A stretch of DNA of 64,000 nucleotides from Streptomyces sp. NBC_01445 (GTDB lineage Bacteria > Actinomycetota > Actinomycetes > Streptomycetales > Streptomycetaceae), in contig NZ_CP109485.1 of assembly GCF_035918235.1 (NCBI RefSeq), positions 434,001 to 498,000 of the forward strand. Direction: 5' to 3'. Under the pieces are notes generated by a model. It saw nothing but the letters and a program-made list of their open reading frames with translations, did no database searches and had not been told where the DNA came from. Of the stretch, positions 1 to 64,000 are shown piece after piece. The position numbers and the translations under genes are program-made. Each line of letters begins with the position of its first letter. Positions within the stretch are counted from its first letter, which is position 1.

Positions 1-190
1 GCTCGTCGGTGATCGGTGATGCCACAGCCTCGATTCCCAGCTCCTCACGGCACTTGCGGACCACCGTGGCCCACGGGTCCTCACCTGGCTCGACGTGTCC
101 TCCGGCCCACAGCCACAAGCCCTCCCCAAGGGTCTTCAGGTTGGCGTGCTCCAGGTCGTTCCACGGTTCGATGGCACCGACCAACTCCAT
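1..190 (-). CDS. NUDIX hydrolase, partial, runs off the left edge
   Basis: Read on the minus strand from an ATG at 190, about 63 residues are visible before the window ends. They contain a Nudix-box-like stretch (GGHVEPGEDPW, then RKCREELGI), matching GX5EX7REUXEEXGU except that the first Glu after Arg is Lys. This box binds the metal used to hydrolyse nucleoside diphosphate derivatives. The residues before it (MELVGAIEPWNDLE) resemble the helical lead-in of actinobacterial NUDIX proteins, but the segment between lead-in and box looks shorter than usual. The frame stays open upstream to a GTG at 337, so the true start is uncertain. An internal deletion and partial decay are possible. Confidence 0.5.
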   Translation of the reverse strand, partial: MELVGAIEPWNDLEHANLKTLGEGLWLWAGGHVEPGEDPWATVVRKCREELGIEAVASPITDE

Positions 191-508
191 AAGTTGAGCA
201 CGCGGCTGATCGTCAGGAGCGGTGAGCAGGGGTCCCTTTAGGTCATCCGCATGTCCTGACAGAACGCACTGATACGTGGCGTCGGCACCGGCGAGCCTCC
301 GACCAACTCGCCGACGACCCGAGGGCGCGGGAATCACGTGACGCGCCGGTCCCCATACCCGACGCGGGAACCACCCTGCGGACGCACGACGCACCGGAGC
401 AGCTGGGACCACCCGCTAAAACAGCTCCCACACCCCGTCAGGAACCCGACGCTCGACCACCGCCATCACGGCAGTCAGCCCAGCGAGCAAGCCAGTTGAA
501 ACGACTCC
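191..508. other. stretch without a convincing gene
   Basis: Apart from the possible N-terminal extension of the NUDIX frame on the minus strand (open to about 337), I see no start with a ribosome-binding site and no recognisable protein or RNA here. Confidence 0.4.
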
Positions 509-703
509 TCAGCTCTCCGAGGGGATACGGGCAGCGATCTCCCGGGCGAACCACTCCGCCTCCTGCGACAGCTCGTCAAGCCCTTCGCCGACGATGAGCT
601 GCAACAGTCGCAGAAGATCCTGCGCCTCCTCGAACGTGAGGATCTCCAGGCGGCGCGCGGCTGCGTCCTGGTCCGGGATGAGGCTGGTCACGTCTGAGGT
701 CAT
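509..703 (-). CDS. small hypothetical protein, 64 aa
   Basis: A 64-residue reading frame starts at the ATG at 703, preceded on the minus strand by GAGGA four bases upstream. That site is the reason to prefer this start over the much longer in-frame extension, which has atypical Arg/Pro-rich composition. The protein is acidic and helical, with heptad-like Leu spacing (LTFEEAQDLLRLLQLIVGEGLD) and a Trp-containing C-terminus. It has no signal peptide or membrane segment. I do not recognise the family. It stands alone, with no operon partner within 700 bases upstream. Confidence 0.55.
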   Translation of the reverse strand: MTSDVTSLIPDQDAAARRLEILTFEEAQDLLRLLQLIVGEGLDELSQEAEWFAREIAARIPSES

Positions 704-1413
704 ACGTTCCTCAACGACGCCCGGGCCGTGGCCGCACGGCGGATGTGCAGACGTGTACCCGCATGGACGTACCGTTCGTTGTCCGTCAAAGGGCTGAAGG
801 GCAGCAAAGGTCGAGCAGGCCGGACTGCGCCCGGTCGCCGAACTCCGGCTCCCCGCGGACGAGCAGACCGGGCCGGGTGTGGTCGTCATGGCCAGGTGCC
901 CCGCCTGAGGACCGGGCGCCCAGACAGCACAAGATCCCGTGCTGGGGCGGCCCGCCACCCGGCGCCTGCAGCGGTTTCCCGTCCGGCTGCTCCTCAACGG
1001 GCCAAGCTCATCACAGGCCCGTGCGGCAGGCGTATGCCTGCGGACGGTCCGCTTGACCCGCTGCCGCATCGCGGTGGTCTCAGCGGCACCGATCAGCGCG
1101 GACAAGCCGCCGGTGACCACAGCCGGCCCGGCTGCGATGCCCACCGAGGCAGCGGTAGCAGGGCGCTCCAGCGAGGTGGTGGACCCGGCATGTGACCGCG
1201 CCGGGAAACCCGTCCGACCGTGACGGGAAATCCGTCCCGGCCAGGTCTTTTCACGAGCGGGGAGACCACTTTCTTGCCGGCAGATTCGCCTGGGACAGGC
1301 AGGCGCGGCCCGGCGCAGGACCTCACCCTCCTGCTCCACCAACCTGGTCCGCTCACGCGCGTGTCGGAGCGCCGGACGGCGATCCGCGGGGCGGCCGTGC
1401 GGGTGAGTCACCG
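704..1413. other. gene-poor 0.7 kb stretch
   Basis: Long frames are open on both strands, as usual at this G+C, but none has protein-like composition together with a ribosome-binding site. A minus-strand segment near 1080-1170 reads SVGIAAGPAVVTGGLSALIGAAE and could be the relic of a membrane segment. I cannot assign it. Confidence 0.35.
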
Positions 1414-2223
1414 TCAGAGGGTGGCGGCCGTGACCGGCTCCCAGCGGTCGTACTCCGCCATCAGCTCGGTGAAGCGCCCGCGCACCATTTCCAGGGCGGC
1501 CGGGGCGACCGCGAGGTGCAGCGGGGGCTTGTCGGTGCCGGCGATGTCGGCGACGGCCGCCATGGACTTGACGAGGTCGCCGCGCACTGCCTGCTTGTCG
1601 AACTCGGCCATGGTGGCGTAGGAATCGGCGTAGTCGGCGATGGACGTGGCGGGGAACTTCGAGCTGGCTGTGAAGTTGGTGTTGAAGCCCGCCGGTTCGA
1701 CCAGGGTGACGTGGATGCCTAGCGGGCCGAGTTCCCAGGCCAGTCCCTCGGTCAGGTTCTGCAGGGCGCTCTTGGACGAGCAGTACACGGCCATGGTGGG
1801 CAGGCTGACGTGCCCGCCCATGGAGCCGACGTTGACGATGTGGCCGGTGCCGCGTTCACGCATGTGCGGGAGTACGGCCTGGATCACCTGGACGACGCCG
1901 ACCACGTTGGTTTCGTACTGGTCGCGCAGCTGGTCGATGCTGACTTCCTCGACCGCGCCGAGCTGGCCGTAGCCGGCGGCGTTGACGACGGCGTCGATGG
2001 CGCCGAAGCGCTCGATCGTCGCGTGGACGGCCTTGTCTATGCCGGCGCGGTCGGTGACGTCGAGTGCGGTGACCAGGACGGTGTCGAGGTCGGCGAAGGC
2101 CGGGTTGGCCCTGGCGGTGTCGCGCATGGTGGCCGCGACGTTCCAGCCGCGCTCGACGTACTCGAAGGTGAGTGCCTCGCCCATGCCGGTCGAGGCGCCG
2201 GTGATCAGAACGGTCTTGCTCAT
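1414..2223 (-). CDS. SDR family NAD(P)-dependent oxidoreductase
   Basis: A classical short-chain dehydrogenase/reductase of 269 residues. The N-terminus has the cofactor-binding motif TGASTGMG (residues 7-14). NAAGYG follows near residue 90, and the catalytic Ser and YCSSK (YxxxK) lie near residues 140-160. The start at 2223 is chosen over an upstream in-frame codon because the Rossmann strand begins immediately (MSKTVLITGAS) and a purine-rich GGAGAGAAG stretch precedes it. The gene is divergent from a TetR regulator, with an 87-base intergenic region carrying a CTAG-based palindrome, so repression by that TetR is likely. The substrate cannot be read from the sequence. Confidence 0.88.
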   Translation of the reverse strand: MSKTVLITGASTGMGEALTFEYVERGWNVAATMRDTARANPAFADLDTVLVTALDVTDRAGIDKAVHATIERFGAIDAVVNAAGYGQLGAVEEVSIDQLRDQYETNVVGVVQVIQAVLPHMRERGTGHIVNVGSMGGHVSLPTMAVYCSSKSALQNLTEGLAWELGPLGIHVTLVEPAGFNTNFTASSKFPATSIADYADSYATMAEFDKQAVRGDLVKSMAAVADIAGTDKPPLHLAVAPAALEMVRGRFTELMAEYDRWEPVTAATL

Positions 2224-2265
2224 GATGCTCTCTTCTCTCCACGACCCCCATCCACAACTTAACAA

Positions 2266-2286
2266 ACTAGATAATCTCTGTCTAGT
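2266..2286. promoter_or_regulatory. probable TetR operator and SDR promoter
   Basis: An imperfect 21-base palindrome lies between the divergent SDR and TetR genes. Its arms are ACTAGATA and TGTCTAGT (7 of 8 complementary) around a 5-base centre. On the minus strand TAGACA, 17 bases and TAAGTT fit a -35/-10 pair that overlaps the palindrome, so a bound repressor would block SDR transcription. Confidence 0.55.
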
Positions 2287-2310
2287 GAGAGCACTAGGTA
2301 TGGTGTGCTT

Positions 2311-2874
2311 ATGTCAACACCTCGAGGGGACGCCCAACGTCGCGAACAGGTGCTTGCGACAGCACTGACCGTGTTCGCCACCTTCGGCTACCGCAAGACG
2401 TCGATGGACGCCGTGGCCCAGGCCGCGGACATCTCCCGTCCCGGCCTGTACTTCCTCTTCTCCAGCAAGCAGGAACTGTTCCGCGCGACCATGCGGCAGG
2501 AGCTGGACAAGGCCTTGGAAGACGTCCGCGCGGCGCTGGCCGCGCCCGACGTAGACCTCGATGCGCGCCTGGTAGCCGCGCTTGACGCCCATCTGGGCCG
2601 TTACGTCGGTACCAACCTCGACGAGGGCGTCGACGCACTGCTGGAGCACGACGCAACAAAGCTCGACAGCATGTACGACGACTACCGGGCCGCCTTTCAC
2701 GACGCACTCGCCGGCGCCATCAGCACCTCGGGCGGGACTACCGGCGACGTCACGCCGCGGCAGATCGCCGAGGTCCTGGCCGCGGCCGGCGAGGGGTGGA
2801 AGCACCGCGTCTCCGACCGCCCGCAATTCCGCGACAAGCTCACTCTGGCCGTGGCCGTCGCGATGCGGCCATAG
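2311..2874 (+). CDS. TetR/AcrR family transcriptional regulator
   Basis: A 187-residue one-domain repressor. Residues 10-55 form the TetR helix-turn-helix (REQVLATALTVFATFGYRKTSMD, then AVAQAADISRPGLYFLF). The helical remainder is the ligand-binding and dimerisation domain. ATG at 2311 is preferred to GTG at 2305, which adds only two residues and has no better ribosome-binding site. It is divergent from the SDR gene and shares a palindromic operator with it. Autoregulation and control of the SDR are therefore the simplest model. The inducer is unknown. Confidence 0.88.
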   Translation: MSTPRGDAQRREQVLATALTVFATFGYRKTSMDAVAQAADISRPGLYFLFSSKQELFRATMRQELDKALEDVRAALAAPDVDLDARLVAALDAHLGRYVGTNLDEGVDALLEHDATKLDSMYDDYRAAFHDALAGAISTSGGTTGDVTPRQIAEVLAAAGEGWKHRVSDRPQFRDKLTLAVAVAMRP

Positions 2875-2985
2875 GTCCCCGATGAACGGGGTCTCAGATG
2901 ACTCCCCAGTCGGCGCTCACCATGCCACCCCATGAGCATGGGTCATCGACCACATAAGGACGCCGAGAGGATCGGCGTCTGCCGG

Positions 2986-3850
2986 TCAGCCCAGCAGGCT
3001 TGGGTGAGGTTCGGGCGGTCCCCCCAGGACATGACGCATGGACCGGGGTGTGCTGCCGTCGATGTCGGTGACTGAGAACAAAGAGCCCAACTCCGCGCCG
3101 ATCAGGGCCCTGCCGGAAAGGGCCGCCAGTTCGTCCGAGGAATAGAGGGCTGCGATCACGCGTCCCGTGAACTGGGGTGATTCTCTTTTCTCGGTGGGCC
3201 GGTCCTGCGAAGGCAGGGAGGCGATGTAGGCCCGAGCGCGCTCGGTGTCGAGTCCGCCCATCCAGATGGAGACCGCCGCGACGTTGTACGGCCGCAGTTC
3301 CTTTGCCATGTCGGCGGCCATCTTGTCGGCGCCTGCCTTCTGCGCGCCGTACGCGGGGCCTTGGTGGTAGGACACGGCGCCGTAGTGGCCGGTGTTGACT
3401 ATGAGGCCGCGGCCGTTGGCGATCAGCAGCGGCGCTGCGCAGTAGCTCGCCACGTAGTGCGAGCGCAGTCCGACGGTCAGAAGGTCGGCCCCTCTCCAGG
3501 GGCATCTCCCAGAAGCCGCCCGGCACGGGTGCGCCTGCGAAATTGGCGGCGTTGTTGACCAGGATGTCCAGCCGCCCGTGCTCCTGCCCGATGGCGGCGA
3601 AGAGGTTCTGGACCGCTTGGTCGTCGCCGTGGTCGACGACCACGGGGACGCCTGTCCCGCCGGCCGCGTCGACCAGGGCGGCTGTCTCGGTGACGGTTCC
3701 CCCGTACGGCGAGTCGGAGGCCGACCGGCTGCGGCCGGTCACGTAGACGGTCGCCCCTTGGCTGCCCAGTGCTTCAGCGATACCCCGGCCGGCTCCTCTG
3801 CTCGCGCCGGTGACGACGGCCACAATTGGGTCGCTGCCCGGTGATGCCAT
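2986..3850 (-). pseudogene. SDR family oxidoreductase interrupted by a one-base frameshift
   Basis: The gene starts at ATG 3850 with cofactor motif TGASRGAGRG, followed by NNAA. It reads well to FWEMPLERG, then shifts frame. The rest continues in another frame as ADLLTVGLRSHYVASYC, with the catalytic YGAQK, down to a stop at 2986. Removing one base from the four-C run at 3489-3492 (GGGG in the gene) restores one 287-residue frame. Either the gene is a recent pseudogene or the base is a sequencing error in a homopolymer. The long C-terminus (RPTEKRESPQFTGRVIAAL) is typical of larger actinobacterial SDRs. It is divergent from a TetR gene with twin palindromes between them. Confidence 0.8.
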
Positions 3851-3969
3851 GGTGGTGCTCCCTTGCAGATTCGCGTGGGCAGAGCGGCGCCGGCGCTCGC
3901 CGCCACGCGCAGGCTCACCACCGGGGCGCGGCGGGGCTGGCCTCGAGCGATACACATGAAACCGCATCC

Positions 3970-3982
3970 GGACACTCTGTCC
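3970..3982. promoter_or_regulatory. TetR operator copy 1
   Basis: GGACA-CTC-TGTCC, a 13-base palindrome in the divergent SDR/TetR intergenic region. It is paired with a near-identical copy 34 bases away, centre to centre, which is about three helical turns. Confidence 0.55.
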
Positions 3983-4003
3983 GTTTATTCGGTTCGACGA
4001 TAT

Positions 4004-4016
4004 GGACACTGTGTCC
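4004..4016. promoter_or_regulatory. TetR operator copy 2
   Basis: GGACAC-T-GTGTCC, the second and more symmetric copy of the 13-base palindrome, 23 bases before the TetR ATG. Two copies in helical phase suggest cooperative binding by the downstream TetR protein. Confidence 0.58.
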
Positions 4017-4038
4017 GGTTGCCAAATAGTCTGATCCC

Positions 4039-4602
4039 ATGAGTGCCTCGATCCCCAGCGCGAAACCGGCGCGCGCGGATGCGCGCCGCAACTACGAAGC
4101 GCTCCTCGCCGCGGGCCGGAACGTCTTCATGCGCGACGGCACCGACGCACCCATGGACGACGTCGCAAAAGAGGCGGGTGTCGGGCGCGCCACCCTCTAC
4201 CGGCACTTCCCCAGCAGGGAGCACCTCTTCGTCGCGATCATGCAGGACCGCGTCGACCTGCTGGACACCCAGGCTCGCGAGCTCCTCGGCGCACCGGACG
4301 TGTGGGAGGCGCTGGTGCAGTGGCTGCTCCGGTACGACCGGAGTGCGACCGAGTACCGCGGCATGAGCACGCGCGTCGGAGACGGACTGGCCGACGACGG
4401 GTCCCCGATGGCCTCGGCATGCGCCCCGATGAAGGCGAGCTTCGCGCGGCTCTTCGCCCGCGCGCAGGACGAAGGCGCCGTGCGGGGCGACGTCACAGCG
4501 GTTCTGCTCCTTGCCCTGATCTCTGCTCTCCCCAAGCACGCGGAACACGACGCATCCGCGGACGCCTACCTCGACATCGTGCTCCGCGGCCTGCGCCCGT
4601 AG
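4039..4602 (+). CDS. TetR/AcrR family transcriptional regulator
   Basis: A 187-residue TetR-type repressor. The helix-turn-helix is at residues 17-62 (NYEALLAAGRNVFMRDG, DVAKEAGVGRATLYRHFPS). The C-terminal part is typical of actinobacterial TetR proteins, with the segment MSTRVGDGLADDGSPM. It is divergent from the frameshifted SDR gene. Two GGACA-N3-TGTCC palindromes between them are the likely binding sites, so regulator and dehydrogenase form one switch. If the SDR is truly broken, this regulator may have lost its main target. Confidence 0.88.
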   Translation: MSASIPSAKPARADARRNYEALLAAGRNVFMRDGTDAPMDDVAKEAGVGRATLYRHFPSREHLFVAIMQDRVDLLDTQARELLGAPDVWEALVQWLLRYDRSATEYRGMSTRVGDGLADDGSPMASACAPMKASFARLFARAQDEGAVRGDVTAVLLLALISALPKHAEHDASADAYLDIVLRGLRP

Positions 4603-4889
4603 CGCAGTGCCGTCGACAGCAGCGGCAGCGCCGGAGACGATGTTCCGCGAAACGCGCCCGGGACCGGCAGTACGTCTGGCGCGCGCGTGCAGCAAGCCCC
4701 GTGCCAGCCGCCCGAGGGGGCACACGCTGAGCTAGTTGCCGCTCTGCGCTGCCACAAGCGCTGACTCCGCGCACCCGAACCGGACCGTGACGGCGACGGC
4801 CGTGCCCCGCGTACCACCTGCGTCGGACCTCCACGCAAGGTTCGCCGATCATTCACCAGGCGGGCCAAGTTACCTGCGAGAAACATGGG
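4603..4889. other. intergenic stretch, nothing recognised
   Basis: Between the TetR stop and the phosphatase start I see no gene, hairpin terminator or clear promoter motif. Confidence 0.4.
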
Positions 4890-6119
4890 ATGTGCGATGA
4901 CGAATACATCCCCCCGCGGCCCGACCTCACCGAGTCCCAGTGGCTGGACCTGGACACGACCATCACCACCACGGGCCGCCCGGCACCCACCGCCGGCGGC
5001 CCGTCCGGACTGGTCGGCCGGCGCACCGTGCTGGGCGGCGCCGTGGCCGGGGCCGCCGCCCTGGCCGTGCTGCCGCAGGCAGCCGCCGCCTCACCGAGAT
5101 CGGCGACCGCCGCCGATGTCCCGGTGGCCAAGTTCCCCTTCCCCACCCGGCCCGGCCGCGGCGGACAGTACGCCGTACTGCTGACCGGAGACGCGGGCAC
5201 GGGCGATGACGCCCAGTACGCCGTGGCGACGGCCGCCAAGGCGATATGCCGCACCGAAGGCGTCTCGCTCGCCGTCGGCCTTGGCGACAACCTCTACGAG
5301 AACGGCCCGGAGTCCGCGCACGACGACGAGTTCGCGACCAAGTTCGAGCAGCCCAACGACGGCATCGACGTCCCGTGGCTGATGGTTCTCGGCAACCACG
5401 ACTGCTCGGGCCTCATCCCCGGCAGCGGCGGCGACCCCTCGCGAGGCGACCGCGAGGTCGCCTACGCCACGACGTCGCGGCGCTGGCACATGCCGGCCCG
5501 CTACTACTCCACCGCGCTGCCGTCGGCCGCGGACCCGGACGTCCCGCTCGTCGAGTTCTTCGCCATCGACACCAACCCCATCGCCTCGACCGTGATCCAA
5601 CTGGACCCGTACTTCCAGTGGAACGGCCCCTACATGCGCGAACAGCGCCGCTGGCTGGACTCCGCACTCTCCGCCTCGCGCGCCACGTGGAAGATCGTGA
5701 TCGGCCACCACCCGTACCTGAACAACGGCAAGCACGGCAGCGCCGGTTCCTACGACGGCTTCGTCATCGGGAACTACACCAGCGGCATCCACCTCAAGGA
5801 GCTGTACGAGGAAGTGGTCTGCGGACGAGCCGACCTCATCCTCTCCGGCCACGACCACACCCAGCAGATCCTCGAGCCGACCTCACGCAGCCGCGGCACC
5901 CGCCAGATCGTGTGCGGCACCGCAGGCAAGTCAGGCGACGGCAAGGCCCACGGCACCCACCCGGCACGCTGGCAGGACTTCTCGCACAACGGCTTCATGG
6001 TCCTCAAGGCATCGGCGAAGAGCCTCACCATCGACGCCTACACCGTGGACGCGGCAACGTCGACATCGAGCTTGGCCCACAGCTTCACCACCATGTCCGC
6101 CCTGACGGCAGCCCGCTGA
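4890..6119 (+). CDS. Tat-exported metallophosphoesterase, acid-phosphatase-like
   Basis: This 409-residue protein has a long N-terminal extension, then twin Arg at 44-45 (GRRTVLGG) and a hydrophobic Ala-rich stretch ending near AAAAS. That is a Tat signal, so it should act outside the membrane after folding with its metals. The catalytic domain shows the metallophosphatase series: GDAG (about 100), GDN (132), GNHD (168), GHHP (about 270) and GHDH (about 320). These supply the ligands of a two-metal site. The layout resembles tartrate-resistant/purple acid phosphatases more than PhoD. The ribosome-binding site is weak and ATG 4890 is the first in-frame ATG. A strong terminator follows, so the gene is a single unit. 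Confidence 0.85.
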   Translation: MCDDEYIPPRPDLTESQWLDLDTTITTTGRPAPTAGGPSGLVGRRTVLGGAVAGAAALAVLPQAAAASPRSATAADVPVAKFPFPTRPGRGGQYAVLLTGDAGTGDDAQYAVATAAKAICRTEGVSLAVGLGDNLYENGPESAHDDEFATKFEQPNDGIDVPWLMVLGNHDCSGLIPGSGGDPSRGDREVAYATTSRRWHMPARYYSTALPSAADPDVPLVEFFAIDTNPIASTVIQLDPYFQWNGPYMREQRRWLDSALSASRATWKIVIGHHPYLNNGKHGSAGSYDGFVIGNYTSGIHLKELYEEVVCGRADLILSGHDHTQQILEPTSRSRGTRQIVCGTAGKSGDGKAHGTHPARWQDFSHNGFMVLKASAKSLTIDAYTVDAATSTSSLAHSFTTMSALTAAR

Positions 6120-6145
6120 GTCCCCCGGACCCGCTATGCCCAGGC

Positions 6146-6177
6146 GCCGCACCCCGGAAAGGCTTCCGGGGTGCGGC
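6146..6177 (+). terminator. intrinsic terminator after the phosphatase gene
   Basis: A perfect 14-base-pair stem (GCCGCACCCCGGAA pairing with TTCCGGGGTGCGGC) around a four-base loop, starting 26 bases after the stop codon. No U-run follows, which is usual in Streptomyces. Confidence 0.8.
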
Positions 6178-6365
6178 AGGTGCGGGGTACAACAGGCGGA
6201 GAATGTACGGCCGGTGGCGAGGGTCACGATTCCCACCGTTCGCTCACGTGCCTCCCGAAGTAGGGATCTGGCTCACTTCCCCGTGGAGGGCTGACTGAAT
6301 GTGACGTCAGTGGTGTGTGGTGGAGGCCGGACTCTGCTGCCGTGACCTGCTGGGAGACCCCGCGG

Positions 6366-6446
6366 CACGAGCTGGAGGCCTTCCTGACCGTGGCCGAGGA
6401 GCTGCAATTCGGCCGGAACGCCGGCCGACCGCTGTCGGCAGCACAG
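6366..6446 (+). pseudogene. LysR-type regulator, N-terminal fragment only
   Basis: About 27 residues (HELEAFLTVAEELQFGR, then PLSAAQ) match the very start of LysR-family helix-turn-helix domains, which typically read RHLEAFLTVAEELHFGRAA. The frame then runs into an unrelated reading of the hydrolase gene, and no regulator body is present. This is a relic left after a deletion that joined it to the next gene. Confidence 0.5.
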
Positions 6447-6499
6447 AATTTCGGCAGTCTGCCGGTGCGATGTCGGCCGCCACGTACAAACTTGCGCGC

Positions 6500-7312
6500 A
6501 TGGCTGAGCTTCTCGCATCATCTGATGACGCCCACCCCATCACCGCTCTCGACGACGGATCCGGGCCGAACCTGCTGGTGGTCCACCCGGGTGGCGGAGA
6601 CGCGACCACCTGGGACAGCGTCACCCGCCACCTGACCGACAGCTTTCGCGTCGTCAGGATCCACCGACGGATCTACTCCCCCGGACCAGACACCGACATT
6701 GCGCTACCCCACTCCATGGGCGTCGAAGCGGCCGACATCGTCGCCGTCGCGAAACTCCTCGACTCCCCGGTGCTTCTCGTGGGGCATTCCTCGGGCGCCG
6801 TCGCCGCGCTGCAAGCCTCGTTGCTCAACCCCTCGGCGTTCGCCGGACTATGCCTCTACGAACCTCCCATGCCCACCCGGGAGTTGATCGCCGGCGCGGC
6901 GGGAGCACATGCGCGTGCCGCACTCGACGCGGGCGACCCGGTCGAGGCGATGCGCATCCACATGCGCGACATCGTCCGCATGCCCGCGAACATGGTCGAC
7001 GCGATGTTCGCCGACCAGCAAGGACAAGCGGCGTTCGCCGCCTACGCGGCGGCCCAGATCGCAGACGACGAGGCAATCGACGCGCTCGGCGTCGGTGTTG
7101 ATCGCTTCGCGAACCTCGAAACGCCGACCACCCTGATCGAAGGAGACCTCAGCCCCGCCCACTTGCACGAGCGCCTCGCCGATCTGGCGGCAACCCTGCC
7201 GAACGCACGGATCGTCACCCTCCCCGGCCAGGGACACATCGCCCACCTCACCGCTCCTGACACACTGGCCAACGCCATCCGGGACATGGCGGAACAAGTT
7301 CTCCACACATGA
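6500..7312 (+). CDS. alpha/beta fold hydrolase
   Basis: A 270-residue alpha/beta hydrolase. VVHPGGG near the start is the oxyanion region. The nucleophile elbow is GHSSG near residue 95, and the C-terminal LPGQGHIAHL carries the likely catalytic His. The acidic residue is probably in LIEGDLSP. The start is uncertain: ATG 6500 (MAELLASSDD) fits family alignments, while an in-frame ATG at 6470 would add ten residues. Neither has a good ribosome-binding site, perhaps because the upstream region was remodelled (a LysR fragment lies directly in front). The substrate cannot be told. Confidence 0.82.
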   Translation: MAELLASSDDAHPITALDDGSGPNLLVVHPGGGDATTWDSVTRHLTDSFRVVRIHRRIYSPGPDTDIALPHSMGVEAADIVAVAKLLDSPVLLVGHSSGAVAALQASLLNPSAFAGLCLYEPPMPTRELIAGAAGAHARAALDAGDPVEAMRIHMRDIVRMPANMVDAMFADQQGQAAFAAYAAAQIADDEAIDALGVGVDRFANLETPTTLIEGDLSPAHLHERLADLAATLPNARIVTLPGQGHIAHLTAPDTLANAIRDMAEQVLHT

Positions 7313-7360
7313 AGCATCCGAGACGCCCCACCAGCTGAAGGCACTGAGCCGTTTCCAACC

Positions 7361-7905
7361 TCACGTCGAGGCGTGGTGAAGTACGACGACGGCTCTGACG
7401 ATGTCGGTGATCCGGTTCGTGCTGCAGCGGAGCTTCCGCAGCAGTCGCCAACCTTTGAGGGTGGCCATGACCTGTTCACCGACGCAGCAGCTTTTGGCGT
7501 GAGGAGGGTTGTGGCGTCACTTCCACCGCTTGAGCTTGCGGCCTCGGAACGACACCCGAACGTCGCGGCGCCGACGCCCTGATACGCCTTGTCCGCCCAG
7601 CAGTTCAGACCCGTGTCGGCAAGGGCGTCGAAGATCCTGTGGGTGCGTGCGGCGGCGGGCCGAGGGCGGCCAGGGACGTCCTCGCGTGTGTAACGGTAGA
7701 CGGTCGCGATGCCGATGCGGAACCCGGCAGCGAGCTGACGGCAGGTGTCGCCGTATCGCAGATGGGCCAGGGCGAGCAGGGCCTGCCGGCCCGTTGGGAG
7801 CCGCCGCCGGCGTGTGCCGATCTCGCGATGCCTGGTACCAAGTTGCGCGGTCAGAAGCCGAAGGGTGTGGCTGGACAGGTCGATCGACGACGGGTGGACA
7901 AGCAC
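7361..7905 (-). mobile_element. remnant of an IS5-like (DDE_Tnp_4 type) transposase gene
   Basis: From ATG 7905 the N-terminal region of a Streptomyces IS5-like transposase is clear: MLVHPSSIDLSSHTLRLL, RRRLPTGRQALLALAHLR, IGIATVYRYTRE. It jumps to the C-terminal part (ADKAYQGVGAA), so most of the central catalytic DDE region is missing. A frame change follows and the coding match continues one frame away (VSFRGRKLKRWK). Then comes an in-frame TGA, and the usual end MATLKGWRLLRKLRCSTNRITD to 7361. Deletion, frameshift and nonsense codon together mean it cannot encode an active enzyme. I found no clear terminal inverted repeats. Confidence 0.75.
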
Positions 7906-8023
7906 GCGAAGCTCCTGGCGGACACGGGAATTCCTGGTCGAGAACCCCTCTACCAGGAGCTCCGTCGTTCCGTGCAGACGCGGGCCGCCAACGCCCCAAC
8001 CCCGCCCTCAGGTTGGAACAGGC

Positions 8024-8716
8024 TCAGTACTTTCCCGGCGTGCACAGGGTATTTTCCTTGCCCACGTCCATGCCCCAGTCGGAGGCAGAGACGCCTCCGA
8101 CGAAGTGCGTGGCCATGCCAGTTGAGCCGTCCTGTGACCGGCCGGCCTGTCGGGTCGTCGCCCGGCGCGCGCCGGTGGGTACGCGGTCGAGCCAGGACCC
8201 GAGTTCGGCGATGTCGCAGGAGTCGGATCTGACGTCGCAGGGGGCAGCGGCCAAGTCCACGCTCCGGACACCGCAGGCGACCCGGCTGAGCAGGGTCTGG
8301 AAGGTTTGGCGCTCATCCTCATCGAGCGCCTCAAGAAGCTGGTCTTCGGCTTCCCGCACCTGCCGTTGCAGGTCCTGGAGGGTGTTGACGCCCCGGGCCG
8401 TGGCGACGATCTTGCGCTGGCGCCGATCGGCGGGGTCGAGCCGGCGCTCGACGAAGCCGGCCGTGACGAGGTCGTCGATCAGGTGGGTCATCAGCGTGCG
8501 GTCGATCGCCAGGTACGTGGCCAGGGCGAGCTGATTTTGCTGGTCACCTCGGGCGACGACGGCGAGCGTCTGGTAGGCGCGGGCACCCTTCGGGACGTCA
8601 TCCAGGGCCGATGCGACGACGGTCCGGTACGCGCGCATCAGAACGAGGAGGGAGAGACAGAAGTCCCCTGCGACGTCGACACCGCCGACCGGCGTGGCCG
8701 GTGTCTCGGTGCTCAT
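8024..8716 (-). CDS. MarR family transcriptional regulator with an unusual C-terminal tail
   Basis: Residues 20-165 form a MarR winged-helix protein. ALATYLAIDRTLMTHLIDDL is the recognition region, and VERRLDPADRRQRKIVATARG is the wing with its usual DxRxR-like motif. The remaining 65 or so residues (from SVDLAAAPCDV to TLCTPGKY) do not look like MarR and carry several Cys, unusual for this length class (140-170 aa). The tail ends 118 bases from an IS remnant, so the original 3' end may have been replaced. ATG 8716 is preferred to GTG 8719. It is divergent from the FMN reductase, its probable target. Confidence 0.82.
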   Translation of the reverse strand: MSTETPATPVGGVDVAGDFCLSLLVLMRAYRTVVASALDDVPKGARAYQTLAVVARGDQQNQLALATYLAIDRTLMTHLIDDLVTAGFVERRLDPADRRQRKIVATARGVNTLQDLQRQVREAEDQLLEALDEDERQTFQTLLSRVACGVRSVDLAAAPCDVRSDSCDIAELGSWLDRVPTGARRATTRQAGRSQDGSTGMATHFVGGVSASDWGMDVGKENTLCTPGKY

Positions 8717-8743
8717 CACAGGAATGACACCGGCCTACTCATT

Positions 8744-8785
8744 GTTGGACAGATCATCTGCGCTGCATGCGATCTATCAGACAAC
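8744..8785. promoter_or_regulatory. possible MarR operator
   Basis: An imperfect inverted repeat between the divergent genes: GTTGGACAGATC on the left, GATCTATCAGACAAC on the right, 15 bases apart. Position and symmetry suit a MarR dimer, but the arms are uneven. Confidence 0.35.
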
Positions 8786-8827
8786 GCACCTTCGCGACGA
8801 AGTGCCGCAGATGAGAAGGCAAACGTC

Positions 8828-9403
8828 ATGCTCAAGATCGGCATCATCCTCGGCAGCACCCGCCCGAACCGCAACGGCGAACAGGTGGCGAAGTGGGTGC
8901 TCGACATCGCCTCGCGCCGCGACGACGCCACCTTTGAGCTCATCGACCTCCGCGACCACCCCTTGCCGCACTTCGACGAGCCTCTGTCGCCGATGTTCGG
9001 TCAGTACCAGCACGAGCACACCAAGCAATGGGCGGCCAAGATCGCGTCGTTCGACGGGTTCGTCATCGTGACACCGGAGTACAACCACGGGATCCCCGGC
9101 GTGCTCAAGAACGCCATCGACTTCCTCTACGCCGAGTGGAACAACAAGGCGGTCGGCTTCGTGTCCTACGGCGGGGTCGGCGGGGTGCGGGCCGTCGAGC
9201 ACCTGCGTCTCGTCGTCGCCGAGCTCCAGATGGCTGACGTACGCCAGCAGGTCGCACTGTCGATGATCACCGAATTCGAGAATTTCAGCGTCTTCAAGCC
9301 GGGCGCCCACAACCTGCCCGCCCTGAACACGATGCTCGACCAGGTCATCGCCTGGAGCACCGCGCTCGCACCGCTGCGCACGGCCGCGGCCGTCGCCGCC
9401 TGA
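8828..9403 (+). CDS. NADPH-dependent FMN reductase family protein
   Basis: A 191-residue flavodoxin-fold protein. The FMN phosphate loop is GSTRPNRNGEQVAKW (residues 8-22). TPEYNHGIPGVLKNAIDFL near residue 80 is the hallmark of this reductase family, and SYGGVGGVRAVEHLR follows. Such enzymes transfer electrons from NAD(P)H to FMN or to quinone or azo substrates in the cytoplasm. The gene is divergent from a MarR regulator, which suggests induction by a phenolic, quinone or oxidant stress. It is followed by its own terminator. Confidence 0.9.
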   Translation: MLKIGIILGSTRPNRNGEQVAKWVLDIASRRDDATFELIDLRDHPLPHFDEPLSPMFGQYQHEHTKQWAAKIASFDGFVIVTPEYNHGIPGVLKNAIDFLYAEWNNKAVGFVSYGGVGGVRAVEHLRLVVAELQMADVRQQVALSMITEFENFSVFKPGAHNLPALNTMLDQVIAWSTALAPLRTAAAVAA

Positions 9404-9438
9404 GCTGCCCGCCTGGCCCTGTTGACCCATCCAGCTTC

Positions 9439-9469
9439 AGATCCCGCCGACCGGCGGTTGGCGGGATCT
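9439..9469 (+). terminator. intrinsic terminator after the FMN reductase gene
   Basis: AGATCCCGCC and GGCGGGATCT form a perfect 10-base-pair stem around an 11-base loop, 35 bases after the stop codon. Confidence 0.7.
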
Positions 9470-9988
9470 CGAAGGCGCCATTCGATCCCCGCCGCCCCCA
9501 CACCACACCTTTGACCAGCTCAACCAACTGGGCCGAGAAGCAGCCCTGGGGATATTCGTCGCTGAATCTCATCAGGGCCACGGCTTCTCGGTCAGGCCGC
9601 CACGCTCCGGTGTCCAGACGCAGCCTCTGTCCCCCTACGGTCGGCAGCTGATCGTCGATGGAGACCTGCCGCTCCCCGCGTCCCGATTTCGGTACGCCTG
9701 TCAGCCGGCGAGGAAGGCCCTGAGGAAGGTCCTGTCTTAGCCATGGCCACGGGCGAGGCGGATGGCGACGTCGACGAAAACCCTGTGCGCCCCGACCTGG
9801 ATGATCAAAGGCGTCAACTACCCCGAGCGCGTCCACCACCACCGAGCCGGTCGGCACCGCAGTCGACGAAGCCCTGAACCGTCAATGCGCACGCCTCCAA
9901 GGATCAGCAGCAAACTCCACAAAAGCCGCTTAGCATGAAAGATAAGGCTTTATCTCCAGGCCCGCGCCGCAGCGGCAGGGAGGCCGTC
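9470..9988. other. gene-poor stretch before the GH15 gene
   Basis: No frame is convincing. A minus-strand reading near 9510-9650 gives REAVALMRFSDEYPQGCFSAQ, protein-like but with no identifiable start, family or neighbour. It may be a relic. GGGAGG just before 9989 is the ribosome-binding site of the next gene. Confidence 0.35.
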
Positions 9989-11821
9989 ATGGCGTTCGAC
10001 ACGACTGGTTTCGAGCAGGCCGACAGCCGCTACATTCCGATCCCCGAACACGGTCTGATCGGCGATCTTCGAACGACCGCCCTGGTCGGCACGAACGGCA
10101 CCATCGACTGGTACTGCTGCCCGCGCTTCGATGCGCCCAGCGTCTTCGGATCCATCCTCGATGCCGACCGCGGCGGGTCGTTCGAGTTGGCCGCCGAGGT
10201 CCCGACCCGCACCAGGCAGTTCTACTTCCCCGACACGAACGTGCTGATCACCCGGTTCTTCGCCGCGGACGGGGTGGCGGAGATACAGGACTTCATGCCC
10301 GTGATCGACGAGTCGCGCGAGGCAGCCCGACACCGGCTGATCCGGCGGGTGATCTGCGTCCGCGGAACTCTCCCCTTCAAGGCGCGGATCGCCCCCCGCT
10401 TCGGCTACGGCGCCGAAGCGCACACCACGCACCTCGAAGGCCACACGGCGGTGTTCCGCTCCCCGTCACTGACGCTGGCGCTGACCGCCACCGCACCCCT
10501 GGAAAGCGACGGCCTGGACGTGTGGTCGCACTTCAAACTCCTTGAGGGCGAGTCCAACGTGTTCGCCCTCGACCAGATCGGCGACGACGTCCCCGCCCGG
10601 TCGTGCCCGCGCGCCGAGGCGCAGGAGCAGGCGGAGGCAACCGTCCGGTTCTGGCGCCGCTGGCTGGCCGGTTCGCGCTACCACGGGCGGTGGCGGGAGA
10701 CGGTGAACCGCTCCGCGCTGGTGCTGAAGCTGCTCACCTACGCACCGACCGGGGCGATCGTCGCCGCACCGACCACCAGCCTGCCCGAGCAGATCGGCGG
10801 CGAGCGCAACTGGGACTACCGCTATGTCTGGGTCCGCGACGCCGCCTTCTGCGTCTACGCGATGCTGCGCCTGGGGTTCACCTCGGAGGCCGAGGCGTTC
10901 ATGGGGTTCATCTCCGAGCGGGGCATCCTGCGGGGCACGGGGGAGGGCGGTCCGTTGCAGATCATGTACGGCATCGACGGGCGCAGCGAGCTGCCCGAGT
11001 ACGAGCTGCCGCACCTGGAGGGCTACCTCGGCTCCGCACCGGTCCGGGTGGGCAACGCCGCCACCGGCCAGCTCCAGCTGGACATCTACGGTGCGCTGAT
11101 CGACTCGATCTATCTCTACGACAAGTGGGGACAGCCGATCAGCAGCGACCACTGGGACGAGGTCGGTGCCGTGGTGGACTGGCTCTGCGACCACTGGGAC
11201 CAGCCCGACGAGGGAATCTGGGAGACCCGCGCGGGCCGGCGGAACTTCGTGTACTCGCGACTGATGTGCTGGGTGGCACTGGAGCGCGCGATACGCATGG
11301 CGAACCGCCGGGGACTGCCGGCGGACCTGACCCGCTGGCGGAAGTCCCGGGACGCGATCTACCGGCAGATCATGCAGCGCGGCTGGTCGGCCGAGCGAGA
11401 GGCGTTCGTCCAGGGGCTGGACGGCCACGTGCTGGACGCCTCGCTGCTGATGATGCCGATGGCGAAGTTCATCGCGCCCACCGACCCCAAGTGGCTCTCC
11501 ACCCTGGACGCCCTCACGGCAGACCTGGTCTCCGACTCCCTGGTCCACCGCTACGACTCGGCCGCCAGCCCCGACGGCCTGCACGGCCCCGAGGGCACCT
11601 TCTCGATCTGCTCCTTCTGGTACGTCGAGGCACTGACCCGCGCAGGCCGGCTGGAGGAGGCCAGGCTTGCCTTCGAGAAGATGCTCACCTACGCCAACCA
11701 CCTCGGTCTGTTCGCCGAGGAGATCGGCCCGACCGGAGAGCAACTCGGCAACTTCCCCCAGGCCTTCACCCACCTCTCGCTGATCAGCGCCGCCTTCAAC
11801 CTCGACCGCGCACTCGGCTGA
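9989..11821 (+). CDS. glycoside hydrolase family 15 protein (glucoamylase/trehalase-like)
   Basis: A 610-residue cytoplasmic protein. It opens with the N-terminal domain typical of actinobacterial GH15 enzymes (IPEHGLIGDLRTTALVG, GTIDWYCCPRFDAPSVFG). The (alpha/alpha)6 barrel contains NWDYRYVWVRDAAFCVYAM. DEGIWETR (about residue 407) should hold the general acid and EEIGPTGEQLGNFPQA (about 576) the general base. Relatives hydrolyse alpha-1,4-glucans or trehalose with inversion, and the sequence alone does not separate these. ATG 9989 is preferred to 9935 because GGGAGG lies eight bases upstream and the family begins at this point. There is no signal peptide, so it probably works on storage or osmolyte glucose. 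Confidence 0.9.
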   Translation: MAFDTTGFEQADSRYIPIPEHGLIGDLRTTALVGTNGTIDWYCCPRFDAPSVFGSILDADRGGSFELAAEVPTRTRQFYFPDTNVLITRFFAADGVAEIQDFMPVIDESREAARHRLIRRVICVRGTLPFKARIAPRFGYGAEAHTTHLEGHTAVFRSPSLTLALTATAPLESDGLDVWSHFKLLEGESNVFALDQIGDDVPARSCPRAEAQEQAEATVRFWRRWLAGSRYHGRWRETVNRSALVLKLLTYAPTGAIVAAPTTSLPEQIGGERNWDYRYVWVRDAAFCVYAMLRLGFTSEAEAFMGFISERGILRGTGEGGPLQIMYGIDGRSELPEYELPHLEGYLGSAPVRVGNAATGQLQLDIYGALIDSIYLYDKWGQPISSDHWDEVGAVVDWLCDHWDQPDEGIWETRAGRRNFVYSRLMCWVALERAIRMANRRGLPADLTRWRKSRDAIYRQIMQRGWSAEREAFVQGLDGHVLDASLLMMPMAKFIAPTDPKWLSTLDALTADLVSDSLVHRYDSAASPDGLHGPEGTFSICSFWYVEALTRAGRLEEARLAFEKMLTYANHLGLFAEEIGPTGEQLGNFPQAFTHLSLISAAFNLDRALG

Positions 11822-12560
11822 CGCGGCACCGCCGCCGAACGCAGCGCCCGACGCGGGAGTTGTTCCGCCGTTACGGCCGTCTGCGCGTCATCTCGGCCGC
11901 CGCTGTGCACCCACCCGAGCCTGATCGGCAGAACCTGCCCCGTCCCCTGCACCCATCGGCGCCGTCAGCCAATGAGGAACTGGCTGCCGCACTGGCCACC
12001 GCGGAACTCTCGGCCTCAAGACCCGAACCAATGTGTCGCTCTCCCCCAGTCCTCACGTGGCGACGGGTCACCGACGGCCGGCTCTTGGCCAGAGTGAGTG
12101 AGAAGGCGCTCGCAGAATCTGGTGTTGAGCACTCCAGCTGGCCAACTGTGCCACCTGGAAGGCCGACGCCGGAGCACCCAGCCGCAACAACACCGCCCCC
12201 CCAGCAGCACGCGGTGGCCACAGCGTGCTGCCAGCCATGGGACCACCAACTCGCCGGCCACCGTGGCCAGTATCAGCGCACCGTTGCCCAGGCCCGCCTT
12301 GTCGCTGTCCCCGCCCGGCTGCCGCCGTTGCCGCTCCTCGGAGTGTGGATGCCCGGGAGCGCGGAACGACGACCGCTCACGGACCTTTCGCGATCCTGAT
12401 GGAAGGTGCCTGGCTCGCAATGCTGAGGGGGCGGGCCCACCGGCGGAATCTGTCTACCTGCGGGTCGCAGCTTCGCGCCTGCGAGGATCCCGCGTTGATG
12501 GCGTCGGCCTTCCGTGGAACCCGTCATGGGCGCGAGCGTCAGTGATCATCCGCGGCTGGG
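11822..12560. other. 0.7 kb stretch with degraded coding traces
   Basis: No intact gene is visible. One minus-strand segment (12181-12300, listed separately) resembles part of an MFS transporter. The rest shows neither start signals nor family resemblance. Confidence 0.4.
12181..12300 (-). pseudogene. possible MFS transporter fragment
   Basis: Forty residues (AGLGNGALILATVAGELVVPWLAARCGHRVLLGG and neighbours) resemble the start of an MFS transmembrane pair and the cytoplasmic loop motif after it. The flanking sequence in the same frame is not membrane-like, so this is at best a relic. Confidence 0.35.
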
Positions 12561-13019
12561 CTACAGGTCCTTGCAGATCCGGCGGGCCTCGTCCAGCTCC
12601 TTCTTCACCTTCGCGTCAAAGTCGAAGACTCGTGCGTGGCGGTCCTGGGAGCGGCGGATGGCCTGCGCAAGCGGCTTGTATTTGGCGTCCCCCGCGGCGG
12701 CGGAGGCGGAGAGGGCTCCCGCTGCGGCATAGCGGTTGACAGCGATGTCGCCGTCCGGTCCCTTCGCCACGTACTTCGACTCGTCGAATCCGTCGAGTGC
12801 CTGGCAGGCCGCGCGGACGTCGCCTGCCGGGGCGGATCCCGCGGCCGTGGCGCTGCTGCTGTCGTCGCCGAGTGACCAAGCCACTCCTACTCCCCCGCCG
12901 CCGAGCACGAGCCCCAGCAGCAGCGAGACACCCACAGTTGTCGTACGGCTTCGGGACGCCGAGGATGCTATGGGAGTGGTTGCCTGGGCAGGCACGGCGT
13001 GAGGCTGCTGTGATTCCAT
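12561..13019 (-). CDS. small membrane-anchored or secreted protein, unknown function
   Basis: 152 residues in three parts. A Ser/Thr/Ala-rich N-terminal tail comes first, then one hydrophobic segment at about 29-50 (TTVGVSLLLGLVLGGGGVGVAW), then a soluble, presumably extracytoplasmic part with charged helices. That part contains two Cys (ACQALDGF and RRICKDL at the C-terminus) that could pair. The family is not recognised. Composition is clearly protein-like (DAKVKKELDEARRICKDL), which supports a real gene despite a weak ribosome-binding site at ATG 13019. It has no close same-strand partner. Confidence 0.6.
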   Translation of the reverse strand: MESQQPHAVPAQATTPIASSASRSRTTTVGVSLLLGLVLGGGGVGVAWSLGDDSSSATAAGSAPAGDVRAACQALDGFDESKYVAKGPDGDIAVNRYAAAGALSASAAAGDAKYKPLAQAIRRSQDRHARVFDFDAKVKKELDEARRICKDL

Positions 13020-13529
13020 CCGGCCAAAGGTAGTGCGAAGGCCCGTCGGGATCGTCAGCGGGCCGGTGTGCTTGTTCCGCTGCAGGCTGACTCGGTCCTA
13101 GGCGGTGCTGGCGTGCACCGGCTGGTGATGGGTTCGATGAGTTCACAAGTTTCGATGCGTTCACACGTACTGCCGTATCAGGGTGACCTGGATGAGCGCC
13201 TCGCAGCGGCAGGCGAGCTTGGCGTCCATGTCGCGCCGCCCTGGTCTGCTTCAACAGCCAGATCCGGCACCCGACGCGGCGGCGGGCGCCTTGTAACGCT
13301 CCCGGCCGAAGCCCGATGGGCGTCCGCCGGTGGAACTGCGTGCAGCCGGTCCCCGGTCTGGTCGCCCTCTTCCAGATGGTGCGGATCCGGCGGCGCCGCG
13401 GGCGTAAAGGACATGTTCGGGGATGAATCCCAACAGACGGGAATCCGGGGCGAGTCGGGAATGAAGGCGCAGCGGCTGCGTGTTGACCAGCGCCCTCCCA
13501 CTCTCGCACCCCTGGAAGAAGGCAGGCCC
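13020..13529. other. 0.5 kb stretch without a gene
   Basis: Only shadow frames are open. I recognise no protein, RNA or terminator. The stretch leads into the quinone-oxidoreductase fragment at 13530. Confidence 0.4.
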
Positions 13530-13641
13530 ATGGTCTCCTCGCCGGCCACGATGCGCGCCGTCCGGCTCTCCGCCCCCGGCACCGTGGACAACCTGCGGCT
13601 GACAACGATCCCGCTTCCGCCCGAAAGGGATGGCTGGGTGC
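13530..13641 (+). pseudogene. zinc-type alcohol dehydrogenase / quinone oxidoreductase, 5' fragment
   Basis: ATG 13530 begins MVSSPATMRAVRLSAPGTVD, then NLRLTTIPLPPERDGWVLYR. This is the first beta-strand pair of MDR-family quinone oxidoreductases (usual form MRAVRI..PG..VLRL.EVP.PEP..GWVLVRV). After about 37 residues the match ends and the frame runs into the antisense 3' end of the GlxA-type regulator, stopping at 13700. GGAAGAAGG upstream looks like a surviving ribosome-binding site. The body of the gene has been deleted. Confidence 0.55.
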
Positions 13642-13678
13642 TGTACCGCCAACCACACCGGCCCACCACGATCTTCAA

Positions 13679-14617
13679 TCAGCTGAACGTGCGCCGGTAG
13701 GCGTGAGGGCTGACTCCGGTGGTGCGCTTGAAGCGGTCGCGGAAGGCGGTGGGTGAGCCGAAGCCGACCTGGGTGCCGATGCGTTCGACGGAGTGGCGTG
13801 TGGTCTCGAGGAGGTGCTGGGCCTGACGGATGCGGGCGCGGTGGAGCCACTGGAGCGGCGTGGTGCCGGTCTGTTCCCGGAAGCGGCGGATCAGGGTCCG
13901 GGTGCTCGTTCCGGCATGGGCTGCGATGTCGGCGAGCGTGAGGTCGGCGCCCAGATTGTCCTGCAGCCAGTTGAGCAGGGGTTCGAGGACGGAGCCCTGG
14001 GGGGTGGGCGCGCGGTCGTGGACGATGAACTGTGCTTGTCCGCCCTCGCGTTCCAGAGGCATGACGGACAGCCGGGCGGCGTCGGCGGCGACGGCCGAGC
14101 CGTAGTCCTTGCGGATCATGTGCAGGCATAGGTCCAGGCCGGCGGCAGCGCCGGCGGAGGTGAGGATCTGGCCGTTGTCGACGTACAGGACATCCGGGTC
14201 GACCTCGATGTCCGGGTAGGTGGTAGCGAGGAGGTCGGCCGCGATCCAGTGGGTAGTGGCGTGAAGGCCGTCCAGGAGCCCGGTCGCGGCCAGCGGGAAG
14301 GTGCCCGAGCAGATGGAGGCGATACGCGTTCCGTCCTCGGCCGCCGCTCGCAACGCGTCGCGAACGGCGGGGGCGAGCGGCGCCGCGGGGGCGTCGGTGC
14401 CAGGCACGATGATCGTGTCCGCGCCCTTGAGCCCCTCCAGCCCCCAAGGCGCGCGCAGAGTGAAAGCACCCGCATCGATCTCCGGCGTCTCCGCGCACAC
14501 ACGGATCTGGTAGCCGGGACGGCCGTCCGGGAGACGGGTGCGGGTGAAGACCTCGATCGGGGTGGACAGGTCGAACGGGATCACCCGGTCCAGTGCCAGG
14601 ACAGCGACAGTGTGCAT
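13679..14617 (-). CDS. GlxA family transcriptional regulator (DJ-1/PfpI plus AraC HTH)
   Basis: 312 residues in two parts. Residues 1-180 are a DJ-1/PfpI-like sensor domain (VAVLALDRVIPFDLSTPIEVF, ICSGTFPLAATGLLDG, the latter at the position of the nucleophile elbow). Residues 215-312 are an AraC-type DNA-binding domain with two helix-turn-helices (LADIAAHAGTSTRTLIRRFREQTG and RIGTQVGFGSPTAFRDRFKR). ATG 14617 is chosen because the sensor domain starts there. It is divergent from an operon whose first gene is another DJ-1-like protein. Regulators of this type commonly control such neighbours. Its 3' end overlaps the quinone-oxidoreductase relic. Confidence 0.9.
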   Translation of the reverse strand: MHTVAVLALDRVIPFDLSTPIEVFTRTRLPDGRPGYQIRVCAETPEIDAGAFTLRAPWGLEGLKGADTIIVPGTDAPAAPLAPAVRDALRAAAEDGTRIASICSGTFPLAATGLLDGLHATTHWIAADLLATTYPDIEVDPDVLYVDNGQILTSAGAAAGLDLCLHMIRKDYGSAVAADAARLSVMPLEREGGQAQFIVHDRAPTPQGSVLEPLLNWLQDNLGADLTLADIAAHAGTSTRTLIRRFREQTGTTPLQWLHRARIRQAQHLLETTRHSVERIGTQVGFGSPTAFRDRFKRTTGVSPHAYRRTFS

Positions 14618-14827
14618 GGCCAGAAGATACCGCTCCTCCAGGTGCACGGCCTTGGCCCGGGCACCCTGCTATTCATTCTTTCACCAGCTCAGCGGCCTCT
14701 TCACCGGTGTTGGCGTTATTCCGTTGAAAGGTGTCACTAATGCCACTGGGGCAGGAATCGGCAGCCGAATAGCGTCGGGAGCGAGCCCGGTGCCGACCGG
14801 GCCTGTCGCACTCCGAAGGAACCCTTC

Positions 14828-15517
14828 ATGCACGCCCAGATCGTCCTGTTCGACGGCTTCGATCCACTCGATGCCGTCGGCCCCTATGAAGTGCTGTACG
14901 CCGGCGGCACCGCCTCCGGCGGTGCGGTGAGCGTGGAGCTGGTTTCCGCCGAAGGCCCGCGTGAGGTGGTCAGCGGCACCGGGGGCCTGGTGCTGCGTGC
15001 CACCGCCGCCCTCGACCCCACACGCGCGGGCCTGATTCTCGTCCCCGGCGCCTCGGGCCGCGTGGGGGAACCCGGCGAAGTCCCTGACCATGACGCGGGG
15101 GCCGGGGAGTGGCAGCAGGACGAATTCATCCCCGTGCTACTGGGCCGCACCCTGACCACCGAGCTGCCTGCGCTGCTGAAGGCGGCGATGGACAATCCGG
15201 AGGTGACGGTCGGCGCGGTGTGCGGCGGCTCGCTCGTCCTGGCCATGGCAGACCTGCTGGAGGGCCGCCATGCGACCACCCACGACTTGGGCCTGGACAT
15301 GCTCGATGCCACCGGCGCCCACGCGGTGAGCGCCCGCGTCGTCGATGACGGCGACCTCGTCACCGGCGCCGGTGTCACCTCCGGCCTCGACCTGGGCCTG
15401 TACCTGCTGGAGCGCGAGGTGGGACCCCAGATCGCCCACGCCGTCGAGGAGTTGTTCGCTCATGAACGCCGCGGCACCGTCTGGCGTCATCACGGCCCGG
15501 CGCCCGCCGGCCTCTGA
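14828..15517 (+). CDS. DJ-1/PfpI family protein (isonitrile hydratase-like)
   Basis: A 229-residue single-domain DJ-1/PfpI protein. The nucleophile elbow is VGAVCGGSLVLAMADLLEG, with Cys near residue 128, followed by HATTH. LVTGAGVTSGLDLGLYLLER near the C-terminus is the usual closing motif. GAAGGAA lies seven bases before ATG 14828. The family includes isonitrile hydratases, glyoxalase-III-like enzymes and amidase-like proteins, and activity cannot be fixed from sequence. The segment RVGEPGEVPDHDAGAGEW is longer than typical. It is the first gene of a likely four-gene operon divergent from the GlxA-type regulator. Confidence 0.87.
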   Translation: MHAQIVLFDGFDPLDAVGPYEVLYAGGTASGGAVSVELVSAEGPREVVSGTGGLVLRATAALDPTRAGLILVPGASGRVGEPGEVPDHDAGAGEWQQDEFIPVLLGRTLTTELPALLKAAMDNPEVTVGAVCGGSLVLAMADLLEGRHATTHDLGLDMLDATGAHAVSARVVDDGDLVTGAGVTSGLDLGLYLLEREVGPQIAHAVEELFAHERRGTVWRHHGPAPAGL

Positions 15518-15582
15518 CCACACACCGCACCTGCACTCGTATCACCTCTGCTCACATCGCACCGTGAGGAAGCAACAAGAGC

Positions 15583-15903
15583 ATGTCCGTTGAAGGCACG
15601 TGGGACCTGTCCGTCTCCACCCCCATCGGCAAGATCAAGGCCGTCGTCGAACTACTGCGCCAGGACGGTGTCCTGTCCGGGGCCGCCCATGGGACGGGAG
15701 AGGAAGTCCCACTCAGCGATATCGCCCTCGACGGCGACCGGCTCACCTGGAAACAGACCGTCACCAAGCCCCTGCGCCTGAACCTTGCCTTCGCCGTGAC
15801 GATCAGTGGCGACACGTTGACCGGCACCTCCAAGGCCGGACGCCTCCCGGCATCGAAGGTCACCGGCCGGCGCCGTGCCGTCCGAGCGGCGACGGAACAC
15901 TGA
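15583..15903 (+). CDS. small beta-rich protein, unknown function, 106 aa
   Basis: 106 residues with alternating strand-like segments (GTWDLSVSTPIGKIKAVVELL, LSDIALDGDRLTWKQTV, LRLNLAFAVTISGDTLTGTSKAG). This is the pattern of a small beta-barrel of the kind that accompanies lipid- or ligand-binding folds. No signal peptide or membrane segment. GAGGAAG precedes ATG 15583. It lies 65 bases after the DJ-1-like gene and two bases before the next start, so it belongs to the same operon. Function not recognised. Confidence 0.72.
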   Translation: MSVEGTWDLSVSTPIGKIKAVVELLRQDGVLSGAAHGTGEEVPLSDIALDGDRLTWKQTVTKPLRLNLAFAVTISGDTLTGTSKAGRLPASKVTGRRRAVRAATEH

Positions 15904-15905
15904 CC

Positions 15906-16367
15906 ATGACGAAACTCCTCCTCTCCCTGCACGTCCTGGCCGCCGTGCTGGCCATCGGTCCAGTCACCGTCGCCGCGAGCATGTTCCCCAGAGCACTGCG
16001 CCGCATCGACGCCGACCCGGGTGACCACGAGGCGATCCTGACCCTGCGGATGCTGCACCGGATCTGCCGCGCCTACGCGGCCGTCGGCATCGCGGTTCCC
16101 GTCTTCGGGTTCGCCACGGCCGGCAGCCTCGGCGTCCTCGGCAGTGGGTGGCTGATCGCCTCGATCCTGCTGACCGCCGCGGCCGCCGCCACCCTGGCGC
16201 TGCTGATCCTTCCCGCCCAGGACAACGCTCTCGCTGTCGCGCAGACGCCCGGTCCCGGCTCCCGATCCGCCGGCCGCCTCGCCATGCTCACCGGCGTCTT
16301 CAACCTGCTGTGGGCAGCGGTCACCGTCCTGATGATCGTCCGTCCCGGCTCCACCACAGGAGCATGA
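15906..16367 (+). CDS. integral membrane protein, DUF2269-like
   Basis: 153 residues with four predicted membrane spans: the N-terminal LLLSLHVLAAVLAIGPVTVAA, then segments near 55-75, 80-105 and 130-148. The order and the early conserved His fit the DUF2269 group of predicted integral membrane proteins. ATG 15906 follows the previous stop by two bases, and the next gene starts inside this stop codon (ATGA), so translation is coupled. Role unknown. Co-occurrence with a DJ-1-like protein suggests a stress or detoxification setting. Confidence 0.78.
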   Translation: MTKLLLSLHVLAAVLAIGPVTVAASMFPRALRRIDADPGDHEAILTLRMLHRICRAYAAVGIAVPVFGFATAGSLGVLGSGWLIASILLTAAAAATLALLILPAQDNALAVAQTPGPGSRSAGRLAMLTGVFNLLWAAVTVLMIVRPGSTTGA

Positions 16368-16660
16368 CCGTGCGCTATCGCCCCTTGCGCATCGCCGCAC
16401 ATGTCGAACTCATCTCACTGGTCATCATGTTGGCCAACCTCGCCACCGCGCACCTCAAACCCATCTCCTCCTTGATGGGCCCCACCCACGGCTGCGCCTA
16501 CCTGTTCGTCGTGATCGCGACCTGGCGCCTCAACCCGGCCACAGCCACGGCCACCACCAAGGCCACTGCCGCCATTCCCGGCATCGGCGGTCTCCTCGCG
16601 CTGCGTCAGCTCTCACCCGGCACCATGGATCAACACAGCCGGGACGCCGTTCAGACCTGA
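16364..16660 (+). CDS. small membrane protein, DUF3817-like
   Basis: 98 residues. The first half (RIAAHVELISLVIMLANLATAHLKPI, then GPTHGCAYLFVVIATWRL) gives two membrane spans around a His-containing turn. This fits the small DUF3817 membrane family, which has the pattern E..s.l.L...mplK.........HG..f. The second half has a hydrophobic GIGGLLALRQL and a short hydrophilic tail. Its ATG overlaps the TGA of the preceding gene, making it the fourth and last member of the operon. Confidence 0.7.
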   Translation: MTVRYRPLRIAAHVELISLVIMLANLATAHLKPISSLMGPTHGCAYLFVVIATWRLNPATATATTKATAAIPGIGGLLALRQLSPGTMDQHSRDAVQT

Positions 16661-16944
16661 CGTGCTTGACCTCGGCTCCTATCTCGTACCTAGAGCTCCG
16701 TGCCGGCCGGCGACGGCACCGAGAGGCAACAAGGGAGACAAGAAGGGGGCTGTGGTCAGGTCACGAGGGCACGGCGGTGTGCGCTTCGCGGACGATGCGA
16801 CCAGCAGTTTGGTCGGGGGCGGGGGCCGCGATGTCGAACCACCGGCCGAATCGCCGAAATGGAATGGCGCGCGACCCCTGCTCCCCTTCCCCGTCCGCTG
16901 TGCCCACCGAGGTCAGAGCCTCACCCCGCGCACCGCGCGCTCGT
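16661..16944. other. convergent intergenic stretch
   Basis: A weak inverted repeat (GTGCCG, eight bases, CGGCAC) near 16700-16719 may help termination. A minus-strand reading RRFGRWFDIAAPAPDQTAGRIVRE looks protein-like but has no start or known family. Confidence 0.3.
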
Positions 16945-19332
16945 TCACCGCCCGACGGTCAGCCGGTACGTCCGGGAAGCGTCCGCGAGGCCCGCCGTGC
17001 TGCGTGCCGTGATCGTGAAGCGGTCTGTGCCCGGGGCGGTGGGCGTGCCCGTGATGCCTCCGGTGTCCTGGTTGAGGTGCAGGCCGTCGGGCAGGGCGCC
17101 CGCAGATATCTCGTAGCGGACCGTCGCAGGGGTGTTGGTGGTGACGCGAGCCCCGTAGAGACGGTTGTGCTTTGCGGTGGGCAGGGCGTCGGCGGACAGG
17201 GCGGGGGTGGGGGTGAGGACGCTTTCGGGCGTGCCGATCGGGGTGCCGTCCGCATCGGTCTGCTGGAGGGACCACTCCTTGCCGGGTGTGACGAGGTCGA
17301 GGTGCCAGTTCGTCGTCAGGTCCCGCAGCCGGGCCCGCTGTGCGTCGGTGAACGCGCCGAGGTTGCGGGCCGCTTCCCACTGCTTGATGGCGTCGAGGAT
17401 GCGCAGGGCCTGGTCGCCGCCCGCGCCCAGGTCGGCGATGCTGCCCTGGAAGCCGACGCCTGCGTTCAGGCCCGCGGCGCGCGCCAGCTTGCCCTCGATG
17501 CTGACGAGCGTCTCGGACGACTTGAGGCTGATCCAGCCCAGCATCCCGGGAAGGAAGTTGGCGCGGTAGAAGTCGTTGTTGACGAGGACCTGGTTCCAGG
17601 AGGTGACGCCTACCTCGCCCCAGCTGGCCCGGGTCAGCGCGTCCCAGGTGTTGGACGACATCCGGCTGGTCTCGGTGATGAATCCGTCCTTGCGCTGGTT
17701 CTTCCTGTAGGTGCCGTTGATGAGGCGCGCCATACCGTAGGTGCCCCAGCCCGACTCTCCCGCCGACTCCACGCCGTCGTAGGAGTTGGCGCGGATGCCC
17801 GTGGTGTTCCAGGCGGTGGCGAGGCGGTCGGCGATCTCGTCGATGATGCCGATGCCGCCGATGGGGCTGTTGTAGCTGTTGAGCAGGACGCGCGCGGCGG
17901 TGGCGCCGTCGGCGTGGGCGACGGCGGTCGAGCCCCACTGGGCGCGCTTGATGCCCGTCAGCTCCCACGCGTCACCGGCCTGGGTGGCGGACGTGTACTG
18001 CACGAACTCGTCGCCGATGCGCAGCATTTGGCCGTACGGGCCGCTGCCGAGGAGCGCGCCGGCGTCGAGGGTGAGGGTGGTGTCCGTCGCGGTGAGCGGG
18101 CGGGTGAGCCGGGCGCGGCCGCCGAGCGCGAGGCGTGGGTCGGCGGGGGCGTTGACGTAGGCGTCGTTGGTGGAGATGAAGTCGGAGATGGTGTGCACGC
18201 CCAGGTGGACGCCGTCGGCCTCGGCGGCGCGCACGGCGGCCGCGGCGCCGCTGTCGTCGCCGCCGAGCGAGGAGTCGAACTGGTAGTGGCCGGTGGTCTG
18301 CCAGGGGCCGACGGCGTTGGGCAGGGAGTAGACGCAGCCGACGCCCGCGGCCTGCGCGAGACGGGCCGCGTCCGGGACGTTCGCGCTCTTGAGGTCGTGG
18401 AACACGAGGAAGGACTCGCTGCTGGCCTGGGCCGTCTTCTGCCACTGGCCGTTCTGCGTGGGGTACGGCAGTCCTTCGCCGGCGGCGACGGCCGACAGCA
18501 CGGTCGGGGTGAGGTCGGGTGCGGCGCCGAACAGGGCGATGCGCGAGCCGGTCACGCGCCCCTGGCCGCCGGGCAGCGGGCCGACGGGGATGCGGTATCC
18601 GGCGCGGGTCCCGCGCGGGCGCTCCTTGGTGTAATCGAAGGTGAACGCGCGCAGCACGGAGCCCCATGGGGTGCGCCCGGCCACGCTCCACTCCTCGTGC
18701 GGGGCGACCTGGAGGTCGGAGGGGTTGTCGGCGACCTCGCTCTCCCAGCCGAGGTCCTGGTACTCCTGCGGCCAGGCGCCCTCGGTGCGGTCGGTGAGCG
18801 GACGCAGCCCGAGCGCGAACGTGTCGTCGCGTACGACGCCGACGCACTCGCCGACCGTCTGCGTCACGTTCGTCGCGAACGGGCCCCACAGCAGCGTCTG
18901 TACGTCCGCACCGCGGGGGCCCTGGACCCGTACGGCTTCGAGCGTGGTGTAGGTGCTCTTCGCCCGCACCTCCACGTCGACGGTCACTCCCGCGGTGTCG
19001 TGGGTGAACCGAAGCAGTGAGTGGCTGACGCGGGCGACGCGGGTCGGCCGAACCTGCTTCCCGTCGACGACGAGGCTGACGAGCGAGGCCGATCTCCCGT
19101 CGGCGGCGTACTCGTGGCCGGTGCGGGTGTCGAGCAGGGACACGACGGTGCCTGCCGCGTCGAGGCCGACAGCGAGGTGTCCTGCGGTGAGGGTGAGCGT
19201 GCCCTTGGTGTGCTGCGGCACGGCCTCAGCGGACTGTCCGGCGGCGCCGGCGGGTGCGGTCGTGGTGACGCCGATACCCAGCGCCAGTGCGCCGACGCCG
19301 AGGATCGATCTGCGGGACGGGTACGTGCTCAT
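16945..19332 (-). CDS. secreted putative glycoside hydrolase of unassigned family
   Basis: 795 residues. The N-terminus has a Tat-like signal (SRRSILGVGALALGIGVTTTAPAGAAG). A beta-sandwich-like part follows to about 290 (GTLTLTAGHLAVGLDAAGTVVSLLD). A central region of about 300-640 looks like a TIM barrel (FHDLKSANVPDAARLAQAAGVGCVYS, LGVHTISDFIS, IRANSYDGVESAGESGWG). The C-terminal 90 residues look like a putative-Ig repeat (LPDGLHLNQDTGGITGTPTAPGT). Acidic residues in HTISDF and SYDGVES are candidate catalytic groups. I cannot place it in a named GH family. It directly follows the Gfo/Idh gene of a sugar-uptake operon, which argues for extracellular release of that operon's substrate. Confidence 0.65.
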   Translation of the reverse strand: MSTYPSRRSILGVGALALGIGVTTTAPAGAAGQSAEAVPQHTKGTLTLTAGHLAVGLDAAGTVVSLLDTRTGHEYAADGRSASLVSLVVDGKQVRPTRVARVSHSLLRFTHDTAGVTVDVEVRAKSTYTTLEAVRVQGPRGADVQTLLWGPFATNVTQTVGECVGVVRDDTFALGLRPLTDRTEGAWPQEYQDLGWESEVADNPSDLQVAPHEEWSVAGRTPWGSVLRAFTFDYTKERPRGTRAGYRIPVGPLPGGQGRVTGSRIALFGAAPDLTPTVLSAVAAGEGLPYPTQNGQWQKTAQASSESFLVFHDLKSANVPDAARLAQAAGVGCVYSLPNAVGPWQTTGHYQFDSSLGGDDSGAAAAVRAAEADGVHLGVHTISDFISTNDAYVNAPADPRLALGGRARLTRPLTATDTTLTLDAGALLGSGPYGQMLRIGDEFVQYTSATQAGDAWELTGIKRAQWGSTAVAHADGATAARVLLNSYNSPIGGIGIIDEIADRLATAWNTTGIRANSYDGVESAGESGWGTYGMARLINGTYRKNQRKDGFITETSRMSSNTWDALTRASWGEVGVTSWNQVLVNNDFYRANFLPGMLGWISLKSSETLVSIEGKLARAAGLNAGVGFQGSIADLGAGGDQALRILDAIKQWEAARNLGAFTDAQRARLRDLTTNWHLDLVTPGKEWSLQQTDADGTPIGTPESVLTPTPALSADALPTAKHNRLYGARVTTNTPATVRYEISAGALPDGLHLNQDTGGITGTPTAPGTDRFTITARSTAGLADASRTYRLTVGR

Positions 19333-19378
19333 GGCTCTCTCCTTCTTCCACGGTGGTCACAGGTCGGGGTGGCACGGG

Positions 19379-20704
19379 CTACAGGTGCACGACCTGTCCC
19401 GTGCGCCGCGCGTGTTCCGCGGCGAAGACGATGCGGTGGGTGTCGCGGCTCTCCTGGGCCCCGGTCAGGAGCAGTTCGGGGCGCCCTTCGTGCAGGGCCC
19501 GCAGGAACGCGGACATCAGCCCTTCGTCGCCGCCGCCGTGGCCCTCGGCGGCCGATGAGGCGCCGTTGTCCGTGTCGACTACGGTGCGTTCGTCGGTGGC
19601 GAAGTCGTAGATCTCGATGGTCCGGCCGTCACCGGTGAGCTGGCCGCGCGTACCGAAGATCTTGGTGTGGCGGTTCTCCTGCGGGGTGAACGCGGTCAGC
19701 GTGAACGCGGCGGTGATCCCGCCCTCGTACTCCAGGTTCACCACCTGGTGGTCGACGACGTCGTTGTCGCTGCGGTACACGCAGCGTCCGTACGGTCCGG
19801 TGCGCAGGGCCTGGTCGACCGCTTCCTCGGTCAGTTCCTCGGCGGCGATCCGGGTGAAGTACTGCTTGACGCCGCCCTCGCGCAGCCCCACCTGGTACAG
19901 CCTCTGTGCCGCATAGGGGCAACTGCGCTGTGCCAGTGGGCAGTCGAGGCAGCGCTCGGTCGAGCCGGCGGGCGCGTTCTCCGGCCGGAAGTGGCGCAGC
20001 GAACCGAATGAGGAGACGGCGCGCACAGGCCGTCCGACGATGTGGCTGAGCCAGTCGATGTCGTGGCAGGACTTGGACAGCAGCGCGAACGTCGACTCAT
20101 CCGTGCGGCGCCAGTTGCCGCGGACGAAGGAGTGGGCGTAGTGCCAGTAGCCGATGGGTTCCAGGTGCTGGACGGAGACGATGTCGCCGATGCGTCCCGC
20201 GTCCAGGAACTCCTTGAGGCGGCGCGTGTACGGCGCGTACCGCATCACGTGGCAGACGGTCAGCGAGACCCCGCCCTGTTGCGCTGCGGCGGCGATCGCG
20301 TCGACGTCCTCGGCGCTGAGCGCCATCGGCTTCTCGAGCAGCAGGTCGTAGCCGAGCGCCGCGAACGCCTGGGCGGCTTCAAGGTGTTGGGCGTCCTGTA
20401 CGGCGACGACTACGGCGTCGGCGAGCCGTGGCCGGGCGGCCAGTTCGCGCCAGTCGGCGAACCGGGCGTCGTCCGGGACGCCGTGACGCAGGGCCAGTGC
20501 GGTACGGCGCGCGGTTCGCGGTTCCGCGATCGCCGTGATGCGCACGGGTGTCTCCGCGCGCTCGGCGAGCTCCAGATATCCGGCGCCGCGTGCCCCGGCC
20601 CCGGCGACGGCGAGGGTCAGCGGGCGGTCGAGGGTGCGGCCGTGATGGGCGTGCAGATTGACGAACGGGGTGGTGTGGGTGCGCAGTTGGGTCACGTAGG
20701 TCAT
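19379..20704 (-). CDS. Gfo/Idh/MocA family oxidoreductase
   Basis: 441 residues. An N-terminal Rossmann domain (VAGAGARGAGYLELAE) is followed by the family signature LLEKPMALS near residue 125 and the C-terminal alpha/beta domain. HDIDWLSHIVGRPV carries the His/Asp of the active site. A distinctive insertion, CLDCPLAQRSCPYAA (C-x2-C-x6-C), could bind a metal. Such enzymes oxidise or reduce sugar hydroxyls with NAD(P), in some families as the first step of oxidative glycoside cleavage. The ATG at 20704 overlaps the stop of the upstream permease (ATGA), so it is co-translated with the transporter. A 46-base gap separates it from the secreted putative glycosidase. Confidence 0.88.
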   Translation of the reverse strand: MTYVTQLRTHTTPFVNLHAHHGRTLDRPLTLAVAGAGARGAGYLELAERAETPVRITAIAEPRTARRTALALRHGVPDDARFADWRELAARPRLADAVVVAVQDAQHLEAAQAFAALGYDLLLEKPMALSAEDVDAIAAAAQQGGVSLTVCHVMRYAPYTRRLKEFLDAGRIGDIVSVQHLEPIGYWHYAHSFVRGNWRRTDESTFALLSKSCHDIDWLSHIVGRPVRAVSSFGSLRHFRPENAPAGSTERCLDCPLAQRSCPYAAQRLYQVGLREGGVKQYFTRIAAEELTEEAVDQALRTGPYGRCVYRSDNDVVDHQVVNLEYEGGITAAFTLTAFTPQENRHTKIFGTRGQLTGDGRTIEIYDFATDERTVVDTDNGASSAAEGHGGGDEGLMSAFLRALHEGRPELLLTGAQESRDTHRIVFAAEHARRTGQVVHL

Positions 20705-21546
20705 CCCTTGACGGCTCCTCCGGTGAGGCCCTTGACGAAGTGCCTCTGGAGAGCGAGGTAGAAGATCAGGACGGGCAGCGCGGCAAGGAACATCAGGCCG
20801 AAGACCTGGCCGTAGTCGGCCTGGTGCTCGCCGATGGCGCGGTAGACGCCGACGGTGACGGTGGTGCCGCCGGCCGGGCCGAGGATGATCAGCGGGTTGA
20901 GGAAGTCGTTCCAGATCCACACGCCGAGGAAGATCAGCACGCTGGCGGTGGCCGGCCGCAGCAGCGGGAAGACGACCTGCCAGAACGTGCGCCACCGGCC
21001 GGCGCCGTCGAGCTGCGCGGACTCCTCCAGTTCGAGCGGTACGGTGCGGATGAAGCCGGAGAAGACGAAGACGCCGAAGGGCACGTAGTAGCCGACGTTG
21101 AACGCGACGATCCCCTGAAGGGTCGTCATCATCCCGGTCAGGCGGAGTACTTCGGTGACCGGGACGAGGATCACCTGCGGCGGGATCATCAGGCCCGCGA
21201 GCAGCACGAGCAGGGTCAGGCGCGCGAGGCGGCTGCGTGAGCGGCAGAGGTAGTGGCCGAGCAGCGCGGACACGACGGTGAGGACGACGATCGAGAAGAG
21301 AGTGATCGTCACGGAGTTGATCAGGCCGTTCCAGAACAGCCGGTCGGGCCGGTCCAGGGCGGCACGGAGGTTGTCGAGGGTGGGAGGCCATGGCAGGGAC
21401 GCCGGATGCCCGGCGATGTCCTTGCCCGGTTTGAAGACATTGGTGAGGACCAGATAGAGGGGCAGGAAGAACGCGGCGGTGACGACGAGGGCGGCCACGG
21501 GTCGGACCCACGGTGCCTTTGTTGTACGGGAGTTGACTGCGGGCAT
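20701..21546 (-). CDS. sugar ABC transporter permease, MalG/CUT1 type
   Basis: 281 residues with six predicted membrane spans. The cytoplasmic EAA loop is ELEESAQLDGAGRWRTFWQVVFPLLRP. The start at 21546 overlaps the stop of the partner permease (ATGA), and its own stop overlaps the Gfo/Idh start. With the other permease and the lipoprotein it forms an importer of the carbohydrate uptake 1 class. No ATP-binding subunit is encoded nearby, as is usual in Streptomyces, where a shared MsiK-type ATPase serves many such systems. Confidence 0.9.
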   Translation of the reverse strand: MPAVNSRTTKAPWVRPVAALVVTAAFFLPLYLVLTNVFKPGKDIAGHPASLPWPPTLDNLRAALDRPDRLFWNGLINSVTITLFSIVVLTVVSALLGHYLCRSRSRLARLTLLVLLAGLMIPPQVILVPVTEVLRLTGMMTTLQGIVAFNVGYYVPFGVFVFSGFIRTVPLELEESAQLDGAGRWRTFWQVVFPLLRPATASVLIFLGVWIWNDFLNPLIILGPAGGTTVTVGVYRAIGEHQADYGQVFGLMFLAALPVLIFYLALQRHFVKGLTGGAVKG

Positions 21547-22499
21547 CACAAGTCGACCTCTCGGCGCTGCAGGAATCGCAGGGCGACACTGGAGACGGCG
21601 GCGACGATCACCAGCATCAGCAGGGCCATGGCGGACGCCTCGCCCGTGCGGTTGGCGGTGAACCCGGTCCGGACCACGCTGAAGGCGAGCGTGGCGGTGG
21701 TGCCGGTGCCCGGCCCGCCGGCGGTGAGGACCTGGATGTGGTCGTACGCCTTGAAGCCGGTGATCAGCAGCATGACGGTGTTGATGGTCAGCGCGGGCGC
21801 CAGCATCGGCCACGTGACCTTGCGGAACCGCAGCCACGGCCCCGCGCCGTCGAGCTGCGCCGCCTCGCGCAGTTCGGCGGGCACGCCCTGCAGTCCGGCC
21901 AGATAGACGACGGCGCAGAAGCCGAGCATCTGCCAGCTGATGATGAACCCGACGGAGTACAGGGCGAGATCGGGGTCGGACAGCCAGCCCGGCGGCGAGG
22001 AGACCCCCGCCGAGCGCAGCAGGGTGTTGACGAGCCCGTCGTCGGTGAGCATCGCCTGCCACACAACGGAGACGACCACCGACGACAGGACGACCGGGAC
22101 GAAGAACACACCGCGCAGCGCGTGGTAGAGGCGGCCGCGCCGGTCGAGCAGGACGGCGACCGCGAGGCCCGCGACATTGGGCACGATCACGATGACCAGC
22201 GAGAGGATCGTCGTGACCTTGAGAGCCGTCAGAAAGGTCTCGTCGGTGAGGAGTTCGGTGTAGTTGTCGAGGCCGACGAAGCGGGTGTGCGGGGCGAACT
22301 GGTTGGCGTTGGTGAAGCTGTAGCCCACGCTGAGCGCGATCGGGGCGACCACGAAGCAGGCGTAGAAGAGCAGCCCCGGAGCGCCGAAGCCGAGGAAGTG
22401 CCGCACCGCGGGCCACGGACTGCGGCGCGCGGGCGAGGCGGCGCGGTCCGCGCGGCGGGACCCCACCGCGGTGGCACGGTCGTCGGTGAGCGTGCTCAT
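21546..22499 (-). CDS. sugar ABC transporter permease, MalF/CUT1 type
   Basis: 317 residues with a hydrophilic N-terminus and six spans. The EAA loop is ELREAAQLDGAGPWLRFRKVTWPMLAP. The extracytoplasmic loop QFAPHTRFVGLDNYTELL is typical of MalF-like subunits. ATG 22499 overlaps the stop of the binding-protein gene (ATGA), so the operon is tightly coupled. Heterodimer with the permease at 20701-21546. Confidence 0.9.
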   Translation of the reverse strand: MSTLTDDRATAVGSRRADRAASPARRSPWPAVRHFLGFGAPGLLFYACFVVAPIALSVGYSFTNANQFAPHTRFVGLDNYTELLTDETFLTALKVTTILSLVIVIVPNVAGLAVAVLLDRRGRLYHALRGVFFVPVVLSSVVVSVVWQAMLTDDGLVNTLLRSAGVSSPPGWLSDPDLALYSVGFIISWQMLGFCAVVYLAGLQGVPAELREAAQLDGAGPWLRFRKVTWPMLAPALTINTVMLLITGFKAYDHIQVLTAGGPGTGTTATLAFSVVRTGFTANRTGEASAMALLMLVIVAAVSSVALRFLQRREVDL

Positions 22500-23791
22500 T
22501 CGGTGTCGGCCTTCGCCCACGCCTCGTCCAGGGCCTTGGTGACCTGGTCGGCATTCTTGCGGCCCGCGATGATGTCCTGCGCGAAGGCGTACGACTGGTC
22601 GACGGTGCCGGGCAGCATCGCGTCGTCGCCCGTCTCCACGAGGAAGGCGTTGACGACGCCGTCCGCCGCGACCGCGCTGTCGTAGACCTCGGCCGTGGCC
22701 CGGTAGACGGGGCCCATGCCCCGCGGCGGCGTATAGCCCTTCTCAGCGATGATGGCGCCGTCGGACTTCACCACCGCGTCGAGGTTCTGGCGGTCCTCGT
22801 TGAAGGCGAGCGCGAACTTCTTGGCCAGGTCGACGTGCGCGGACTTCGCACTGACCGACATGCCGCCGCCGGTGTAGGAGGGGAGCACGGTCGAACCGTC
22901 CTCGGTCGGGAACGGGAAGACACCGATGTCGTCCTTGACCGGGCTCTTGTCGGCGGCGGTGGCGAACCAGCCGCCCATCGGGTACATCGCACCCTTGCCG
23001 GCCAGGAACGCCTTCTCGGTCGCCGCGTAGTCGCGGGAGAGGCCGGACTTGTCGACGTACTCCTTGTCGACCAGACCGACGAACTTCCCAGTGGCGTTCT
23101 TGAACAGCGGATCGGTGAACTTGACCTTGCCCGCCCGGCGTTGGGCCAGCCAGTCCGGTCTCTTCCCGTACACGTCGGTGCCGACGAGCGCGGTCCACAG
23201 GTACGAGGCCGCGAAGGAGTCCTTGCCGCCCCCGCCCACGACGAACGGATCGACGCCCGCCTTCTTCAGCGTGGCGGAGTCCTCCAGCAGCTCCCGGTAC
23301 GTCTTCGGAGGCGCATCGATACCGGCTGTGCGGAATATGGACTTGCGGTAGTAGACGAGCGGCGTCGGCTGGGTGTTGTACGGGAGCTGGTAGATCTTGC
23401 CGCCGATGGGGTTGGAGCGCGGGAAGGTGAACGACTTCAACTCCGCGTCGGTGAACGGCGCGAGCTGCCCCGACTCGGCGAACCCCGACGGCGACACCGC
23501 GATCATCACGTCCGGGAACTGACCCGAGCCAAGCAGCTGCTTGGCGTACCCGGTGCGGTCGGCGCTGGGCGCGACGAGCTTCTTGATCCGCACCCCCGGC
23601 ACCTTCTTCTCCGCGCGGGCGATGGCCGCGTCCCAGTACTTCGCGTCCAGGTTCGGCGTCTCGAAGGTCAGAAAGGTCAAGGTGGCCTTGCCGTCCCCGT
23701 CGTCGGCGGACGTCGTGCCGGCCGGGCTGCACGCACCGGCGACAAGGCCAAGAAGCAGCAGGGGCATGGTGGTTCGGGCGATACGGTGCAC
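22496..23791 (-). CDS. sugar ABC transporter substrate-binding lipoprotein
   Basis: 431 residues. A short signal peptide ends in the lipobox LVAGAC, which gives a lipid-anchored Cys near residue 21. The mature part is an extracellular solute-binding protein of family 1 (TFLTFETPNLDAKYWDAAIARAEKKVPGV; GGWFATAADKSPVKDDIGVFPFP; YTGGGMSVSAKSAH). It is the first gene of a minus-strand operon with two permeases, a Gfo/Idh dehydrogenase and the secreted putative glycosidase, and is divergent from the ROK regulator. An AT-rich inverted repeat lies in the shared promoter region. The ligand is unknown. Confidence 0.9.
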   Translation of the reverse strand: MHRIARTTMPLLLLGLVAGACSPAGTTSADDGDGKATLTFLTFETPNLDAKYWDAAIARAEKKVPGVRIKKLVAPSADRTGYAKQLLGSGQFPDVMIAVSPSGFAESGQLAPFTDAELKSFTFPRSNPIGGKIYQLPYNTQPTPLVYYRKSIFRTAGIDAPPKTYRELLEDSATLKKAGVDPFVVGGGGKDSFAASYLWTALVGTDVYGKRPDWLAQRRAGKVKFTDPLFKNATGKFVGLVDKEYVDKSGLSRDYAATEKAFLAGKGAMYPMGGWFATAADKSPVKDDIGVFPFPTEDGSTVLPSYTGGGMSVSAKSAHVDLAKKFALAFNEDRQNLDAVVKSDGAIIAEKGYTPPRGMGPVYRATAEVYDSAVAADGVVNAFLVETGDDAMLPGTVDQSYAFAQDIIAGRKNADQVTKALDEAWAKADTE

Positions 23792-23859
23792 GGATCACGC
23801 TCGTTTCAGGCGGAGGTCGATGGCCGCGGCGGACGGGAACGCGCTGCCGCCCGTGCGGT

Positions 23860-23886
23860 TTTATTTCTGCTACCTTCTGAAATAAA
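23860..23886. promoter_or_regulatory. probable ROK operator in the divergent promoter region
   Basis: TTTATTTC, 11 bases, GAAATAAA: a perfect 8-base inverted repeat, strikingly AT-rich for this genome. It lies 69 bases upstream of the binding-protein start and before the ROK gene. It is the natural candidate for ROK binding, controlling the transporter operon and probably the ROK gene. Confidence 0.6.
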
Positions 23887-23994
23887 GCGGCTCGATAGTC
23901 CACCCGGGCCGCCACCACGTCAAGGGGGTCGATTCACATCGCTGCCACATCGGGGGCCGATTCCTCACTGCTGCGCCGGTTCAACCAGGCCGCA

Positions 23995-25065
23995 GTGCTG
24001 CGTGCCCTGCACGCCGCCGCGGACACCGGGCTGACCCTCACCGAGCTGGTCAAGGCCACCGAAGTCGCCCGCGCCACCGTCGAGAACGCGCTTGCCGGTC
24101 TCGTCGAGCAGGGCCTGGCCGCGGAAGTCAACCCCGACCCCGACGCGCCCCGACGCCTGGGCCGCCCCGCCAAGCGCTACCGCTTCCGCGCCGAGTCCGG
24201 CTGCGTCCTCGGCCTCGACATAGGCGTCCACAAGGCGCTCGCGATCGTCTGCGACCTGGCCGGCACCGTGCTCGGGGTGCGCCGCACCGCCATGGGGCCC
24301 GAGCTGACCCCGGACCAACGCATCGCCACGGCACGGGCGTTGGGCCACCGGGCGCTGCGCGGCGCCGGGCAGCAGACCGACGCCGTACGGGCCGTGGGCG
24401 TCGGCACCACCGGGATCGTCGACACCGACCACACCGTCACGATCAGTGCCGTGCTGCCCGAGTGGCAGGGCACGAATCTCGCGTCCGCGTTCGAGACGAC
24501 CTTCGGCGCGCCCGTCGTCGCCGGAAACGACTCCAAGCTGGCCGCGCTCGGCGAGCGCTGGCGCGGCGGCGCCACCGACGCCCGCGACGTCGTCTACATC
24601 CATGTGGGGCGCCGCATCTCGGCCGGCATCCTGCTCGACGGCACCGTCCTGCACGGCCGGCACGGCGCGGCCGGAGAGATCGGCGTCCTGCCCGGCTCCG
24701 GCTGGCACAACGCACACCGGCGGCTCCTGGACCGATGGGGCACGCCCGAGCGGCTCTTCGACGCGGCCCGCTGCGACGACCCCGCAGCGATCAAGGCCCT
24801 CGACGACTTCGCCGCCGACCTCGTCCAGGGCGTCGCCGCCGTGGTCCTCACCGTCGACCCGGAGGCGGTCGTCATCGGCGGCGGCCTCTCCCGTGCCGGC
24901 GAACTCCTCCTCGCTCCCCTGCGCGGCCGCCTCGCCGAGCTCTGCCTCTTCCCCGTGACCGTGGTCGCCTCCCAACTCAGCGACCAGGCAGTGGCCCACG
25001 GAGCGCTCCGGCTCGCCCTCGACGGAGTGGAGAACCGTCTGTTCAGCATCGAGCAGTCAACTTGA
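23995..25065 (+). CDS. ROK family transcriptional regulator
   Basis: A winged helix (SLLRRFNQAAVLRALHAA, ARATVENALAGLVEQGLAAE) is followed by a ROK sugar-kinase-like domain. GLDIGVHKALAIVCDLAG is the phosphate-1 region, GVGTTGIVDTD follows, and VIGGGLSRAGELLL is near the end. The usual Cys-rich zinc motif of ROK proteins is absent or degenerate here (GEIGVLPGSGWHNAH). GTG 23995 would cut into the first DNA-binding helix. The frame is open further upstream, where ATT 23932 or ATC 23938 follows AAGGGGG, so the true start is probably a rare codon there. The last residues abut an IS605 end. Confidence 0.83.
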   Translation: MLRALHAAADTGLTLTELVKATEVARATVENALAGLVEQGLAAEVNPDPDAPRRLGRPAKRYRFRAESGCVLGLDIGVHKALAIVCDLAGTVLGVRRTAMGPELTPDQRIATARALGHRALRGAGQQTDAVRAVGVGTTGIVDTDHTVTISAVLPEWQGTNLASAFETTFGAPVVAGNDSKLAALGERWRGGATDARDVVYIHVGRRISAGILLDGTVLHGRHGAAGEIGVLPGSGWHNAHRRLLDRWGTPERLFDAARCDDPAAIKALDDFAADLVQGVAAVVLTVDPEAVVIGGGLSRAGELLLAPLRGRLAELCLFPVTVVASQLSDQAVAHGALRLALDGVENRLFSIEQST

Positions 25066-25085
25066 CCCGGCCCTGAAGGGCCGGG
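25066..25085. repeat. tnpB-side end hairpin of the IS605-type element
   Basis: CCCGGCCCT-GA-AGGGCCGGG: a perfect 9-base-pair stem, 53 bases beyond the tnpB stop codon. In this family the end downstream of tnpB also encodes the 3' part of the guide (omega/re) RNA, so this hairpin may be both transposon end and RNA scaffold. Confidence 0.6.
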
Positions 25086-25138
25086 CTTGGAGGTAGCGCC
25101 CAACTGGCTGCTGGGTGGGCTCCTCCGTCCAGACACCC

Positions 25139-26296
25139 TTATGGGGTGGCAGGGACGCGTGACTCACGCCCCGCAGTCCACACAGCCTCGCCCTTGCGGG
25201 CGATGTTGTAGGAAGCGTTCCGGTCTGCGTGGGCAACGACCCCGCAGTTGAGGCAGGTGAACAGGGCCTGGCTTGCCCGGTTCTTCTTGTCGATGTGGCC
25301 GCACTCGCAACACTGCTGCGACGTGTAGGCGGGATCGACGAAGACCACGGGGACGCCGGCCCTGCGGGCCTTGTAGACGATGAAGTCTGCGAGCTGGGCA
25401 AAGGCCCAGGAGTGGAGCGCGACCCGTTGGGGCTTGCGGAGCCGTACCCTCTGCCGGATTCCCCTGAGTTCTTCCAGGGAGATCCCGGCCGAGGTGCGTT
25501 CAGCCTCGGTCACGATCGTCTTGGCGATGATGTGGTTCTGGTTCTTCGCGTGGCGCTGTTCGCGCCGGTTGCGCTTCTTCAACAGCCGCTTGGCGGACTT
25601 GGTGGACTTGGCCTGGAGTTTCCTGCGCAGGTCGAGTTGCCGCTTGCGGTGGCGGTTCAGGCCGCGCCCGGCGGTCTTGTGGCCGGTGGATGTGGTGGCG
25701 ATGTTGGCGATTCCCAGGTCCACGCCGATGAAGTGGTCGGGCTCGTACTGCTCAGCCTCGGGAACGTCACAGGTCGCGAGCAGGTAGAACACGCCGTCGC
25801 GTTCGATCAGGTCCGACTCGCCCTGCCGGTGGTCCCGGAGCGTCTTGAGTGCGTCAGGCGAGCAGGCAAAGCGGACGTTCTTGATGCGCCCAGCGGTTGT
25901 CCAGATGGACACGGTCTGCGCGTCGTACTGCCAGCTCAAACACCGGTCGTCATACGATTGCGCGGCCTCGGGCCGAAACGTGATCGGCTTGGACTCCGCC
26001 TTGCCGCGACGCTGAGAGCCTTCCTTGCCGAGATTCCCGGCACGGATGTTGGCCCTGAGCGTCGTGTAGGCGTCGCGGGTCTTCTTGATGATGTGCTGGG
26101 CGGCCTGCGCCCCCAGTCCCCGCGACCGCAGTTCACCGTAGGTGTGCTTGCGCAGCTCGTACTCACGCGGGACACCGTGCTAGAACGCCACCGCCGACAC
26201 CCAGTTCGCGGCCTCGTTGACCGTGTGCAGCGTCACCGACAGCGCGGCGGCCTGCTCGGCCTCCGGCATCAACTTCACTTGCACGACGATCTTCAC
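25139..26296 (-). pseudogene. tnpB: tnpB, RNA-guided endonuclease family, with an internal amber codon
   Basis: From GTG 26296 the frame reads VKIVVQVKLMPEAEQAAALS, reaches TAG at 26180-26182 after 38 codons, and continues in the same frame for 346 codons to 25139. The long part has all TnpB landmarks: RuvC motifs with the first Asp in IGVDLGIANIA, Glu in ISLEELRGI and last Asp in HADRNASYNIA. A zinc ribbon CxxC...CxxC lies between (CCECGH, CLNCG). Without the amber codon the protein would be 385 residues, normal for the family. A downstream GTG or TTG restart could still give an N-truncated product. Known TnpB proteins cut DNA next to the element under guidance of an RNA from the element end. 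Confidence 0.82.
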
Positions 26297-26316
26297 GCGG
26301 GCGATCGTATCGACCT

Positions 26317-26749
26317 ATGTCACCACACTGGGAGCCAAACCCCAATATTCGTAAGGGTCCCACGGTCGCTACACCCTCCACGCCCACTTGGTCTTCACAC
26401 CCAAGTACCGGCGCGGACCGTTCACCGACGAGATCCTTCGACGCTGCGAGGAAGTCATGCGCGCCGTCTGCGCGGACTTCGAAACAGAGTTGGTCGAGTT
26501 CAACGGCGAGACCGATCACGTGCACCTGCTGGTGCACTACCCGCCGAAGGTCTCCCTGTCCCGGCTGGTCGGCTCCCTCAAGGGCGTCTCCGGCCGCAGG
26601 CTCCGTCAGGAGTTTCCCGGGCATATCCGCACGTACCTGTGGGGTGGCCACTTCTGGTCGCCCTCGTACTTTGCCGCCTCGTGCGGGGACGCCACGCCCC
26701 GCTGTCGATCATCAAGGAGTACATCGAGAACCGGAAACGTCCCGGCTGA
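26317..26749 (+). pseudogene. tnpA: tnpA, IS200/IS605 Y1 (HUH) transposase with two frameshifts
   Basis: ATG 26317 starts MSPHWEPNPNIRKG, the usual N-terminus. The frame then shifts and the body continues as YTLHAHLVFTPKYRRG, CADFETELVEFNGETDH and VHLLVHYPPKVSLSRLVGSL. Here HVH supplies the HUH metal ligands. After YFAASCGDA a second shift occurs, and the C-terminal helix with the catalytic Tyr (LSIIKEYIENRKRPG) is in another frame, ending at 26749. No single frame joins the HUH motif to the Tyr, so the enzyme should be inactive. Each shift is explained by a single-base indel. Confidence 0.82.
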
Positions 26750-26809
26750 GGCCAACCGTGCGGACCCGTGGGAACCTGCAGGTCACAGCAGTCCAGAGAA
26801 GCGCTTCCT

Positions 26810-26829
26810 CCCGGGCGTGAACGCCGGGG
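26810..26829. repeat. tnpA-side end hairpin of the IS605-type element
   Basis: CCCGGGCGT-GA-ACGCCGGGG: a 9-base-pair stem with one mismatch and the same GA loop as the opposite end, 60 bases beyond the tnpA stop. Confidence 0.55.
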
Positions 26830-26830
26830 T

Positions 26831-27345
26831 TCCGCGCTAGATCCTGCTGAAGCCACCTTCGGCAGCACGCACGGGGACGGTCCCTCAGGCCCGCCCGCGC
26901 GCCGCGTGATCGCGGCTGCGCTCGGAGAACAGCAGGTCGGCCGGGGCCGGTGGAAGAGCACTGCAGTTGGCCCGCCTGGCCAAGTGGCGCTCGGTTGCCT
27001 CAAGAAGGGACAAGGCCACAGGCGAGAACAGCATTGCGGGACGGCGGCTGCACGAGATGCAGGACTTCTACGACTTCATGCACTGGCTCGGAGCAGTGCT
27101 TCTACGCGTCTGCGCCTAGCACCCAAAAGCCCCAACCAGATTTCCCCGGTTGGGGATTTTCGGTGCTAGGCGCAGACAGGTGAGGCATTGGTCTAGGCCA
27201 GCCGCTCCTGTCCCAGTATCCTCGCCCGTAGCCAGTGGCACACAATCCCCCCACCCACGTTGCGTGCTGGCGCGGGCGACGCCCGCTCAACTCCGCCCAA
27301 AGCAGCCGGGTGAACTCCCCCCACTCGCCGCCTCTAGGAGTCACG
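26831..27345. other. intergenic stretch with a large hairpin
   Basis: Besides the 70-base inverted repeat at 27108-27177, a short plus-strand frame ends at the TAG inside its left arm (ARLAKWRSVASRRDKATGEN, then MQDFYDFMHWLGAVLLRVCA). It is protein-like but unrecognised, perhaps a transposase relic. AGGAG before 27346 is the ribosome-binding site of the next gene. Confidence 0.4.
27108..27177. repeat. long nested inverted repeat (70 bases)
   Basis: The outer arms GTCTGCGCCTAGCACC and GGTGCTAGGCGCAGAC pair perfectly over 16 bases. Four A-T pairs follow inside, then CCCCAACC with GGTTGGGG, around a 10-base loop. In all, 28 of 30 stem positions pair. It lies between the IS605-type element and the PQQ-type dehydrogenase gene. 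It could be a strong bidirectional terminator, the precursor of a structured RNA, or a recombination or element-end structure. Confidence 0.7.
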
Positions 27346-28485
27346 GTGAAATTTCGCACCAGAAGCTCGGCGATCATCGGCACCATCTGCCTTGCCACTT
27401 CCCTCGCTTTCGCCACGGCGTACGCCGACGAGCCGGCCGCCCCGCCCCGGGCAGCGGCAGGTGTCGCGCTCACGGAAGTGGCCACGGCCCAGAATCCGAC
27501 CGCAGGTGTCGCCGGGCCCGGCGGCACTGTCTGGATAGCCGAACGCGCGGGCACCGTACGGGTCTTGGACGACCGAGGGCTCGGTGAGCCCGTTCTCGAC
27601 ATATCCAGTGAGACGACCACCGACGGCGAACGCGGCCTGCTGGGCGTGGCGTTCGACAACGAGTTCGAGCACTTCTACATCTCGTACACGGATCTCAAGG
27701 GCACTAGCACCATCGACGAGTTCGCCGTGCAGTACGGCGCGATCCAGGCGGACTCCCGGCGTACGGTCCTCACCCAGACGCAGCCGTACGAGAACCACAA
27801 CGGTGGCGACATCAAGTTCGGCCCCGACGGCTACCTCTACATCGCGTTCGGCGACGGCGGCTCGGGCGGTGACCCGCAAGGCAACGGGCAGAGGCTCGAC
27901 ACGCTGCTCGGCAAGCTCCTGCGGATCGACCCGAGCGGCGGCGAACCGTACGCGATCCCGGCGGACAACCCGTTCGTGGACGACCCGGCCGCGAAGGACG
28001 AGATCTGGTCGTACGGGCTGCGCAACCCGTGGCGGTTCTCCTTCGACTCGGGGACCGGCGACCTGCTGATCGGTGACGTCGGCCAGAGCGACTGGGAAGA
28101 GATCGACTGGGCCCCGGCGGACAGCGAGGGCGGCGAAAACTACGGCTGGGCCTCGATGGAGGGTACTCATCCCTTCCGGGGTGGCACGGAGCCCGCGAAC
28201 CACGTGCCGCCGGTCCATGAGTACGACCGCAACGGGCTGGGCTGCTCGGTGACCGGTGGATACGTCTACCGCGGCGACGCGATCCCGGACCTTCAGGGGC
28301 AGTACCTGTACAGCGACTACTGCGACGGCACCGTGCGCGGTCTGACGATCGAGAACGGCGAGGTGACCGGCCAGAGCGACCTCGGAGTCAACGGCGGTGA
28401 GGTCGTCTCGTTCGTGGAGGACGGCGACGGGGAGCTGTACGTGCTCGCCCTTGGCGGCAGCATCTCCCGCATCGACCCGGCGTAA
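27346..28485 (+). CDS. secreted PQQ-dependent sugar dehydrogenase family protein
   Basis: 379 residues. A signal peptide (SSAIIGTICLATSLAFATAYADE) is followed by a six-bladed beta-propeller of the soluble glucose/sorbosone dehydrogenase family. Markers are GGDIKFGPDGYLYIAFGDGGSGGDPQ, LGKLLRIDPSGGEPYAIPADNPF, WSYGLRNPWRFSFD and DVGQSDWEEI, which hold the PQQ- and Ca-binding positions of the family. The start is GTG 27346 behind AGGAG. The predicted role is oxidation of aldose sugars outside the cell with PQQ as cofactor, though many actinobacterial homologues have untested cofactors. A terminator follows, so the gene is monocistronic. Confidence 0.88.
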   Translation: MKFRTRSSAIIGTICLATSLAFATAYADEPAAPPRAAAGVALTEVATAQNPTAGVAGPGGTVWIAERAGTVRVLDDRGLGEPVLDISSETTTDGERGLLGVAFDNEFEHFYISYTDLKGTSTIDEFAVQYGAIQADSRRTVLTQTQPYENHNGGDIKFGPDGYLYIAFGDGGSGGDPQGNGQRLDTLLGKLLRIDPSGGEPYAIPADNPFVDDPAAKDEIWSYGLRNPWRFSFDSGTGDLLIGDVGQSDWEEIDWAPADSEGGENYGWASMEGTHPFRGGTEPANHVPPVHEYDRNGLGCSVTGGYVYRGDAIPDLQGQYLYSDYCDGTVRGLTIENGEVTGQSDLGVNGGEVVSFVEDGDGELYVLALGGSISRIDPA

Positions 28486-28521
28486 CAGCTTCAGTCGGCT
28501 CGTAGGAGCGTAAGCCGCTCG

Positions 28522-28560
28522 CGACATCCCGTCCGATCGTCTCGATCGGGCGGGATGTCG
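28522..28560 (+). terminator. intrinsic terminator after the sugar dehydrogenase gene
   Basis: CGACATCCCGTCCGATCG and CGATCGGGCGGGATGTCG form an 18-base-pair stem with one G-T wobble and a three-base loop, 36 bases after the stop. Confidence 0.8.
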
Positions 28561-28997
28561 TCGTTCCCGGGCTCACCGCGCCCCCGTCGCCGCCGACCTG
28601 CCGGACCACACACGCCAGGAGACGGCCACCACCAGTGACCACACGGCCTCAAAGACTTCGTCTGTGGCTTCTGCTACGGGATCCTGCTGCCGCTGTGGAA
28701 CGTGGACGAAACTGGGCGCCAGGCACCCTCGCCCCGGCCCCGGCTGAGACACCGTGACCGCGGGTTGTCGCTGAGGTGCTGGAGCACCGTGATGTCGGCA
28801 ATCTTGCTTCCCACGACGGTGGTCTTCACTGGGGAGGGGCCGAAGCAGGTCCGCTCTGCCACCCATGCCTCTCCAGCGACCGGGATCGCCTCCGTCCCAT
28901 GTCTTGTGCCGACGGCGCGCAGCGATCAAGATACTGACCGCATGTGACCGCCGGTAACCGTCGCCCATCAGGGCTAGGACGTGAAGAAGGTCCTGCT
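28561..28997. other. intergenic stretch, no gene recognised
   Basis: A minus-strand 62-codon frame (28674-28862, containing KTTVVGSKIADITVLQHLSDN) is protein-like but has no family or clear ribosome-binding site. The promoter of the following operon should lie in the last 200 bases. I see no confident -35/-10 pair. Confidence 0.35.
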
Positions 28998-29597
28998 GTG
29001 ACCGTAGTTCGCCACACGCCGAACGCTCTCGGCGCCCTGTCCACAAACGTCCGCCTCACCGTCTTCGGCGCAGTGGTGGCGGCAGCCGCCGCCCTGCTCC
29101 CCGTCGCTTCCGCCTCGGCTGCAGAACCAGGCGTCGGCGGTTACACCGACCCCTCGTACGCCTCCGCGTGCACCTTCCACCGCTACGGCGAGGGCGAGAC
29201 GCCGCCGCTCTCCCTGTTCGCCGCCGACCCGCTGTGCGTCGAGTACGCCAAGCGGGACATCACCGTGGCCAACGGCGGCGCGGCGCGCTTCCTGCTGGCC
29301 GAGCCGGCGCGCTTCGCGATCGCCGTACCGGCCTGCCGTTACTGGCAGTTGGACCATTGGAGCGTGCAGGCCGCCGCCGGCGGAACCGAACTGGTCGGCT
29401 GGGACGGCAGTTACTGGTTCGACAAGGCGGAAGGCAGCGCCGCAGCGAGGGTACGCAACATCACCGTCGCCGGGCAGCCCGCGCGGGCCGAGGACGCCGC
29501 GAAAGTGATACGGCCGTACGACGCCCGGCTCGCCGACGCGCTCGTGCGCGACGCCGCGGGTGTGACGGTGCGGCTGCCAGTGAGCGGGCTGTGTTGA
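28998..29597 (+). CDS. secreted protein of unknown function, first gene of the GMC operon
   Basis: 199 residues. The N-terminus has a basic start, a hydrophobic core (LTVFGAVVAAAAALLPVAS) and an Ala-x-Ala cleavage site near ASAAE, so it is exported, probably by Sec. The mature part is beta-rich with aromatic residues and four Cys (ACTFHRYG, DPLCVEY, PACRYW, SGLC at the end), which could form two disulfides. There is no CxxCH haem motif. GTG 28998 follows AGAAGG. Its stop overlaps the start of the Tat-signal protein. No family recognised. Position suggests a partner or accessory factor of the exported flavoenzyme. Confidence 0.72.
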   Translation: MTVVRHTPNALGALSTNVRLTVFGAVVAAAAALLPVASASAAEPGVGGYTDPSYASACTFHRYGEGETPPLSLFAADPLCVEYAKRDITVANGGAARFLLAEPARFAIAVPACRYWQLDHWSVQAAAGGTELVGWDGSYWFDKAEGSAAARVRNITVAGQPARAEDAAKVIRPYDARLADALVRDAAGVTVRLPVSGLC

Positions 29598-30313
29598 GCG
29601 AACCGCCCGCACGTCCCGATCGGCGCCGGCTGCTCGTCGGGCTGACCGCTGCCGTCGCCGCCCTGCGGGCAGGGGAGCTGACCGCCGAGGCCGCGCCGTC
29701 GGCGCGGCCTGTGTCCGAGTCGGTCCCGGTGGCTCGGGCCGGGCTGCAGCCGGCTTCCCTCGCGCTGCCCGACCCGACGACCGCCACGCTGGAGGCGTTT
29801 GCGGACACCATGGTCCCGGGCGAGAAGCGGTACGGCGGTGACGTGGCGATCGCCGGGGCGGCCCCCGGTCCCGGCGCCGTACAGGCGGGGGCCATCGAGC
29901 TGCTCAACCTTCCCGATCTCGGCATCGGCGTACTGCTGCCCGAGCTGGCACTGCTCGTCAACACCCGCGCCCTCGCCTATGCGGCCACCCACGGCCGGTT
30001 CCTGCTGCCCACTCAACCTCCCTTCGTCGCCCTGCGGTTCACCGACCGCACCGCGCTCGCCGGAGAGCTGCTCACACCCGGCGCCCCGGACCGGCAGCTG
30101 TACGTGCTGCTCGCACTCTTCGCCGCGGCGGCCTTCGACACCGCAGCCCACCTGCACACCGCCGCAGCCATCCGGCAACGCCACCCGGGCCTGGCCTGGA
30201 TCGGCTTCCCGGCGCCCGACGCCGACGGACTGTGGCGCTTCCCCGACTACTCGTACGGCAGAAGGCTCGCCTCCGAGCACCCGCTCACCACCCCCGGAGG
30301 GCACCCCGCATGA
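29591..30313 (+). CDS. Tat-signal protein, DUF5987-like; probable GMC oxidase partner
   Basis: 240 residues starting at GTG 29591 inside the preceding gene. The N-terminus is a Tat signal (RPDRRRLLVGLTAAVAAL). The mature part, from LPDPTTATLEAFADTMVPGE, is helical. It resembles in size, layout and context the small subunits (gluconate 2-dehydrogenase subunit 3 type) that accompany FAD-dependent GMC dehydrogenases and carry the export signal for both. The GMC protein encoded next, with ATGA overlap, has no signal of its own, so co-export by this subunit is the natural reading. The DUF assignment is from memory of the pattern. Confidence 0.68.
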   Translation: MLSEPPARPDRRRLLVGLTAAVAALRAGELTAEAAPSARPVSESVPVARAGLQPASLALPDPTTATLEAFADTMVPGEKRYGGDVAIAGAAPGPGAVQAGAIELLNLPDLGIGVLLPELALLVNTRALAYAATHGRFLLPTQPPFVALRFTDRTALAGELLTPGAPDRQLYVLLALFAAAAFDTAAHLHTAAAIRQRHPGLAWIGFPAPDADGLWRFPDYSYGRRLASEHPLTTPGGHPA

Positions 30314-31905
30314 GCGTCACCGAACGCACCGACGTGCTGGTCATCGGCAGCGGCTTCGGGGGCGCCATCCCCGCCTACCATCTGGCCGCGGGTGGCGCCA
30401 AGGTGGTGATCCTCGAACGCGGACCGCACCTCACCGCCCCCGACTTCACCCATGACCTGCGCCTGGGCAGCTATACCCGGATCGTCGACCTCGTGCAGGG
30501 CGACGGCATCACCGTCGTCGCCGGGAACTGCGTCGGCGGGTCCAGCGTGGTCTACTTCGCCGCTTCGCTGCGGGCTCCGGGCTTCGTCTTCGACCGCCGC
30601 GGCAGTCTGGGCCACCGCCTGTGGCCTTCGACCCTGACGCGCGCGGCACTCGACCCGTGGTACGACCGGGTCGAGGAGGCTCTGCCCGTCGCCGAGCAGA
30701 GCTGGGACCAAGTCCCCTACCCTGGAGGCTTGTTCGCTGCAGCGTGTGCCCGTGCGGGCCGCACCTGCAACCCTGTGCCCGTCGCCGTCGACCTGGCCCG
30801 CTGCACCAACTGCAACTGGATGCTGAACGGCTGCCACTTCGACGCCAAGCGCTCCATGCTGCTGAACTACCTCCCCGCAGCGACCGCGCACGGCGCCGAG
30901 ATCCGCCCACTCCACGAGGCACAGACGATCGCGCCCGCCACCACACCCGGTTACCGCTACCGCGTCTCGTACACGCAGCTCGACGCCGGCGACTACCGGC
31001 TGCCGGCCGGCGTGGGGGCGATCGAGGCCAAGACCGTGGTGCTGGCCGCGGGCGCTCTGGCCACCCCCGTGCTGCTGCAGCGCTCGGCTCCCCTGCTCGG
31101 CGGTATCCCGCAGGCCGTCGGGCGCTACTTCTCGGGCAACGGCGACCGCGTGTCCATCGCCGACGTCGACGAAGGCAAGGTGCGCGACCTGCTCGGTCTC
31201 GAGCGCGCCCAGGGCATCCCGTACCAGGGCTTCCCCATCGGGAAGCCCATCGGCTCCATGTCGTACGACCGGCTCGACCCGGCAACGGCGGAGTTCACCC
31301 GTTTCTCCCTTCAGCAGATCTACTTCCCCGGCATCACCGACCTGCTGGCCCAGGCCACCGACACCCCGGCGACGAGCTGGTTCGGCGTCCGGAAGAAGGA
31401 GATGCGGGCACGCTGGCCCTCGTGGCTCTCCGTGCTCGCCATGACCGAGGACGACAACGAGGGCGTCTTCGGCCCGCCGCCGCCCACCGGAAGCTCGACG
31501 CGCGTGGCCACATCGCTCTGCCTGTCCACCCTCTCGTACCGGCCGACAGCGAACACCCTGCGTGGCTGGGCCGCCGCGGATGCCGAGGCCCGCGCGGTGC
31601 TGGAGCGCGACGGTCTAGCGCGGGTGCGGCCCTGGAGCGAGAACGCCGCCGGGTCCGTGAGCGCGCACCCCCTCGCCTCCTGCCGGATGGGTGACGATCC
31701 GGCCACCTCGGCGCTCGACGAACGCGGCGAACTGCGAGGCCATCCCGGCCTGTTCGTCACCGACGGCTCGGCAGTACCGACCTCGCTCTGTGTCAACCCC
31801 TCACTGACGATCGCGGCACTGGCCGAACGGGCCTGTCCCGGCATCGTGGAGAGCACCGCCGAGGCGGGCGTCCGCGCACGATACGGGGCCCCCGCGCCCC
31901 GGTGA
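30310..31905 (+). CDS. GMC-type FAD-dependent oxidoreductase (cholesterol-oxidase-like group)
   Basis: 531 residues. The FAD-binding motif is at the N-terminus (VLVIGSGFGGAIPAYHLA). GGSSVVYFAASLRAP marks the GMC flavin-contact segment. A Cys-rich stretch RCTNCNWMLNGCHFDAKRSM resembles that of cholesterol-oxidase-like GMC proteins. The C-terminus has ENAAGSVSAHPLASCRMG (catalytic His region) and LFVTDGSAVPTSLCVNPSLTIAALAERA. Substrates of the family are alcohols, sterols or sugars, and the acceptor is unknown. No signal peptide is visible. The start overlaps the stop of the Tat-signal protein (ATGA), so the two are probably made and exported together. Confidence 0.87.
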   Translation: MSVTERTDVLVIGSGFGGAIPAYHLAAGGAKVVILERGPHLTAPDFTHDLRLGSYTRIVDLVQGDGITVVAGNCVGGSSVVYFAASLRAPGFVFDRRGSLGHRLWPSTLTRAALDPWYDRVEEALPVAEQSWDQVPYPGGLFAAACARAGRTCNPVPVAVDLARCTNCNWMLNGCHFDAKRSMLLNYLPAATAHGAEIRPLHEAQTIAPATTPGYRYRVSYTQLDAGDYRLPAGVGAIEAKTVVLAAGALATPVLLQRSAPLLGGIPQAVGRYFSGNGDRVSIADVDEGKVRDLLGLERAQGIPYQGFPIGKPIGSMSYDRLDPATAEFTRFSLQQIYFPGITDLLAQATDTPATSWFGVRKKEMRARWPSWLSVLAMTEDDNEGVFGPPPPTGSSTRVATSLCLSTLSYRPTANTLRGWAAADAEARAVLERDGLARVRPWSENAAGSVSAHPLASCRMGDDPATSALDERGELRGHPGLFVTDGSAVPTSLCVNPSLTIAALAERACPGIVESTAEAGVRARYGAPAPR

Positions 31906-31917
31906 AAGGAATCCCTC

Positions 31918-32856
31918 GTGAGCTCGCTCTACCCGCCGCGGATGACCGGTCGTCCAGGGCGGCTCGAAGTCTGGTACGCGACGCTGACCGATCCCCGGAC
32001 CGGGACCGGCGTGTGGATCCACCACGAAGTGGTGACGCCCAAGCACGGCGGCCCGGCCCGGGCGCATGGCTGGATATCCGTTTTCCCGCCGGACGGGCCG
32101 CCGGTCACCGAGCAGTTCGGGGTCCCGGACTCCCCGCCGCCCCAGGGCGAGGCGTACTTCGAGGTGCCGGGGGTACGGGCAACGCCCCGGCTGCTGGAGG
32201 GCACCGCGGGCGCGATCACCTGGCGCCTGTCGGTCACCGGGGGCGGCGATCCCCTCTACACCTTTCCGCGCTGGTCCTGGGAGCGTGAACTGCTGCCCGC
32301 CGCCCAGATCCTGCCTGCCCCCGATGCCATCTTCGAGGGGGAACTCGTCGTCGGGGAGCGGCGGTTCACCCTCTCCGGCGCCGTGGGAGGCATCGCCCGG
32401 ATCGCCGGTCACGGCAATGCCCAGCGATGGGCGTGGCTCCATGCGGGCCTGGGCGGCGGGGACGTACTGGAAGTGGTGGCCGCTGTCGCCCGCCGTCCTA
32501 CGATGCGGTGGCTGCCACCTCTGCCCATGCTTCAACTGCGGATCGGTGGCACCGACTGGCCGCGCGACCCGTTGCTGACCGCGCCACTGCTGCGCGCACG
32601 GATCGGGCTGCCCGACTGGTCGGTCGCAGGCGGCACCGCGCGGCGCAGGGTACGGATCGATGTGACCCAGGACCCGGCCGACTGTGTGTCGCTCTCCTAC
32701 ACCGACCCCGACGGAGCGACCGCCACGTGCACCAACACGGAGCGCGCCACCGTCGACGTGATCGTCGAACGCCGCACCGGGCTGCACCGCTTCGAGGTGG
32801 AACACCGCTGGCATCTGGATCGCACGGGTCACGCGGAGGTGGGAACGCGCCCGTGA
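31918..32856 (+). CDS. conserved hypothetical protein, lipocalin-like (CrtC/AttH type) by pattern
   Basis: 312 residues, start GTG 31918 behind GAAAGGAA, 12 bases after the GMC gene. It is beta-rich throughout, with repeated Trp-containing strands (LEVWYATLTDPRTGTGVWIHHEV, AHGWISVFPPDG, AITWRLSVTGGGDPLYTFPRWSWE, HGNAQRWAWLHAGL). These suggest the double lipocalin fold seen in CrtC/AttH and tocopherol-cyclase-like proteins, which bind hydrophobic ligands. There is no signal peptide. As the last gene of the operon it may process or bind the lipophilic substrate or product of the GMC enzyme. The assignment is structural guesswork. Confidence 0.6.
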   Translation: MSSLYPPRMTGRPGRLEVWYATLTDPRTGTGVWIHHEVVTPKHGGPARAHGWISVFPPDGPPVTEQFGVPDSPPPQGEAYFEVPGVRATPRLLEGTAGAITWRLSVTGGGDPLYTFPRWSWERELLPAAQILPAPDAIFEGELVVGERRFTLSGAVGGIARIAGHGNAQRWAWLHAGLGGGDVLEVVAAVARRPTMRWLPPLPMLQLRIGGTDWPRDPLLTAPLLRARIGLPDWSVAGGTARRRVRIDVTQDPADCVSLSYTDPDGATATCTNTERATVDVIVERRTGLHRFEVEHRWHLDRTGHAEVGTRP

Positions 32857-33015
32857 GGGGTGTACTCACGGCCTGCGGCGGTCCTGCTGCGCTCCTGGGA
32901 AGGGGAATACCGGTGAATGCCGGCGTGGGGCACCCGTCCAAGGGCGGCAAGGCCTGTTGCTACTGGCGCTCGGACGCCGACGGCATCGCCACCTGGGACC
33001 CGACCAGCAAGGAAG

Positions 33016-33060
33016 GGAGGATGCCCCCGTCGCCGGCCTGCGGCGACGGGGGCATCCTCC
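33016..33060. terminator. bidirectional intrinsic terminator
   Basis: A perfect 20-base-pair stem (left arm 33016-33035 begins GGAGGATGCC, right arm 33041-33060) with a 5-base loop sits between two convergent genes ending at 32856 and 33082. It should stop transcription from both sides. Confidence 0.88.
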
Positions 33061-33081
33061 TACGGCCTCCGATCTGACCGG

Positions 33082-34374
33082 TCAGGACTGTGCCGTCAGC
33101 ATGAAGCTCTGCGCAGGTGAGCCGTCGCAGGTGCGTTGGGTGAGCTGTGTGCTGTTCGTCGCGGCGCTCGCCGCCGTCAGGCACTTGGCGCTGTGTCGGG
33201 CGGTGAAGTGGTAACGCCCAGCACCTTCCTTGACGGGCAGCCATTGCTGGTTCTGCCCTCCGGCGTAACTCCAAAGTTGCAACGGCGCCTTGTCGGCGGC
33301 CGAGGCGCCGGTGACGTCGATGACCTGTTGCGGGTTGGCGCGTATGCCGATCTGACGGTATCCGCCCTCGGTCGAGCGGAGCCGGAACTGCTGCGCCTGC
33401 GTGCTGTTGCAGGCGTACTGCTGGATCACTGTCCCGTTCGCCGTGGCAGCCGAACGGGCGTCCACGCAGGTGCCGTTGCCACTGTTCTCCAGCGTGTACC
33501 AGGAAGTCTCGGAGATCGAATCCTCCGGCGGGGTCGTGGGGTCTGCGCCGCCCAGCCACTTCAGCCCGTCCAGCAGGAACCGGTTCTGGGTCTCACTCGC
33601 GAACGTCGACGACAGGCGGGTGTTGGTGTCGTAGTTCATCGCGTTGTGGCCGAAGTTCGCGTACAGCATCTTGTACTTCGTGTTGGTCCACAGGATCGGG
33701 TAATAGCCGCTGTACCAGGACTGGTTGGGATCCGTGCCCAGCGGAAAGCTGCTGGGGTCGACGGAGGCCAGGATCTTGATGTCCGGGTTCTGCCGAAGGT
33801 CGTTGGACCAGCTGTACCACTCGCTGACCGACGAGGTGAACGTGGCCGGCAGGTTCCTGGTGGACGGGTGGGTGCGGTCCTCGGCCTTCAGAACCGCGGT
33901 CGTCGGGCCCCAGGTGTTGGACTTGAAATTGCCGCTGCCGAGGAACTGGTTGTGGTACCACGGCCAGCTCGCCGCGTCGGTGGTGAAGGCCGAGACGTGG
34001 AAACCCATCCAGGCGCCACCACCGCGCATGTACTGCTCGAATCCAGTCCGTTGGGCGGAGGTCTGCGGCAAGTCGTCGAGGAACAGCACGACTTGATAGG
34101 CATTTACGCCACCGTTGCTGAGCAGGTCCCAGTTGTTGCTGGCGGTGTAGGTGAATCCGTTCGCCGCGGCCTGCTTGGGGAACCAGTCGTTCGCTTCCTT
34201 CTCGAAGTCGATATGCGCCGCGTCCCAGGTGCCGCTGTACAGCCCGAGCACCTTGAACGGCGCGGCCGCCGTGCTCGCCCGGGCGGCGGGCGGTGCCGCC
34301 AGGGTGAGCAGCGTCGCCAGCAGGAGGAGGACTCGCAGGGTCACGCGCGCCGAGCCGGATCTGAAGGTGTGCAT
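33082..34374 (-). CDS. secreted ThuA-domain protein with ricin-type lectin domain
   Basis: 430 residues. A signal peptide (VTLRVLLLLATLLTLAAPPAARAS) is followed by a ThuA-like domain at about 40-275 (FKVLGLYSGTWDAAHIDFEKEA, VVLFLDDLPQTSAQRTGFEQYM, GGGAWMGFHVSAF). This is a class-I-glutaminase-like fold linked to trehalose or sugar utilisation. A ricin B-type beta-trefoil occupies about 300-428 with QxW repeats (AQQFRL, NQQWLPV, AQSFML). ATG 34374 is preferred to 34404 because the signal peptide starts there. It is the first of three adjacent minus-strand genes for secreted lectin-linked proteins. The lectin domain probably targets polysaccharide. Confidence 0.85.
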   Translation of the reverse strand: MHTFRSGSARVTLRVLLLLATLLTLAAPPAARASTAAAPFKVLGLYSGTWDAAHIDFEKEANDWFPKQAAANGFTYTASNNWDLLSNGGVNAYQVVLFLDDLPQTSAQRTGFEQYMRGGGAWMGFHVSAFTTDAASWPWYHNQFLGSGNFKSNTWGPTTAVLKAEDRTHPSTRNLPATFTSSVSEWYSWSNDLRQNPDIKILASVDPSSFPLGTDPNQSWYSGYYPILWTNTKYKMLYANFGHNAMNYDTNTRLSSTFASETQNRFLLDGLKWLGGADPTTPPEDSISETSWYTLENSGNGTCVDARSAATANGTVIQQYACNSTQAQQFRLRSTEGGYRQIGIRANPQQVIDVTGASAADKAPLQLWSYAGGQNQQWLPVKEGAGRYHFTARHSAKCLTAASAATNSTQLTQRTCDGSPAQSFMLTAQS

Positions 34375-34408
34375 CGTTGGATCGGTCCTTTCCAGGCTGG
34401 TCACGCGC

Positions 34409-36664
34409 TCACGGGTAGCTGACGAGGTTGGCGACGTTGGTGGAGGAGTTGGAGGGGCCGCCCCGGTCGTTGACGACGTGGCGGATCGTGCCGGTGCCGC
34501 CCAGTGAGACCGTCACCATGTCCTTGAAGCGCACATTCGCGTTGTTGGGCGCCTCGATGGCGTGCTCGGCGGCGACGCCGGGGTTGACGTTGAAGTAGCA
34601 GTAGCTGCCGAAGCCGTACACCTGGTGGCTGGTCACCGAGTTCGCCACCTTGTAGGCGGCGTAGCCCTGCGTGGAGCCGTTCATCCAGGCTGCCTGGCTG
34701 GGCGGGTCGTACGGCATCTCGTTCTGGTAGAAGTACGTGCGTCCGCCGTTGCCGTTCCAGATGGTCTGGTGCTTCTGGTAGTGCTCGACGAACAGGCCGT
34801 ACATCGTCGCGTCATCGCCGTTGACGACGAGCCCGGTGTCGGCGGTGTTGCTGGTCCAGCCCACCCCGCTGCCGTGGTCGGCTCGCCAGAGCCACAGGTG
34901 GTCGCCGATGACGTCGTCGCTGTTGATCGTCAGGCTGGTGGTGGCCTTGCCGACTCCCGCCCCGCCGATGCGGAAGAACACGTCGTGCAGCGCGCTGGGG
35001 TCGGCGCTGTGGTCGGCGGAGGAGCCGCTGGGGCCCATTTCCATGAGTTGGGCGGAGTTGGTGGTCCCGGCGTCGATCAGCAGACCGGCGAGCTGGACGC
35101 CGTCCACGTCGGCGACCGTCATCGCGGTGATGCCGTTGTCGGGGATGAGTGTGGCGAGGCCGAGGCCCAGGACGACGGTGTCGGGTCGGGTCACCTTCAG
35201 AGTCTGGCCGAGGTGGTAGACCCCGGGCGTGACGAGAAGGTTCTTACCTGCGGCAAGCGCGTCGTTCATCTGCGCGGCCGTGGCGCCCGGCTTGACGATG
35301 AAGAAGTCGTCGAGGGGCAGTGACGCACCCGCAGGTGTGCCTGAACTCCACGTCGTGCCACTCGTGTTGGCGCGCGCGGAGGGGACGAACACCTTCCAGG
35401 AACCTGCCGAGTCGACGTACAGGAACGGCTTCTCGCGAGTGACCGGCGCCTGGGCGACGGTGGTGTACGGCGGGCTGGGGAAGCTGTTCGCGGGAGCGTT
35501 CTTGGCGCCGACGAAGACCATGTTCCAGTTGGATCCGGTCCAGCTGCCCCACTCGGTGTTCCGCGACAGCCACTGCTGTTGGGAACCCGAGTTGACCTGC
35601 CCGTCGATCTTCGTGTCGGCCATGTAGCCGCCGCTGGACCAGCCGCCGTCGTCCAGGGCGAGGTTGCCGCGCAGGTGCATGCGCCGGTACGGGGCGGCCT
35701 GCGACACCGCCCAGCGGTCCGTGCCGCCCGTCGGGGTCACCGACAGGTTCTCGGCCGACCGCCAGAAGTTCTGGGTGGCGTTGCCCTGGAACCAGTCGGC
35801 CTCGGCGTGCACCGCACCACGGATGGTGACGTCGTCCGGGGACAGACCCAGGCCCGCGACCTGTGTGTAGAAGCCGACGTTGGCGTTGGCGTCGTACGTG
35901 CCCGGCTTGAAGAGGAAGGCCTTGCGGGCGGTGCCGAACTGGTTGGTCTCCTGCTGCGCGAAGGCCGCGTTCAGGCTGCTCTGGATCGTGGCGGCGGGCG
36001 TCGACGGGTCGAAGACGGTGACGTTCGGGCCGAGATCCGGGGTCCCGGGCGGCGGCGTGACATCGACGGGATTGACATAGAAGGACTGGGCCGCGGTGCC
36101 GTTGCACGTGTACTGCGTCAGCTGCACGCTGTCCGAGGTGGAGGCGCTCGGCACGTCGAGGCACTTGCCGCTGTTGCGGTTCACGAAGTGGTACGCGCCG
36201 CTCGACTCGGCGACGGCCTGCCACTGCTGGTTGGCGCCGCCGCTGTACGTCCACAGCTGCACCGGCGCGCTGTCCGCCGTCGAGACGTCGGTGACGTCCC
36301 ATACCTTGCTGGCGTCGGCCCGGTTGTCGACCCGGGAGTACCCACCGGAGGTGGCCTCGATCCGCCACTGCTGGACCTGGGTGCCATTGCAGGTGTACTG
36401 CTGGACGGCGGTCCCGTCGGTCGTCCCAGCGGCCCGCGCGTCGACGCACTTGCTGCTGCCCGCGTTGACGACGGTGGCCCAGCCGGTCGGCGGGGCGGCC
36501 GCCTGGGCGGTGACCGGCTCCCGGGCGGTCGCGTTGCCCTGTGCGGCGACTGCCACGCCGGACATGCTGCTCGCCATGAGGGCGAGCACGGTGAGCACCT
36601 TCGGAATCCGGTGGCGACCGGAGTCTCTTCTCGATCTGGTTGGGGCGACTGTGGATCTGAGCAT
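34409..36664 (-). CDS. secreted ricin-lectin plus beta-helix protein (GH55-like)
   Basis: 751 residues. The signal peptide is followed by a ricin B lectin domain at about 60-195, with three Cys-containing QxW-type repeats (QQWRIEA, NQQWQAV, AQSFYVN). A long right-handed beta-helix follows, of the GH55/pectate-lyase-3 kind (IQSSLNAAFAQQETNQFGTARKAF, LLVTPGVYHLGQTLKVTRPDTV, DGVQLAGLLIDAGTTNSAQLMEMG). Many databases label homologues adenylyl cyclase, which the sequence does not support. A carbohydrate-active role, possibly exo-beta-1,3-glucanase-like, is more plausible. It sits between the ThuA and chitinase genes in the same orientation. Confidence 0.75.
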   Translation of the reverse strand: MLRSTVAPTRSRRDSGRHRIPKVLTVLALMASSMSGVAVAAQGNATAREPVTAQAAAPPTGWATVVNAGSSKCVDARAAGTTDGTAVQQYTCNGTQVQQWRIEATSGGYSRVDNRADASKVWDVTDVSTADSAPVQLWTYSGGANQQWQAVAESSGAYHFVNRNSGKCLDVPSASTSDSVQLTQYTCNGTAAQSFYVNPVDVTPPPGTPDLGPNVTVFDPSTPAATIQSSLNAAFAQQETNQFGTARKAFLFKPGTYDANANVGFYTQVAGLGLSPDDVTIRGAVHAEADWFQGNATQNFWRSAENLSVTPTGGTDRWAVSQAAPYRRMHLRGNLALDDGGWSSGGYMADTKIDGQVNSGSQQQWLSRNTEWGSWTGSNWNMVFVGAKNAPANSFPSPPYTTVAQAPVTREKPFLYVDSAGSWKVFVPSARANTSGTTWSSGTPAGASLPLDDFFIVKPGATAAQMNDALAAGKNLLVTPGVYHLGQTLKVTRPDTVVLGLGLATLIPDNGITAMTVADVDGVQLAGLLIDAGTTNSAQLMEMGPSGSSADHSADPSALHDVFFRIGGAGVGKATTSLTINSDDVIGDHLWLWRADHGSGVGWTSNTADTGLVVNGDDATMYGLFVEHYQKHQTIWNGNGGRTYFYQNEMPYDPPSQAAWMNGSTQGYAAYKVANSVTSHQVYGFGSYCYFNVNPGVAAEHAIEAPNNANVRFKDMVTVSLGGTGTIRHVVNDRGGPSNSSTNVANLVSYP

Positions 36665-36699
36665 GGTGGCCCTCCTGCGCTGATGGGGGGTGGGGAAGG

Positions 36700-38076
36700 T
36701 CAGCCGGTGTACTTCGCGAAGACGCGCGTGTAGTCCCAGTTCTGCTGGCTCACGCCGGAGCAGCTGTCGGCGACGCCGCCCGTGCAGGGGCGGTCCCGGT
36801 TGACCGACCAGAACGTCAGCCGCGCCAGGTGGTGCTGCTGCGCGTACGTGAGGATGGTCTGGAAGTCGGCGACGGTGACCGTCTCGTTCTGGTCGGTGAT
36901 CCCGTTCATCGAGGAGATGCCCATGTCCCGGTACGCCTGGTCGTCGCTGTAGCCGTAGGCGTTCTTGAGGGCCGTCTTGAGTCCCTCGGCGGCGCGCTGG
37001 GTGAGCGTGCCCATGTTCTGCCCCGCGCCACCGAAGTCGAACGGCATGATCGTCCAACTGTCCACGGTCAGACCCGAGTTGGCGGCACGGTTGATGAGGC
37101 TGGCGTCGGGGCCTGACTGGCCGGTGCCGATGGTGACGTACACCTTGATGCCGGGGTTGTCGGCCTTGATGGTCTTGAGTGCGTCCACGGTGCGCTGCTG
37201 GACCGTGGGATTGCTGTAGGCGTCGGCCTCGATGTCGATGTCGATCGCCTTGAGCCCGTAGGCGTTGATGACCTTCTGGTACGCGCCTGCCAGCGCGCCG
37301 GCGCTGGTGCAGGAACTCTCCAGCTTGTTGCCGCTGTAGCCGCCGAACGAGGGGATGACGTCACCGCCGTTCGTCCGCACGGTGTTCACGGTCTGCTGGT
37401 CGACGCCACCGGTCAGCGGGCGGCTGCCGTCCCACTGCGGATTGCAGGTGCCGTTGCTGAGCACGAAGGCGAGGGTGAACCATTTGACGCCGGTGGCGTT
37501 CATGACCGTGGTCGGGTTCGGCGGGCTGCCCCAGCCGTTGTAGAGGTACGGGGCGACCGCCATCGGCGCGGTGGGGGTGGTGCCGCCGCCGGTGGGCGCA
37601 GTCCACTTCTGGTTGGCGGCGCCGGTGCAGCTCCAGATCTGGATCGGGGTGCCGTTCGTCGAGGTGTTGCCCGTGGCGTCGGCGCACTTGTCGGCCTGCT
37701 GGTTGACGATGTCGCCGGCCGCGGAGACCGACCACTTCTGGTTCGAGCCGCCCGTGCAGTCCCACAGCTGGAGCTTGGCCCCGTTGGCGGTCGAATTGCC
37801 GGTGACGTCAAGGCACTTGCCGAGGGCTCGTATCGTTCCGTCGGAACCGACCGTCCACTGCTGGGCGGCGGTGCCGTTGCAGTCGTAGAGCTGAACGGCC
37901 GCGCCGTTCGCCGAGCTCGCCCCGGCCACGTCGAGGCACTTGCCGGCGAGACCCGTGATCGTGCCGGTAGCGGCAGAAGCGGGTGCAGCACCGAAGGCGC
38001 CGGCGGAGAGCGCAAGCAGCGTGGTGGTGAGCGCGCCGCGGATCACGGTGGAGCGCGCGAGGGGTGGTCTGGTCAT
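36700..38076 (-). CDS. secreted GH18 chitinase with ricin-type lectin domain
   Basis: 458 residues. The signal peptide ends near APASAAT. A ricin B beta-trefoil lies at about 38-160 with clean QxW repeats (AQQWTVG, NQKWSVS, NQKWTAP). A Gly/Thr/Pro linker leads to a GH18 barrel at 170-458 (APYLYNGWGSPPN, VIPSFGGYSG). The catalytic DxDxE is IDIDIEAD near residue 277, with Glu as proton donor. WSVNRDRPC near the end is typical of bacterial chitinases. Here the lectin replaces the usual chitin-binding or fibronectin modules. The predicted product hydrolyses chitin outside the cell. A DasR-like sequence lies about 100 bases upstream of the start. Confidence 0.92.
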   Translation of the reverse strand: MTRPPLARSTVIRGALTTTLLALSAGAFGAAPASAATGTITGLAGKCLDVAGASSANGAAVQLYDCNGTAAQQWTVGSDGTIRALGKCLDVTGNSTANGAKLQLWDCTGGSNQKWSVSAAGDIVNQQADKCADATGNTSTNGTPIQIWSCTGAANQKWTAPTGGGTTPTAPMAVAPYLYNGWGSPPNPTTVMNATGVKWFTLAFVLSNGTCNPQWDGSRPLTGGVDQQTVNTVRTNGGDVIPSFGGYSGNKLESSCTSAGALAGAYQKVINAYGLKAIDIDIEADAYSNPTVQQRTVDALKTIKADNPGIKVYVTIGTGQSGPDASLINRAANSGLTVDSWTIMPFDFGGAGQNMGTLTQRAAEGLKTALKNAYGYSDDQAYRDMGISSMNGITDQNETVTVADFQTILTYAQQHHLARLTFWSVNRDRPCTGGVADSCSGVSQQNWDYTRVFAKYTG

Positions 38077-38176
38077 CGGGGATCACAGCCCTTCATGGGA
38101 GGCCGGCGGTGGGGGTCCCCCTGTCCATGTTGATGAACAGGGAGTGCATTCATGAAGCTGTGGCGATCCGGAACCT

Positions 38177-38192
38177 AAAGGTCTGCACCAAA
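38177..38192. promoter_or_regulatory. weak DasR-like site upstream of the chitinase
   Basis: On the reverse strand TTTGGTGCAGACCTTT matches 11 of 16 positions of the DasR consensus ACTGGTCTAGACCACT. It lies in a plausible place for control by N-acetylglucosamine, but the match is imperfect. Confidence 0.3.
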
Positions 38193-38529
38193 GACGTCAA
38201 GAGGTGAAGCAAGAAGGGCCTGAACCGAGCTGCGCTCGCAAGGAGTTGAACGCGCGAAGGGTCCCCGGAAGATGTCCCAATGGCCTCAACCTCTTCTGAC
38301 CCAAGGCGCGTTACCTACTCGGCGAACAACTCCGCGCCAGATGTCCGTTTCCGGAGCCCGCACGTCGGGGGCTATGAGAACTTGCTGCTCAACTCGTCCT
38401 GCTGATCGCACACGTCGACTGCACGACGCCAGGCCGGTCCCGGCAAGCAGGCCTTGCCGCACACGCCTCTCGAGCTGATCCATCCCGCCTCATCACCGTG
38501 CGGGCTGCGGTCACCCCCGTTCTCAGGAC
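38193..38529. other. gene-poor stretch upstream of the chitinase
   Basis: No gene is supported. The minus-strand frame that ends at 38372 is the out-of-family tail of the MFS remnant. Confidence 0.35.
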
Positions 38530-38896
38530 TCTCGGCACCAACGGGCCGTCGGCGGGCCCCCCTCCCCGACGGCTCCACGAAGGACGGCAGTTCGCGCATC
38601 CGGCGTAGCGGCGACAGGAAGACGGGCAGGAATGTGAGCGACTGGCCGACTGCCCCGGCCAGCAGCTTGCCGCGGACGCCGGTCGTCGAGCCCAACAGGC
38701 CGCCAAGCAGCGCCCCGAAGATGATCGCTCCCCCGATCAGGAACCGCATCGTCGCGTTCATCCGGCTGAACAGCCCGGAGGGACACAGCGCCTGGCGGAA
38801 GCTGACCTGGTTGACGTTGTGGACCACCAAACCCATCCACAACGCGATCTGCGCGACTGCGAGGAGCCCCAACGCCCAGTCGCGCTGCACGAACAC
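38530..38896 (-). pseudogene. MFS transporter, C-terminal fragment
   Basis: The frame reads WALGLLAVAQIALWMGLVVHNVNQ, VSFRQALCPSGLFSRMNATMRF, LIGGAIIFGALLGGLLGSTTGV and TFLPVFLSPLRRMRELPS. This is the last three or four membrane spans of a multidrug or siderophore-type MFS exporter, with the conserved NQVSxRQA...RMNATMRF segment. No N-terminal half exists upstream. Instead the frame meets a histidine-phosphatase fragment. Beyond LPSFVEP the frame runs on to 38372 with unrelated residues. It is a relic of about one third of the gene. Confidence 0.65.
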
Positions 38897-38989
38897 TCAG
38901 CCACAGCATGCCGAGTCCGGCAAGGCGGGCGAGGCGAACGGCCGCGTACCGGTCAGCGTGTTGACCATGACGGCGACGCGGGCATGCCG

Positions 38990-39124
38990 TCGGCGTAGGC
39001 CCGTAGGAATGGAGACCGCCGCACGGACGCCGGCGTGCGTCAACTGCGAGTCATGCCATCCACCTACGACCCCCTCGACGTGGTGCGTCGCCTCCGAATC
39101 GGTGACGACGAAAAGAGTGCGCAT
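38990..39124 (-). pseudogene. histidine phosphatase family protein, N-terminal fragment
   Basis: From ATG 39124: MRTLFVVTDSEATHHVEGV, VGGWHDSQLTHAGVRAAVS. This matches the start of actinobacterial phosphoglycerate-mutase-like proteins, which read VVTHPEATHHVxGxVGGW.DS.LT..G. Here the usual HPE is DSE. After about 45 residues the match stops and the sequence leads into the MFS fragment. Two partial genes are thus fused by a deletion. Confidence 0.55.
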
Positions 39125-39345
39125 GGGTGCGTGCCCTCCAAGTAACCGATTCTCTCGGCCATCCGGGACGCATTCGTTGACTGACGTTGACCATGGAAAA
39201 TCTTGCATGGACGTGAGCGTCGGCGTGTTGGCTTCATTCAGCTTGTTCTTTATCTACGGACTCAGGTCGATGTCTTGAGAGCCAAGATGCCTGGGTGGTC
39301 GTTAATGATTTGCTGCGTTGTTCGGCGATCGGGAGACTTCCGCTC

Positions 39346-39882
39346 ATGCCTACGACTGCACGTGACCTGACGCTTGAACACTTCCAGTGGATCGGTGGTC
39401 ACGCGGATGTGTGGGCGATCTTTCGGGATGCCAAGGCACTGGCCGCGGTAGTCGCCGGTCTCGTTGAACCGTTCCGGGATGAGCAGATCACAGCAGTCTG
39501 CGGGATCGAGTCGCGGGGCTTCCTTCTTGGCGGTGCCGCGGCCGTCGAGCTCGGCGTCGGTTTCGTTCCCATCCGGAAGGGCGAGGGCCTCTTCCCAGGC
39601 GACAAAATCGTGCGTCAGTCGTCTCCCGACTACCGACGCCTTCGTCATACGCTGCGACTCCAGCGATCCTCGCTGGGGCCGGGAGACCGGGTTCTGCTGG
39701 TTGATGACTGGATTGAGACCGGAAGCCAGGCTGCGGCCGTCAAGAACATGGTCGAGGAGTGCGGGTCCACTTGGGTGGGCTGCAGCGTCATCGTTGATCA
39801 GCTCACCGATGCGCCGAAGAACGCTCTTGGCGCCATGCGAGGGTTGTTGACTGCGCAAGAACTCCCTCCGTGCGAGTCCTGA
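39346..39882 (+). CDS. phosphoribosyltransferase family protein (APRT-like)
   Basis: 178 residues. The PRPP-binding loop is VLLVDDWIETGSQAAAVKNMVE near residues 112-133. ITAVCGIESRGFLLGGAAAVELGVGFVPIRKGEGLFPG is the purine-phosphoribosyltransferase core, closest in pattern to adenine phosphoribosyltransferases. It differs from housekeeping APRT in the N-terminus (QWIGGHADVWAIFRDAKALAA), so it may serve another base or a regulatory role. ATG 39346 has GGGAG about ten bases upstream. It stands alone between gene relics and transposase fragments, yet looks intact. Confidence 0.8.
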   Translation: MPTTARDLTLEHFQWIGGHADVWAIFRDAKALAAVVAGLVEPFRDEQITAVCGIESRGFLLGGAAAVELGVGFVPIRKGEGLFPGDKIVRQSSPDYRRLRHTLRLQRSSLGPGDRVLLVDDWIETGSQAAAVKNMVEECGSTWVGCSVIVDQLTDAPKNALGAMRGLLTAQELPPCES

Positions 39883-39989
39883 GTTCAGCCTCCCAACTTC
39901 GAACCGATCTCGAACTTGAGGCAGGTTTGCGCAGTTCGCCGGACGTGGGGGCGGCCCTCGTCTGATCATGTGCTCCGACCAAGGTGCAT

Positions 39990-40866
39990 ATGACCGAGAC
40001 GAAGGCCGTGAGGGTGAGTCTGCTGCCAGATGCTGTCCGAGGGGAGGCGTTCGCGGAAGCGTCACGCCTCCGGGGAGAGTTCTACGAGTGTCTGACCGCT
40101 CGGCGTGACGAGTTGTTCGAGCTGGTGGACGCGGTGCTGTGTGCGGATGGTGCGGTGATGTCGCCCGTGGACTTGACGCTGTTGCCCGAGCATCGCCGTG
40201 GGCACGGGGCGATGGACGGCGGGCTGAACCACGGCCGGATCGACGTCGATCGGCTGCGGACGGTGCTGGCCGGGCTGTCGCTGCCGCGTTTCGACGGCGG
40301 CCGCCTGGACTTGGCGGTAGATGTGTCGCCGTGGTTGCGCTCGGACGCGCCGTGCTCAGCGGAGCGGTTGTTCTGCCACGTCTACGGCCGTGCGAAGACG
40401 GCATCGCAGTTCATTCCGGGCTGGCCCTATTCCTTCGTTGCCGTGCTGGAGCCGGGCGCCACGTCATGGACCGCGATCCTGGACGTGGTCCGGCTGGGAC
40501 CGGTGGACGACGCGACCGCAATCACCGCCGGCCAGCTCCGAGGAGTCGTTGATCGGCTTATCACCGCGGGCCAGTGGCAGGCCGGGGACCCGGATATCGT
40601 GATCGTCAGCGACGCTGGCTACGACGTCACCCGCCTGGCCTGGGTCCTGCGTGACCTGCCCGTCGAGCTGGTCGGCCGGGTCCGCTCCGACCGCGTGATG
40701 CGTCTGCCGAAACCACCCAGGCTGCACGGCGTCAACGGCCGGCCGCCCAAGCACGGACCGGAATTCCACTTGACGAAGCCGGAGACCTGGCCCGAGCCCG
40801 CGATCACCACAGCCACCGACACCACCAACTACGGCAAGGCCGAAACCCAGGCATGGGACCGGGTCC
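39990..40866 (+). pseudogene. DDE transposase (IS701-like, NF041680 type), 3' truncated
   Basis: About 290 residues from ATG 39990 match the Streptomyces transposase group with DLTLLPEHRRGHGAMDGGLNHG, LDLAVDVSPWLR, CHVYGRAKTASQFIPGWPYS, IVIVSDAGYDVTRLAWVL and GRVRSDRVMRLPKPP. The match ends at AWDRVHP, where family members continue for roughly another 170 residues including later catalytic residues. The next base belongs to a tnpB gene. The frame runs on to 40997 with unrelated sequence. It is cut by the insertion or recombination that brought in the tnpB fragment. Confidence 0.75.
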
Positions 40867-41820
40867 ATCCCCGACGCCTACACCACCTTGAAGGCGAACC
40901 TCCGGGCGGGACGTTACGGGCAGCCCGGCACGAAGCGGCACGCCCGCGCCTCGGGCAAGCCGGTCGTCTTCCGGCCCCAGGCGGCTCAGCCGTATGACGA
41001 CCGGATGCTGTCCTGGCAGCACCAGGCACGCACGGTATCGATCTGGACCACCGCGGGCCGGCTCAAGGGCGTGGCGTTCACCGGGCAGGCCGGGCAGCTG
41101 GAGGTCCTGGCTGCGCACCGCCAGGGTGAGTCCGACCTGGTGTGCCAGGGCGGGAAGTGGTTCCTGATCGCGACCTGCGAGGTCCCCGAGGGGGATCTGA
41201 ACACTCATCCGGACGGGTTCCTCGGCGTCGACCTGGGGATCGTGAACATCGCGGTCACCTCCGATGGCGAGCGCCACTGCGGCAGGCGGATCAACCGCAA
41301 GCGGGAACAGGATCGCAAGCTGCGTTCCAAGCTACAGAAGAAGCACACCAAGTCCGCCAAGCGGCGGGCGAAGAAGTACGCGGGCAAGGAAGCCCGGCGG
41401 AACAAGGACATCAACCACAAGATCAGCAAGCGGATCGTGGCGGAGGCTGAACGCACCGGTCGCGGGATCTCCCTGGAGACACTCACGGGCATTCGCGAGC
41501 GGGCACGGCTGAGAAAGCCCCAACGCACCACGCTCCACTCCTGGCCCTTCGCCCAGCTCGGCTCGTTCATCGCCTACAAAGCGAAGCGGGCCGGGGTGCC
41601 GGTCGTGCACGTCGACCCGGCCTACACCAGCCAGGAATGCTCGCAGTGTCATCACACCGAACGCGGCAACCGGCCCGCCCAGGCCGTCTTCTCGTGCCGG
41701 GTCTGCGGCTTCGTTGAGCACGCAGACCACAACGCGTCCCACAACATCCGCCAACGCGGGTGGTACGTGTGGGTCTGCGGGGCCCAGTCAACGGCCCCCG
41801 AACTCACCCTCATCGCGTGA
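40867..41820 (+). pseudogene. tnpB: tnpB (IS605 family), 5' truncated
   Basis: The coding match begins at PDAYTTLKANLRAGRYG, directly after the truncated DDE transposase. It runs to the normal C-terminus at 41820. RuvC residues are present (VDLGIVNIAVT, ISLETLTGIRERA, HADHNASHNI), as is the zinc ribbon (CSQCHH, CRVCG). About 80-90 N-terminal residues are missing and there is no native start codon. It is clearly related to, but distinct from, the tnpB at 25139-26296: SWQHQARTVSIWTTAGRLKG here against SWQYDAQTVSIWTTAGRIKN there. A hairpin 51 bases after the stop marks its right end. Confidence 0.78.
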
Positions 41821-41870
41821 GAACTGGACGCAGCCGACCCCATCACATCCAGTGATGACTCGAGCAGCAA

Positions 41871-41892
41871 GCCCGGTCGTCCACGACCGGGC
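41871..41892. repeat. right-end hairpin of the second IS605-type remnant
   Basis: GCCCGGTCGT-CC-ACGACCGGGC: a perfect 10-base-pair stem, 51 bases after the tnpB stop, followed at once by AGTTGACTG. The other element has a matching hairpin at nearly the same distance and the same nine bases just outside it. Confidence 0.6.
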
Positions 41893-42023
41893 AGTTGACT
41901 GACGGCTGTCGACGCAGTACCCGAAGTGTCGGCCCTCGTTCGTGGGCGCGCCGCATCCCCCACCGTGCAATTCCTTGAGGATGACGTTCAGTCAGTTTCT
42001 GGCCCAGGTGTCTGGAGGCCTTG

Positions 42024-42641
42024 ATGGCCGAGAGAGTTCAGGTAACGCGCGCCGACGACGGCAGCGCCCGCCCCAGGATCCAGCCGCTGGCCGAAGAGCA
42101 GTGGGACACGAGGACGCGCGCGCTCCTCGCCACCGCGACTCGGGATCCCGGAGGCCAGGTACCCAACATTTTCACCACCCTGGTGCGACATCCCGACCTG
42201 TACGAGCGGTTCTTGCCGTTCGGCAGCCAGTTGCTCCATAGCGGCCGGCTGCCGGGCAGGATCCGCGAGCTGCTGATCCTGCGCACCTCGTACAACACTG
42301 GCGCCTCGTACGAGTGGGGACACCACGTCCCGCCGGCCAAGGAAGAAGGCGTCACGGACGCCGACATCGAGCGCATTCCGCAGGGTCCGGAAGCCGACGG
42401 ATGGACGGACCTCGAGCGGCATCTGATCAGGGCGGCGGACGAGTTGCACTGCGCCGCACGGCTGCCCGATGCCACCTGGGACGCCCTCGCCGCACACTTC
42501 GACGATGCGGACCTGATCGAGATCACCATGCTCGTGGGCCTTTATCACATGGTGGCGTACTTCTTGAACACCATCGGTGTCCAACTGGACCCGGGCTTCT
42601 CGAACACCGGGTTTGTGGACGGAACACAGGAACATGGGTAA
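42024..42641 (+). CDS. carboxymuconolactone decarboxylase (CMD) family protein
   Basis: 205 residues. The CMD/AhpD-like core is RIRELLILRTSYNTGASYEWGHHVPPAKEEGVTD, near residues 75-110. The redox CxxC of AhpD is absent, as in the large group of CMD-domain proteins often found beside dehydrogenases. ATG 42024 has GGAGG five bases upstream, so it is preferred to TTG 42021. Such proteins act in aromatic catabolism or as peroxidase-like enzymes, and the exact reaction is unknown. An SDR gene remnant overlaps its 3' end, suggesting it once belonged to a two-gene operon. Confidence 0.85.
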   Translation: MAERVQVTRADDGSARPRIQPLAEEQWDTRTRALLATATRDPGGQVPNIFTTLVRHPDLYERFLPFGSQLLHSGRLPGRIRELLILRTSYNTGASYEWGHHVPPAKEEGVTDADIERIPQGPEADGWTDLERHLIRAADELHCAARLPDATWDALAAHFDDADLIEITMLVGLYHMVAYFLNTIGVQLDPGFSNTGFVDGTQEHG

Positions 42642-42790
42642 AGCGCGGGATGCCGAGCGTGCGGCCCGCCGCCTGACCGGACGCAAAGTACTGGTGATCG
42701 GTGCCGGGACCCGTACCGACGACTGCTCCGCCGGCCCGATGCACGGGCCGGCGGCAGCCGCGTCCCCGGCGTCGCGGTCGAGACGCATGG
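42634..42790 (+). pseudogene. SDR family oxidoreductase, N-terminal remnant
   Basis: ATG 42634 overlaps the end of the CMD gene and reads MGKARDAERAARRLTGRKV, then LVIGAGTRTDDCSAGPMHG. This is the N-terminus of the SDR commonly paired with CMD genes, with its Rossmann glycine motif GAGTR. After about 40 residues the frame loses all resemblance. No YxxxK region is present downstream. Confidence 0.5.
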
Positions 42791-43021
42791 CCGTGATGAG
42801 AACGGCTCCGCGCCACCGTCACGCCCGGAGCCTGAAGTCCCGCCCACCCACAGCCGCCCTATCTGACGAAGGCGCCGACCGGGCGCTTTCCCGCCGGACC
42901 CCGGGCACGCGGGAGCTCTCTCAGCGCGTCTCCGTCTGCGGATATCCTGGTCGGCGTCGGCCGCCCGGCCGACCCGAGCCCACACCGCAGACCGAGCAGC
43001 GCCGCAGAAGGAGCGCCCGCC
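42791..43021. other. promoter region of the LacI-type regulator
   Basis: No gene. GAAGGAG, nine bases before TTG 43022, is the ribosome-binding site that supports that start. Confidence 0.4.
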
Positions 43022-44047
43022 TTGCCCGAGCAGACCACGGGGTCCCGCCCCACGCTGGAAGCTGTCGCCGCGTATGCCGGCGTGTCCCGGGCCACGGCCT
43101 CCCGAGTCGTCAACGGCGGCGCGGGCGTGCGCGCCCCGCTGGTGGACAAGGTGCGCAGGGCGGTCGAGGAGCTCGGTTATGTTCCCAACCACGCGGCCCG
43201 CACACTGGTCACCCGGCGCAACGGTGCTGTCGCGGTGATCATCGCGGAGCCCGAACTCCGGATCTTCTCCGACCCGTTCTTCGAGCAACAGGTCCGCGGC
43301 ATCAGCCGGGAGCTGACGGAGCATGACGCCCAGCTGGTGCTGCTGTGGGTCGAGGGGCCCGGCGACCACGACCGGATCGCCCGCTATCTCGGCGGCGGGC
43401 ACGTGGACGGGGCACTGGCGTTCTCTCTGCACAACGACGACGAACTGCCCGCCCTCATCGGGCGGACGGGCATACCGACAGTGTTCGGCGGAAGGCCCGC
43501 CGCCGGCTCCGGCCTGAACGTGCCGTTCGTGGACTGCGACAACCGGGGTGGCGCCCGGGAGGCCGTCCGGCATCTGGTGTCGCTCGGCCGCCGGCACATC
43601 GCGCACATCGCGGGCCCGCGCGACCAGATGTCCGCGCTGGACCGGATCGACGGCTACCACGACGTGCTGCTCAAGGCCGATCCCGCGCTGCTGTGCCAGG
43701 GCGACTTCGCCGAGGAGAGCGGCGCCCGCGCCATGGCCGAACTGCTCGACCGGCGGCCGGACGTCGACGGCGTGTTCGTCTCCAACGACCTCATGGCCTC
43801 GGGCGCCCTGCGCACCCTCCGCGAACGGGGAGTGCAGGTACCCGAGGACGTGGCCGTGGTCGGCTTCGACGACATGACGTCCGTCGTGCGGACCACGGAG
43901 CCTGCGCTGACGACGGTCCGGCAGGACATCGAGGGAATGGGCCGGCTGATGGTCAAGCTTCTGATGCGGCAGCTCGACAACGCGGACGGCGAGGCCCCGG
44001 CGTCGGTGATCACCCCGACGACCCTGGTGCGGCGCGCCTCGGCCTGA
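43022..44047 (+). CDS. LacI family transcriptional regulator (CebR-like)
   Basis: 341 residues with TTG start 43022 behind GAAGGAG. The LacI helix-turn-helix and hinge are at the N-terminus (TLEAVAAYAGVSRATASRVVNG, YVPNHAARTLVTRR). The periplasmic-binding-like sensor domain follows (FFEQQVRGISRELTEHDAQLVLL, VDGVFVSNDLMASGALRTLRERGVQVPEDVAVVGFDDM). Pattern and context resemble CebR-type regulators of beta-glucoside or cellobiose genes. Directly downstream are the scattered remains of a GH1 beta-glucosidase, which fits that role. A perfect LacI-type palindrome 5 kb away, before the GH16-GH64 operon, could be one of its targets. Confidence 0.87.
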   Translation: MPEQTTGSRPTLEAVAAYAGVSRATASRVVNGGAGVRAPLVDKVRRAVEELGYVPNHAARTLVTRRNGAVAVIIAEPELRIFSDPFFEQQVRGISRELTEHDAQLVLLWVEGPGDHDRIARYLGGGHVDGALAFSLHNDDELPALIGRTGIPTVFGGRPAAGSGLNVPFVDCDNRGGAREAVRHLVSLGRRHIAHIAGPRDQMSALDRIDGYHDVLLKADPALLCQGDFAEESGARAMAELLDRRPDVDGVFVSNDLMASGALRTLRERGVQVPEDVAVVGFDDMTSVVRTTEPALTTVRQDIEGMGRLMVKLLMRQLDNADGEAPASVITPTTLVRRASA

Positions 44048-44165
44048 GAGCTCCCAGGGAACGCGGCACAGGACGCCGCATGCCCCGGCGTGAGCTGCCC
44101 CCTGCGGCGGCCTGCCCAGTGATCAGTCCGTCGGAGACGGTGACTTGGAGACGGAATCGGCGTCG

Positions 44166-44504
44166 ATCTCCTCCCTGGGGGTCAACTACTACGCCCACTG
44201 GGTAGCCGTCGGCACCTCCCGGGCCCGTCGCCGTCGGCGGGCGCCCAGCACGTCCGCTTCCTGCCGCCACCGGGTCCGCGGACAGCAATCGACGCGGCCA
44301 GCCTGTACGAGCTTCTGATCCGGCTGCGCGACGACCTACCGGGCGTGACGCTGGTGATCAACGGGAACGGCGCGGCACGCAACGACTACGCCGGCCCCGT
44401 GGGCGAGGTGAAGGAGCGCGGAAGCGGGTGGCCTACCTGCATGCCCACCTGTCAGCGGTGACCGCGTCTTTACGGACGGAGTCGACGTGCAGGGCTGTTT
44501 CTGA
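44166..44504 (+). pseudogene. GH1 beta-glucosidase, decayed C-terminal part
   Basis: Pieces of a GH1 enzyme appear in order but in different frames. SSLGVNYYAHW comes first (family: FLGVNYY). Next is LYELLIRLRDDLPGVTLVINGNGAARNDYAGP, in which the nucleophile motif ITENG has become INGNG. Then KRVAYLHAHLSAV appears after a frameshift, and finally DGVDVQGCF before a stop at 44502-44504. With the nucleophile lost, at least two frameshifts and the N-terminal half missing, it is non-functional. It follows the LacI regulator, the usual place for a cellobiose-operon beta-glucosidase. Confidence 0.7.
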
Positions 44505-44560
44505 CGCAGGAACGCAGGCTGCGCCGCCCGGGTCGTTCGAGCGAGCAGCCCAGGATTTCC

Positions 44561-44574
44561 TGGACGACTGTCCA
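44561..44574. promoter_or_regulatory. TetR operator copy 1 upstream of the DUF1304 gene
   Basis: TGGAC-GACT-GTCCA, a 14-base palindrome. A second copy starts 21 bases further on (two helical turns). Confidence 0.55.
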
Positions 44575-44581
44575 TGTATGC

Positions 44582-44595
44582 TGGACACCTGTCCA
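44582..44595. promoter_or_regulatory. TetR operator copy 2 upstream of the DUF1304 gene
   Basis: TGGAC-ACCT-GTCCA, same arms and spacing as copy 1, ending 27 bases before the DUF1304 start. Likely bound by the TetR protein encoded as the second gene of this operon. Confidence 0.57.
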
Positions 44596-44621
44596 TGAAA
44601 TTCAAAGGAGTCGGAAGACCG

Positions 44622-44984
44622 ATGGAGACGACGGCGAATGTCCTGGTCGGACTGGTGGCCGCCCTGCACGCGTACATCCTGGTTCTGGAGATGTTCCTGT
44701 GGGAGAGAGGGCCGGGTCGGAAGCTCTCCGGTTTCGACGCCGACATGGCCCGCGCCACCGCGCCACTGGCCGCGAACCAGGGCCTCTACAACGGCTTCCT
44801 GGCGGCCGGACTGATCTGGGGTCTGATCGGCGGTGACCCGACCGGATTCCGCGTCAAGGTCTTCTTCCTGGCCTGCGTGCTGGTCGCCGGCGTGTACGGC
44901 GGCGCCACCACGAACCGGCGCATCCTGACCGCCCAGGCACTGCCAGGCGCGCTGGCCCTCGCAGCCGTCCTGGTGGCCCGGTGA
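44622..44984 (+). CDS. DUF1304 family membrane protein
   Basis: 120 residues with four membrane spans: VLVGLVAALHAYILVLEMFLW first, then segments at about 45-65, 72-92 and 98-118. The family pattern is present (HAYILVLEMFLWE, ANQGLYNGFLAAGLIWG, GVYGGATTNRRILTAQALPGALAL). ATG 44622 has GGAG about eleven bases upstream. An in-frame ATG at 44595 lies within the operator and is less likely. Its stop overlaps the GTG of the TetR gene (GTGA), so the two are cotranscribed and the regulator probably controls its own operon. Function of the family is unknown. Confidence 0.85.
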   Translation: METTANVLVGLVAALHAYILVLEMFLWERGPGRKLSGFDADMARATAPLAANQGLYNGFLAAGLIWGLIGGDPTGFRVKVFFLACVLVAGVYGGATTNRRILTAQALPGALALAAVLVAR

Positions 44985-45547
44985 CAGCCCCCAAGGCAGA
45001 CCCCCGGGCCGCGCGGACCCGAGCCCGGCTGCGCCAGGCCCTGCTCGACGAGTGCGCGCAGCGCCCACTGGCGGACGTCAGCGTCGCCGCGCTGGCACGC
45101 AGGGCCGGGGTCGGCCGCGCCACGTTCTACGTCCACTACAGCGACCTGGAGGCGCTGGCCGTCGACGCCTGCGCCGACGTGGTCCGCGAAGCAGTGGACG
45201 CCCTCCACGCCTGGCGCGGCACCCCGGACCCCGCGAGCCCGCCGCCCGCGCTGAGCGACTTCTTCGCCGGCGTCGTCCCGCACTCCGGCCTCTATCGGAC
45301 GCTGCTGTGCCCGGGCGGTGGCGGCCCTCTCGGCCGCGTACTCCATCAGGATCTGCGCGCCCGCAGTCGCACCGAGCGCACCCTGGCCGGGGCACCACAG
45401 CCCGACCTGATCGCCTCGGCCGTGTCAGCGACCTTCGCCGGCGTGCTCGCCGACTGGCTGCATGGGCTCATCGAAGCCACCCCCGACCAGATCACCCACC
45501 AGATCTGGCACCTGCTCGTCACCCTGCACAGCACCCGCATGCCTTGA
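44981..45547 (+). CDS. TetR/AcrR family transcriptional regulator
   Basis: 188 residues, start GTG 44981 overlapping the previous stop. The helix-turn-helix is at residues 12-58 (RLRQALLDECAQRPLADVSVAALARRAGVGRATFYVHYSDLEAL). The C-terminal domain has the TetR_C form typical of regulators of small membrane proteins. It probably binds the twin TGGAC-N4-GTCCA palindromes upstream of the DUF1304 gene and represses the operon. A strong bidirectional terminator follows. Confidence 0.87.
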   Translation: MTAPKADPRAARTRARLRQALLDECAQRPLADVSVAALARRAGVGRATFYVHYSDLEALAVDACADVVREAVDALHAWRGTPDPASPPPALSDFFAGVVPHSGLYRTLLCPGGGGPLGRVLHQDLRARSRTERTLAGAPQPDLIASAVSATFAGVLADWLHGLIEATPDQITHQIWHLLVTLHSTRMP

Positions 45548-45627
45548 CACAGACCGACAGCGATCCGGCCTCCCGACCGTCTTCGCTCTCCTGCAGAGCG
45601 CCGCGATCAACGCACTGGCCGAGGTGT

Positions 45628-45657
45628 CGTGCCCGCCCCTTATGCGGGGCGGGCACG
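45628..45657. terminator. bidirectional intrinsic terminator
   Basis: CGTGCCCGCCCC and GGGGCGGGCACG pair over 12 bases around TTATGC, between the TetR gene (ends 45547) and the convergent GH64 gene (ends 45662). Confidence 0.8.
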
Positions 45658-45661
45658 GTCA

Positions 45662-47164
45662 TCACCAGCCGATACCGAGTGTGAGTGCGGTCGGCGGGTT
45701 GGCATTGCCGAGGATCTGCACGGATGACTGATCGTTGATGTCGTCGTAGGGGAAGCCGTAGGCGCGCTTGTTGAGGCCGACGTCGTGGAAGAAGCCGGCG
45801 TAGTCGTTCTTGACGCCCGCGGTGTAATAGGCGGAGGGGGCGTACCAGGTAGCGGTGTCCAGGGCCACGCCCCGGTTGAACGCGGCGCAGAATTCTGCGC
45901 CGAGTTGTTTCTCGGTGTCGCTGCCCGAGGCGAGTGCCCCGGCACAGGCCACGGCGTCCGCGGAGGTGGGCTTGTCCAGGCGGAAGGAGCCCGTGCCGTT
46001 CTTCGTGAAGGTGAGCGTGGTGCCGCTGACCTGGCCGCTGAATGTCTCGCCCAGCCGGGCCAGTTTGAAGGGATGGGTGGAGTAGTAGCTCCAGGCCTGG
46101 TCGATGTACGCCTGCAGATAGTTCGCCTGCGGGCCTCCTGCCAGGAAGAGGTTGGAGGAGCGCGGGGCGATGATGCGGTGGGTGCTCTGCAGCGGCTTGA
46201 AGGCCTCGCCTACCGAGGCCGCGTACCGGGACATGACCTGCGCGCGGGTCAGTGTGATGCCCTGGGTGTTGTCATAGCCGCTGGATGCCTGCGTCAGGTG
46301 CGCGGTCATGGGGAAGCCGAACTGGTCGACCTGGGTGGTGTTTCCGCCGAACGCCACCTGCCCGTGGACGTAGGTGTACTCGTACCAGTCGTAGTAGACG
46401 TCGGTGTTGGGGTCATTGGGGTTGCGCAGGTCAGGGCCGCCCCAGCCCTGGTCGTCGGGAGAGACCGGGATGTACATCGGGGATCCGAGCGAGACGTAGA
46501 TCCGTCCCCCGCGGATGGATGTGGGTGAGGGGACGGAGCCGCCCGCCTGGGTCAGCGTGAACGACATGTTGGGGTAGTTCACGCCACTCTTGGTGAGATG
46601 ACCTGGTGCTGTCGCGTCCAGGTGGCTGATGTGGGCCATCGTCCCGTCGGCCTTCATGTACGACCACTGGCCGGGCGTCACCTGCCCCAGCACGGTGATG
46701 TAGATCTGTGAACCGGCGTAGACGCCGCGGGTGTTGTTCTGGAAGGTGATCGGGAAGGTGCCCGCGCCACCTCCACCCCCGCCACCGCCTCCTCCGCTGC
46801 CCACTGTGTAGGCGAAGTGCGGGGTGTCGTAGAGCGGGCCGTTCTTCTCGTACGTGAACCAGTACTCGAGGGCGAAGCCGCTCGGCAGGCTGCTGACGTT
46901 CTGCCGCCACGTGCCCGCATTGTTCGTCATGCGGAAGCTCTGCAGGCCGGCGCCGGGTGAGAGGTAGTGCACGTCGACGAGGGCGGCGGGCGTGGTGGGC
47001 TTGAACGAGATCTCGGCTGCGCCGGAGCCGGTTGGGGCGACTCCTTGGGTGTAGTCGACGGCGGCCTGTGCGGGAGCGATGGTGGTGAGGGTGAGGCCTA
47101 TGAGCGTGAGAAGGACGGTCAGGGCGGTGGCCAGGGGCCGTTTGCGTAATGGATGTCTGATCAT
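45662..47164 (-). CDS. secreted GH64 beta-1,3-glucanase with N-terminal CBM56-like domain
   Basis: 500 residues. A signal peptide (LATALTVLLTLIGLTLTTIAPAQA) is followed by a CBM56-like module at about 36-120 (YTQGVAPTGSGAAEISFKPT, VDVHYLSPGAGLQSFRMTNNAGTW). A poly-Gly linker of about ten residues leads to the GH64 domain from about 137 to the end (FPITFQNNTRGVYAGSQIYITVLG; GGRIYVSLGSPMYIPV; VYYDWYEYTYVHGQVAFGGNTTQVDQFGFPM). GH64 enzymes release laminaripentaose-size products from beta-1,3-glucan, and CBM56 binds that polymer. It lies 19 bases after the GH16 gene, so the two form one operon. Confidence 0.9.
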   Translation of the reverse strand: MIRHPLRKRPLATALTVLLTLIGLTLTTIAPAQAAVDYTQGVAPTGSGAAEISFKPTTPAALVDVHYLSPGAGLQSFRMTNNAGTWRQNVSSLPSGFALEYWFTYEKNGPLYDTPHFAYTVGSGGGGGGGGGGAGTFPITFQNNTRGVYAGSQIYITVLGQVTPGQWSYMKADGTMAHISHLDATAPGHLTKSGVNYPNMSFTLTQAGGSVPSPTSIRGGRIYVSLGSPMYIPVSPDDQGWGGPDLRNPNDPNTDVYYDWYEYTYVHGQVAFGGNTTQVDQFGFPMTAHLTQASSGYDNTQGITLTRAQVMSRYAASVGEAFKPLQSTHRIIAPRSSNLFLAGGPQANYLQAYIDQAWSYYSTHPFKLARLGETFSGQVSGTTLTFTKNGTGSFRLDKPTSADAVACAGALASGSDTEKQLGAEFCAAFNRGVALDTATWYAPSAYYTAGVKNDYAGFFHDVGLNKRAYGFPYDDINDQSSVQILGNANPPTALTLGIGW

Positions 47165-47183
47165 GGGCGACGCTTCCTGCCTG

Positions 47184-48587
47184 TCAGTGGCCGAAGTTGA
47201 ACCAGTTGATGTTCACGAAGTCGGCAGGCTGGCCGCTGGTGAAGGTGAGGTAGACGTCGTGCTTGCCGGTGACGGCGCTGATGTTGGCCGGGACGTCCTT
47301 CCAGGTCTGCCAGCCGCCGGTGTTGGCCACGGCGAAGCTGCCCACGGGTGCGCTGGTGCGGCTGTCGATACGCGCTTCGACCAGTCCGCTGACGCCGCCG
47401 GACGCACCGCTGGCGACGCGTGCAGTGAACTGCTTGGCCGGTGTGGTGCCGAAGTCGACGCCCTTGTACAGGGCCCAGTCGTCGTTGGCTGCAGTGGCGA
47501 GGTTCTGGCCTCCGCCGGTGTCAGTGGTCGCATCGGTGGTCAATCCGGATTGCTGGTCGGCGGACTCGGCCTGAATGGTGCTGTAGGCGTCGCGGTTCCC
47601 GGACGGCGGTGTGGTGGGAGGGTCGGTCGGAGTGCCACCGTCGCCGGTGGACTCCAAGACCTGGACGTAGTCGACGACGAGTGGGTGGCCGGGCTCGGTG
47701 CCGCCGTCGGGGCCGCCGCCGAAGGCCGCGGGGAATTCGCCGCCCATGGCGACGTTGAGGATGATGAAATAGCCGTGGTTGGTGGCGTTGGTCCAGGTGG
47801 CCGCGTCAACCTGGTTCTGGCGGACGGTGTGGTAGTTGACGCCGTCGAGGTAGAAGCGCATCTCCTGCACGCCGGTCGACTTGTCCCACTCGACCGCGTA
47901 GGTGTGAAAGCCTGCCTGGCAGGTGGCACCGGCGCACACCTTCTGGCCGCCGATGCCTGATTTCTCATTGCAGGGTCCGCCCGGGCTGGTGCCGCAGTGC
48001 ATGGTGGCCCACACGTTGTTGATGCCCTGGACGTTTTCCATGATGTCCAGCTCGCCGATGCCCGGCCAGTTCCACCAGTTGCCGCGGTAGGGAGCCCCAA
48101 GCATCCAGAAGGCAGGCCAGTAGCCCTTGGCAGCCGCGCCCGTCACGTTCGGCATCTGCAGCCGCGCCTCGACGCGCAGCTTCCCGCCGGCGGGCGGCTG
48201 GAAGTCGGACCGGACGGACTCGACGCGGCCGGAGGTCCAGTTTCCGGCGGCGTCGCGTCGGGGAGTGACGCGGAGGTTGCCCGAGCCGTCGAGCGAGACG
48301 TTGTCGGTGCTGGAGGTCATCGTCTCGACCTCGCCGGTACCGAAGCCCGCGGGACCGCCCGGGTAGCTGGTGCCTGTCGTGTACTGCCAGTTGGCCGTGT
48401 TGACTCCGGAACCGGCCGGCCCGTTGAAGTCGTCGGCGAAGACTTGTGTCCAACCGGACGGTGGCGGAGGCGCGGAGGCCATCGCCGGCAGGGTGACGCT
48501 GACCGCGGCGGCTGCGAGACTCAACACGCTGAGGACTGCGATCAATGCTCGCCGCATGGGCGCGCTGACGTGCACGTTTCGTTTCAC
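47184..48587 (-). CDS. secreted GH16 beta-1,3-glucanase with CBM6-like domain
   Basis: 467 residues from GTG 48587 (AGAGG upstream). The signal peptide ends near PAMASA. The GH16 domain at about 45-315 carries the catalytic motif GELDIMENV (ExDxxE, near residue 178). YWPAFWMLG and YAVEWDK are typical of laminarinases. After a Thr/Pro linker, a CBM6-like domain covers about 335-467 (YSTIQAESADQQSG, DDWALYKGVDFG, VYLTFTSGQPADFVNINWF). It should cleave beta-1,3-glucans outside the cell, acting with the GH64 enzyme of the same operon. A perfect LacI-type palindrome 44 bases upstream implies sugar-responsive repression. Confidence 0.92.
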   Translation of the reverse strand: MKRNVHVSAPMRRALIAVLSVLSLAAAAVSVTLPAMASAPPPPSGWTQVFADDFNGPAGSGVNTANWQYTTGTSYPGGPAGFGTGEVETMTSSTDNVSLDGSGNLRVTPRRDAAGNWTSGRVESVRSDFQPPAGGKLRVEARLQMPNVTGAAAKGYWPAFWMLGAPYRGNWWNWPGIGELDIMENVQGINNVWATMHCGTSPGGPCNEKSGIGGQKVCAGATCQAGFHTYAVEWDKSTGVQEMRFYLDGVNYHTVRQNQVDAATWTNATNHGYFIILNVAMGGEFPAAFGGGPDGGTEPGHPLVVDYVQVLESTGDGGTPTDPPTTPPSGNRDAYSTIQAESADQQSGLTTDATTDTGGGQNLATAANDDWALYKGVDFGTTPAKQFTARVASGASGGVSGLVEARIDSRTSAPVGSFAVANTGGWQTWKDVPANISAVTGKHDVYLTFTSGQPADFVNINWFNFGH

Positions 48588-48630
48588 GGGCGGGTACCTC
48601 TTCCATCGGGACTTGCACGGTCACGACATC

Positions 48631-48646
48631 TTGAGAGCGCTCTCAA
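48631..48646. promoter_or_regulatory. LacI-type operator of the GH16-GH64 operon
   Basis: TTGAGAGCGCTCTCAA is a perfect 16-base palindrome with the central CG typical of LacI-family sites, resembling the CebR site TGGGAGCGCTCCCA. It sits 44 bases upstream of the GH16 start, where a bound repressor would block transcription. Confidence 0.7.
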
Positions 48647-48886
48647 CCCATCGCGGACACTGTGCTCTCCGCCACATCAAGCGTCAAGAGTTGAAACACG
48701 CAAACCCCAAACACGACCGCATAGTTCAAGTGCCGGAGAAACAAACGCCACCCAGATCACCGCTCCCCACAGAGCCCCCGGGCCGGAAGTCACTCGGCGC
48801 TGAGCCTGCGCTCTGGAGCGGATCCGGCGACCGTACGCGCCATCCCACCGAAGGGCTTCAACGCCCCACAGCACGTGGCTCACCGG

Positions 48887-49555
48887 CTACGCTGATGGCC
48901 GTCTTTCGCTGTGGACGACCGTGATGTGCTCTTCGGGGCCAGGGGCTTCGAGTTCGTCGACCACCGCGACGGCCAGGTCCTCGGCGCTGATCCACGATCG
49001 GCCCTCGGCGCTGGTGAGCAAGGTGTCGGTGCCCAGGCGATAGTGGCCGGTGCGTTCACCGGGTTCGAGCAGGGCGGGCGGACTCAGGTAGACCCAATCG
49101 GCACCGGTATGAGCCTGGCAGGTTCGCAACTGAGCGATCCCGGCAGCGGCGACGGTCTTCAATTCAGGGGACACATAGGCGGGATTGTCGGCGACCAGCA
49201 GTTCGTGACGGCCGGGACTGCGCAAGGCGCCGGCGCCGCCGACCACGAGGACACGAATCCCAAGCTGTGCCGCGATGTCCAGCACCGTACGGGTAGCGCC
49301 GACCAAGAACTCCTCGTCGACCGGGACGGTCCGCACGGTCAACACCACGGCGTCCACGGTGCCGTTCGGGACGGAGCACGTAAGCGCCTCGCGCACAGCG
49401 TGCGCGTGGCTCACCTCGACTGCGAGCGGCGTCACGTTCGGGTTCTTGCCTGCAAGCTTCCGGGACAGGGCAAGCACATGGTGCCCGCGTGCACTGGCCT
49501 CGGTGATTACCCGGCTGCCGACCATCCCGGTGGCACCCAGCACGGCGATCGTCAT
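48887..49555 (-). CDS. NAD(P)H-binding protein (NmrA-like / atypical SDR)
   Basis: 222 residues with an N-terminal Rossmann motif (IAVLGATGMVGSRVITEASARGH). A core typical of NAD(P)-binding atypical SDRs follows (VLVVGGAGALRSPGRHELLVADNPAYV, DWVYLSPPALLEPGERTGHYRLG, SWISAEDLAVAVVDELE). The YxxxK catalytic pair is absent, as in NmrA-like proteins. ATG 49555 starts the Rossmann strand directly. The frame upstream encodes a repetitive MKTDS stretch made by 15-base tandem repeats and is unlikely to be translated. It lies downstream of the EamA gene in the same orientation, probably cotranscribed and controlled by the divergent LysR. Confidence 0.85.
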   Translation of the reverse strand: MTIAVLGATGMVGSRVITEASARGHHVLALSRKLAGKNPNVTPLAVEVSHAHAVREALTCSVPNGTVDAVVLTVRTVPVDEEFLVGATRTVLDIAAQLGIRVLVVGGAGALRSPGRHELLVADNPAYVSPELKTVAAAGIAQLRTCQAHTGADWVYLSPPALLEPGERTGHYRLGTDTLLTSAEGRSWISAEDLAVAVVDELEAPGPEEHITVVHSERRPSA

Positions 49556-49566
49556 GCCTGCCCTCG

Positions 49567-49641
49567 TCGATTCTGTCTTCATCGAATCTGTCTTCATCGA
49601 ATCCGTCCTTCTCGAACGTGGCCTTCTCGAATGTGATGTTC
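49567..49641. repeat. five tandem 15-base repeats
   Basis: Five consecutive 15-base units, each starting TCGA, with unit starts at 49567, 49582, 49597, 49612 and 49627 and increasing divergence to the right (TCGATTCTGTCTTCA, TCGAATCTGTCTTCA, TCGAATCCGTCCTTC, then two more). They span the 3' end of the EamA gene and the gap to the next gene, and give the EamA protein its repeated REGHV/REGRI tail. Confidence 0.75.
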
Positions 49642-50568
49642 TGTCGACCCGTCGCGCGCGATGCGGCCGGACAGGCTCGGGGCGTTGAACTGCGCGGCGA
49701 GCAAGCCGGCCAGGGCAACAACGAAGCCAAGGGTCTGCAGCGGGCTCAGTGACTCGCCCAGCACGATTCCGATGACAGTCGCGACCAGCGGTGACAGCAG
49801 TACCAGCGGTGCGGACGCGCCGACCGGCAGCTCTGCGATCCCGCGGAACCAGAGGGCATACGCGATCAGCCCACCCATGCTGCCGAGCCATAGGTAGCCG
49901 CCGACAGCTCCGGCGTCGATCCGCTGCGGCACCCCCTCGATCGCGAGGGTGAGTGGGAGCAGCAGCAGGCCGCCGACCGTCAGTTGCCAGCCGGCCAGGG
50001 TCAACGGACCGACGCCCGCGGGGCGGCCCCAGCGCTTGGTGAGGACGACCCCGCCGGCCATGAGGGCCGTATGGCCGAGGCCGGCGAGCACCCCGACGGC
50101 GTCCAGCCGGGCCTTCGGACCGAGCACGACGAGTCCCACACCGACCACGCCGATCACACCCCAGGTCAGTCGCCAGAGCGTGGGTCGGTCGTGGAGCACC
50201 GCGATGGCCAAACCTGCGACCAGCAGCGGCTGGGCAGCACCGAGTGTGGCGGCGACGCCGCCGGGGAGTCGTTCGGCCGCCAAAAACAGCAGAGGCAGCC
50301 CTCCGATGTTGAGCACGCCAAGGATGACGGCTTTCCACCACCAGTCCCCGCGCGGGAGCACCCGGGTGATCGCCAGTGCGAGCAACCCGGCCGGCAACGC
50401 GCGCATCAGCCCAGCGAAGAGCGGATGCCCTGGCGGTAACAGTTCCGTGGTCACGACGTACGTGGTGCCCCAGGAAGCGGGAGCGAGTGCGGTCAGTGCG
50501 ACGGTTGCCACCTGCTGCGCGTACGGGGTCCGCTGCAGGCCGGGTGACCGCTTGGTCAAGGAGTGCAT
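49594..50568 (-). CDS. EamA/DMT family transporter
   Basis: 324 residues with ten predicted membrane spans in two EamA repeats (WGTTYVVTTELLPPGHPLFAGLMRALPAGLLAL and GVGPLTLAGWQLTVGGLLLLPLTLAIEG begin the halves). Such proteins export small metabolites or amino acids. ATG 50568 is used, as an upstream in-frame codon at 50586 adds only six residues. The C-terminal tail (TEHHIREGHVREGRIR) is repetitive because the gene ends inside a 15-base tandem repeat. Divergent from a LysR regulator with a 78-base gap. Confidence 0.88.
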   Translation of the reverse strand: MHSLTKRSPGLQRTPYAQQVATVALTALAPASWGTTYVVTTELLPPGHPLFAGLMRALPAGLLALAITRVLPRGDWWWKAVILGVLNIGGLPLLFLAAERLPGGVAATLGAAQPLLVAGLAIAVLHDRPTLWRLTWGVIGVVGVGLVVLGPKARLDAVGVLAGLGHTALMAGGVVLTKRWGRPAGVGPLTLAGWQLTVGGLLLLPLTLAIEGVPQRIDAGAVGGYLWLGSMGGLIAYALWFRGIAELPVGASAPLVLLSPLVATVIGIVLGESLSPLQTLGFVVALAGLLAAQFNAPSLSGRIARDGSTEHHIREGHVREGRIR

Positions 50569-50646
50569 GTGACGGAGTCTCAGCACAACGCGTCATGAAT
50601 CCAACACATGCTTGCGATGGCAGCCATGAACCAGAACGATTGCGGT

Positions 50647-51555
50647 GTGGACCTCCAGCAGATGCGCTACGTCATCGCCGTCGCCGAAACCCGCAACTTC
50701 ACCCGCGCCGCGGAACGCTGCTCCGTGGTGCAGTCGTCACTCAGTCACCGGATCGCCGGCCTGGAACGAGAGCTCGGGATCAAGCTGTTCGCCCGATCCA
50801 GCCGGCGGGTCGAACTGACCAGCGCCGGTGCGGCGTTCGTCGCCGGCGCGCGTGAGTGTCTGGCCGCTGCCGACCGCGCAGTCGCCGACGCTGCCGCCGC
50901 GACCGGCGTGATACGCGGCCGACTCGCCGTCGGCGTGATCGTGACCACGGCCGCCGTCGACGTACCCGATCTGCTGCAGCGGTACCGCGCCCAGCACCCG
51001 GACGTCCACGTCGCCCTCCGCTCCGGACGCAGTGACGAACTGGCGACGGCGATCCGGAACGGCGATCTGGACATCGCCTTCCTCGGCCTTCCGGAGGGTG
51101 ATCGGCCGTCCGGTGTGGAAAGCGTTGTGCTCGATCACGACGAGCACGTACTGGCGGTACCGGCCGGGCACCGTCTTGCGGGCGTATCCCATGTCACCCT
51201 GCGGGAGATCGCCGACGAGACGTTCGTGGACTTCGTGGCCGGGACACCGGCCCGAGCCCAGTCCGATCAGGCGTTCGCCGCCGCAGGCCTGGTCCGCGAC
51301 GTTGCGTACGAGTCCGGCGTCGTCGAGCTGATCACCCGGCTCATTGCGCGCGGGCTCGGCATTGCGCTGCTGCCATCAGCGTTCATCCGACCACTGGCCG
51401 CGGACACCCCCGAACTGGCACTGGTCCCAGTGGTCGACGGCCCTCATCGCATCGAGTATCTGGCGTGGAGCCGATTCAACCCCAGCCCCGCCACTCGAGC
51501 CATGCTCAGGGTGCTCGGGGTCGGACGACAGGCGCTGGAACAAGAGGTCCTGTAA
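50647..51555 (+). CDS. LysR family transcriptional regulator
   Basis: 302 residues from GTG 50647. The LysR helix-turn-helix starts at once (VDLQQMRYVIAVAETRNFTRAAERCSVVQSSLSHRIAGLERELGIKLFARSSRRVELTSAG), followed by the substrate-binding domain (LAVGVIVTTAAVDVPDLL, DIAFLGLPEGDRP, ITRLIARGLGIALLPSAF). The frame is open upstream with ATGs at 50608, 50617 and 50626. None has a ribosome-binding site, and GTG 50647 fits the family start and leaves room for a divergent promoter. It probably regulates the adjacent EamA transporter and NAD(P)-binding protein genes. The inducer is unknown. Confidence 0.87.
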   Translation: MDLQQMRYVIAVAETRNFTRAAERCSVVQSSLSHRIAGLERELGIKLFARSSRRVELTSAGAAFVAGARECLAAADRAVADAAAATGVIRGRLAVGVIVTTAAVDVPDLLQRYRAQHPDVHVALRSGRSDELATAIRNGDLDIAFLGLPEGDRPSGVESVVLDHDEHVLAVPAGHRLAGVSHVTLREIADETFVDFVAGTPARAQSDQAFAAAGLVRDVAYESGVVELITRLIARGLGIALLPSAFIRPLAADTPELALVPVVDGPHRIEYLAWSRFNPSPATRAMLRVLGVGRQALEQEVL

Positions 51556-52088
51556 TGCGATGGCCGGTAGGGAGCCTCTCACCGCTCGTCCACTCGAGGG
51601 CCTCGTCTCACCAGGCCCGCCATCGCCCGTATCCGTACATGTCGCTCCACTCTTGCCACCCGATCGCGGCGGCACGGATGCGAGGTGGGGCCGCTGCGGG
51701 CATGTGGGGCTGCTCCTTCGGCTTTCGTCCAGAGCTGACTGCCGAACCCGGAGAAAGCGCTTTCTGGCTCATGACCTCAGAGCGCTGTACCATGCCGAAA
51801 CAACCCCCGGCCGAACGGAAGTTGACCTTGTCCGCACCCCATCTCGCGACGCGAAACAAGGTGTTCGGGCGGTCGGACAACAACGAGACGAAGTGCCAAA
51901 AACCCGCGGGACAGGGTCCGGCCATGTGACCAACTACCGGGTCACGTCCGGAAGGCTGCGGCCTCAAGCCCCTCACGCCGGCCGTAGGCCCGTTCCACAC
52001 CAGCCCACCGTCCAGGCCGGCCTGCTGGACGGCCCACTAGGAGACACATGAACGCGTTGGCGTCGGACTGCATCCGCGATCAAATCCC
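51556..52088. other. intergenic region upstream of the Gfo/Idh gene
   Basis: No gene is supported. The region carries the perfect palindrome at 51752-51765 and, about 26 bases further, an imperfect copy (CAGAGCGCTGT, near 51779). These suit control of the downstream Gfo/Idh gene by a LacI-type regulator. Confidence 0.4.
51752..51765. promoter_or_regulatory. LacI-type palindrome upstream of the Gfo/Idh gene
   Basis: AGAAAGCGCTTTCT, a perfect 14-base palindrome with central CG. The same AGCGCT core occurs in the sites upstream of the convergent sugar operon, so one regulator (LacI at 54720-55721) may act on both. Confidence 0.55.
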
Positions 52089-53303
52089 GTGTACCCGGAC
52101 GGCGTCCGTCCGCCGCATCGCACGGTGACGGCGCAGCCCGTCGCCGTCGTCCTCGTCGGCGGCCGCGGCTTCGGCCGCATCCACCGTGCGAACCTGCGTC
52201 GGCTCACCGGACAAGGTCAGGTCCAGGTCGTCGGGGTCTGCGACCAAAGCCCCCTCGACGCGGAAGAGTTGGACGGGCTCGGGCCTTTCGCGTCCATCTC
52301 GCAGTCCGCGGATCTCAAGGCACTCCTGGAGCGCACCCGCCCCGCGGTGACCATCATCAGCACACCCCTCCATACGCACGTCCCACTCGCGCTGACCGCC
52401 GTCCGGGCCGGATCGCACGTACTGCTCGAGAAGCCGCCCGCGTCCTCCTTGGCCGGCTTCCAGCAGCTCGCCGAGGAACTGGACCGGTCCGGTCGCGTGT
52501 GTCAGGTCGGGTTCCAGTCCTTCGGTTCCGCGGCGGTGGCATCCGTACGGCAGTTGATGGCGGACGGCTCAATCGGGCGGCCTGTGGGCATCGGTGCCGC
52601 CGGAGCGTGGGTGCGAGAGGCCCGGTACTACGCCCGCTCGCCTTGGGCCGGACGCCGCCGCGTTGCCGTCGGCCCCGGGGCGCGGGACATGGTGGACGTC
52701 GTCGACGGCGTGCTGACCAATCCCCTCGCCCACGCCCTGGCCACCGCGTTGCGTGTGGACGGCAGCGATCGCCAGGACGACGTGGCCGGCGTGGAGTTGG
52801 AGCTCTACCGGGCCCATGACATCGAGGCCGACGACACCTCATGTGTCCGTGTGACGACTACACACGACACGACCATCACGCTCGCCGCGACCCTGTGCGC
52901 CGAGCGGAACGCCGCGCCCTACATCGTCGTGCACGGCGAGCAGGGCCGTATCACTCTGCACTACACCGAGGACCGTGTACTTCTGGAACGGCAGGGTCAG
53001 GCACCCCAGGAGTACGAGCACCCACGTACGGACCTCCTGGAGAACCTGATCGCCCATCTCCGTGACGGCGAGGAGCTGTTGAGCCCACTGGAACGCAGCG
53101 GCGCCTTCACCCGGGTGCTGGAGGCCGTGCGCATCGCGCCCGAGCCGGTTCGCCTGCCCCCGGGCGTCTGGCACGTGCTCGGCGAGGGTGCCGAGCAGCG
53201 TCGGGTGATCCCTGGTATCGACGCCCTGACCGCATCGAGCGCCGGTCGCCTCGCGCTGTTCTCCGAACTGGACGCGCCCTGGGCGAAGGCGACGGAGGGC
53301 TGA
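52089..53303 (+). CDS. Gfo/Idh/MocA family oxidoreductase
   Basis: 404 residues if the start is GTG 52089; GTG 52125, just before the Rossmann strand (AVVLVGGRGFGRIHRANL), is an alternative. The signature is HVLLEKPPASS near residue 115. The C-terminal domain contains VGFQSFGSAAVASVRQLM and ARYYARSPWAGRR, then MVDVVDGVLTNPLAHALATAL. The cofactor should be NAD(P). It is convergent with the sugar operon at 53362-59645, separated by 58 bases, and probably acts in the same pathway. A CG-core palindrome lies about 330 bases upstream. Confidence 0.85.
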   Translation: MYPDGVRPPHRTVTAQPVAVVLVGGRGFGRIHRANLRRLTGQGQVQVVGVCDQSPLDAEELDGLGPFASISQSADLKALLERTRPAVTIISTPLHTHVPLALTAVRAGSHVLLEKPPASSLAGFQQLAEELDRSGRVCQVGFQSFGSAAVASVRQLMADGSIGRPVGIGAAGAWVREARYYARSPWAGRRRVAVGPGARDMVDVVDGVLTNPLAHALATALRVDGSDRQDDVAGVELELYRAHDIEADDTSCVRVTTTHDTTITLAATLCAERNAAPYIVVHGEQGRITLHYTEDRVLLERQGQAPQEYEHPRTDLLENLIAHLRDGEELLSPLERSGAFTRVLEAVRIAPEPVRLPPGVWHVLGEGAEQRRVIPGIDALTASSAGRLALFSELDAPWAKATEG

Positions 53304-53361
53304 CCTCCGGCCTCCGCCCCACGGCTGCTGCCCTCGGGGCGCAGCTTGTCGGCCGGGGCCG

Positions 53362-54717
53362 TCAGTGCTTCGTCGTGTGGCGCTCCCCGAACAGGTCCGT
53401 CGCGTCCACGGGCCGCCCCGTCGCAAGGGACTCGTTGCCGGCGATGCCCACCGCCAGTGCGAACGCGCCGTCGCGGGCCGTGGCCCCCTTGCCCGCTGCC
53501 GGAGCTGCTCCCTCGTCGGAGCCGTCGCCGAGCGGACCGAAGAGTTCCTTGAGCATGCGCAGATCCCCACCGCCGTGCGAGCCCGCCGCCACCTCGAAGG
53601 TCACCTCGCGCGGCTCCTCCCACAGGGGGCGCAGCAGGATGCGGGTACGGCCCGGGTTGGCCATCAGCACGCCGCCATGCGCAGCCTCTCCCCCGGGGGC
53701 CGCGGTACGCGGGGGCTGCCACGTGTTCTCCTCCACCTCGAGCTCCAGGCGGCCCGCGGTGCCGTTGAACATGACGCGGTAGCCCTCCCAGGGCGAGTAC
53801 GCCGTCAGGTGGTACGTCATGGTGGCGCCGGTGTCGTAGCGGACAAGGACCGCCAGGTCGTCCTCGATGTCGATGCCGTCACCGAAGACGTTGCGGTCGC
53901 GCACATAGGTGTCGCCCGCGGCCTCTGCGTCGAGGTACAGAGCGGTGAGCCCGGGGTCGTCCGCCAGGTGGATCGCGTACGGGTCGTCGGCTGCCGCCGC
54001 GTCGCCGTGCGCGCGTTCGTAGTCGCGGCGCAGTCCGGTCGCCTCGCCGTTGCCCCGGCCGTAGAAGACGAGCCCGCCCTCGGCGTGGACGCGTGAGGGG
54101 GTGGCGTTCAACCACCAGTTGACGAGGTCGAAGTGGTGGCCCGACTTGTGCACGAGGAGGCCGCCGCTGCGCCGCTTCTCGCGGTGCCAGCGGCGGAAGT
54201 AGTCGGCGCCGTGACGGACGTCGAGGAGCCACTCGAAGTGCACCGACCGCACCTCGCCTATCGCGCCGTCGGCGAGCAGCTGCCAGACCTTTTCGTGGGC
54301 CGGGTTGTAGCGGTAGTTGAAGCCGACCGACAGGTCGCCGCCGGTGCGCTCCAACGTGTCGAGGATCGCACGGCACTTGGCGGCGTCGGTCGTCAGGGGC
54401 TTCTCCGTGACGACGCGGCAGCCCGCCTCCAGGGCGGTGATGATGTAGTGGTCGTGGGTGGCGTCGACGGTGGTGACGACGACCTCGTCGATCCGTTCGC
54501 GTCGCAGCAGGTCCGCGAAGTCGTCGGGCGCGGTGGCGGTTGCCTCCGGACGGCCGAGGCCGGTGAGCAGCCGGTTGTGGTGGGCGATTCGGGTCGGGCT
54601 GGGGTCGGCGAGCGCCACCACGTCGTAGTGGGCGCGGGCGCCGAGGGCCTGGGTGTACATCTGGGCACGGTGTCCGGTGCCGACGACGGCAGCGCGCCGG
54701 GTGGTGAGGGCGGTCAT
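53362..54717 (-). CDS. Gfo/Idh/MocA family oxidoreductase
   Basis: 451 residues. The Rossmann motif is AAVVGTGHRAQMYTQAL, the signature CRVVTEKPLTTDAAKC. The C-terminal domain has VGFNYRYNPAHEKVWQLLADGAIG and SGGLLVHKSGHHFDLVNWWLNATPSRV, where Lys/His are the expected catalytic residues. It is larger than typical (330-390 aa), with a Gly-rich C-terminal region (GSHGGGDLRMLKELFGPLGDG). It is the last gene of the six-gene operon, two bases after the LacI gene. It likely oxidises the imported sugar or sugar alcohol. Confidence 0.88.
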   Translation of the reverse strand: MTALTTRRAAVVGTGHRAQMYTQALGARAHYDVVALADPSPTRIAHHNRLLTGLGRPEATATAPDDFADLLRRERIDEVVVTTVDATHDHYIITALEAGCRVVTEKPLTTDAAKCRAILDTLERTGGDLSVGFNYRYNPAHEKVWQLLADGAIGEVRSVHFEWLLDVRHGADYFRRWHREKRRSGGLLVHKSGHHFDLVNWWLNATPSRVHAEGGLVFYGRGNGEATGLRRDYERAHGDAAAADDPYAIHLADDPGLTALYLDAEAAGDTYVRDRNVFGDGIDIEDDLAVLVRYDTGATMTYHLTAYSPWEGYRVMFNGTAGRLELEVEENTWQPPRTAAPGGEAAHGGVLMANPGRTRILLRPLWEEPREVTFEVAAGSHGGGDLRMLKELFGPLGDGSDEGAAPAAGKGATARDGAFALAVGIAGNESLATGRPVDATDLFGERHTTKH

Positions 54718-54719
54718 GG

Positions 54720-55721
54720 TCAGGGTTCCTTCCGTGGGGCGGGGCCGGTGGAACGGCGGACGATCAACTCGCTGTCGAGGACGACCTGCTGGGGATCGGC
54801 CGACTGCGGGCCGCCGGCCTCGATGCGGCGCAAAAGGAGATTCACGGACTGCTCCCCCAGCGCATCGAGCGGCAGGCGCACCGAGGTGAGCGCGGGGGTG
54901 GAGGTCGCGGCGAGGAGTATGTCGTCCACGCCGACGAGGCTGACGTCGTCGGGGACGCGCACACCGCGCTCGCTCAGCCGGGACAGGATCCCCAAGGCCA
55001 GCAGGTCGTTGTGCGCCACGACGGCAGTGGCTCCGGAGGCAAGGGCGAGGTCGGCGACCTGCGCTCCGGTATGGAACTTCGGCTCGTGCGGGCCGAACTC
55101 GCTGATCTTCAGGCCCAGTTCCTCGCACGCCGCGCGCACGGCGTGGCCGCGCTGCTCGCTCGACCAGGAGTCGCGGGCGCCCAGGACGAGGGCGAGGTGA
55201 CGGTGCCCGAGGGCATGCAGATGCGCCACCGCCTGACGCAACCCGTCGGCTGTGGGCATGACGACCGTCGGCACTCCCCGCACGGGCCGGTTGGCAATGA
55301 CGCTGGGTACCTGCTGGATGATCTCGTCGAGGCGCTCGGTGTCCATGCGTGGCGCGACGAGGAGCAGCCCGTCGACCTGGCGGGCGAGGGTGAGGGCCAA
55401 CTCGTATTCGTCGTCGGGGTCTTCGTCCGTGTCGGCCAGGAACACCGCATAGTCCTTGCGGCGGGCGCGGGCCTGTACTGCCTTGGCGACCACCGCGAAG
55501 AAGGGGTTGGCGATGTCGGGCACGATCAGGCCGAGGGTCCGGGTGCGGCCGAGGGCGAGCGAGCGGGCGACGCGGCTGGGTGTGTAGCCGAGCCGGGCCG
55601 CCGCTGCGAGGACCCGCTCACGGGTCTCGGGTCTCACCTGTTCGGGCGACGCGAAGCAGCGGGAGACGGTGGAGGGAGACACTCCTGCCTCCGCTGCCAC
55701 GTCCTCGGCGCTCGCAGTCAT
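54720..55721 (-). CDS. LacI family transcriptional regulator
   Basis: 333 residues. The helix-turn-helix and hinge are at the N-terminus (AEDVAAEAGVSPSTVSRCFAS, LGYTPSRVARSLALGRT), followed by the sugar-binding domain (TLGLIVPDIANPFFAVVAKAV, ATAVVAHNDLLALGILSRLSERGVRVPDDVSLVGVDD). Its ATG overlaps the stop of the DUF624 gene (ATGA), so it is embedded in the transporter operon, implying autoregulation through the palindromes upstream of the first gene. The ligand should be the transported sugar or a derivative. Confidence 0.9.
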   Translation of the reverse strand: MTASAEDVAAEAGVSPSTVSRCFASPEQVRPETRERVLAAAARLGYTPSRVARSLALGRTRTLGLIVPDIANPFFAVVAKAVQARARRKDYAVFLADTDEDPDDEYELALTLARQVDGLLLVAPRMDTERLDEIIQQVPSVIANRPVRGVPTVVMPTADGLRQAVAHLHALGHRHLALVLGARDSWSSEQRGHAVRAACEELGLKISEFGPHEPKFHTGAQVADLALASGATAVVAHNDLLALGILSRLSERGVRVPDDVSLVGVDDILLAATSTPALTSVRLPLDALGEQSVNLLLRRIEAGGPQSADPQQVVLDSELIVRRSTGPAPRKEP

Positions 55722-56458
55722 GAACTCGCCCCGTCGGAAGAGCGCGACGGTCCTGTGCGCAGGACCGTCCCACCGTGACGGCGACGCTCTGTCCGTACGG
55801 CCTTCTCCTCGCGGCCGCGTCGCTCCACCGCCACAGCCGCGAGGGCGAGGACGCCCGACACCAGCGGGAGGAGGAGCAGTAATTGCCAGGCGCAGACTGC
55901 CGTCGCGCATACGGCGGCCGCGAGTATCACCGAGCCCACGAGGTCGTCGCGGGAGCGCGCCAGGGCGACGCGCCGCCACCCGGCGAAGCCGCTGGCGAGG
56001 GTCGCAGGGCCGGCATCGCCCGGCTCGCTCCACGCGGCAGCCGCGCGCAGCTGCACGACGACCACGGCGACGCCGGCTGCCGCACACACCACGACGAGCA
56101 GGCCGTGGCCGGGCAGATCGCCGGCCACAGCGGCTATCCGCAGGTCGGCCGCGAGGAACGCGAGGGACGCGAGCCCCGCCGCACCGCGCAGGGTTCCACC
56201 GCGCAGTGCGCGGCGCCAGTCGGCGGCGAAGCGGCGGGCCGTGCCCACGCTCGGGCCGTCGGGCACGCAGCGGCGCACCGCCGCGCAGCCCGCTGCCATC
56301 GCTGCGGGCCAGGTCACCAGTGGCAGGGAAGCCAGCGTCACGAGCACGCCGATCCACAGGACTTCGGCGAAGAGCGTGAAGCGTTCACCGTACGGGGTAT
56401 CGCGCACCCGGCCGTCTCGGTGACCGGGGTCGCGCCGGGTCGTCATCGCATACGTCAT
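55718..56458 (-). CDS. DUF624 (YesL-like) membrane protein
   Basis: 246 residues with about five membrane spans (FAEVLWIGVLVTLASLPLVTWPAAM, LASLAFLAADLRIAAVAG, LLVVVCAAAGVAVVVVQLRA and two more near the C-terminus). The pattern TLASLPLVTWPAAMAAGCAAVRR is that of YesL/DUF624 proteins, typically encoded with CUT1 sugar ABC transporters in plant-polysaccharide loci. Function unproven. It lies 15 bases after the permease gene and overlaps the LacI start. Confidence 0.8.
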   Translation of the reverse strand: MTYAMTTRRDPGHRDGRVRDTPYGERFTLFAEVLWIGVLVTLASLPLVTWPAAMAAGCAAVRRCVPDGPSVGTARRFAADWRRALRGGTLRGAAGLASLAFLAADLRIAAVAGDLPGHGLLVVVCAAAGVAVVVVQLRAAAAWSEPGDAGPATLASGFAGWRRVALARSRDDLVGSVILAAAVCATAVCAWQLLLLLPLVSGVLALAAVAVERRGREEKAVRTERRRHGGTVLRTGPSRSSDGASS

Positions 56459-56473
56459 GACCGTGACCGCCCT

Positions 56474-57352
56474 TCAGCCCTTGAGCCCGGAGGTGGCTGC
56501 GCCCTCGATGAGCAGGCGCTGGAACGCGGTGAAGAAGGCGATCACCGGCAGCAGGGAGAGGACCGACATGCCCAGCATCGCTCCGTAGTCGGTGGCGCTT
56601 GAGGAGTCGACGAACAGACGCAGGGCCAGCGGCAGCGGATAGTTCTCCGGCGACTGGAGGTAGATCAGCGGGGCGAAGAAGTCGTTCCACGACCAGATGA
56701 ACGTGAAGATGGCTGTGGTGATCAGTGCGGGTCGCAGCAGTGGCAGCACGATGTGCCAGAAGATCCGGAAGTGGCCGCAGCCGTCGATCAGGGCGGCCTC
56801 GTCGAGGCTCTGCGGCAGATTGCGGATGAACTGCACCATCAGGAACACGAAGAACGCGTCGGTGGCGAGGAACTTGCCGAGCAGCAGCGGCACGAAGGTG
56901 TCGACCAGGCCGGCCTGCTGGAACATCGTGTACTGCGGGATGAGCAGAAGGTGGTGCGGGAGCAGGATGGTGCCGATCATCGCGGTGAACATGACGCCGC
57001 GGCCGCGGAAGCGCAGCCGTGCGAACGCATACGCCGCGATCGAGCACGACAGCACGTTGCCGATCACCGAACCCACCGAGATGATCAGCGAGTTGGAGAA
57101 GAACCGCCAGGTCGGCACCTCCGCGATGCCTTCGAGAGCGGTACGGAACCCCTCCCACGTGGGCCGAGAGGGAAGCAGGTCGAAACTGGAGAGGATCTCC
57201 TGGGGCGGCTTGACCGATGAGGTGAACACCCACACCACGGGGTAGAGAAGGGCGAGCAGCAGCACGGCGGCGCCGCCGTGCCAGAGCAGGGCGCCCCGGT
57301 CGAACGGCCTGCGTCGGACCCCTTGGGTTCGAGGGATGGTCGGGGTCGTCAT
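56474..57352 (-). CDS. sugar ABC transporter permease, MalG/CUT1 type
   Basis: 292 residues with six spans. The EAA loop is SLDEAALIDGCGHFRIFWHIVLPLLRPAL. ATG 57352 is preferred to the GTG at 57358 because GGAGAAG in the end of the upstream gene is correctly spaced for it. It overlaps the partner permease gene and forms the membrane channel with it. As in the other transporter locus, no ATPase gene is present. Confidence 0.9.
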   Translation of the reverse strand: MTTPTIPRTQGVRRRPFDRGALLWHGGAAVLLLALLYPVVWVFTSSVKPPQEILSSFDLLPSRPTWEGFRTALEGIAEVPTWRFFSNSLIISVGSVIGNVLSCSIAAYAFARLRFRGRGVMFTAMIGTILLPHHLLLIPQYTMFQQAGLVDTFVPLLLGKFLATDAFFVFLMVQFIRNLPQSLDEAALIDGCGHFRIFWHIVLPLLRPALITTAIFTFIWSWNDFFAPLIYLQSPENYPLPLALRLFVDSSSATDYGAMLGMSVLSLLPVIAFFTAFQRLLIEGAATSGLKG

Positions 57353-57354
57353 GG

Positions 57355-58323
57355 TCACTTCTCCTCGCCCGCGTAGTGGACCCAGCGGCCCGATGTCTTG
57401 AACAGGACCGCGGTCACGACACCGATGACGATCAGCAGCACCCAGGTCAGGGCGGCCGCGTAGCCCATCCGGAAGTCGTTGAAGCCGAGTTCGTACAGGT
57501 ACATCGAGTAGACGTACGTGGAGCCCGCCGGGCCGCCGGTGCCGTTGGAGAGCACGAAGGCCGAATTGAACATCTGGAAGGCGTGCACCATCTCCAGGAC
57601 CAGATTGAAGAAGATCACCGGAGAGAGCATCGGCACGGTCACGGAGACGAAGCGGCGGATCGGCCCGGCGCCGTCCACCTCGGCCGCCTCGTACAGGTCC
57701 CGCGGGATCTGTTGCAGCGCTGCCAGGAAGATGACCATGGGCGCGCCGAACTGCCAGACGGAGAGGGCGACCAGGGACATCATCGACCAGTCGGGGTTGG
57801 ACACCCAGCCGCCGGTGTCCAGGCCGAAGATGCCGGCGGCGCGGTCGACGACGCTGCCGGTGGAGAAGAGCAACCTCCAGACGATGGCCGCGCCGACGCT
57901 GGCGCCGATGAGCGAGGGCAGATAGAAGGCGGCCCGGTAGAAGTTGCGGCCTCTGCGTTTGGTGTGCAGGAGCAGCGCCACGCCGAGGGCCACGGCAAGC
58001 TTGAGCGGGGTGGCGATCAGCACGTACTGGAGCGTGACCAGGACCGAGTCGCGCACCTGCGGATCGTCGAAGAGGATGCGCCGGTAGTTCTCGAGGCCGA
58101 TCCAGTTCGGGGTGTCGAAGAGGTTGTAGTCCGTGAAGGACATGAACAGCGAATAGAACATCGGAGCGAGGGTCAGCAGACCCGCTCCGATCATCCAGGG
58201 AGTCAGGAAGACATACGCCGCACGATCGCCGGCCCGGCGGCGCCTGCCCGGGGCGACGCGGCGGGTGTGGGGGTCTCGGCGGGCCGCTGGTATCGCGGCC
58301 TCGGTCGTCGTCGTACCGGCCAT
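57355..58323 (-). CDS. sugar ABC transporter permease, MalF/CUT1 type
   Basis: 322 residues. A basic N-terminus precedes six membrane spans. The EAA loop is DLYEAAEVDGAGPIRRFVSVTVPMLSPV. FMSFTDYNLFDTPNWIGLENYRRI after the first span is typical of MalF-type subunits. It lies 41 bases downstream of the binding-protein gene and overlaps the next permease. Confidence 0.9.
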   Translation of the reverse strand: MAGTTTTEAAIPAARRDPHTRRVAPGRRRRAGDRAAYVFLTPWMIGAGLLTLAPMFYSLFMSFTDYNLFDTPNWIGLENYRRILFDDPQVRDSVLVTLQYVLIATPLKLAVALGVALLLHTKRRGRNFYRAAFYLPSLIGASVGAAIVWRLLFSTGSVVDRAAGIFGLDTGGWVSNPDWSMMSLVALSVWQFGAPMVIFLAALQQIPRDLYEAAEVDGAGPIRRFVSVTVPMLSPVIFFNLVLEMVHAFQMFNSAFVLSNGTGGPAGSTYVYSMYLYELGFNDFRMGYAAALTWVLLIVIGVVTAVLFKTSGRWVHYAGEEK

Positions 58324-58364
58324 GGGTTCTCCATAGGTCGTGGGGGTTCTCGGGCCGGCAGTCG

Positions 58365-59645
58365 TCAGGAGAGGACGACCTTCGCCTGATCGAAGTAGAG
58401 GTCGACGGCCTCGTCCACGGAGATGACGCCGTAGCCGAGCTTCTCGGCGATGCGCTCCAGGCGGACGTTCAGGGTGGAGCCGCCGACTCCGGGGGCGGGC
58501 GGTGTTGCCGCTGCCACGCCGGCGATCCGCTTCTCGTAGCCCTGGGTCAGGCGCACGAACGGGTCGTCGGTGCTGGCCGCGCCCTCCTGGCGGGTGGTGG
58601 GCGCCATGCCGATGTTGGTGCCGAGGATCTTCGCGACGCGCCGGTCGTTGATCATGAAGTTGATGAACTGCGCGGCCTCACTGCGGTACGGCGTCGCGCC
58701 CGAAGCGCTGAGCAGCATGCCCGGCTTGGCGTAGAGGCCGCTCGTGCCGGTGTCGGTGGGCGGGGTGGTCAGCTTCAGGCGGGTCCCGCGCGCCTCGCTC
58801 CGGCTGCCGACCTGGTTGTCCCACTCGAACATCGAGGCCGCACGGCGCGCGGTGACCGGAGCGCCCGGCTTCGCCTCCAGGATGACCCGGGCACCCGCGA
58901 TCCCGCCGGCGTCGCGCCAGCGCTCGATGAACGACAGGTAGCCGTGCAAGTCGTCGGGTGTGAAGCCCAGTTGACCGGCCTCGGTCCACGCCGTCTTACC
59001 GTGCTGCATCATCCACATCTCGACGCCCATGTAGTTCTGGCCGGGGTTGTCGACACCGACCTGTGCGCCCTTGGTGAACTTGGAGATCCTGGCGGTCTGT
59101 TCGACGAACGTCTCCCAACCCGTCTTCAGATCCGGCGGAGTGGCCCCCGCCTCGGCATAGAGCCCGGCGTCGTACATGAGCGCGATGCTGTTGCGCGACA
59201 GCGGAACGCCGACGCGGCGACCTTCGATCAGGCCGGCGGTCCGCAGCGCGGGCACGACGGCGCTCGCGTCGATCTCCTTGCCGGCACCGGTGAGTTCGGC
59301 AAGGTCGGCGAGGAGGTCGTGACTGGCGAAGGTGCGCAGCCAGGCATAGTCGACGTGCAGCAGGTCGGGCGGATTGCCGCCGGCGAGCGCAGTGGTCACC
59401 TTCTGCCAGTACGCGTCGAAGCCTACGAAGCTGGTCTTGATCCGGATACGCCGATGATCGCGTTCGAATACCGCGATGCACTGGTTGATGAGTTCGGCCC
59501 GGCCGGCATCACCCCAGAAGAAGTAGCGCAGCGTGGCCGTGCCGCCGGAGGCGACCGAACGCGCGCCGCTGCTGCAGCCCGTGGCGAGTCCCGCGGACAG
59601 CAGGGCTGCCAGGGCGGTACGGCGGGAGGGGGCGTCATTGCCCAT
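58365..59645 (-). CDS. sugar ABC transporter substrate-binding lipoprotein
   Basis: 426 residues. The N-terminus combines twin Arg and a lipobox (SRRTALAALLSAGLATGCSSG), which suggests a Tat-exported lipoprotein with the lipid on Cys 24. The mature part is a family 1 solute-binding protein (LRYFFWGDAGRAELINQCIAVFE, HVDYAWLRTFASHDLLADL, FEWDNQVGSRSEARG). It is the first gene of the operon. Three AGCGCT-core palindromes lie between 62 and 196 bases upstream. The ligand is unknown. Confidence 0.9.
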   Translation of the reverse strand: MGNDAPSRRTALAALLSAGLATGCSSGARSVASGGTATLRYFFWGDAGRAELINQCIAVFERDHRRIRIKTSFVGFDAYWQKVTTALAGGNPPDLLHVDYAWLRTFASHDLLADLAELTGAGKEIDASAVVPALRTAGLIEGRRVGVPLSRNSIALMYDAGLYAEAGATPPDLKTGWETFVEQTARISKFTKGAQVGVDNPGQNYMGVEMWMMQHGKTAWTEAGQLGFTPDDLHGYLSFIERWRDAGGIAGARVILEAKPGAPVTARRAASMFEWDNQVGSRSEARGTRLKLTTPPTDTGTSGLYAKPGMLLSASGATPYRSEAAQFINFMINDRRVAKILGTNIGMAPTTRQEGAASTDDPFVRLTQGYEKRIAGVAAATPPAPGVGGSTLNVRLERIAEKLGYGVISVDEAVDLYFDQAKVVLS

Positions 59646-59706
59646 GCGGCTCCTCCGCGAGGTAGGTCAACTGCGTTGCGTCAATTTCTTGTTGAGGCGC
59701 GACTCT

Positions 59707-59720
59707 TGCAGGCGCTCGCA
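59707..59720. promoter_or_regulatory. LacI-type operator, proximal copy
   Basis: TGCAGGCGCTCGCA matches the perfect distal site TGCGAGCGCTCGCA at 12 of 14 positions. It begins 62 bases upstream of the binding-protein start. Confidence 0.5.
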
Positions 59721-59737
59721 GAGCCGTCAATGCTTCC

Positions 59738-59751
59738 AGCAAGCGCTTTCT
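59738..59751. promoter_or_regulatory. LacI-type operator, middle copy
   Basis: AGCAAGCGCTTTCT is symmetric at 12 of 14 positions and nearly identical to the perfect palindrome AGAAAGCGCTTTCT at 51752. Centre 31 bases from the proximal copy. Confidence 0.5.
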
Positions 59752-59825
59752 CACAAGGGTTGCAACGGGACGGGCAGCGGGCATGCAGCCGCGTCCGCTC
59801 TGCGGATCGGTACTCTCGACAACTC

Positions 59826-59841
59826 CTGCGAGCGCTCGCAG
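59826..59841. promoter_or_regulatory. LacI-type operator, distal perfect copy
   Basis: CTGCGAGCGCTCGCAG is a perfect 16-base palindrome about 180 bases upstream of the operon. Its distance from the other copies would permit looping. Confidence 0.58.
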
Positions 59842-59980
59842 AGCAGGGTGGCCGCAAGGTCGCAGGCTTGACATCGCGGCCACCCCGGCACCCAACCCGG
59901 GGACAACGCGTTCGAGGGCGGCCGCCTGACCGGCGTCTTCGAACGCTGACCCTTGGCCCAGGCCCCGACACACCCAGCGA

Positions 59981-60031
59981 GCCCGGGGCTGTCCGTTCTC
60001 CGGCACACCCGGAGAACGGACAGCCCCGGGC
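59981..60031. terminator. orphan 23-base-pair hairpin, terminator-like
   Basis: The left arm (59981-60003, starting GCCCGGGGCTGTCCG) and the right arm (60009-60031) pair perfectly over 23 bases around CACAC. It lies between divergent genes, so no recognised coding gene ends here. It may terminate a small RNA or a lost gene, or insulate the two promoters. Confidence 0.7.
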
Positions 60032-60301
60032 ACAAGCATCTACGGGAGGCGAGAAGGCCCACCGCCCCCAACGCCTGTGCAACGAGGTCTCCCCCGTGCC
60101 GCGCGAAGCGCATTCAGCCGGTTCGCCGACTCCCGCGAGAGGCTCAAGCGGCTGACCATGAATACCCCCCGCCGTCCCGGGACACCCGGGGAACGTGACA
60201 TTCCGCGATCTGCCATGCGTACGTGGTCCCTACACCGGCCGTCGCCGGGCGAGCTGCCCGCGGTAGGAGCTGAGCAATCACGCAGAGGAGCAGCTGTAGC
60301 C

Positions 60302-60490
60302 ATGACCCACAACAAGAGAGACAAGGAAGTCATGCGGGAACTGCTCCGCCATCACGGGCAGACCTATGCCGCCGAGGCCCACATCCAATTGAAGAACACC
60401 ACGCAGCCGCTCTACCGGACGCTCGTCCTGGCGTACCTGCTCAGCGCGCGATCCGTGCTTCTGCGACTCGTCCTGTGCGCGGAGCCTGGG
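60302..60490 (+). pseudogene. endonuclease III-like (HhH-GPD) protein, N-terminal fragment
   Basis: ATG 60302 behind GAGGAG reads DKEVMRELLRHHGQTYAAEA, HIQLKNTTQPLYRTLVLAYL, LSARSVLLRLVLCAEPG. This matches the N-terminus of a Streptomyces HhH-GPD base-excision family that begins ..LL..HGRTYA.EAGI.L....PLYRLLVL..LLS.R. The helix-hairpin-helix, catalytic Lys/Asp and any Fe-S Cys are missing. After residue 63 the frame is unrelated until a stop at 60583. The start signals are intact but the body is deleted. Confidence 0.55.
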
Positions 60491-60575
60491 ACACGGAGCC
60501 GCCAGCATCAGACATCCTTTCCATCCGCCGGGGTACCCGCGTGCCACACCAGCCCACCGAGGAAGGGAGAGATCC

Positions 60576-60827
60576 GTGAGTGACCGCCGACCCGAGGAGC
60601 CGGTACCGGGGCCCATCCCGAGGGACATGCCCGACCAGCAGGCAGGCACCGGCGCTGATCCCTGGGAAGCCGCAGGCGATGTGGCACAGCCGACCAATGG
60701 GGAGCGGCACGAGCCCGACCCGGAGATCCCCGACACGGACGAAGCGGGTACCGGCCGACGGGGCACCACCCCGCACTCCGGAAGCCCGAGCCCCGAGCAC
60801 CCCGTGCCCGACGAACCGTCCGGCTGA
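60576..60827 (+). CDS. small acidic, disordered protein of unknown function, 83 aa
   Basis: 83 residues from GTG 60576, with GGAAGGGAG eight bases upstream, one of the best ribosome-binding sites in the window. The protein is rich in Pro, Glu, Asp and Gly (EEPVPGPIPRDMPDQQAGTGADP, HEPDPEIPDTDEAGTG) with almost no hydrophobic residues. It is probably intrinsically disordered. No family or function is recognised. It is preceded by the endonuclease relic and is convergent with the LigD-type gene. Confidence 0.65.
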   Translation: MSDRRPEEPVPGPIPRDMPDQQAGTGADPWEAAGDVAQPTNGERHEPDPEIPDTDEAGTGRRGTTPHSGSPSPEHPVPDEPSG

Positions 60828-60899
60828 CGCTCCGCGCCAGGTGACAGCTCCGGCACAGGGGGCTGGACAGAACGGCCGCCACACTCGGTCGGTCGGCTG

Positions 60900-61829
60900 T
60901 CACCCACGGAGGGATGCGAGTCGGCGCACGGCCGGTCCCAGGGTCCGTCCGTGCGTCATCAGCCCCGCCCAGGGGCTGGTGCGACCCTGCTCGGCGGCAT
61001 CAGCAATCGTCCAGCGCCGCGCGTCCAGCCGTGGATCGTCCAACTGGCTCCGGGAGAGGGGGACGGCGACCGGCGCACCGGGCTTGGCACGGACGGCGAA
61101 GGGAACCACAGCGGTCTGCGCGTAGGCGTTGCGCTGCACGTCGAGGTAGAGCCGGTCGCCGCGATCCCTCTTGCGGGGCTCGGTGGTGAGTTCGTCAGGG
61201 TGCTCGCCCGCGAGGGTGCCGACGACGTCCGTGGCGAAGTCGCGCACCTCGTCGAAGTCGTGGCACCTGGCGAGGGGGACAACAACATGCAGGCCCCGCG
61301 AGCCGGTGGTCATCAGCCCGGACGGGAGTTTCAGCTCGTCGAGCAACTCCCCCAGGAGTCTTGCCGCTTGACGCACGGAGGTGAAATCACCCCCGTCCGC
61401 CGGGTCGAGGTCGAGGACCAGGCGGTCGGGCCGGTCGATCCGGTCGGCTCTGGACAGCCAGCGGTGCAGCGTGAGGCATGCATGATCGGCGAGGTGGACG
61501 AGTGTCGCGGTGTCCTCGCACACGGGATGGACGACCGTGCCGCCCTCTTTGGGCACCTCGGCGCGTTCGATCCAGTCCGGGTAGTGGTCCGGGGTGTTCT
61601 TCTGGACGAACTGGGGCCTGTCGATCCCGTCCGGGTGCCGTTCCAGCATCAGCGGGCGGCCCCGCAGGTGCGGCATCATGAAGGGTGCGACCGCGCGGTA
61701 GTACTCGACGAGGTCGCTTTTCGTGTACGCCTCGCCGCGCCTGCTCCCGCTCGCGGGAAGCAGCACCTTGTCCGGGCGGTGGACGTCGACGGTCCGACGG
61801 CCCACACGGACCGTCTCGGAGCTGGTCAT
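60900..61829 (-). CDS. ligD: LigD-type primase-polymerase domain protein
   Basis: 309 residues, a stand-alone polymerase domain of the kind fused in LigD. Seen are VHRPDKVLLP near the start, PFMMPHLRGRPLMLERHPDG, the metal-binding LDLDP (about 137-141), TTGSRGLHVVVPL (the SxH motif of archaeo-eukaryotic primases) and RGDRLYLDVQRNAYAQT. Such enzymes fill gaps and add ribonucleotides during non-homologous end joining with Ku, in the cytoplasm. Neither a ligase domain nor ku is present nearby. It follows the transketolase gene by 15 bases and is probably cotranscribed. Start ATG 61829. Confidence 0.88.
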   Translation of the reverse strand: MTSSETVRVGRRTVDVHRPDKVLLPASGSRRGEAYTKSDLVEYYRAVAPFMMPHLRGRPLMLERHPDGIDRPQFVQKNTPDHYPDWIERAEVPKEGGTVVHPVCEDTATLVHLADHACLTLHRWLSRADRIDRPDRLVLDLDPADGGDFTSVRQAARLLGELLDELKLPSGLMTTGSRGLHVVVPLARCHDFDEVRDFATDVVGTLAGEHPDELTTEPRKRDRGDRLYLDVQRNAYAQTAVVPFAVRAKPGAPVAVPLSRSQLDDPRLDARRWTIADAAEQGRTSPWAGLMTHGRTLGPAVRRLASLRG

Positions 61830-61844
61830 CTCGGAGTCCTTCGG

Positions 61845-63692
61845 TCAGCGCACGACGGCCGTCTCGACCAGCAGCCGCGCCGCCGCCGCGATCGACTCGG
61901 CATCGATACCGGCTGCGTGCAGTTGCTCCGCGGGACTCGCCGAGCCGGGCATCGTCCGGACAGCCAGGCGCACGAGGCGCGGTACGGGACGGCCGTCGGT
62001 AAAGGCGTCGAGCACCGAGTCCCCGATACCGCCCTCCGCGCGGTGGTCCTCCACTGTCAGGAGGCAGCCGGTGCTTTCGGCGGCCTCGCGCAGGGTGCTG
62101 CGGTCGACGGGCTTGACGGAGTAGAGGTCGATCACCCGGACCTGGATGCCCTCGCGGTCGAGCAACTCGGCGGCCTTCAGCGCCTCGTGGAGGGTGACGC
62201 CCGCCGAGACCACGGTCAGCCGGTCCTCGCCGGATGCGCGCAACACTTTGCTTCCGCCGATCGGGAACTCCTCGGTGGGGCTGTAGATGACGGGGGTGTC
62301 GCCGCGGGAGGTGCGCAGATAGCGGATGCCCTCGAGGTCGGCCATCTCCGCGACGAGCTTCGCCGTCTGGTTGCCATCGCACGGGTACAGCACCGTCGAG
62401 CCGTAGATCGCCCGGAACATCGCCAGGTCCTCGAGCCCCATCTGCGAGGGCCCGTCCTGACCGATGGCGACGCCCGCGTGCGACCCGACCAGGTTGATCC
62501 CGGCCCCGCTGATCGAGGCCATGCGCACGAAGTCGTACGCGCGGGTGAGGAACGCGGCGAAAGTGGAGGCGTACGGCACCCAACCGCGCGTCGCCATCCC
62601 GACCGACGTGGCGACCAGTTGCTGCTCGGCGATGTAGCACTCGAAGAAGCGGTCGGGGTGCTCCTTGGCGAAGAACTCGGAGCGCGTGGAGTCGCTCACC
62701 TCGCCGTCCAGGGCGACGACGTCGCCACGGGCGGTTCCGACAGCGGCGAGAGTCTTCCCGTAGGCGTCGCGGGTGGCGACCTCGTCACCCGTCTCGTAAC
62801 GGGGAAGGTCCGCATGGCCCGAGCCCACGGGATGCAGCATCCGTGCGGCGGACGGATGCTGCACCTCTACCCGTAGGTCGCGTACGCCGCCGAGTTCGGC
62901 GATCGCTTCCTCGGCGTCCGGCAGCGGCTTGCCGTGCAGGCCCTCGCGGTCCTGGACGGATGCCACGCCCTTGCCCTTGAGGGTGCGGGCGAGGATCGCG
63001 GTCGGCTGCCCGATGGTGGACAGGGCCTCGCCGTAGGCGCGGTCGATGGCGTCGACGTCGTGCCCGTCGACCTCGACGGTGTGCCAGCCGAAGGCCTGGA
63101 AGCGGCGCGCGTAGGCGTGCAGGTCGTGTCCGTGCCGGGTCGGGCCGCGCTGGCCGAGGCGGTTGACGTCGACGATCGCCGTGAGATTGTCCAGGTGCTC
63201 GTAACCCGCGTGCTCGGTGGCCTCCCACACGGAGCCCTCGGCGAGCTCGCTGTCGCCGCACAAGACCCAGACGCGGTATCCGGTTCGGTCGAGCCGCTTG
63301 CCGGCCAGCGAGATGCCGACGGCGACGGGCAGCCCCTGTCCGAGCGAGCCTGTCGCCGTCTCGACCCATGGCAGCTGCCGTGGCGTCGGATGTCCTTCGA
63401 GCCGGCTGCCGAGCCTGCGGAACGTCAGCAGCTCGGTGTCGTTGATCGCGCCGGCCGCCTTGTACGCGGCGTACAACAGCGGGGAAGCGTGCCCCTTCGA
63501 GAGTACGAACCGGTCATTGCCGGGATGTGCGGGGCGGTCGAAGTCGTAGCGCATGTGGTTCGCCAGGAGAACGGCCATCAAGTCGGCAGCAGACATCGAG
63601 GAGGTGGGATGCCCGGAGCCCGCGGCGGCGGAGGCGCGGATGCTGTCGACGCGCAACTGCTGGGCGAGTTCTGAAAGTTGACGGGTATTCAT
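61845..63692 (-). CDS. tkt: transketolase
   Basis: 615 residues in one chain. The thiamine-diphosphate and Mg site is CGDSELAEGSVWEATEHAGYEHLDNLTAIVDVNRLGQ near residues 150-185. The pyrimidine-binding domain has CYIAEQQLVATSVGMATRGWVPYASTFAAFLTRAYDFVR, with the catalytic Glu in AEQQ. The C-terminal domain ends VEDHRAEGGIGDSVLDAF. ATG 63692 is preceded by GGAAGGAG, a clear ribosome-binding site, so the in-frame codon at 63719 is rejected. It transfers two-carbon ketol units in the pentose phosphate pathway. The length (shorter than the 690-residue housekeeping form) suggests a second, specialised copy. Pairing with the LigD-type gene is unusual functionally. Confidence 0.92.
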   Translation of the reverse strand: MNTRQLSELAQQLRVDSIRASAAAGSGHPTSSMSAADLMAVLLANHMRYDFDRPAHPGNDRFVLSKGHASPLLYAAYKAAGAINDTELLTFRRLGSRLEGHPTPRQLPWVETATGSLGQGLPVAVGISLAGKRLDRTGYRVWVLCGDSELAEGSVWEATEHAGYEHLDNLTAIVDVNRLGQRGPTRHGHDLHAYARRFQAFGWHTVEVDGHDVDAIDRAYGEALSTIGQPTAILARTLKGKGVASVQDREGLHGKPLPDAEEAIAELGGVRDLRVEVQHPSAARMLHPVGSGHADLPRYETGDEVATRDAYGKTLAAVGTARGDVVALDGEVSDSTRSEFFAKEHPDRFFECYIAEQQLVATSVGMATRGWVPYASTFAAFLTRAYDFVRMASISGAGINLVGSHAGVAIGQDGPSQMGLEDLAMFRAIYGSTVLYPCDGNQTAKLVAEMADLEGIRYLRTSRGDTPVIYSPTEEFPIGGSKVLRASGEDRLTVVSAGVTLHEALKAAELLDREGIQVRVIDLYSVKPVDRSTLREAAESTGCLLTVEDHRAEGGIGDSVLDAFTDGRPVPRLVRLAVRTMPGSASPAEQLHAAGIDAESIAAAARLLVETAVVR

Positions 63693-63888
63693 GTCACTCC
63701 TTCCGAGGGGTTGTCGCACCGGACGGGGCTCCCGCTACGCACGCCGGCGGTTGCTTGCGCACCGGCGCGCAGCTGAACAGATGCCCGTACGCGGCGACCT
63801 CCGTCCCCGTGTCCGGCCCCGACAGCCACGAACGTGCAGCGCGAGAAGCAGCGCCCGGGGTCGTCGGCAACGGCGGGAGGGGCTCGAC

Positions 63889-63999
63889 GTGTCTGATCCC
63901 GTGGTCGCACAGATGCGGCGCGTCGGGCAGCCCGTGTACGCGGCGACGCCTGGAAAAGGCAACAGTTTGTTGCCGTTCCGGGCGGCCTTGGGCAGGGAC
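63889..63999 (+). CDS. possible start of a gene running off the right edge
   Basis: GTG 63889 follows GGGAGGGG with good spacing and opens a frame (SDPVVAQMRRVGQPVYAATP, GKGNSLLPFRAALGRD) that continues to the window end without a stop. Third positions are mostly G or C. The product is not recognised from 37 residues. It is divergent from the transketolase gene. Confidence 0.35.
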   Translation, partial: MSDPVVAQMRRVGQPVYAATPGKGNSLLPFRAALGRD

Positions 64000-64000
64000 G

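Follow-up and report, generated by a model that had tools for sequence, protein, structure and literature searches.

The four-gene operon

The window, a 64,000-nucleotide stretch of Streptomyces sp. NBC_01445 (genome of 11.47 Mb, two contigs), contains four open reading frames on the forward strand with a third-position GC content of 0.85-0.89, the codon bias of actinomycetes. Gene 1 (28998..29597) and gene 2 (29591..30313) overlap by 7 bases, genes 2 and 3 (30310..31905) overlap by 4 bases, and a gap of 12 bases separates gene 3 from gene 4 (31918..32856). The ATG start of gene 3 at 30310 lies inside the stop of gene 2 (ATGA). Gene 2 itself starts with GTG, and a TTG at 29594 is possible too. 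A candidate transcript end was recognized by eye at 33020..33056 (+), where a perfect, GC-rich 15-base stem is formed with no T run; this stem is not among the predictions of the terminator scan.

Gene 1 encodes a protein of 199 residues with a Sec-type N-terminus by eye and cysteines at positions 58, 80, 113, and 199. It belongs to no Pfam family. We aligned the window protein with 65 of the 120 homologues listed out of 327 found (alignment A3, 66 rows); C58, C80, and C199 were invariant and C113 was kept in at least 90% of the rows. Foldseek and VIA-align comparisons of its model (pLDDT 83) with the PDB returned nothing usable (best Z 3.8). A role as a cytochrome was ruled out, as gene 1 has no CxxCH.

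Gene 2 encodes a DUF5987 protein (PF19449; 262.5 bits against a gathering cut-off of 27, E 2.3e-78), a family left unnamed in the open literature searched. Its Tat signal contains the twin arginines at residues 11-13 (codons at 29621..29629, +) in the stretch RRRLLVGL, which recurs in the homologues at L009, L013, and L058. The protein contains no Cys. Gene 3 encodes a 531-residue GMC flavoprotein, for which both GMC_oxred_N and GMC_oxred_C scored above cut-off. Its FAD motif GSGFGG begins at residue 13, which leaves no room for a signal, and none was found. The 312-residue product of gene 4 may be tocopherol-cyclase-like (lipocalin-type) and has no signal. It matched no Pfam family at E<=1; in the precomputed annotation the 120 homologues listed are assigned to PF14249 (tocopherol cyclase), and four of six homologues scanned matched this family with E values of 0.009 to 0.11, all below cut-off. 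Many gene 4 homologues have 450-500 residues (P0119, P0051, P0041) and exceed gene 4 by about 150; no Pfam family was found in the additional part of those scanned.

A sequence-only reading of this DNA had described four genes that overlap or nearly touch, namely a secreted Cys-containing protein, a Tat-signal "DUF5987-like" protein, a GMC oxidoreductase without a signal of its own, and a beta-rich lipocalin-like protein. This layout is real and placed as described. The first protein carries the Sec-type signal and the four conserved cysteines, the second is a clear member of the DUF5987 family, and the third, starting at ATG 30310, is signal-less.

A glucose/sorbosone dehydrogenase-type protein (PF07995, E 4.8e-44) is encoded at 27235-28485, about 500 bases upstream of the operon. 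It was rejected as a member of the system, because, among 63 loci with crude gene calls, L058 is the only one in which its ORF family (F45) is seen again. Mobile elements are also present in the window: an IS200-type transposase at 26388-26840 (+; PF01797, E 1.4e-34) and two TnpB-like proteins at 25139-25939 (-) and 40888-41820 (+; PF07282 Cas12f1-like TNB, E 3.5e-22 and 4.6e-23).

Conservation of the gene 2-gene 3 pair and its two clades

In the GMC scan, for which each species was represented by a single genome, the best 80 of the 305 stretches that matched correspond to 77 distinct loci. Sixty-four of them were close matches (at least 49% identity) and 13 were distant (27-39%). Among these best 80 stretches, a DUF5987 gene lies directly upstream of the GMC gene in 62 of the 64 close matches. 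The misses are L069, whose contig starts partway through the gene, and L077, where the copy is broken; with both set aside, the close set comprises 62 loci. All 62 have the 4-base DUF5987/GMC overlap, in frame and open into the GMC gene (best 80 of 305 stretches), and the GMC start codon at the overlap is ATG in 60 cases and GTG in two. The overlap exceeds chance, and the pair is translationally coupled. DUF5987-GMC fusions, sought as proof of contact, were absent among the above-cut-off DUF5987 matches, the longest frame of which spans 442 residues. The broken GMC remnant (L077, 8001-8677) belongs to Actinacidiphila rubida and lies near transposase-like sequence by eye; the same strain carries L018.

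The close loci fall into two groups. A gene 1 homologue is found upstream in 21 of the 62 loci and is missing in 41, and the Tat signal on DUF5987 is present in exactly the same 21 and in none of the other 41 (best 80 of 305 stretches). The signal was called by script in 59 loci, 19 of them positive, and by eye in L020 and L022, which have it, and in L053, which has none. Alignment A1 (DUF5987) comprises 52 of the 62 loci plus the window, and alignment A4 (GMC) 21 loci plus the window. DUF5987 has the Tat signal in the additional genomes G170 and G248 too.

The tree, which leaves out L058 and L064 (split GMC matches), L073 (a near-copy), and L078 (a cut row), places the 21 rows with the signal (the window and 20 loci), called the exported clade after this motif, and the 40 signal-less rows each on one side of a branch. 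The support values are 92 and 83, neither of them starred. The residue at position 153 of gene 3 (codon 30766..30768, +) follows the same division: it is Cys in 21/21 exported-clade rows and Ala in 40/40 signal-less rows. This implies that the joint pattern of Tat signal, gene 1, and Cys153 reflects one evolutionary split that has been kept since, and not 21 independent cases, and that Fisher test values exaggerate the association. Judged by the tree and the best 80 of 305 stretches, the window belongs to the exported clade, whose closest relatives are the signal-less sister pair; the nearest named relatives of gene 3 are from Streptomyces.

The signal-less pair occurs in several actinomycete families (L023, L025-L049, L051-L057, L060-L064, L066-L068). 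We classified a locus as enediyne-type if at least one of PKS (KR-DH), 4HBT thioesterase, DUF1702, and UnbV lay within 8 kb, taking DUF1702 and UnbV to be enediyne-cluster proteins. Such markers were found in 36 of the 41 signal-less loci, the exceptions being L035, L041, L044, L049, and L057, as compared with none of the 21 exported loci (best 80 of 305 stretches). The enediyne-type pair, for example that of L064, resembles the window in gene order and in the 4-base overlap, with a mean GMC identity of about 61%. It differs in having no Tat signal, gene 1, or Cys153 and in its position among PKS, thioesterase, DUF1702, or UnbV genes. According to PMC5181780, the L064 strain, Streptomyces sp. 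CB02261, is predicted to produce a nine-membered enediyne; the main text of that paper does not contain the word "oxidoreductase", and a word search in the open text of PMC9464397 gave no match for the enediyne-clade pair either. We did not find the step of this pair described in open papers, and the subscription literature may describe it. The 36 marker-bearing loci point to a recurrent enzyme of enediyne-type clusters. If the exported clade does secrete its enzyme, the same kind of pair would serve outside the cell as well as within enediyne-type clusters.

At the level of 394 genomes of the class, DUF5987 scored above cut-off in 15. A strong gene 1 match was found in five and a weak one in two more; four of the five strong matches adjoin DUF5987, and the fifth (G238) lies at a contig end. 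Gene 4 homologues were detected in 36 genomes, comprising 5/5 with a strong gene 1 match and 31/389 others, so gene 4 mostly lives without gene 1. Gene 4 is absent from all 11 genomes that have DUF5987 but no gene 1. Among the best 80 of 305 stretches, gene 4 immediately follows the GMC gene, on the same strand, in 7 of the 21 exported loci, and lies within the 8 kb flanks in 14/21 exported loci vs 0/41 signal-less ones; one of the 14, the match in L015 (29% identity), is doubtful. The full four-gene order is also found in G170 and G248, which belong to another family of the same class, and gene 4 is on a separate contig in G445. From these counts and positions, gene 4 is probably linked in function to the operon, yet it is no fixed part of it. 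The four-gene unit of the sequence-only reading thus holds for genes 1-2-3, the conserved core of the exported clade, but not for gene 4.

Probable kinship with FAD-dependent sugar dehydrogenases

In the Burkholderia glucose dehydrogenase, as described in PMC9727119, the small subunit is a Tat hitch-hiker protein bound to the catalytic subunit, a disulphide joins this subunit to the flavoprotein, and a 3Fe-4S cluster is the primary electron acceptor from FAD, followed by haem c. The window resembles this enzyme (gamma-alpha-beta; 6a2u) and the fructose dehydrogenase (7w2j) in that a signal-less GMC protein is encoded beside a small subunit with a Tat signal, as judged by motif only. Gene 3 matched 6a2u with a profile E value of 2.6e-21. 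The window differs in that no multihaem cytochrome c gene accompanies the pair in the operon, a four-Cys secreted protein precedes it, and Met stands at one Fe-S cysteine position, so that the known 3Fe-4S cysteine spacing is not present. Its small subunit is DUF5987 and not Gluconate_2-dh3 (PF13618), and has no Cys for an intersubunit disulphide.

Gene 2 showed no match to PF13618 at E<=1, and the whole genome of the window gave none. An adjacent PF13618-type small subunit was found beside all 13 distant GMC relatives (best 80 of 305 stretches); ten of these scored above cut-off, and those of L075, L080, and L083 below it. The small subunits of L072-L076 matched DUF5987 weakly (E 0.009 to 0.16), and that of L075 matched the two families about equally (E 0.006 for PF13618 and 0.009 for PF19449). 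From the other side, the DUF5987 protein of L033 matched PF13618 weakly (E 0.054). An hhalign comparison of the DUF5987 profile with the five-row small-subunit profile of L072-L076 yielded a probability of 94.3 (E 1e-7), part of which comes from the signal region. A Foldseek search of the PDB with the DUF5987 model (pLDDT 85) gave no match at E<=0.001, which means that the solved glucose-dehydrogenase small subunit was not matched either; VIA-align gave nothing usable. The DUF5987 profile gave one chance-level hit (E 0.24) among PDB sequences. The five-row profile gave none there; this test is weak, because it missed the known glucose-dehydrogenase small subunit too. The profile and family matches suggest that DUF5987 is likely a remote relative of the Gluconate_2-dh3 small subunit.

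By analogy with the FAD sugar dehydrogenases, we consider it probable that genes 2 and 3 encode an exported, cytochrome-free, two-subunit flavoprotein in which DUF5987 serves as the Tat escort. The sequence-only reading had drawn the analogy with gluconate and sugar dehydrogenases as well, and it is strengthened by the small subunits of the 13 distant relatives, the hhalign result, and the coupling in 62/62 close loci. Its suggestion that the GMC protein may hitch-hike on the Tat partner stands in part: it fits the exported clade (21 of 62 loci), but not the 41 loci in which the DUF5987 partner has no Tat signal, 36 of them enediyne-type, and these count against it under the condition that the reading itself had set. 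Since these 41 pairs have no signal, export would be a trait of one clade and not of the pair as such. If the proposal is true, secretion of a folded flavoenzyme via the Tat signal of its partner becomes testable in streptomycetes, and the DUF5987 family would gain a function.

The 41 homologous pairs without a Tat signal, which would work in the cytoplasm, also suit a different explanation. DUF5987 might be an assembly chaperone or structural subunit, its Tat signal exporting DUF5987 alone or anchoring a complex at the inner face of the membrane, while the GMC protein works in the cytoplasm; that Foldseek gave no link of DUF5987 with the known escort subunit favors this view. However, retention of the signal in 21 of 62 loci and in G170 and G248 would be hard to explain if the folded partner stayed behind, and GMC Cys153 is kept in exactly the exported clade. 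We regard this explanation as unlikely. Cys153 also occurs in five of the six aligned distant rows (L072-L076), all five with Tat-type small subunits; seven of the 13 distant loci (L079-L085) were left unaligned. The residue is thus kept where the protein should meet an oxidizing space, which agrees with export, though as a single split.

The distant loci L072, L075, and L076 combine a GMC protein (31-39% identity) and a neighboring small subunit of Tat type, which has a match to PF13618 and a weak one to PF19449, with a multi-CxxCH protein beside the pair, which in L072 matches cytochrome c families. Unlike in the window, the small subunit is encoded downstream of the GMC gene and the cysteine at the Met171 site is kept. 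These neighbors would be in line with the window pair being a true FAD dehydrogenase that works with a cytochrome, the gene for this electron-transfer partner lying at another place in the genome. The cysteines of gene 3 argue against this. The motif Cys165-x2-Cys168-x6-Cys175 (30802..30834, +) lies where FAD-glucose dehydrogenase has its Fe-S cysteines, which we assigned on our assumption of which 6a2u cysteines are the 3Fe-4S ligands. C165 and C175 match the 6a2u cluster spacing and C168 is extra, and a differently spaced cluster is possible; but Met171 stands where one cluster-motif cysteine of 6a2u aligns in 61/61 close rows (L085-6a2u and family alignments), and in the glucose dehydrogenase this motif passes the electrons to haem. 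Moreover, none of the four genes contains CxxCH. Eight CxxCH motifs were found in the long frames of the window; of these a single one, in a TnpB-like transposon protein, lies in a frame that is clearly coding by its base bias. The absence of cytochrome c noted in the sequence-only reading extends to every convincing nearby coding frame, and we consider a cytochrome-linked enzyme very unlikely.

Proposed electron acceptor, substrate, and partners of the pair

His453 (31666..31668, +) and Asn496 (31795..31797, +) are conserved in 61/61 close and 6/6 aligned distant rows. They align with the His/Asn pair of cholesterol oxidase, and we take His453 to be the GMC active-site His and Asn496 its partner. 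Cholesterol oxidases (1coy, 1b4v) are also the top-scoring solved relatives of gene 3 (profile E 7e-33). They are single proteins with their own signal, and they use O2. Gene 3 scores well short of the cut-off for this family (NF058674, 89.8 bits vs 850), and three NCBIfam models of the mycofactocin dehydrogenase MftG gave 23 to 56 bits with cut-offs of 300 to 400.

With no cytochrome, no small-subunit cysteine, and one Fe-S ligand position missing, the exported clade may contain an oxidase or use a new acceptor. The earlier claim that the acceptor would be new does not follow, given that the top solved relatives are cholesterol oxidases; for the same reason O2 is a fair guess. A narrower version, compatible with the escort proposal, is an exported, O2-using, cholesterol-oxidase-like enzyme for a sterol- or terpenoid-like alcohol, with gene 4 as a lipid carrier inside the cell. 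Besides the solved relatives, the tocopherol cyclase label of the gene 4 homologues (among the matches listed) and the presence of gene 4 in every genome with a strong gene 1 match speak for it. We nevertheless hold it to be rather unlikely, as the score with the NCBI cholesterol-oxidase model is so low and the enediyne-clade sister must use another substrate.

Returning to the escort proposal, we envisage that DUF5987 binds the GMC subunit while both are being made, and that in the exported clade its Tat signal would bring both through the membrane, folded and with FAD in place. The gene 1 protein, which would leave the cell on its own by the Sec route, may join or serve the complex outside. 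There the GMC subunit would oxidize an alcohol with His453/Asn496 and pass the electrons to O2 or to some other acceptor, without a cytochrome. In some lineages the lipocalin-like gene 4 protein, remaining in the cytoplasm, could handle a substrate or product that is lipophilic.

Gene 1 is the best candidate for the outside partner, because it tracks the Tat signal exactly. We tentatively propose, while thinking it doubtful, that gene 1 may found a new family of secreted electron-acceptor or stabilizing subunits that replaces the cytochrome, giving a haem-free, three-subunit exported flavoenzyme, and that the signal-less sister pair may be an unrecognized conserved enzyme of enediyne biosynthesis.

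Two exported operons have further neighbors in common. A fatty-acid desaturase and an NAD/FAD/2Fe-2S reductase are encoded near the operon of L070 (10613-13362), and by clustering the same two ORF families are present near that of L020 (14917-17098), the two loci being from different families. These neighbors may hint at a lipid substrate.
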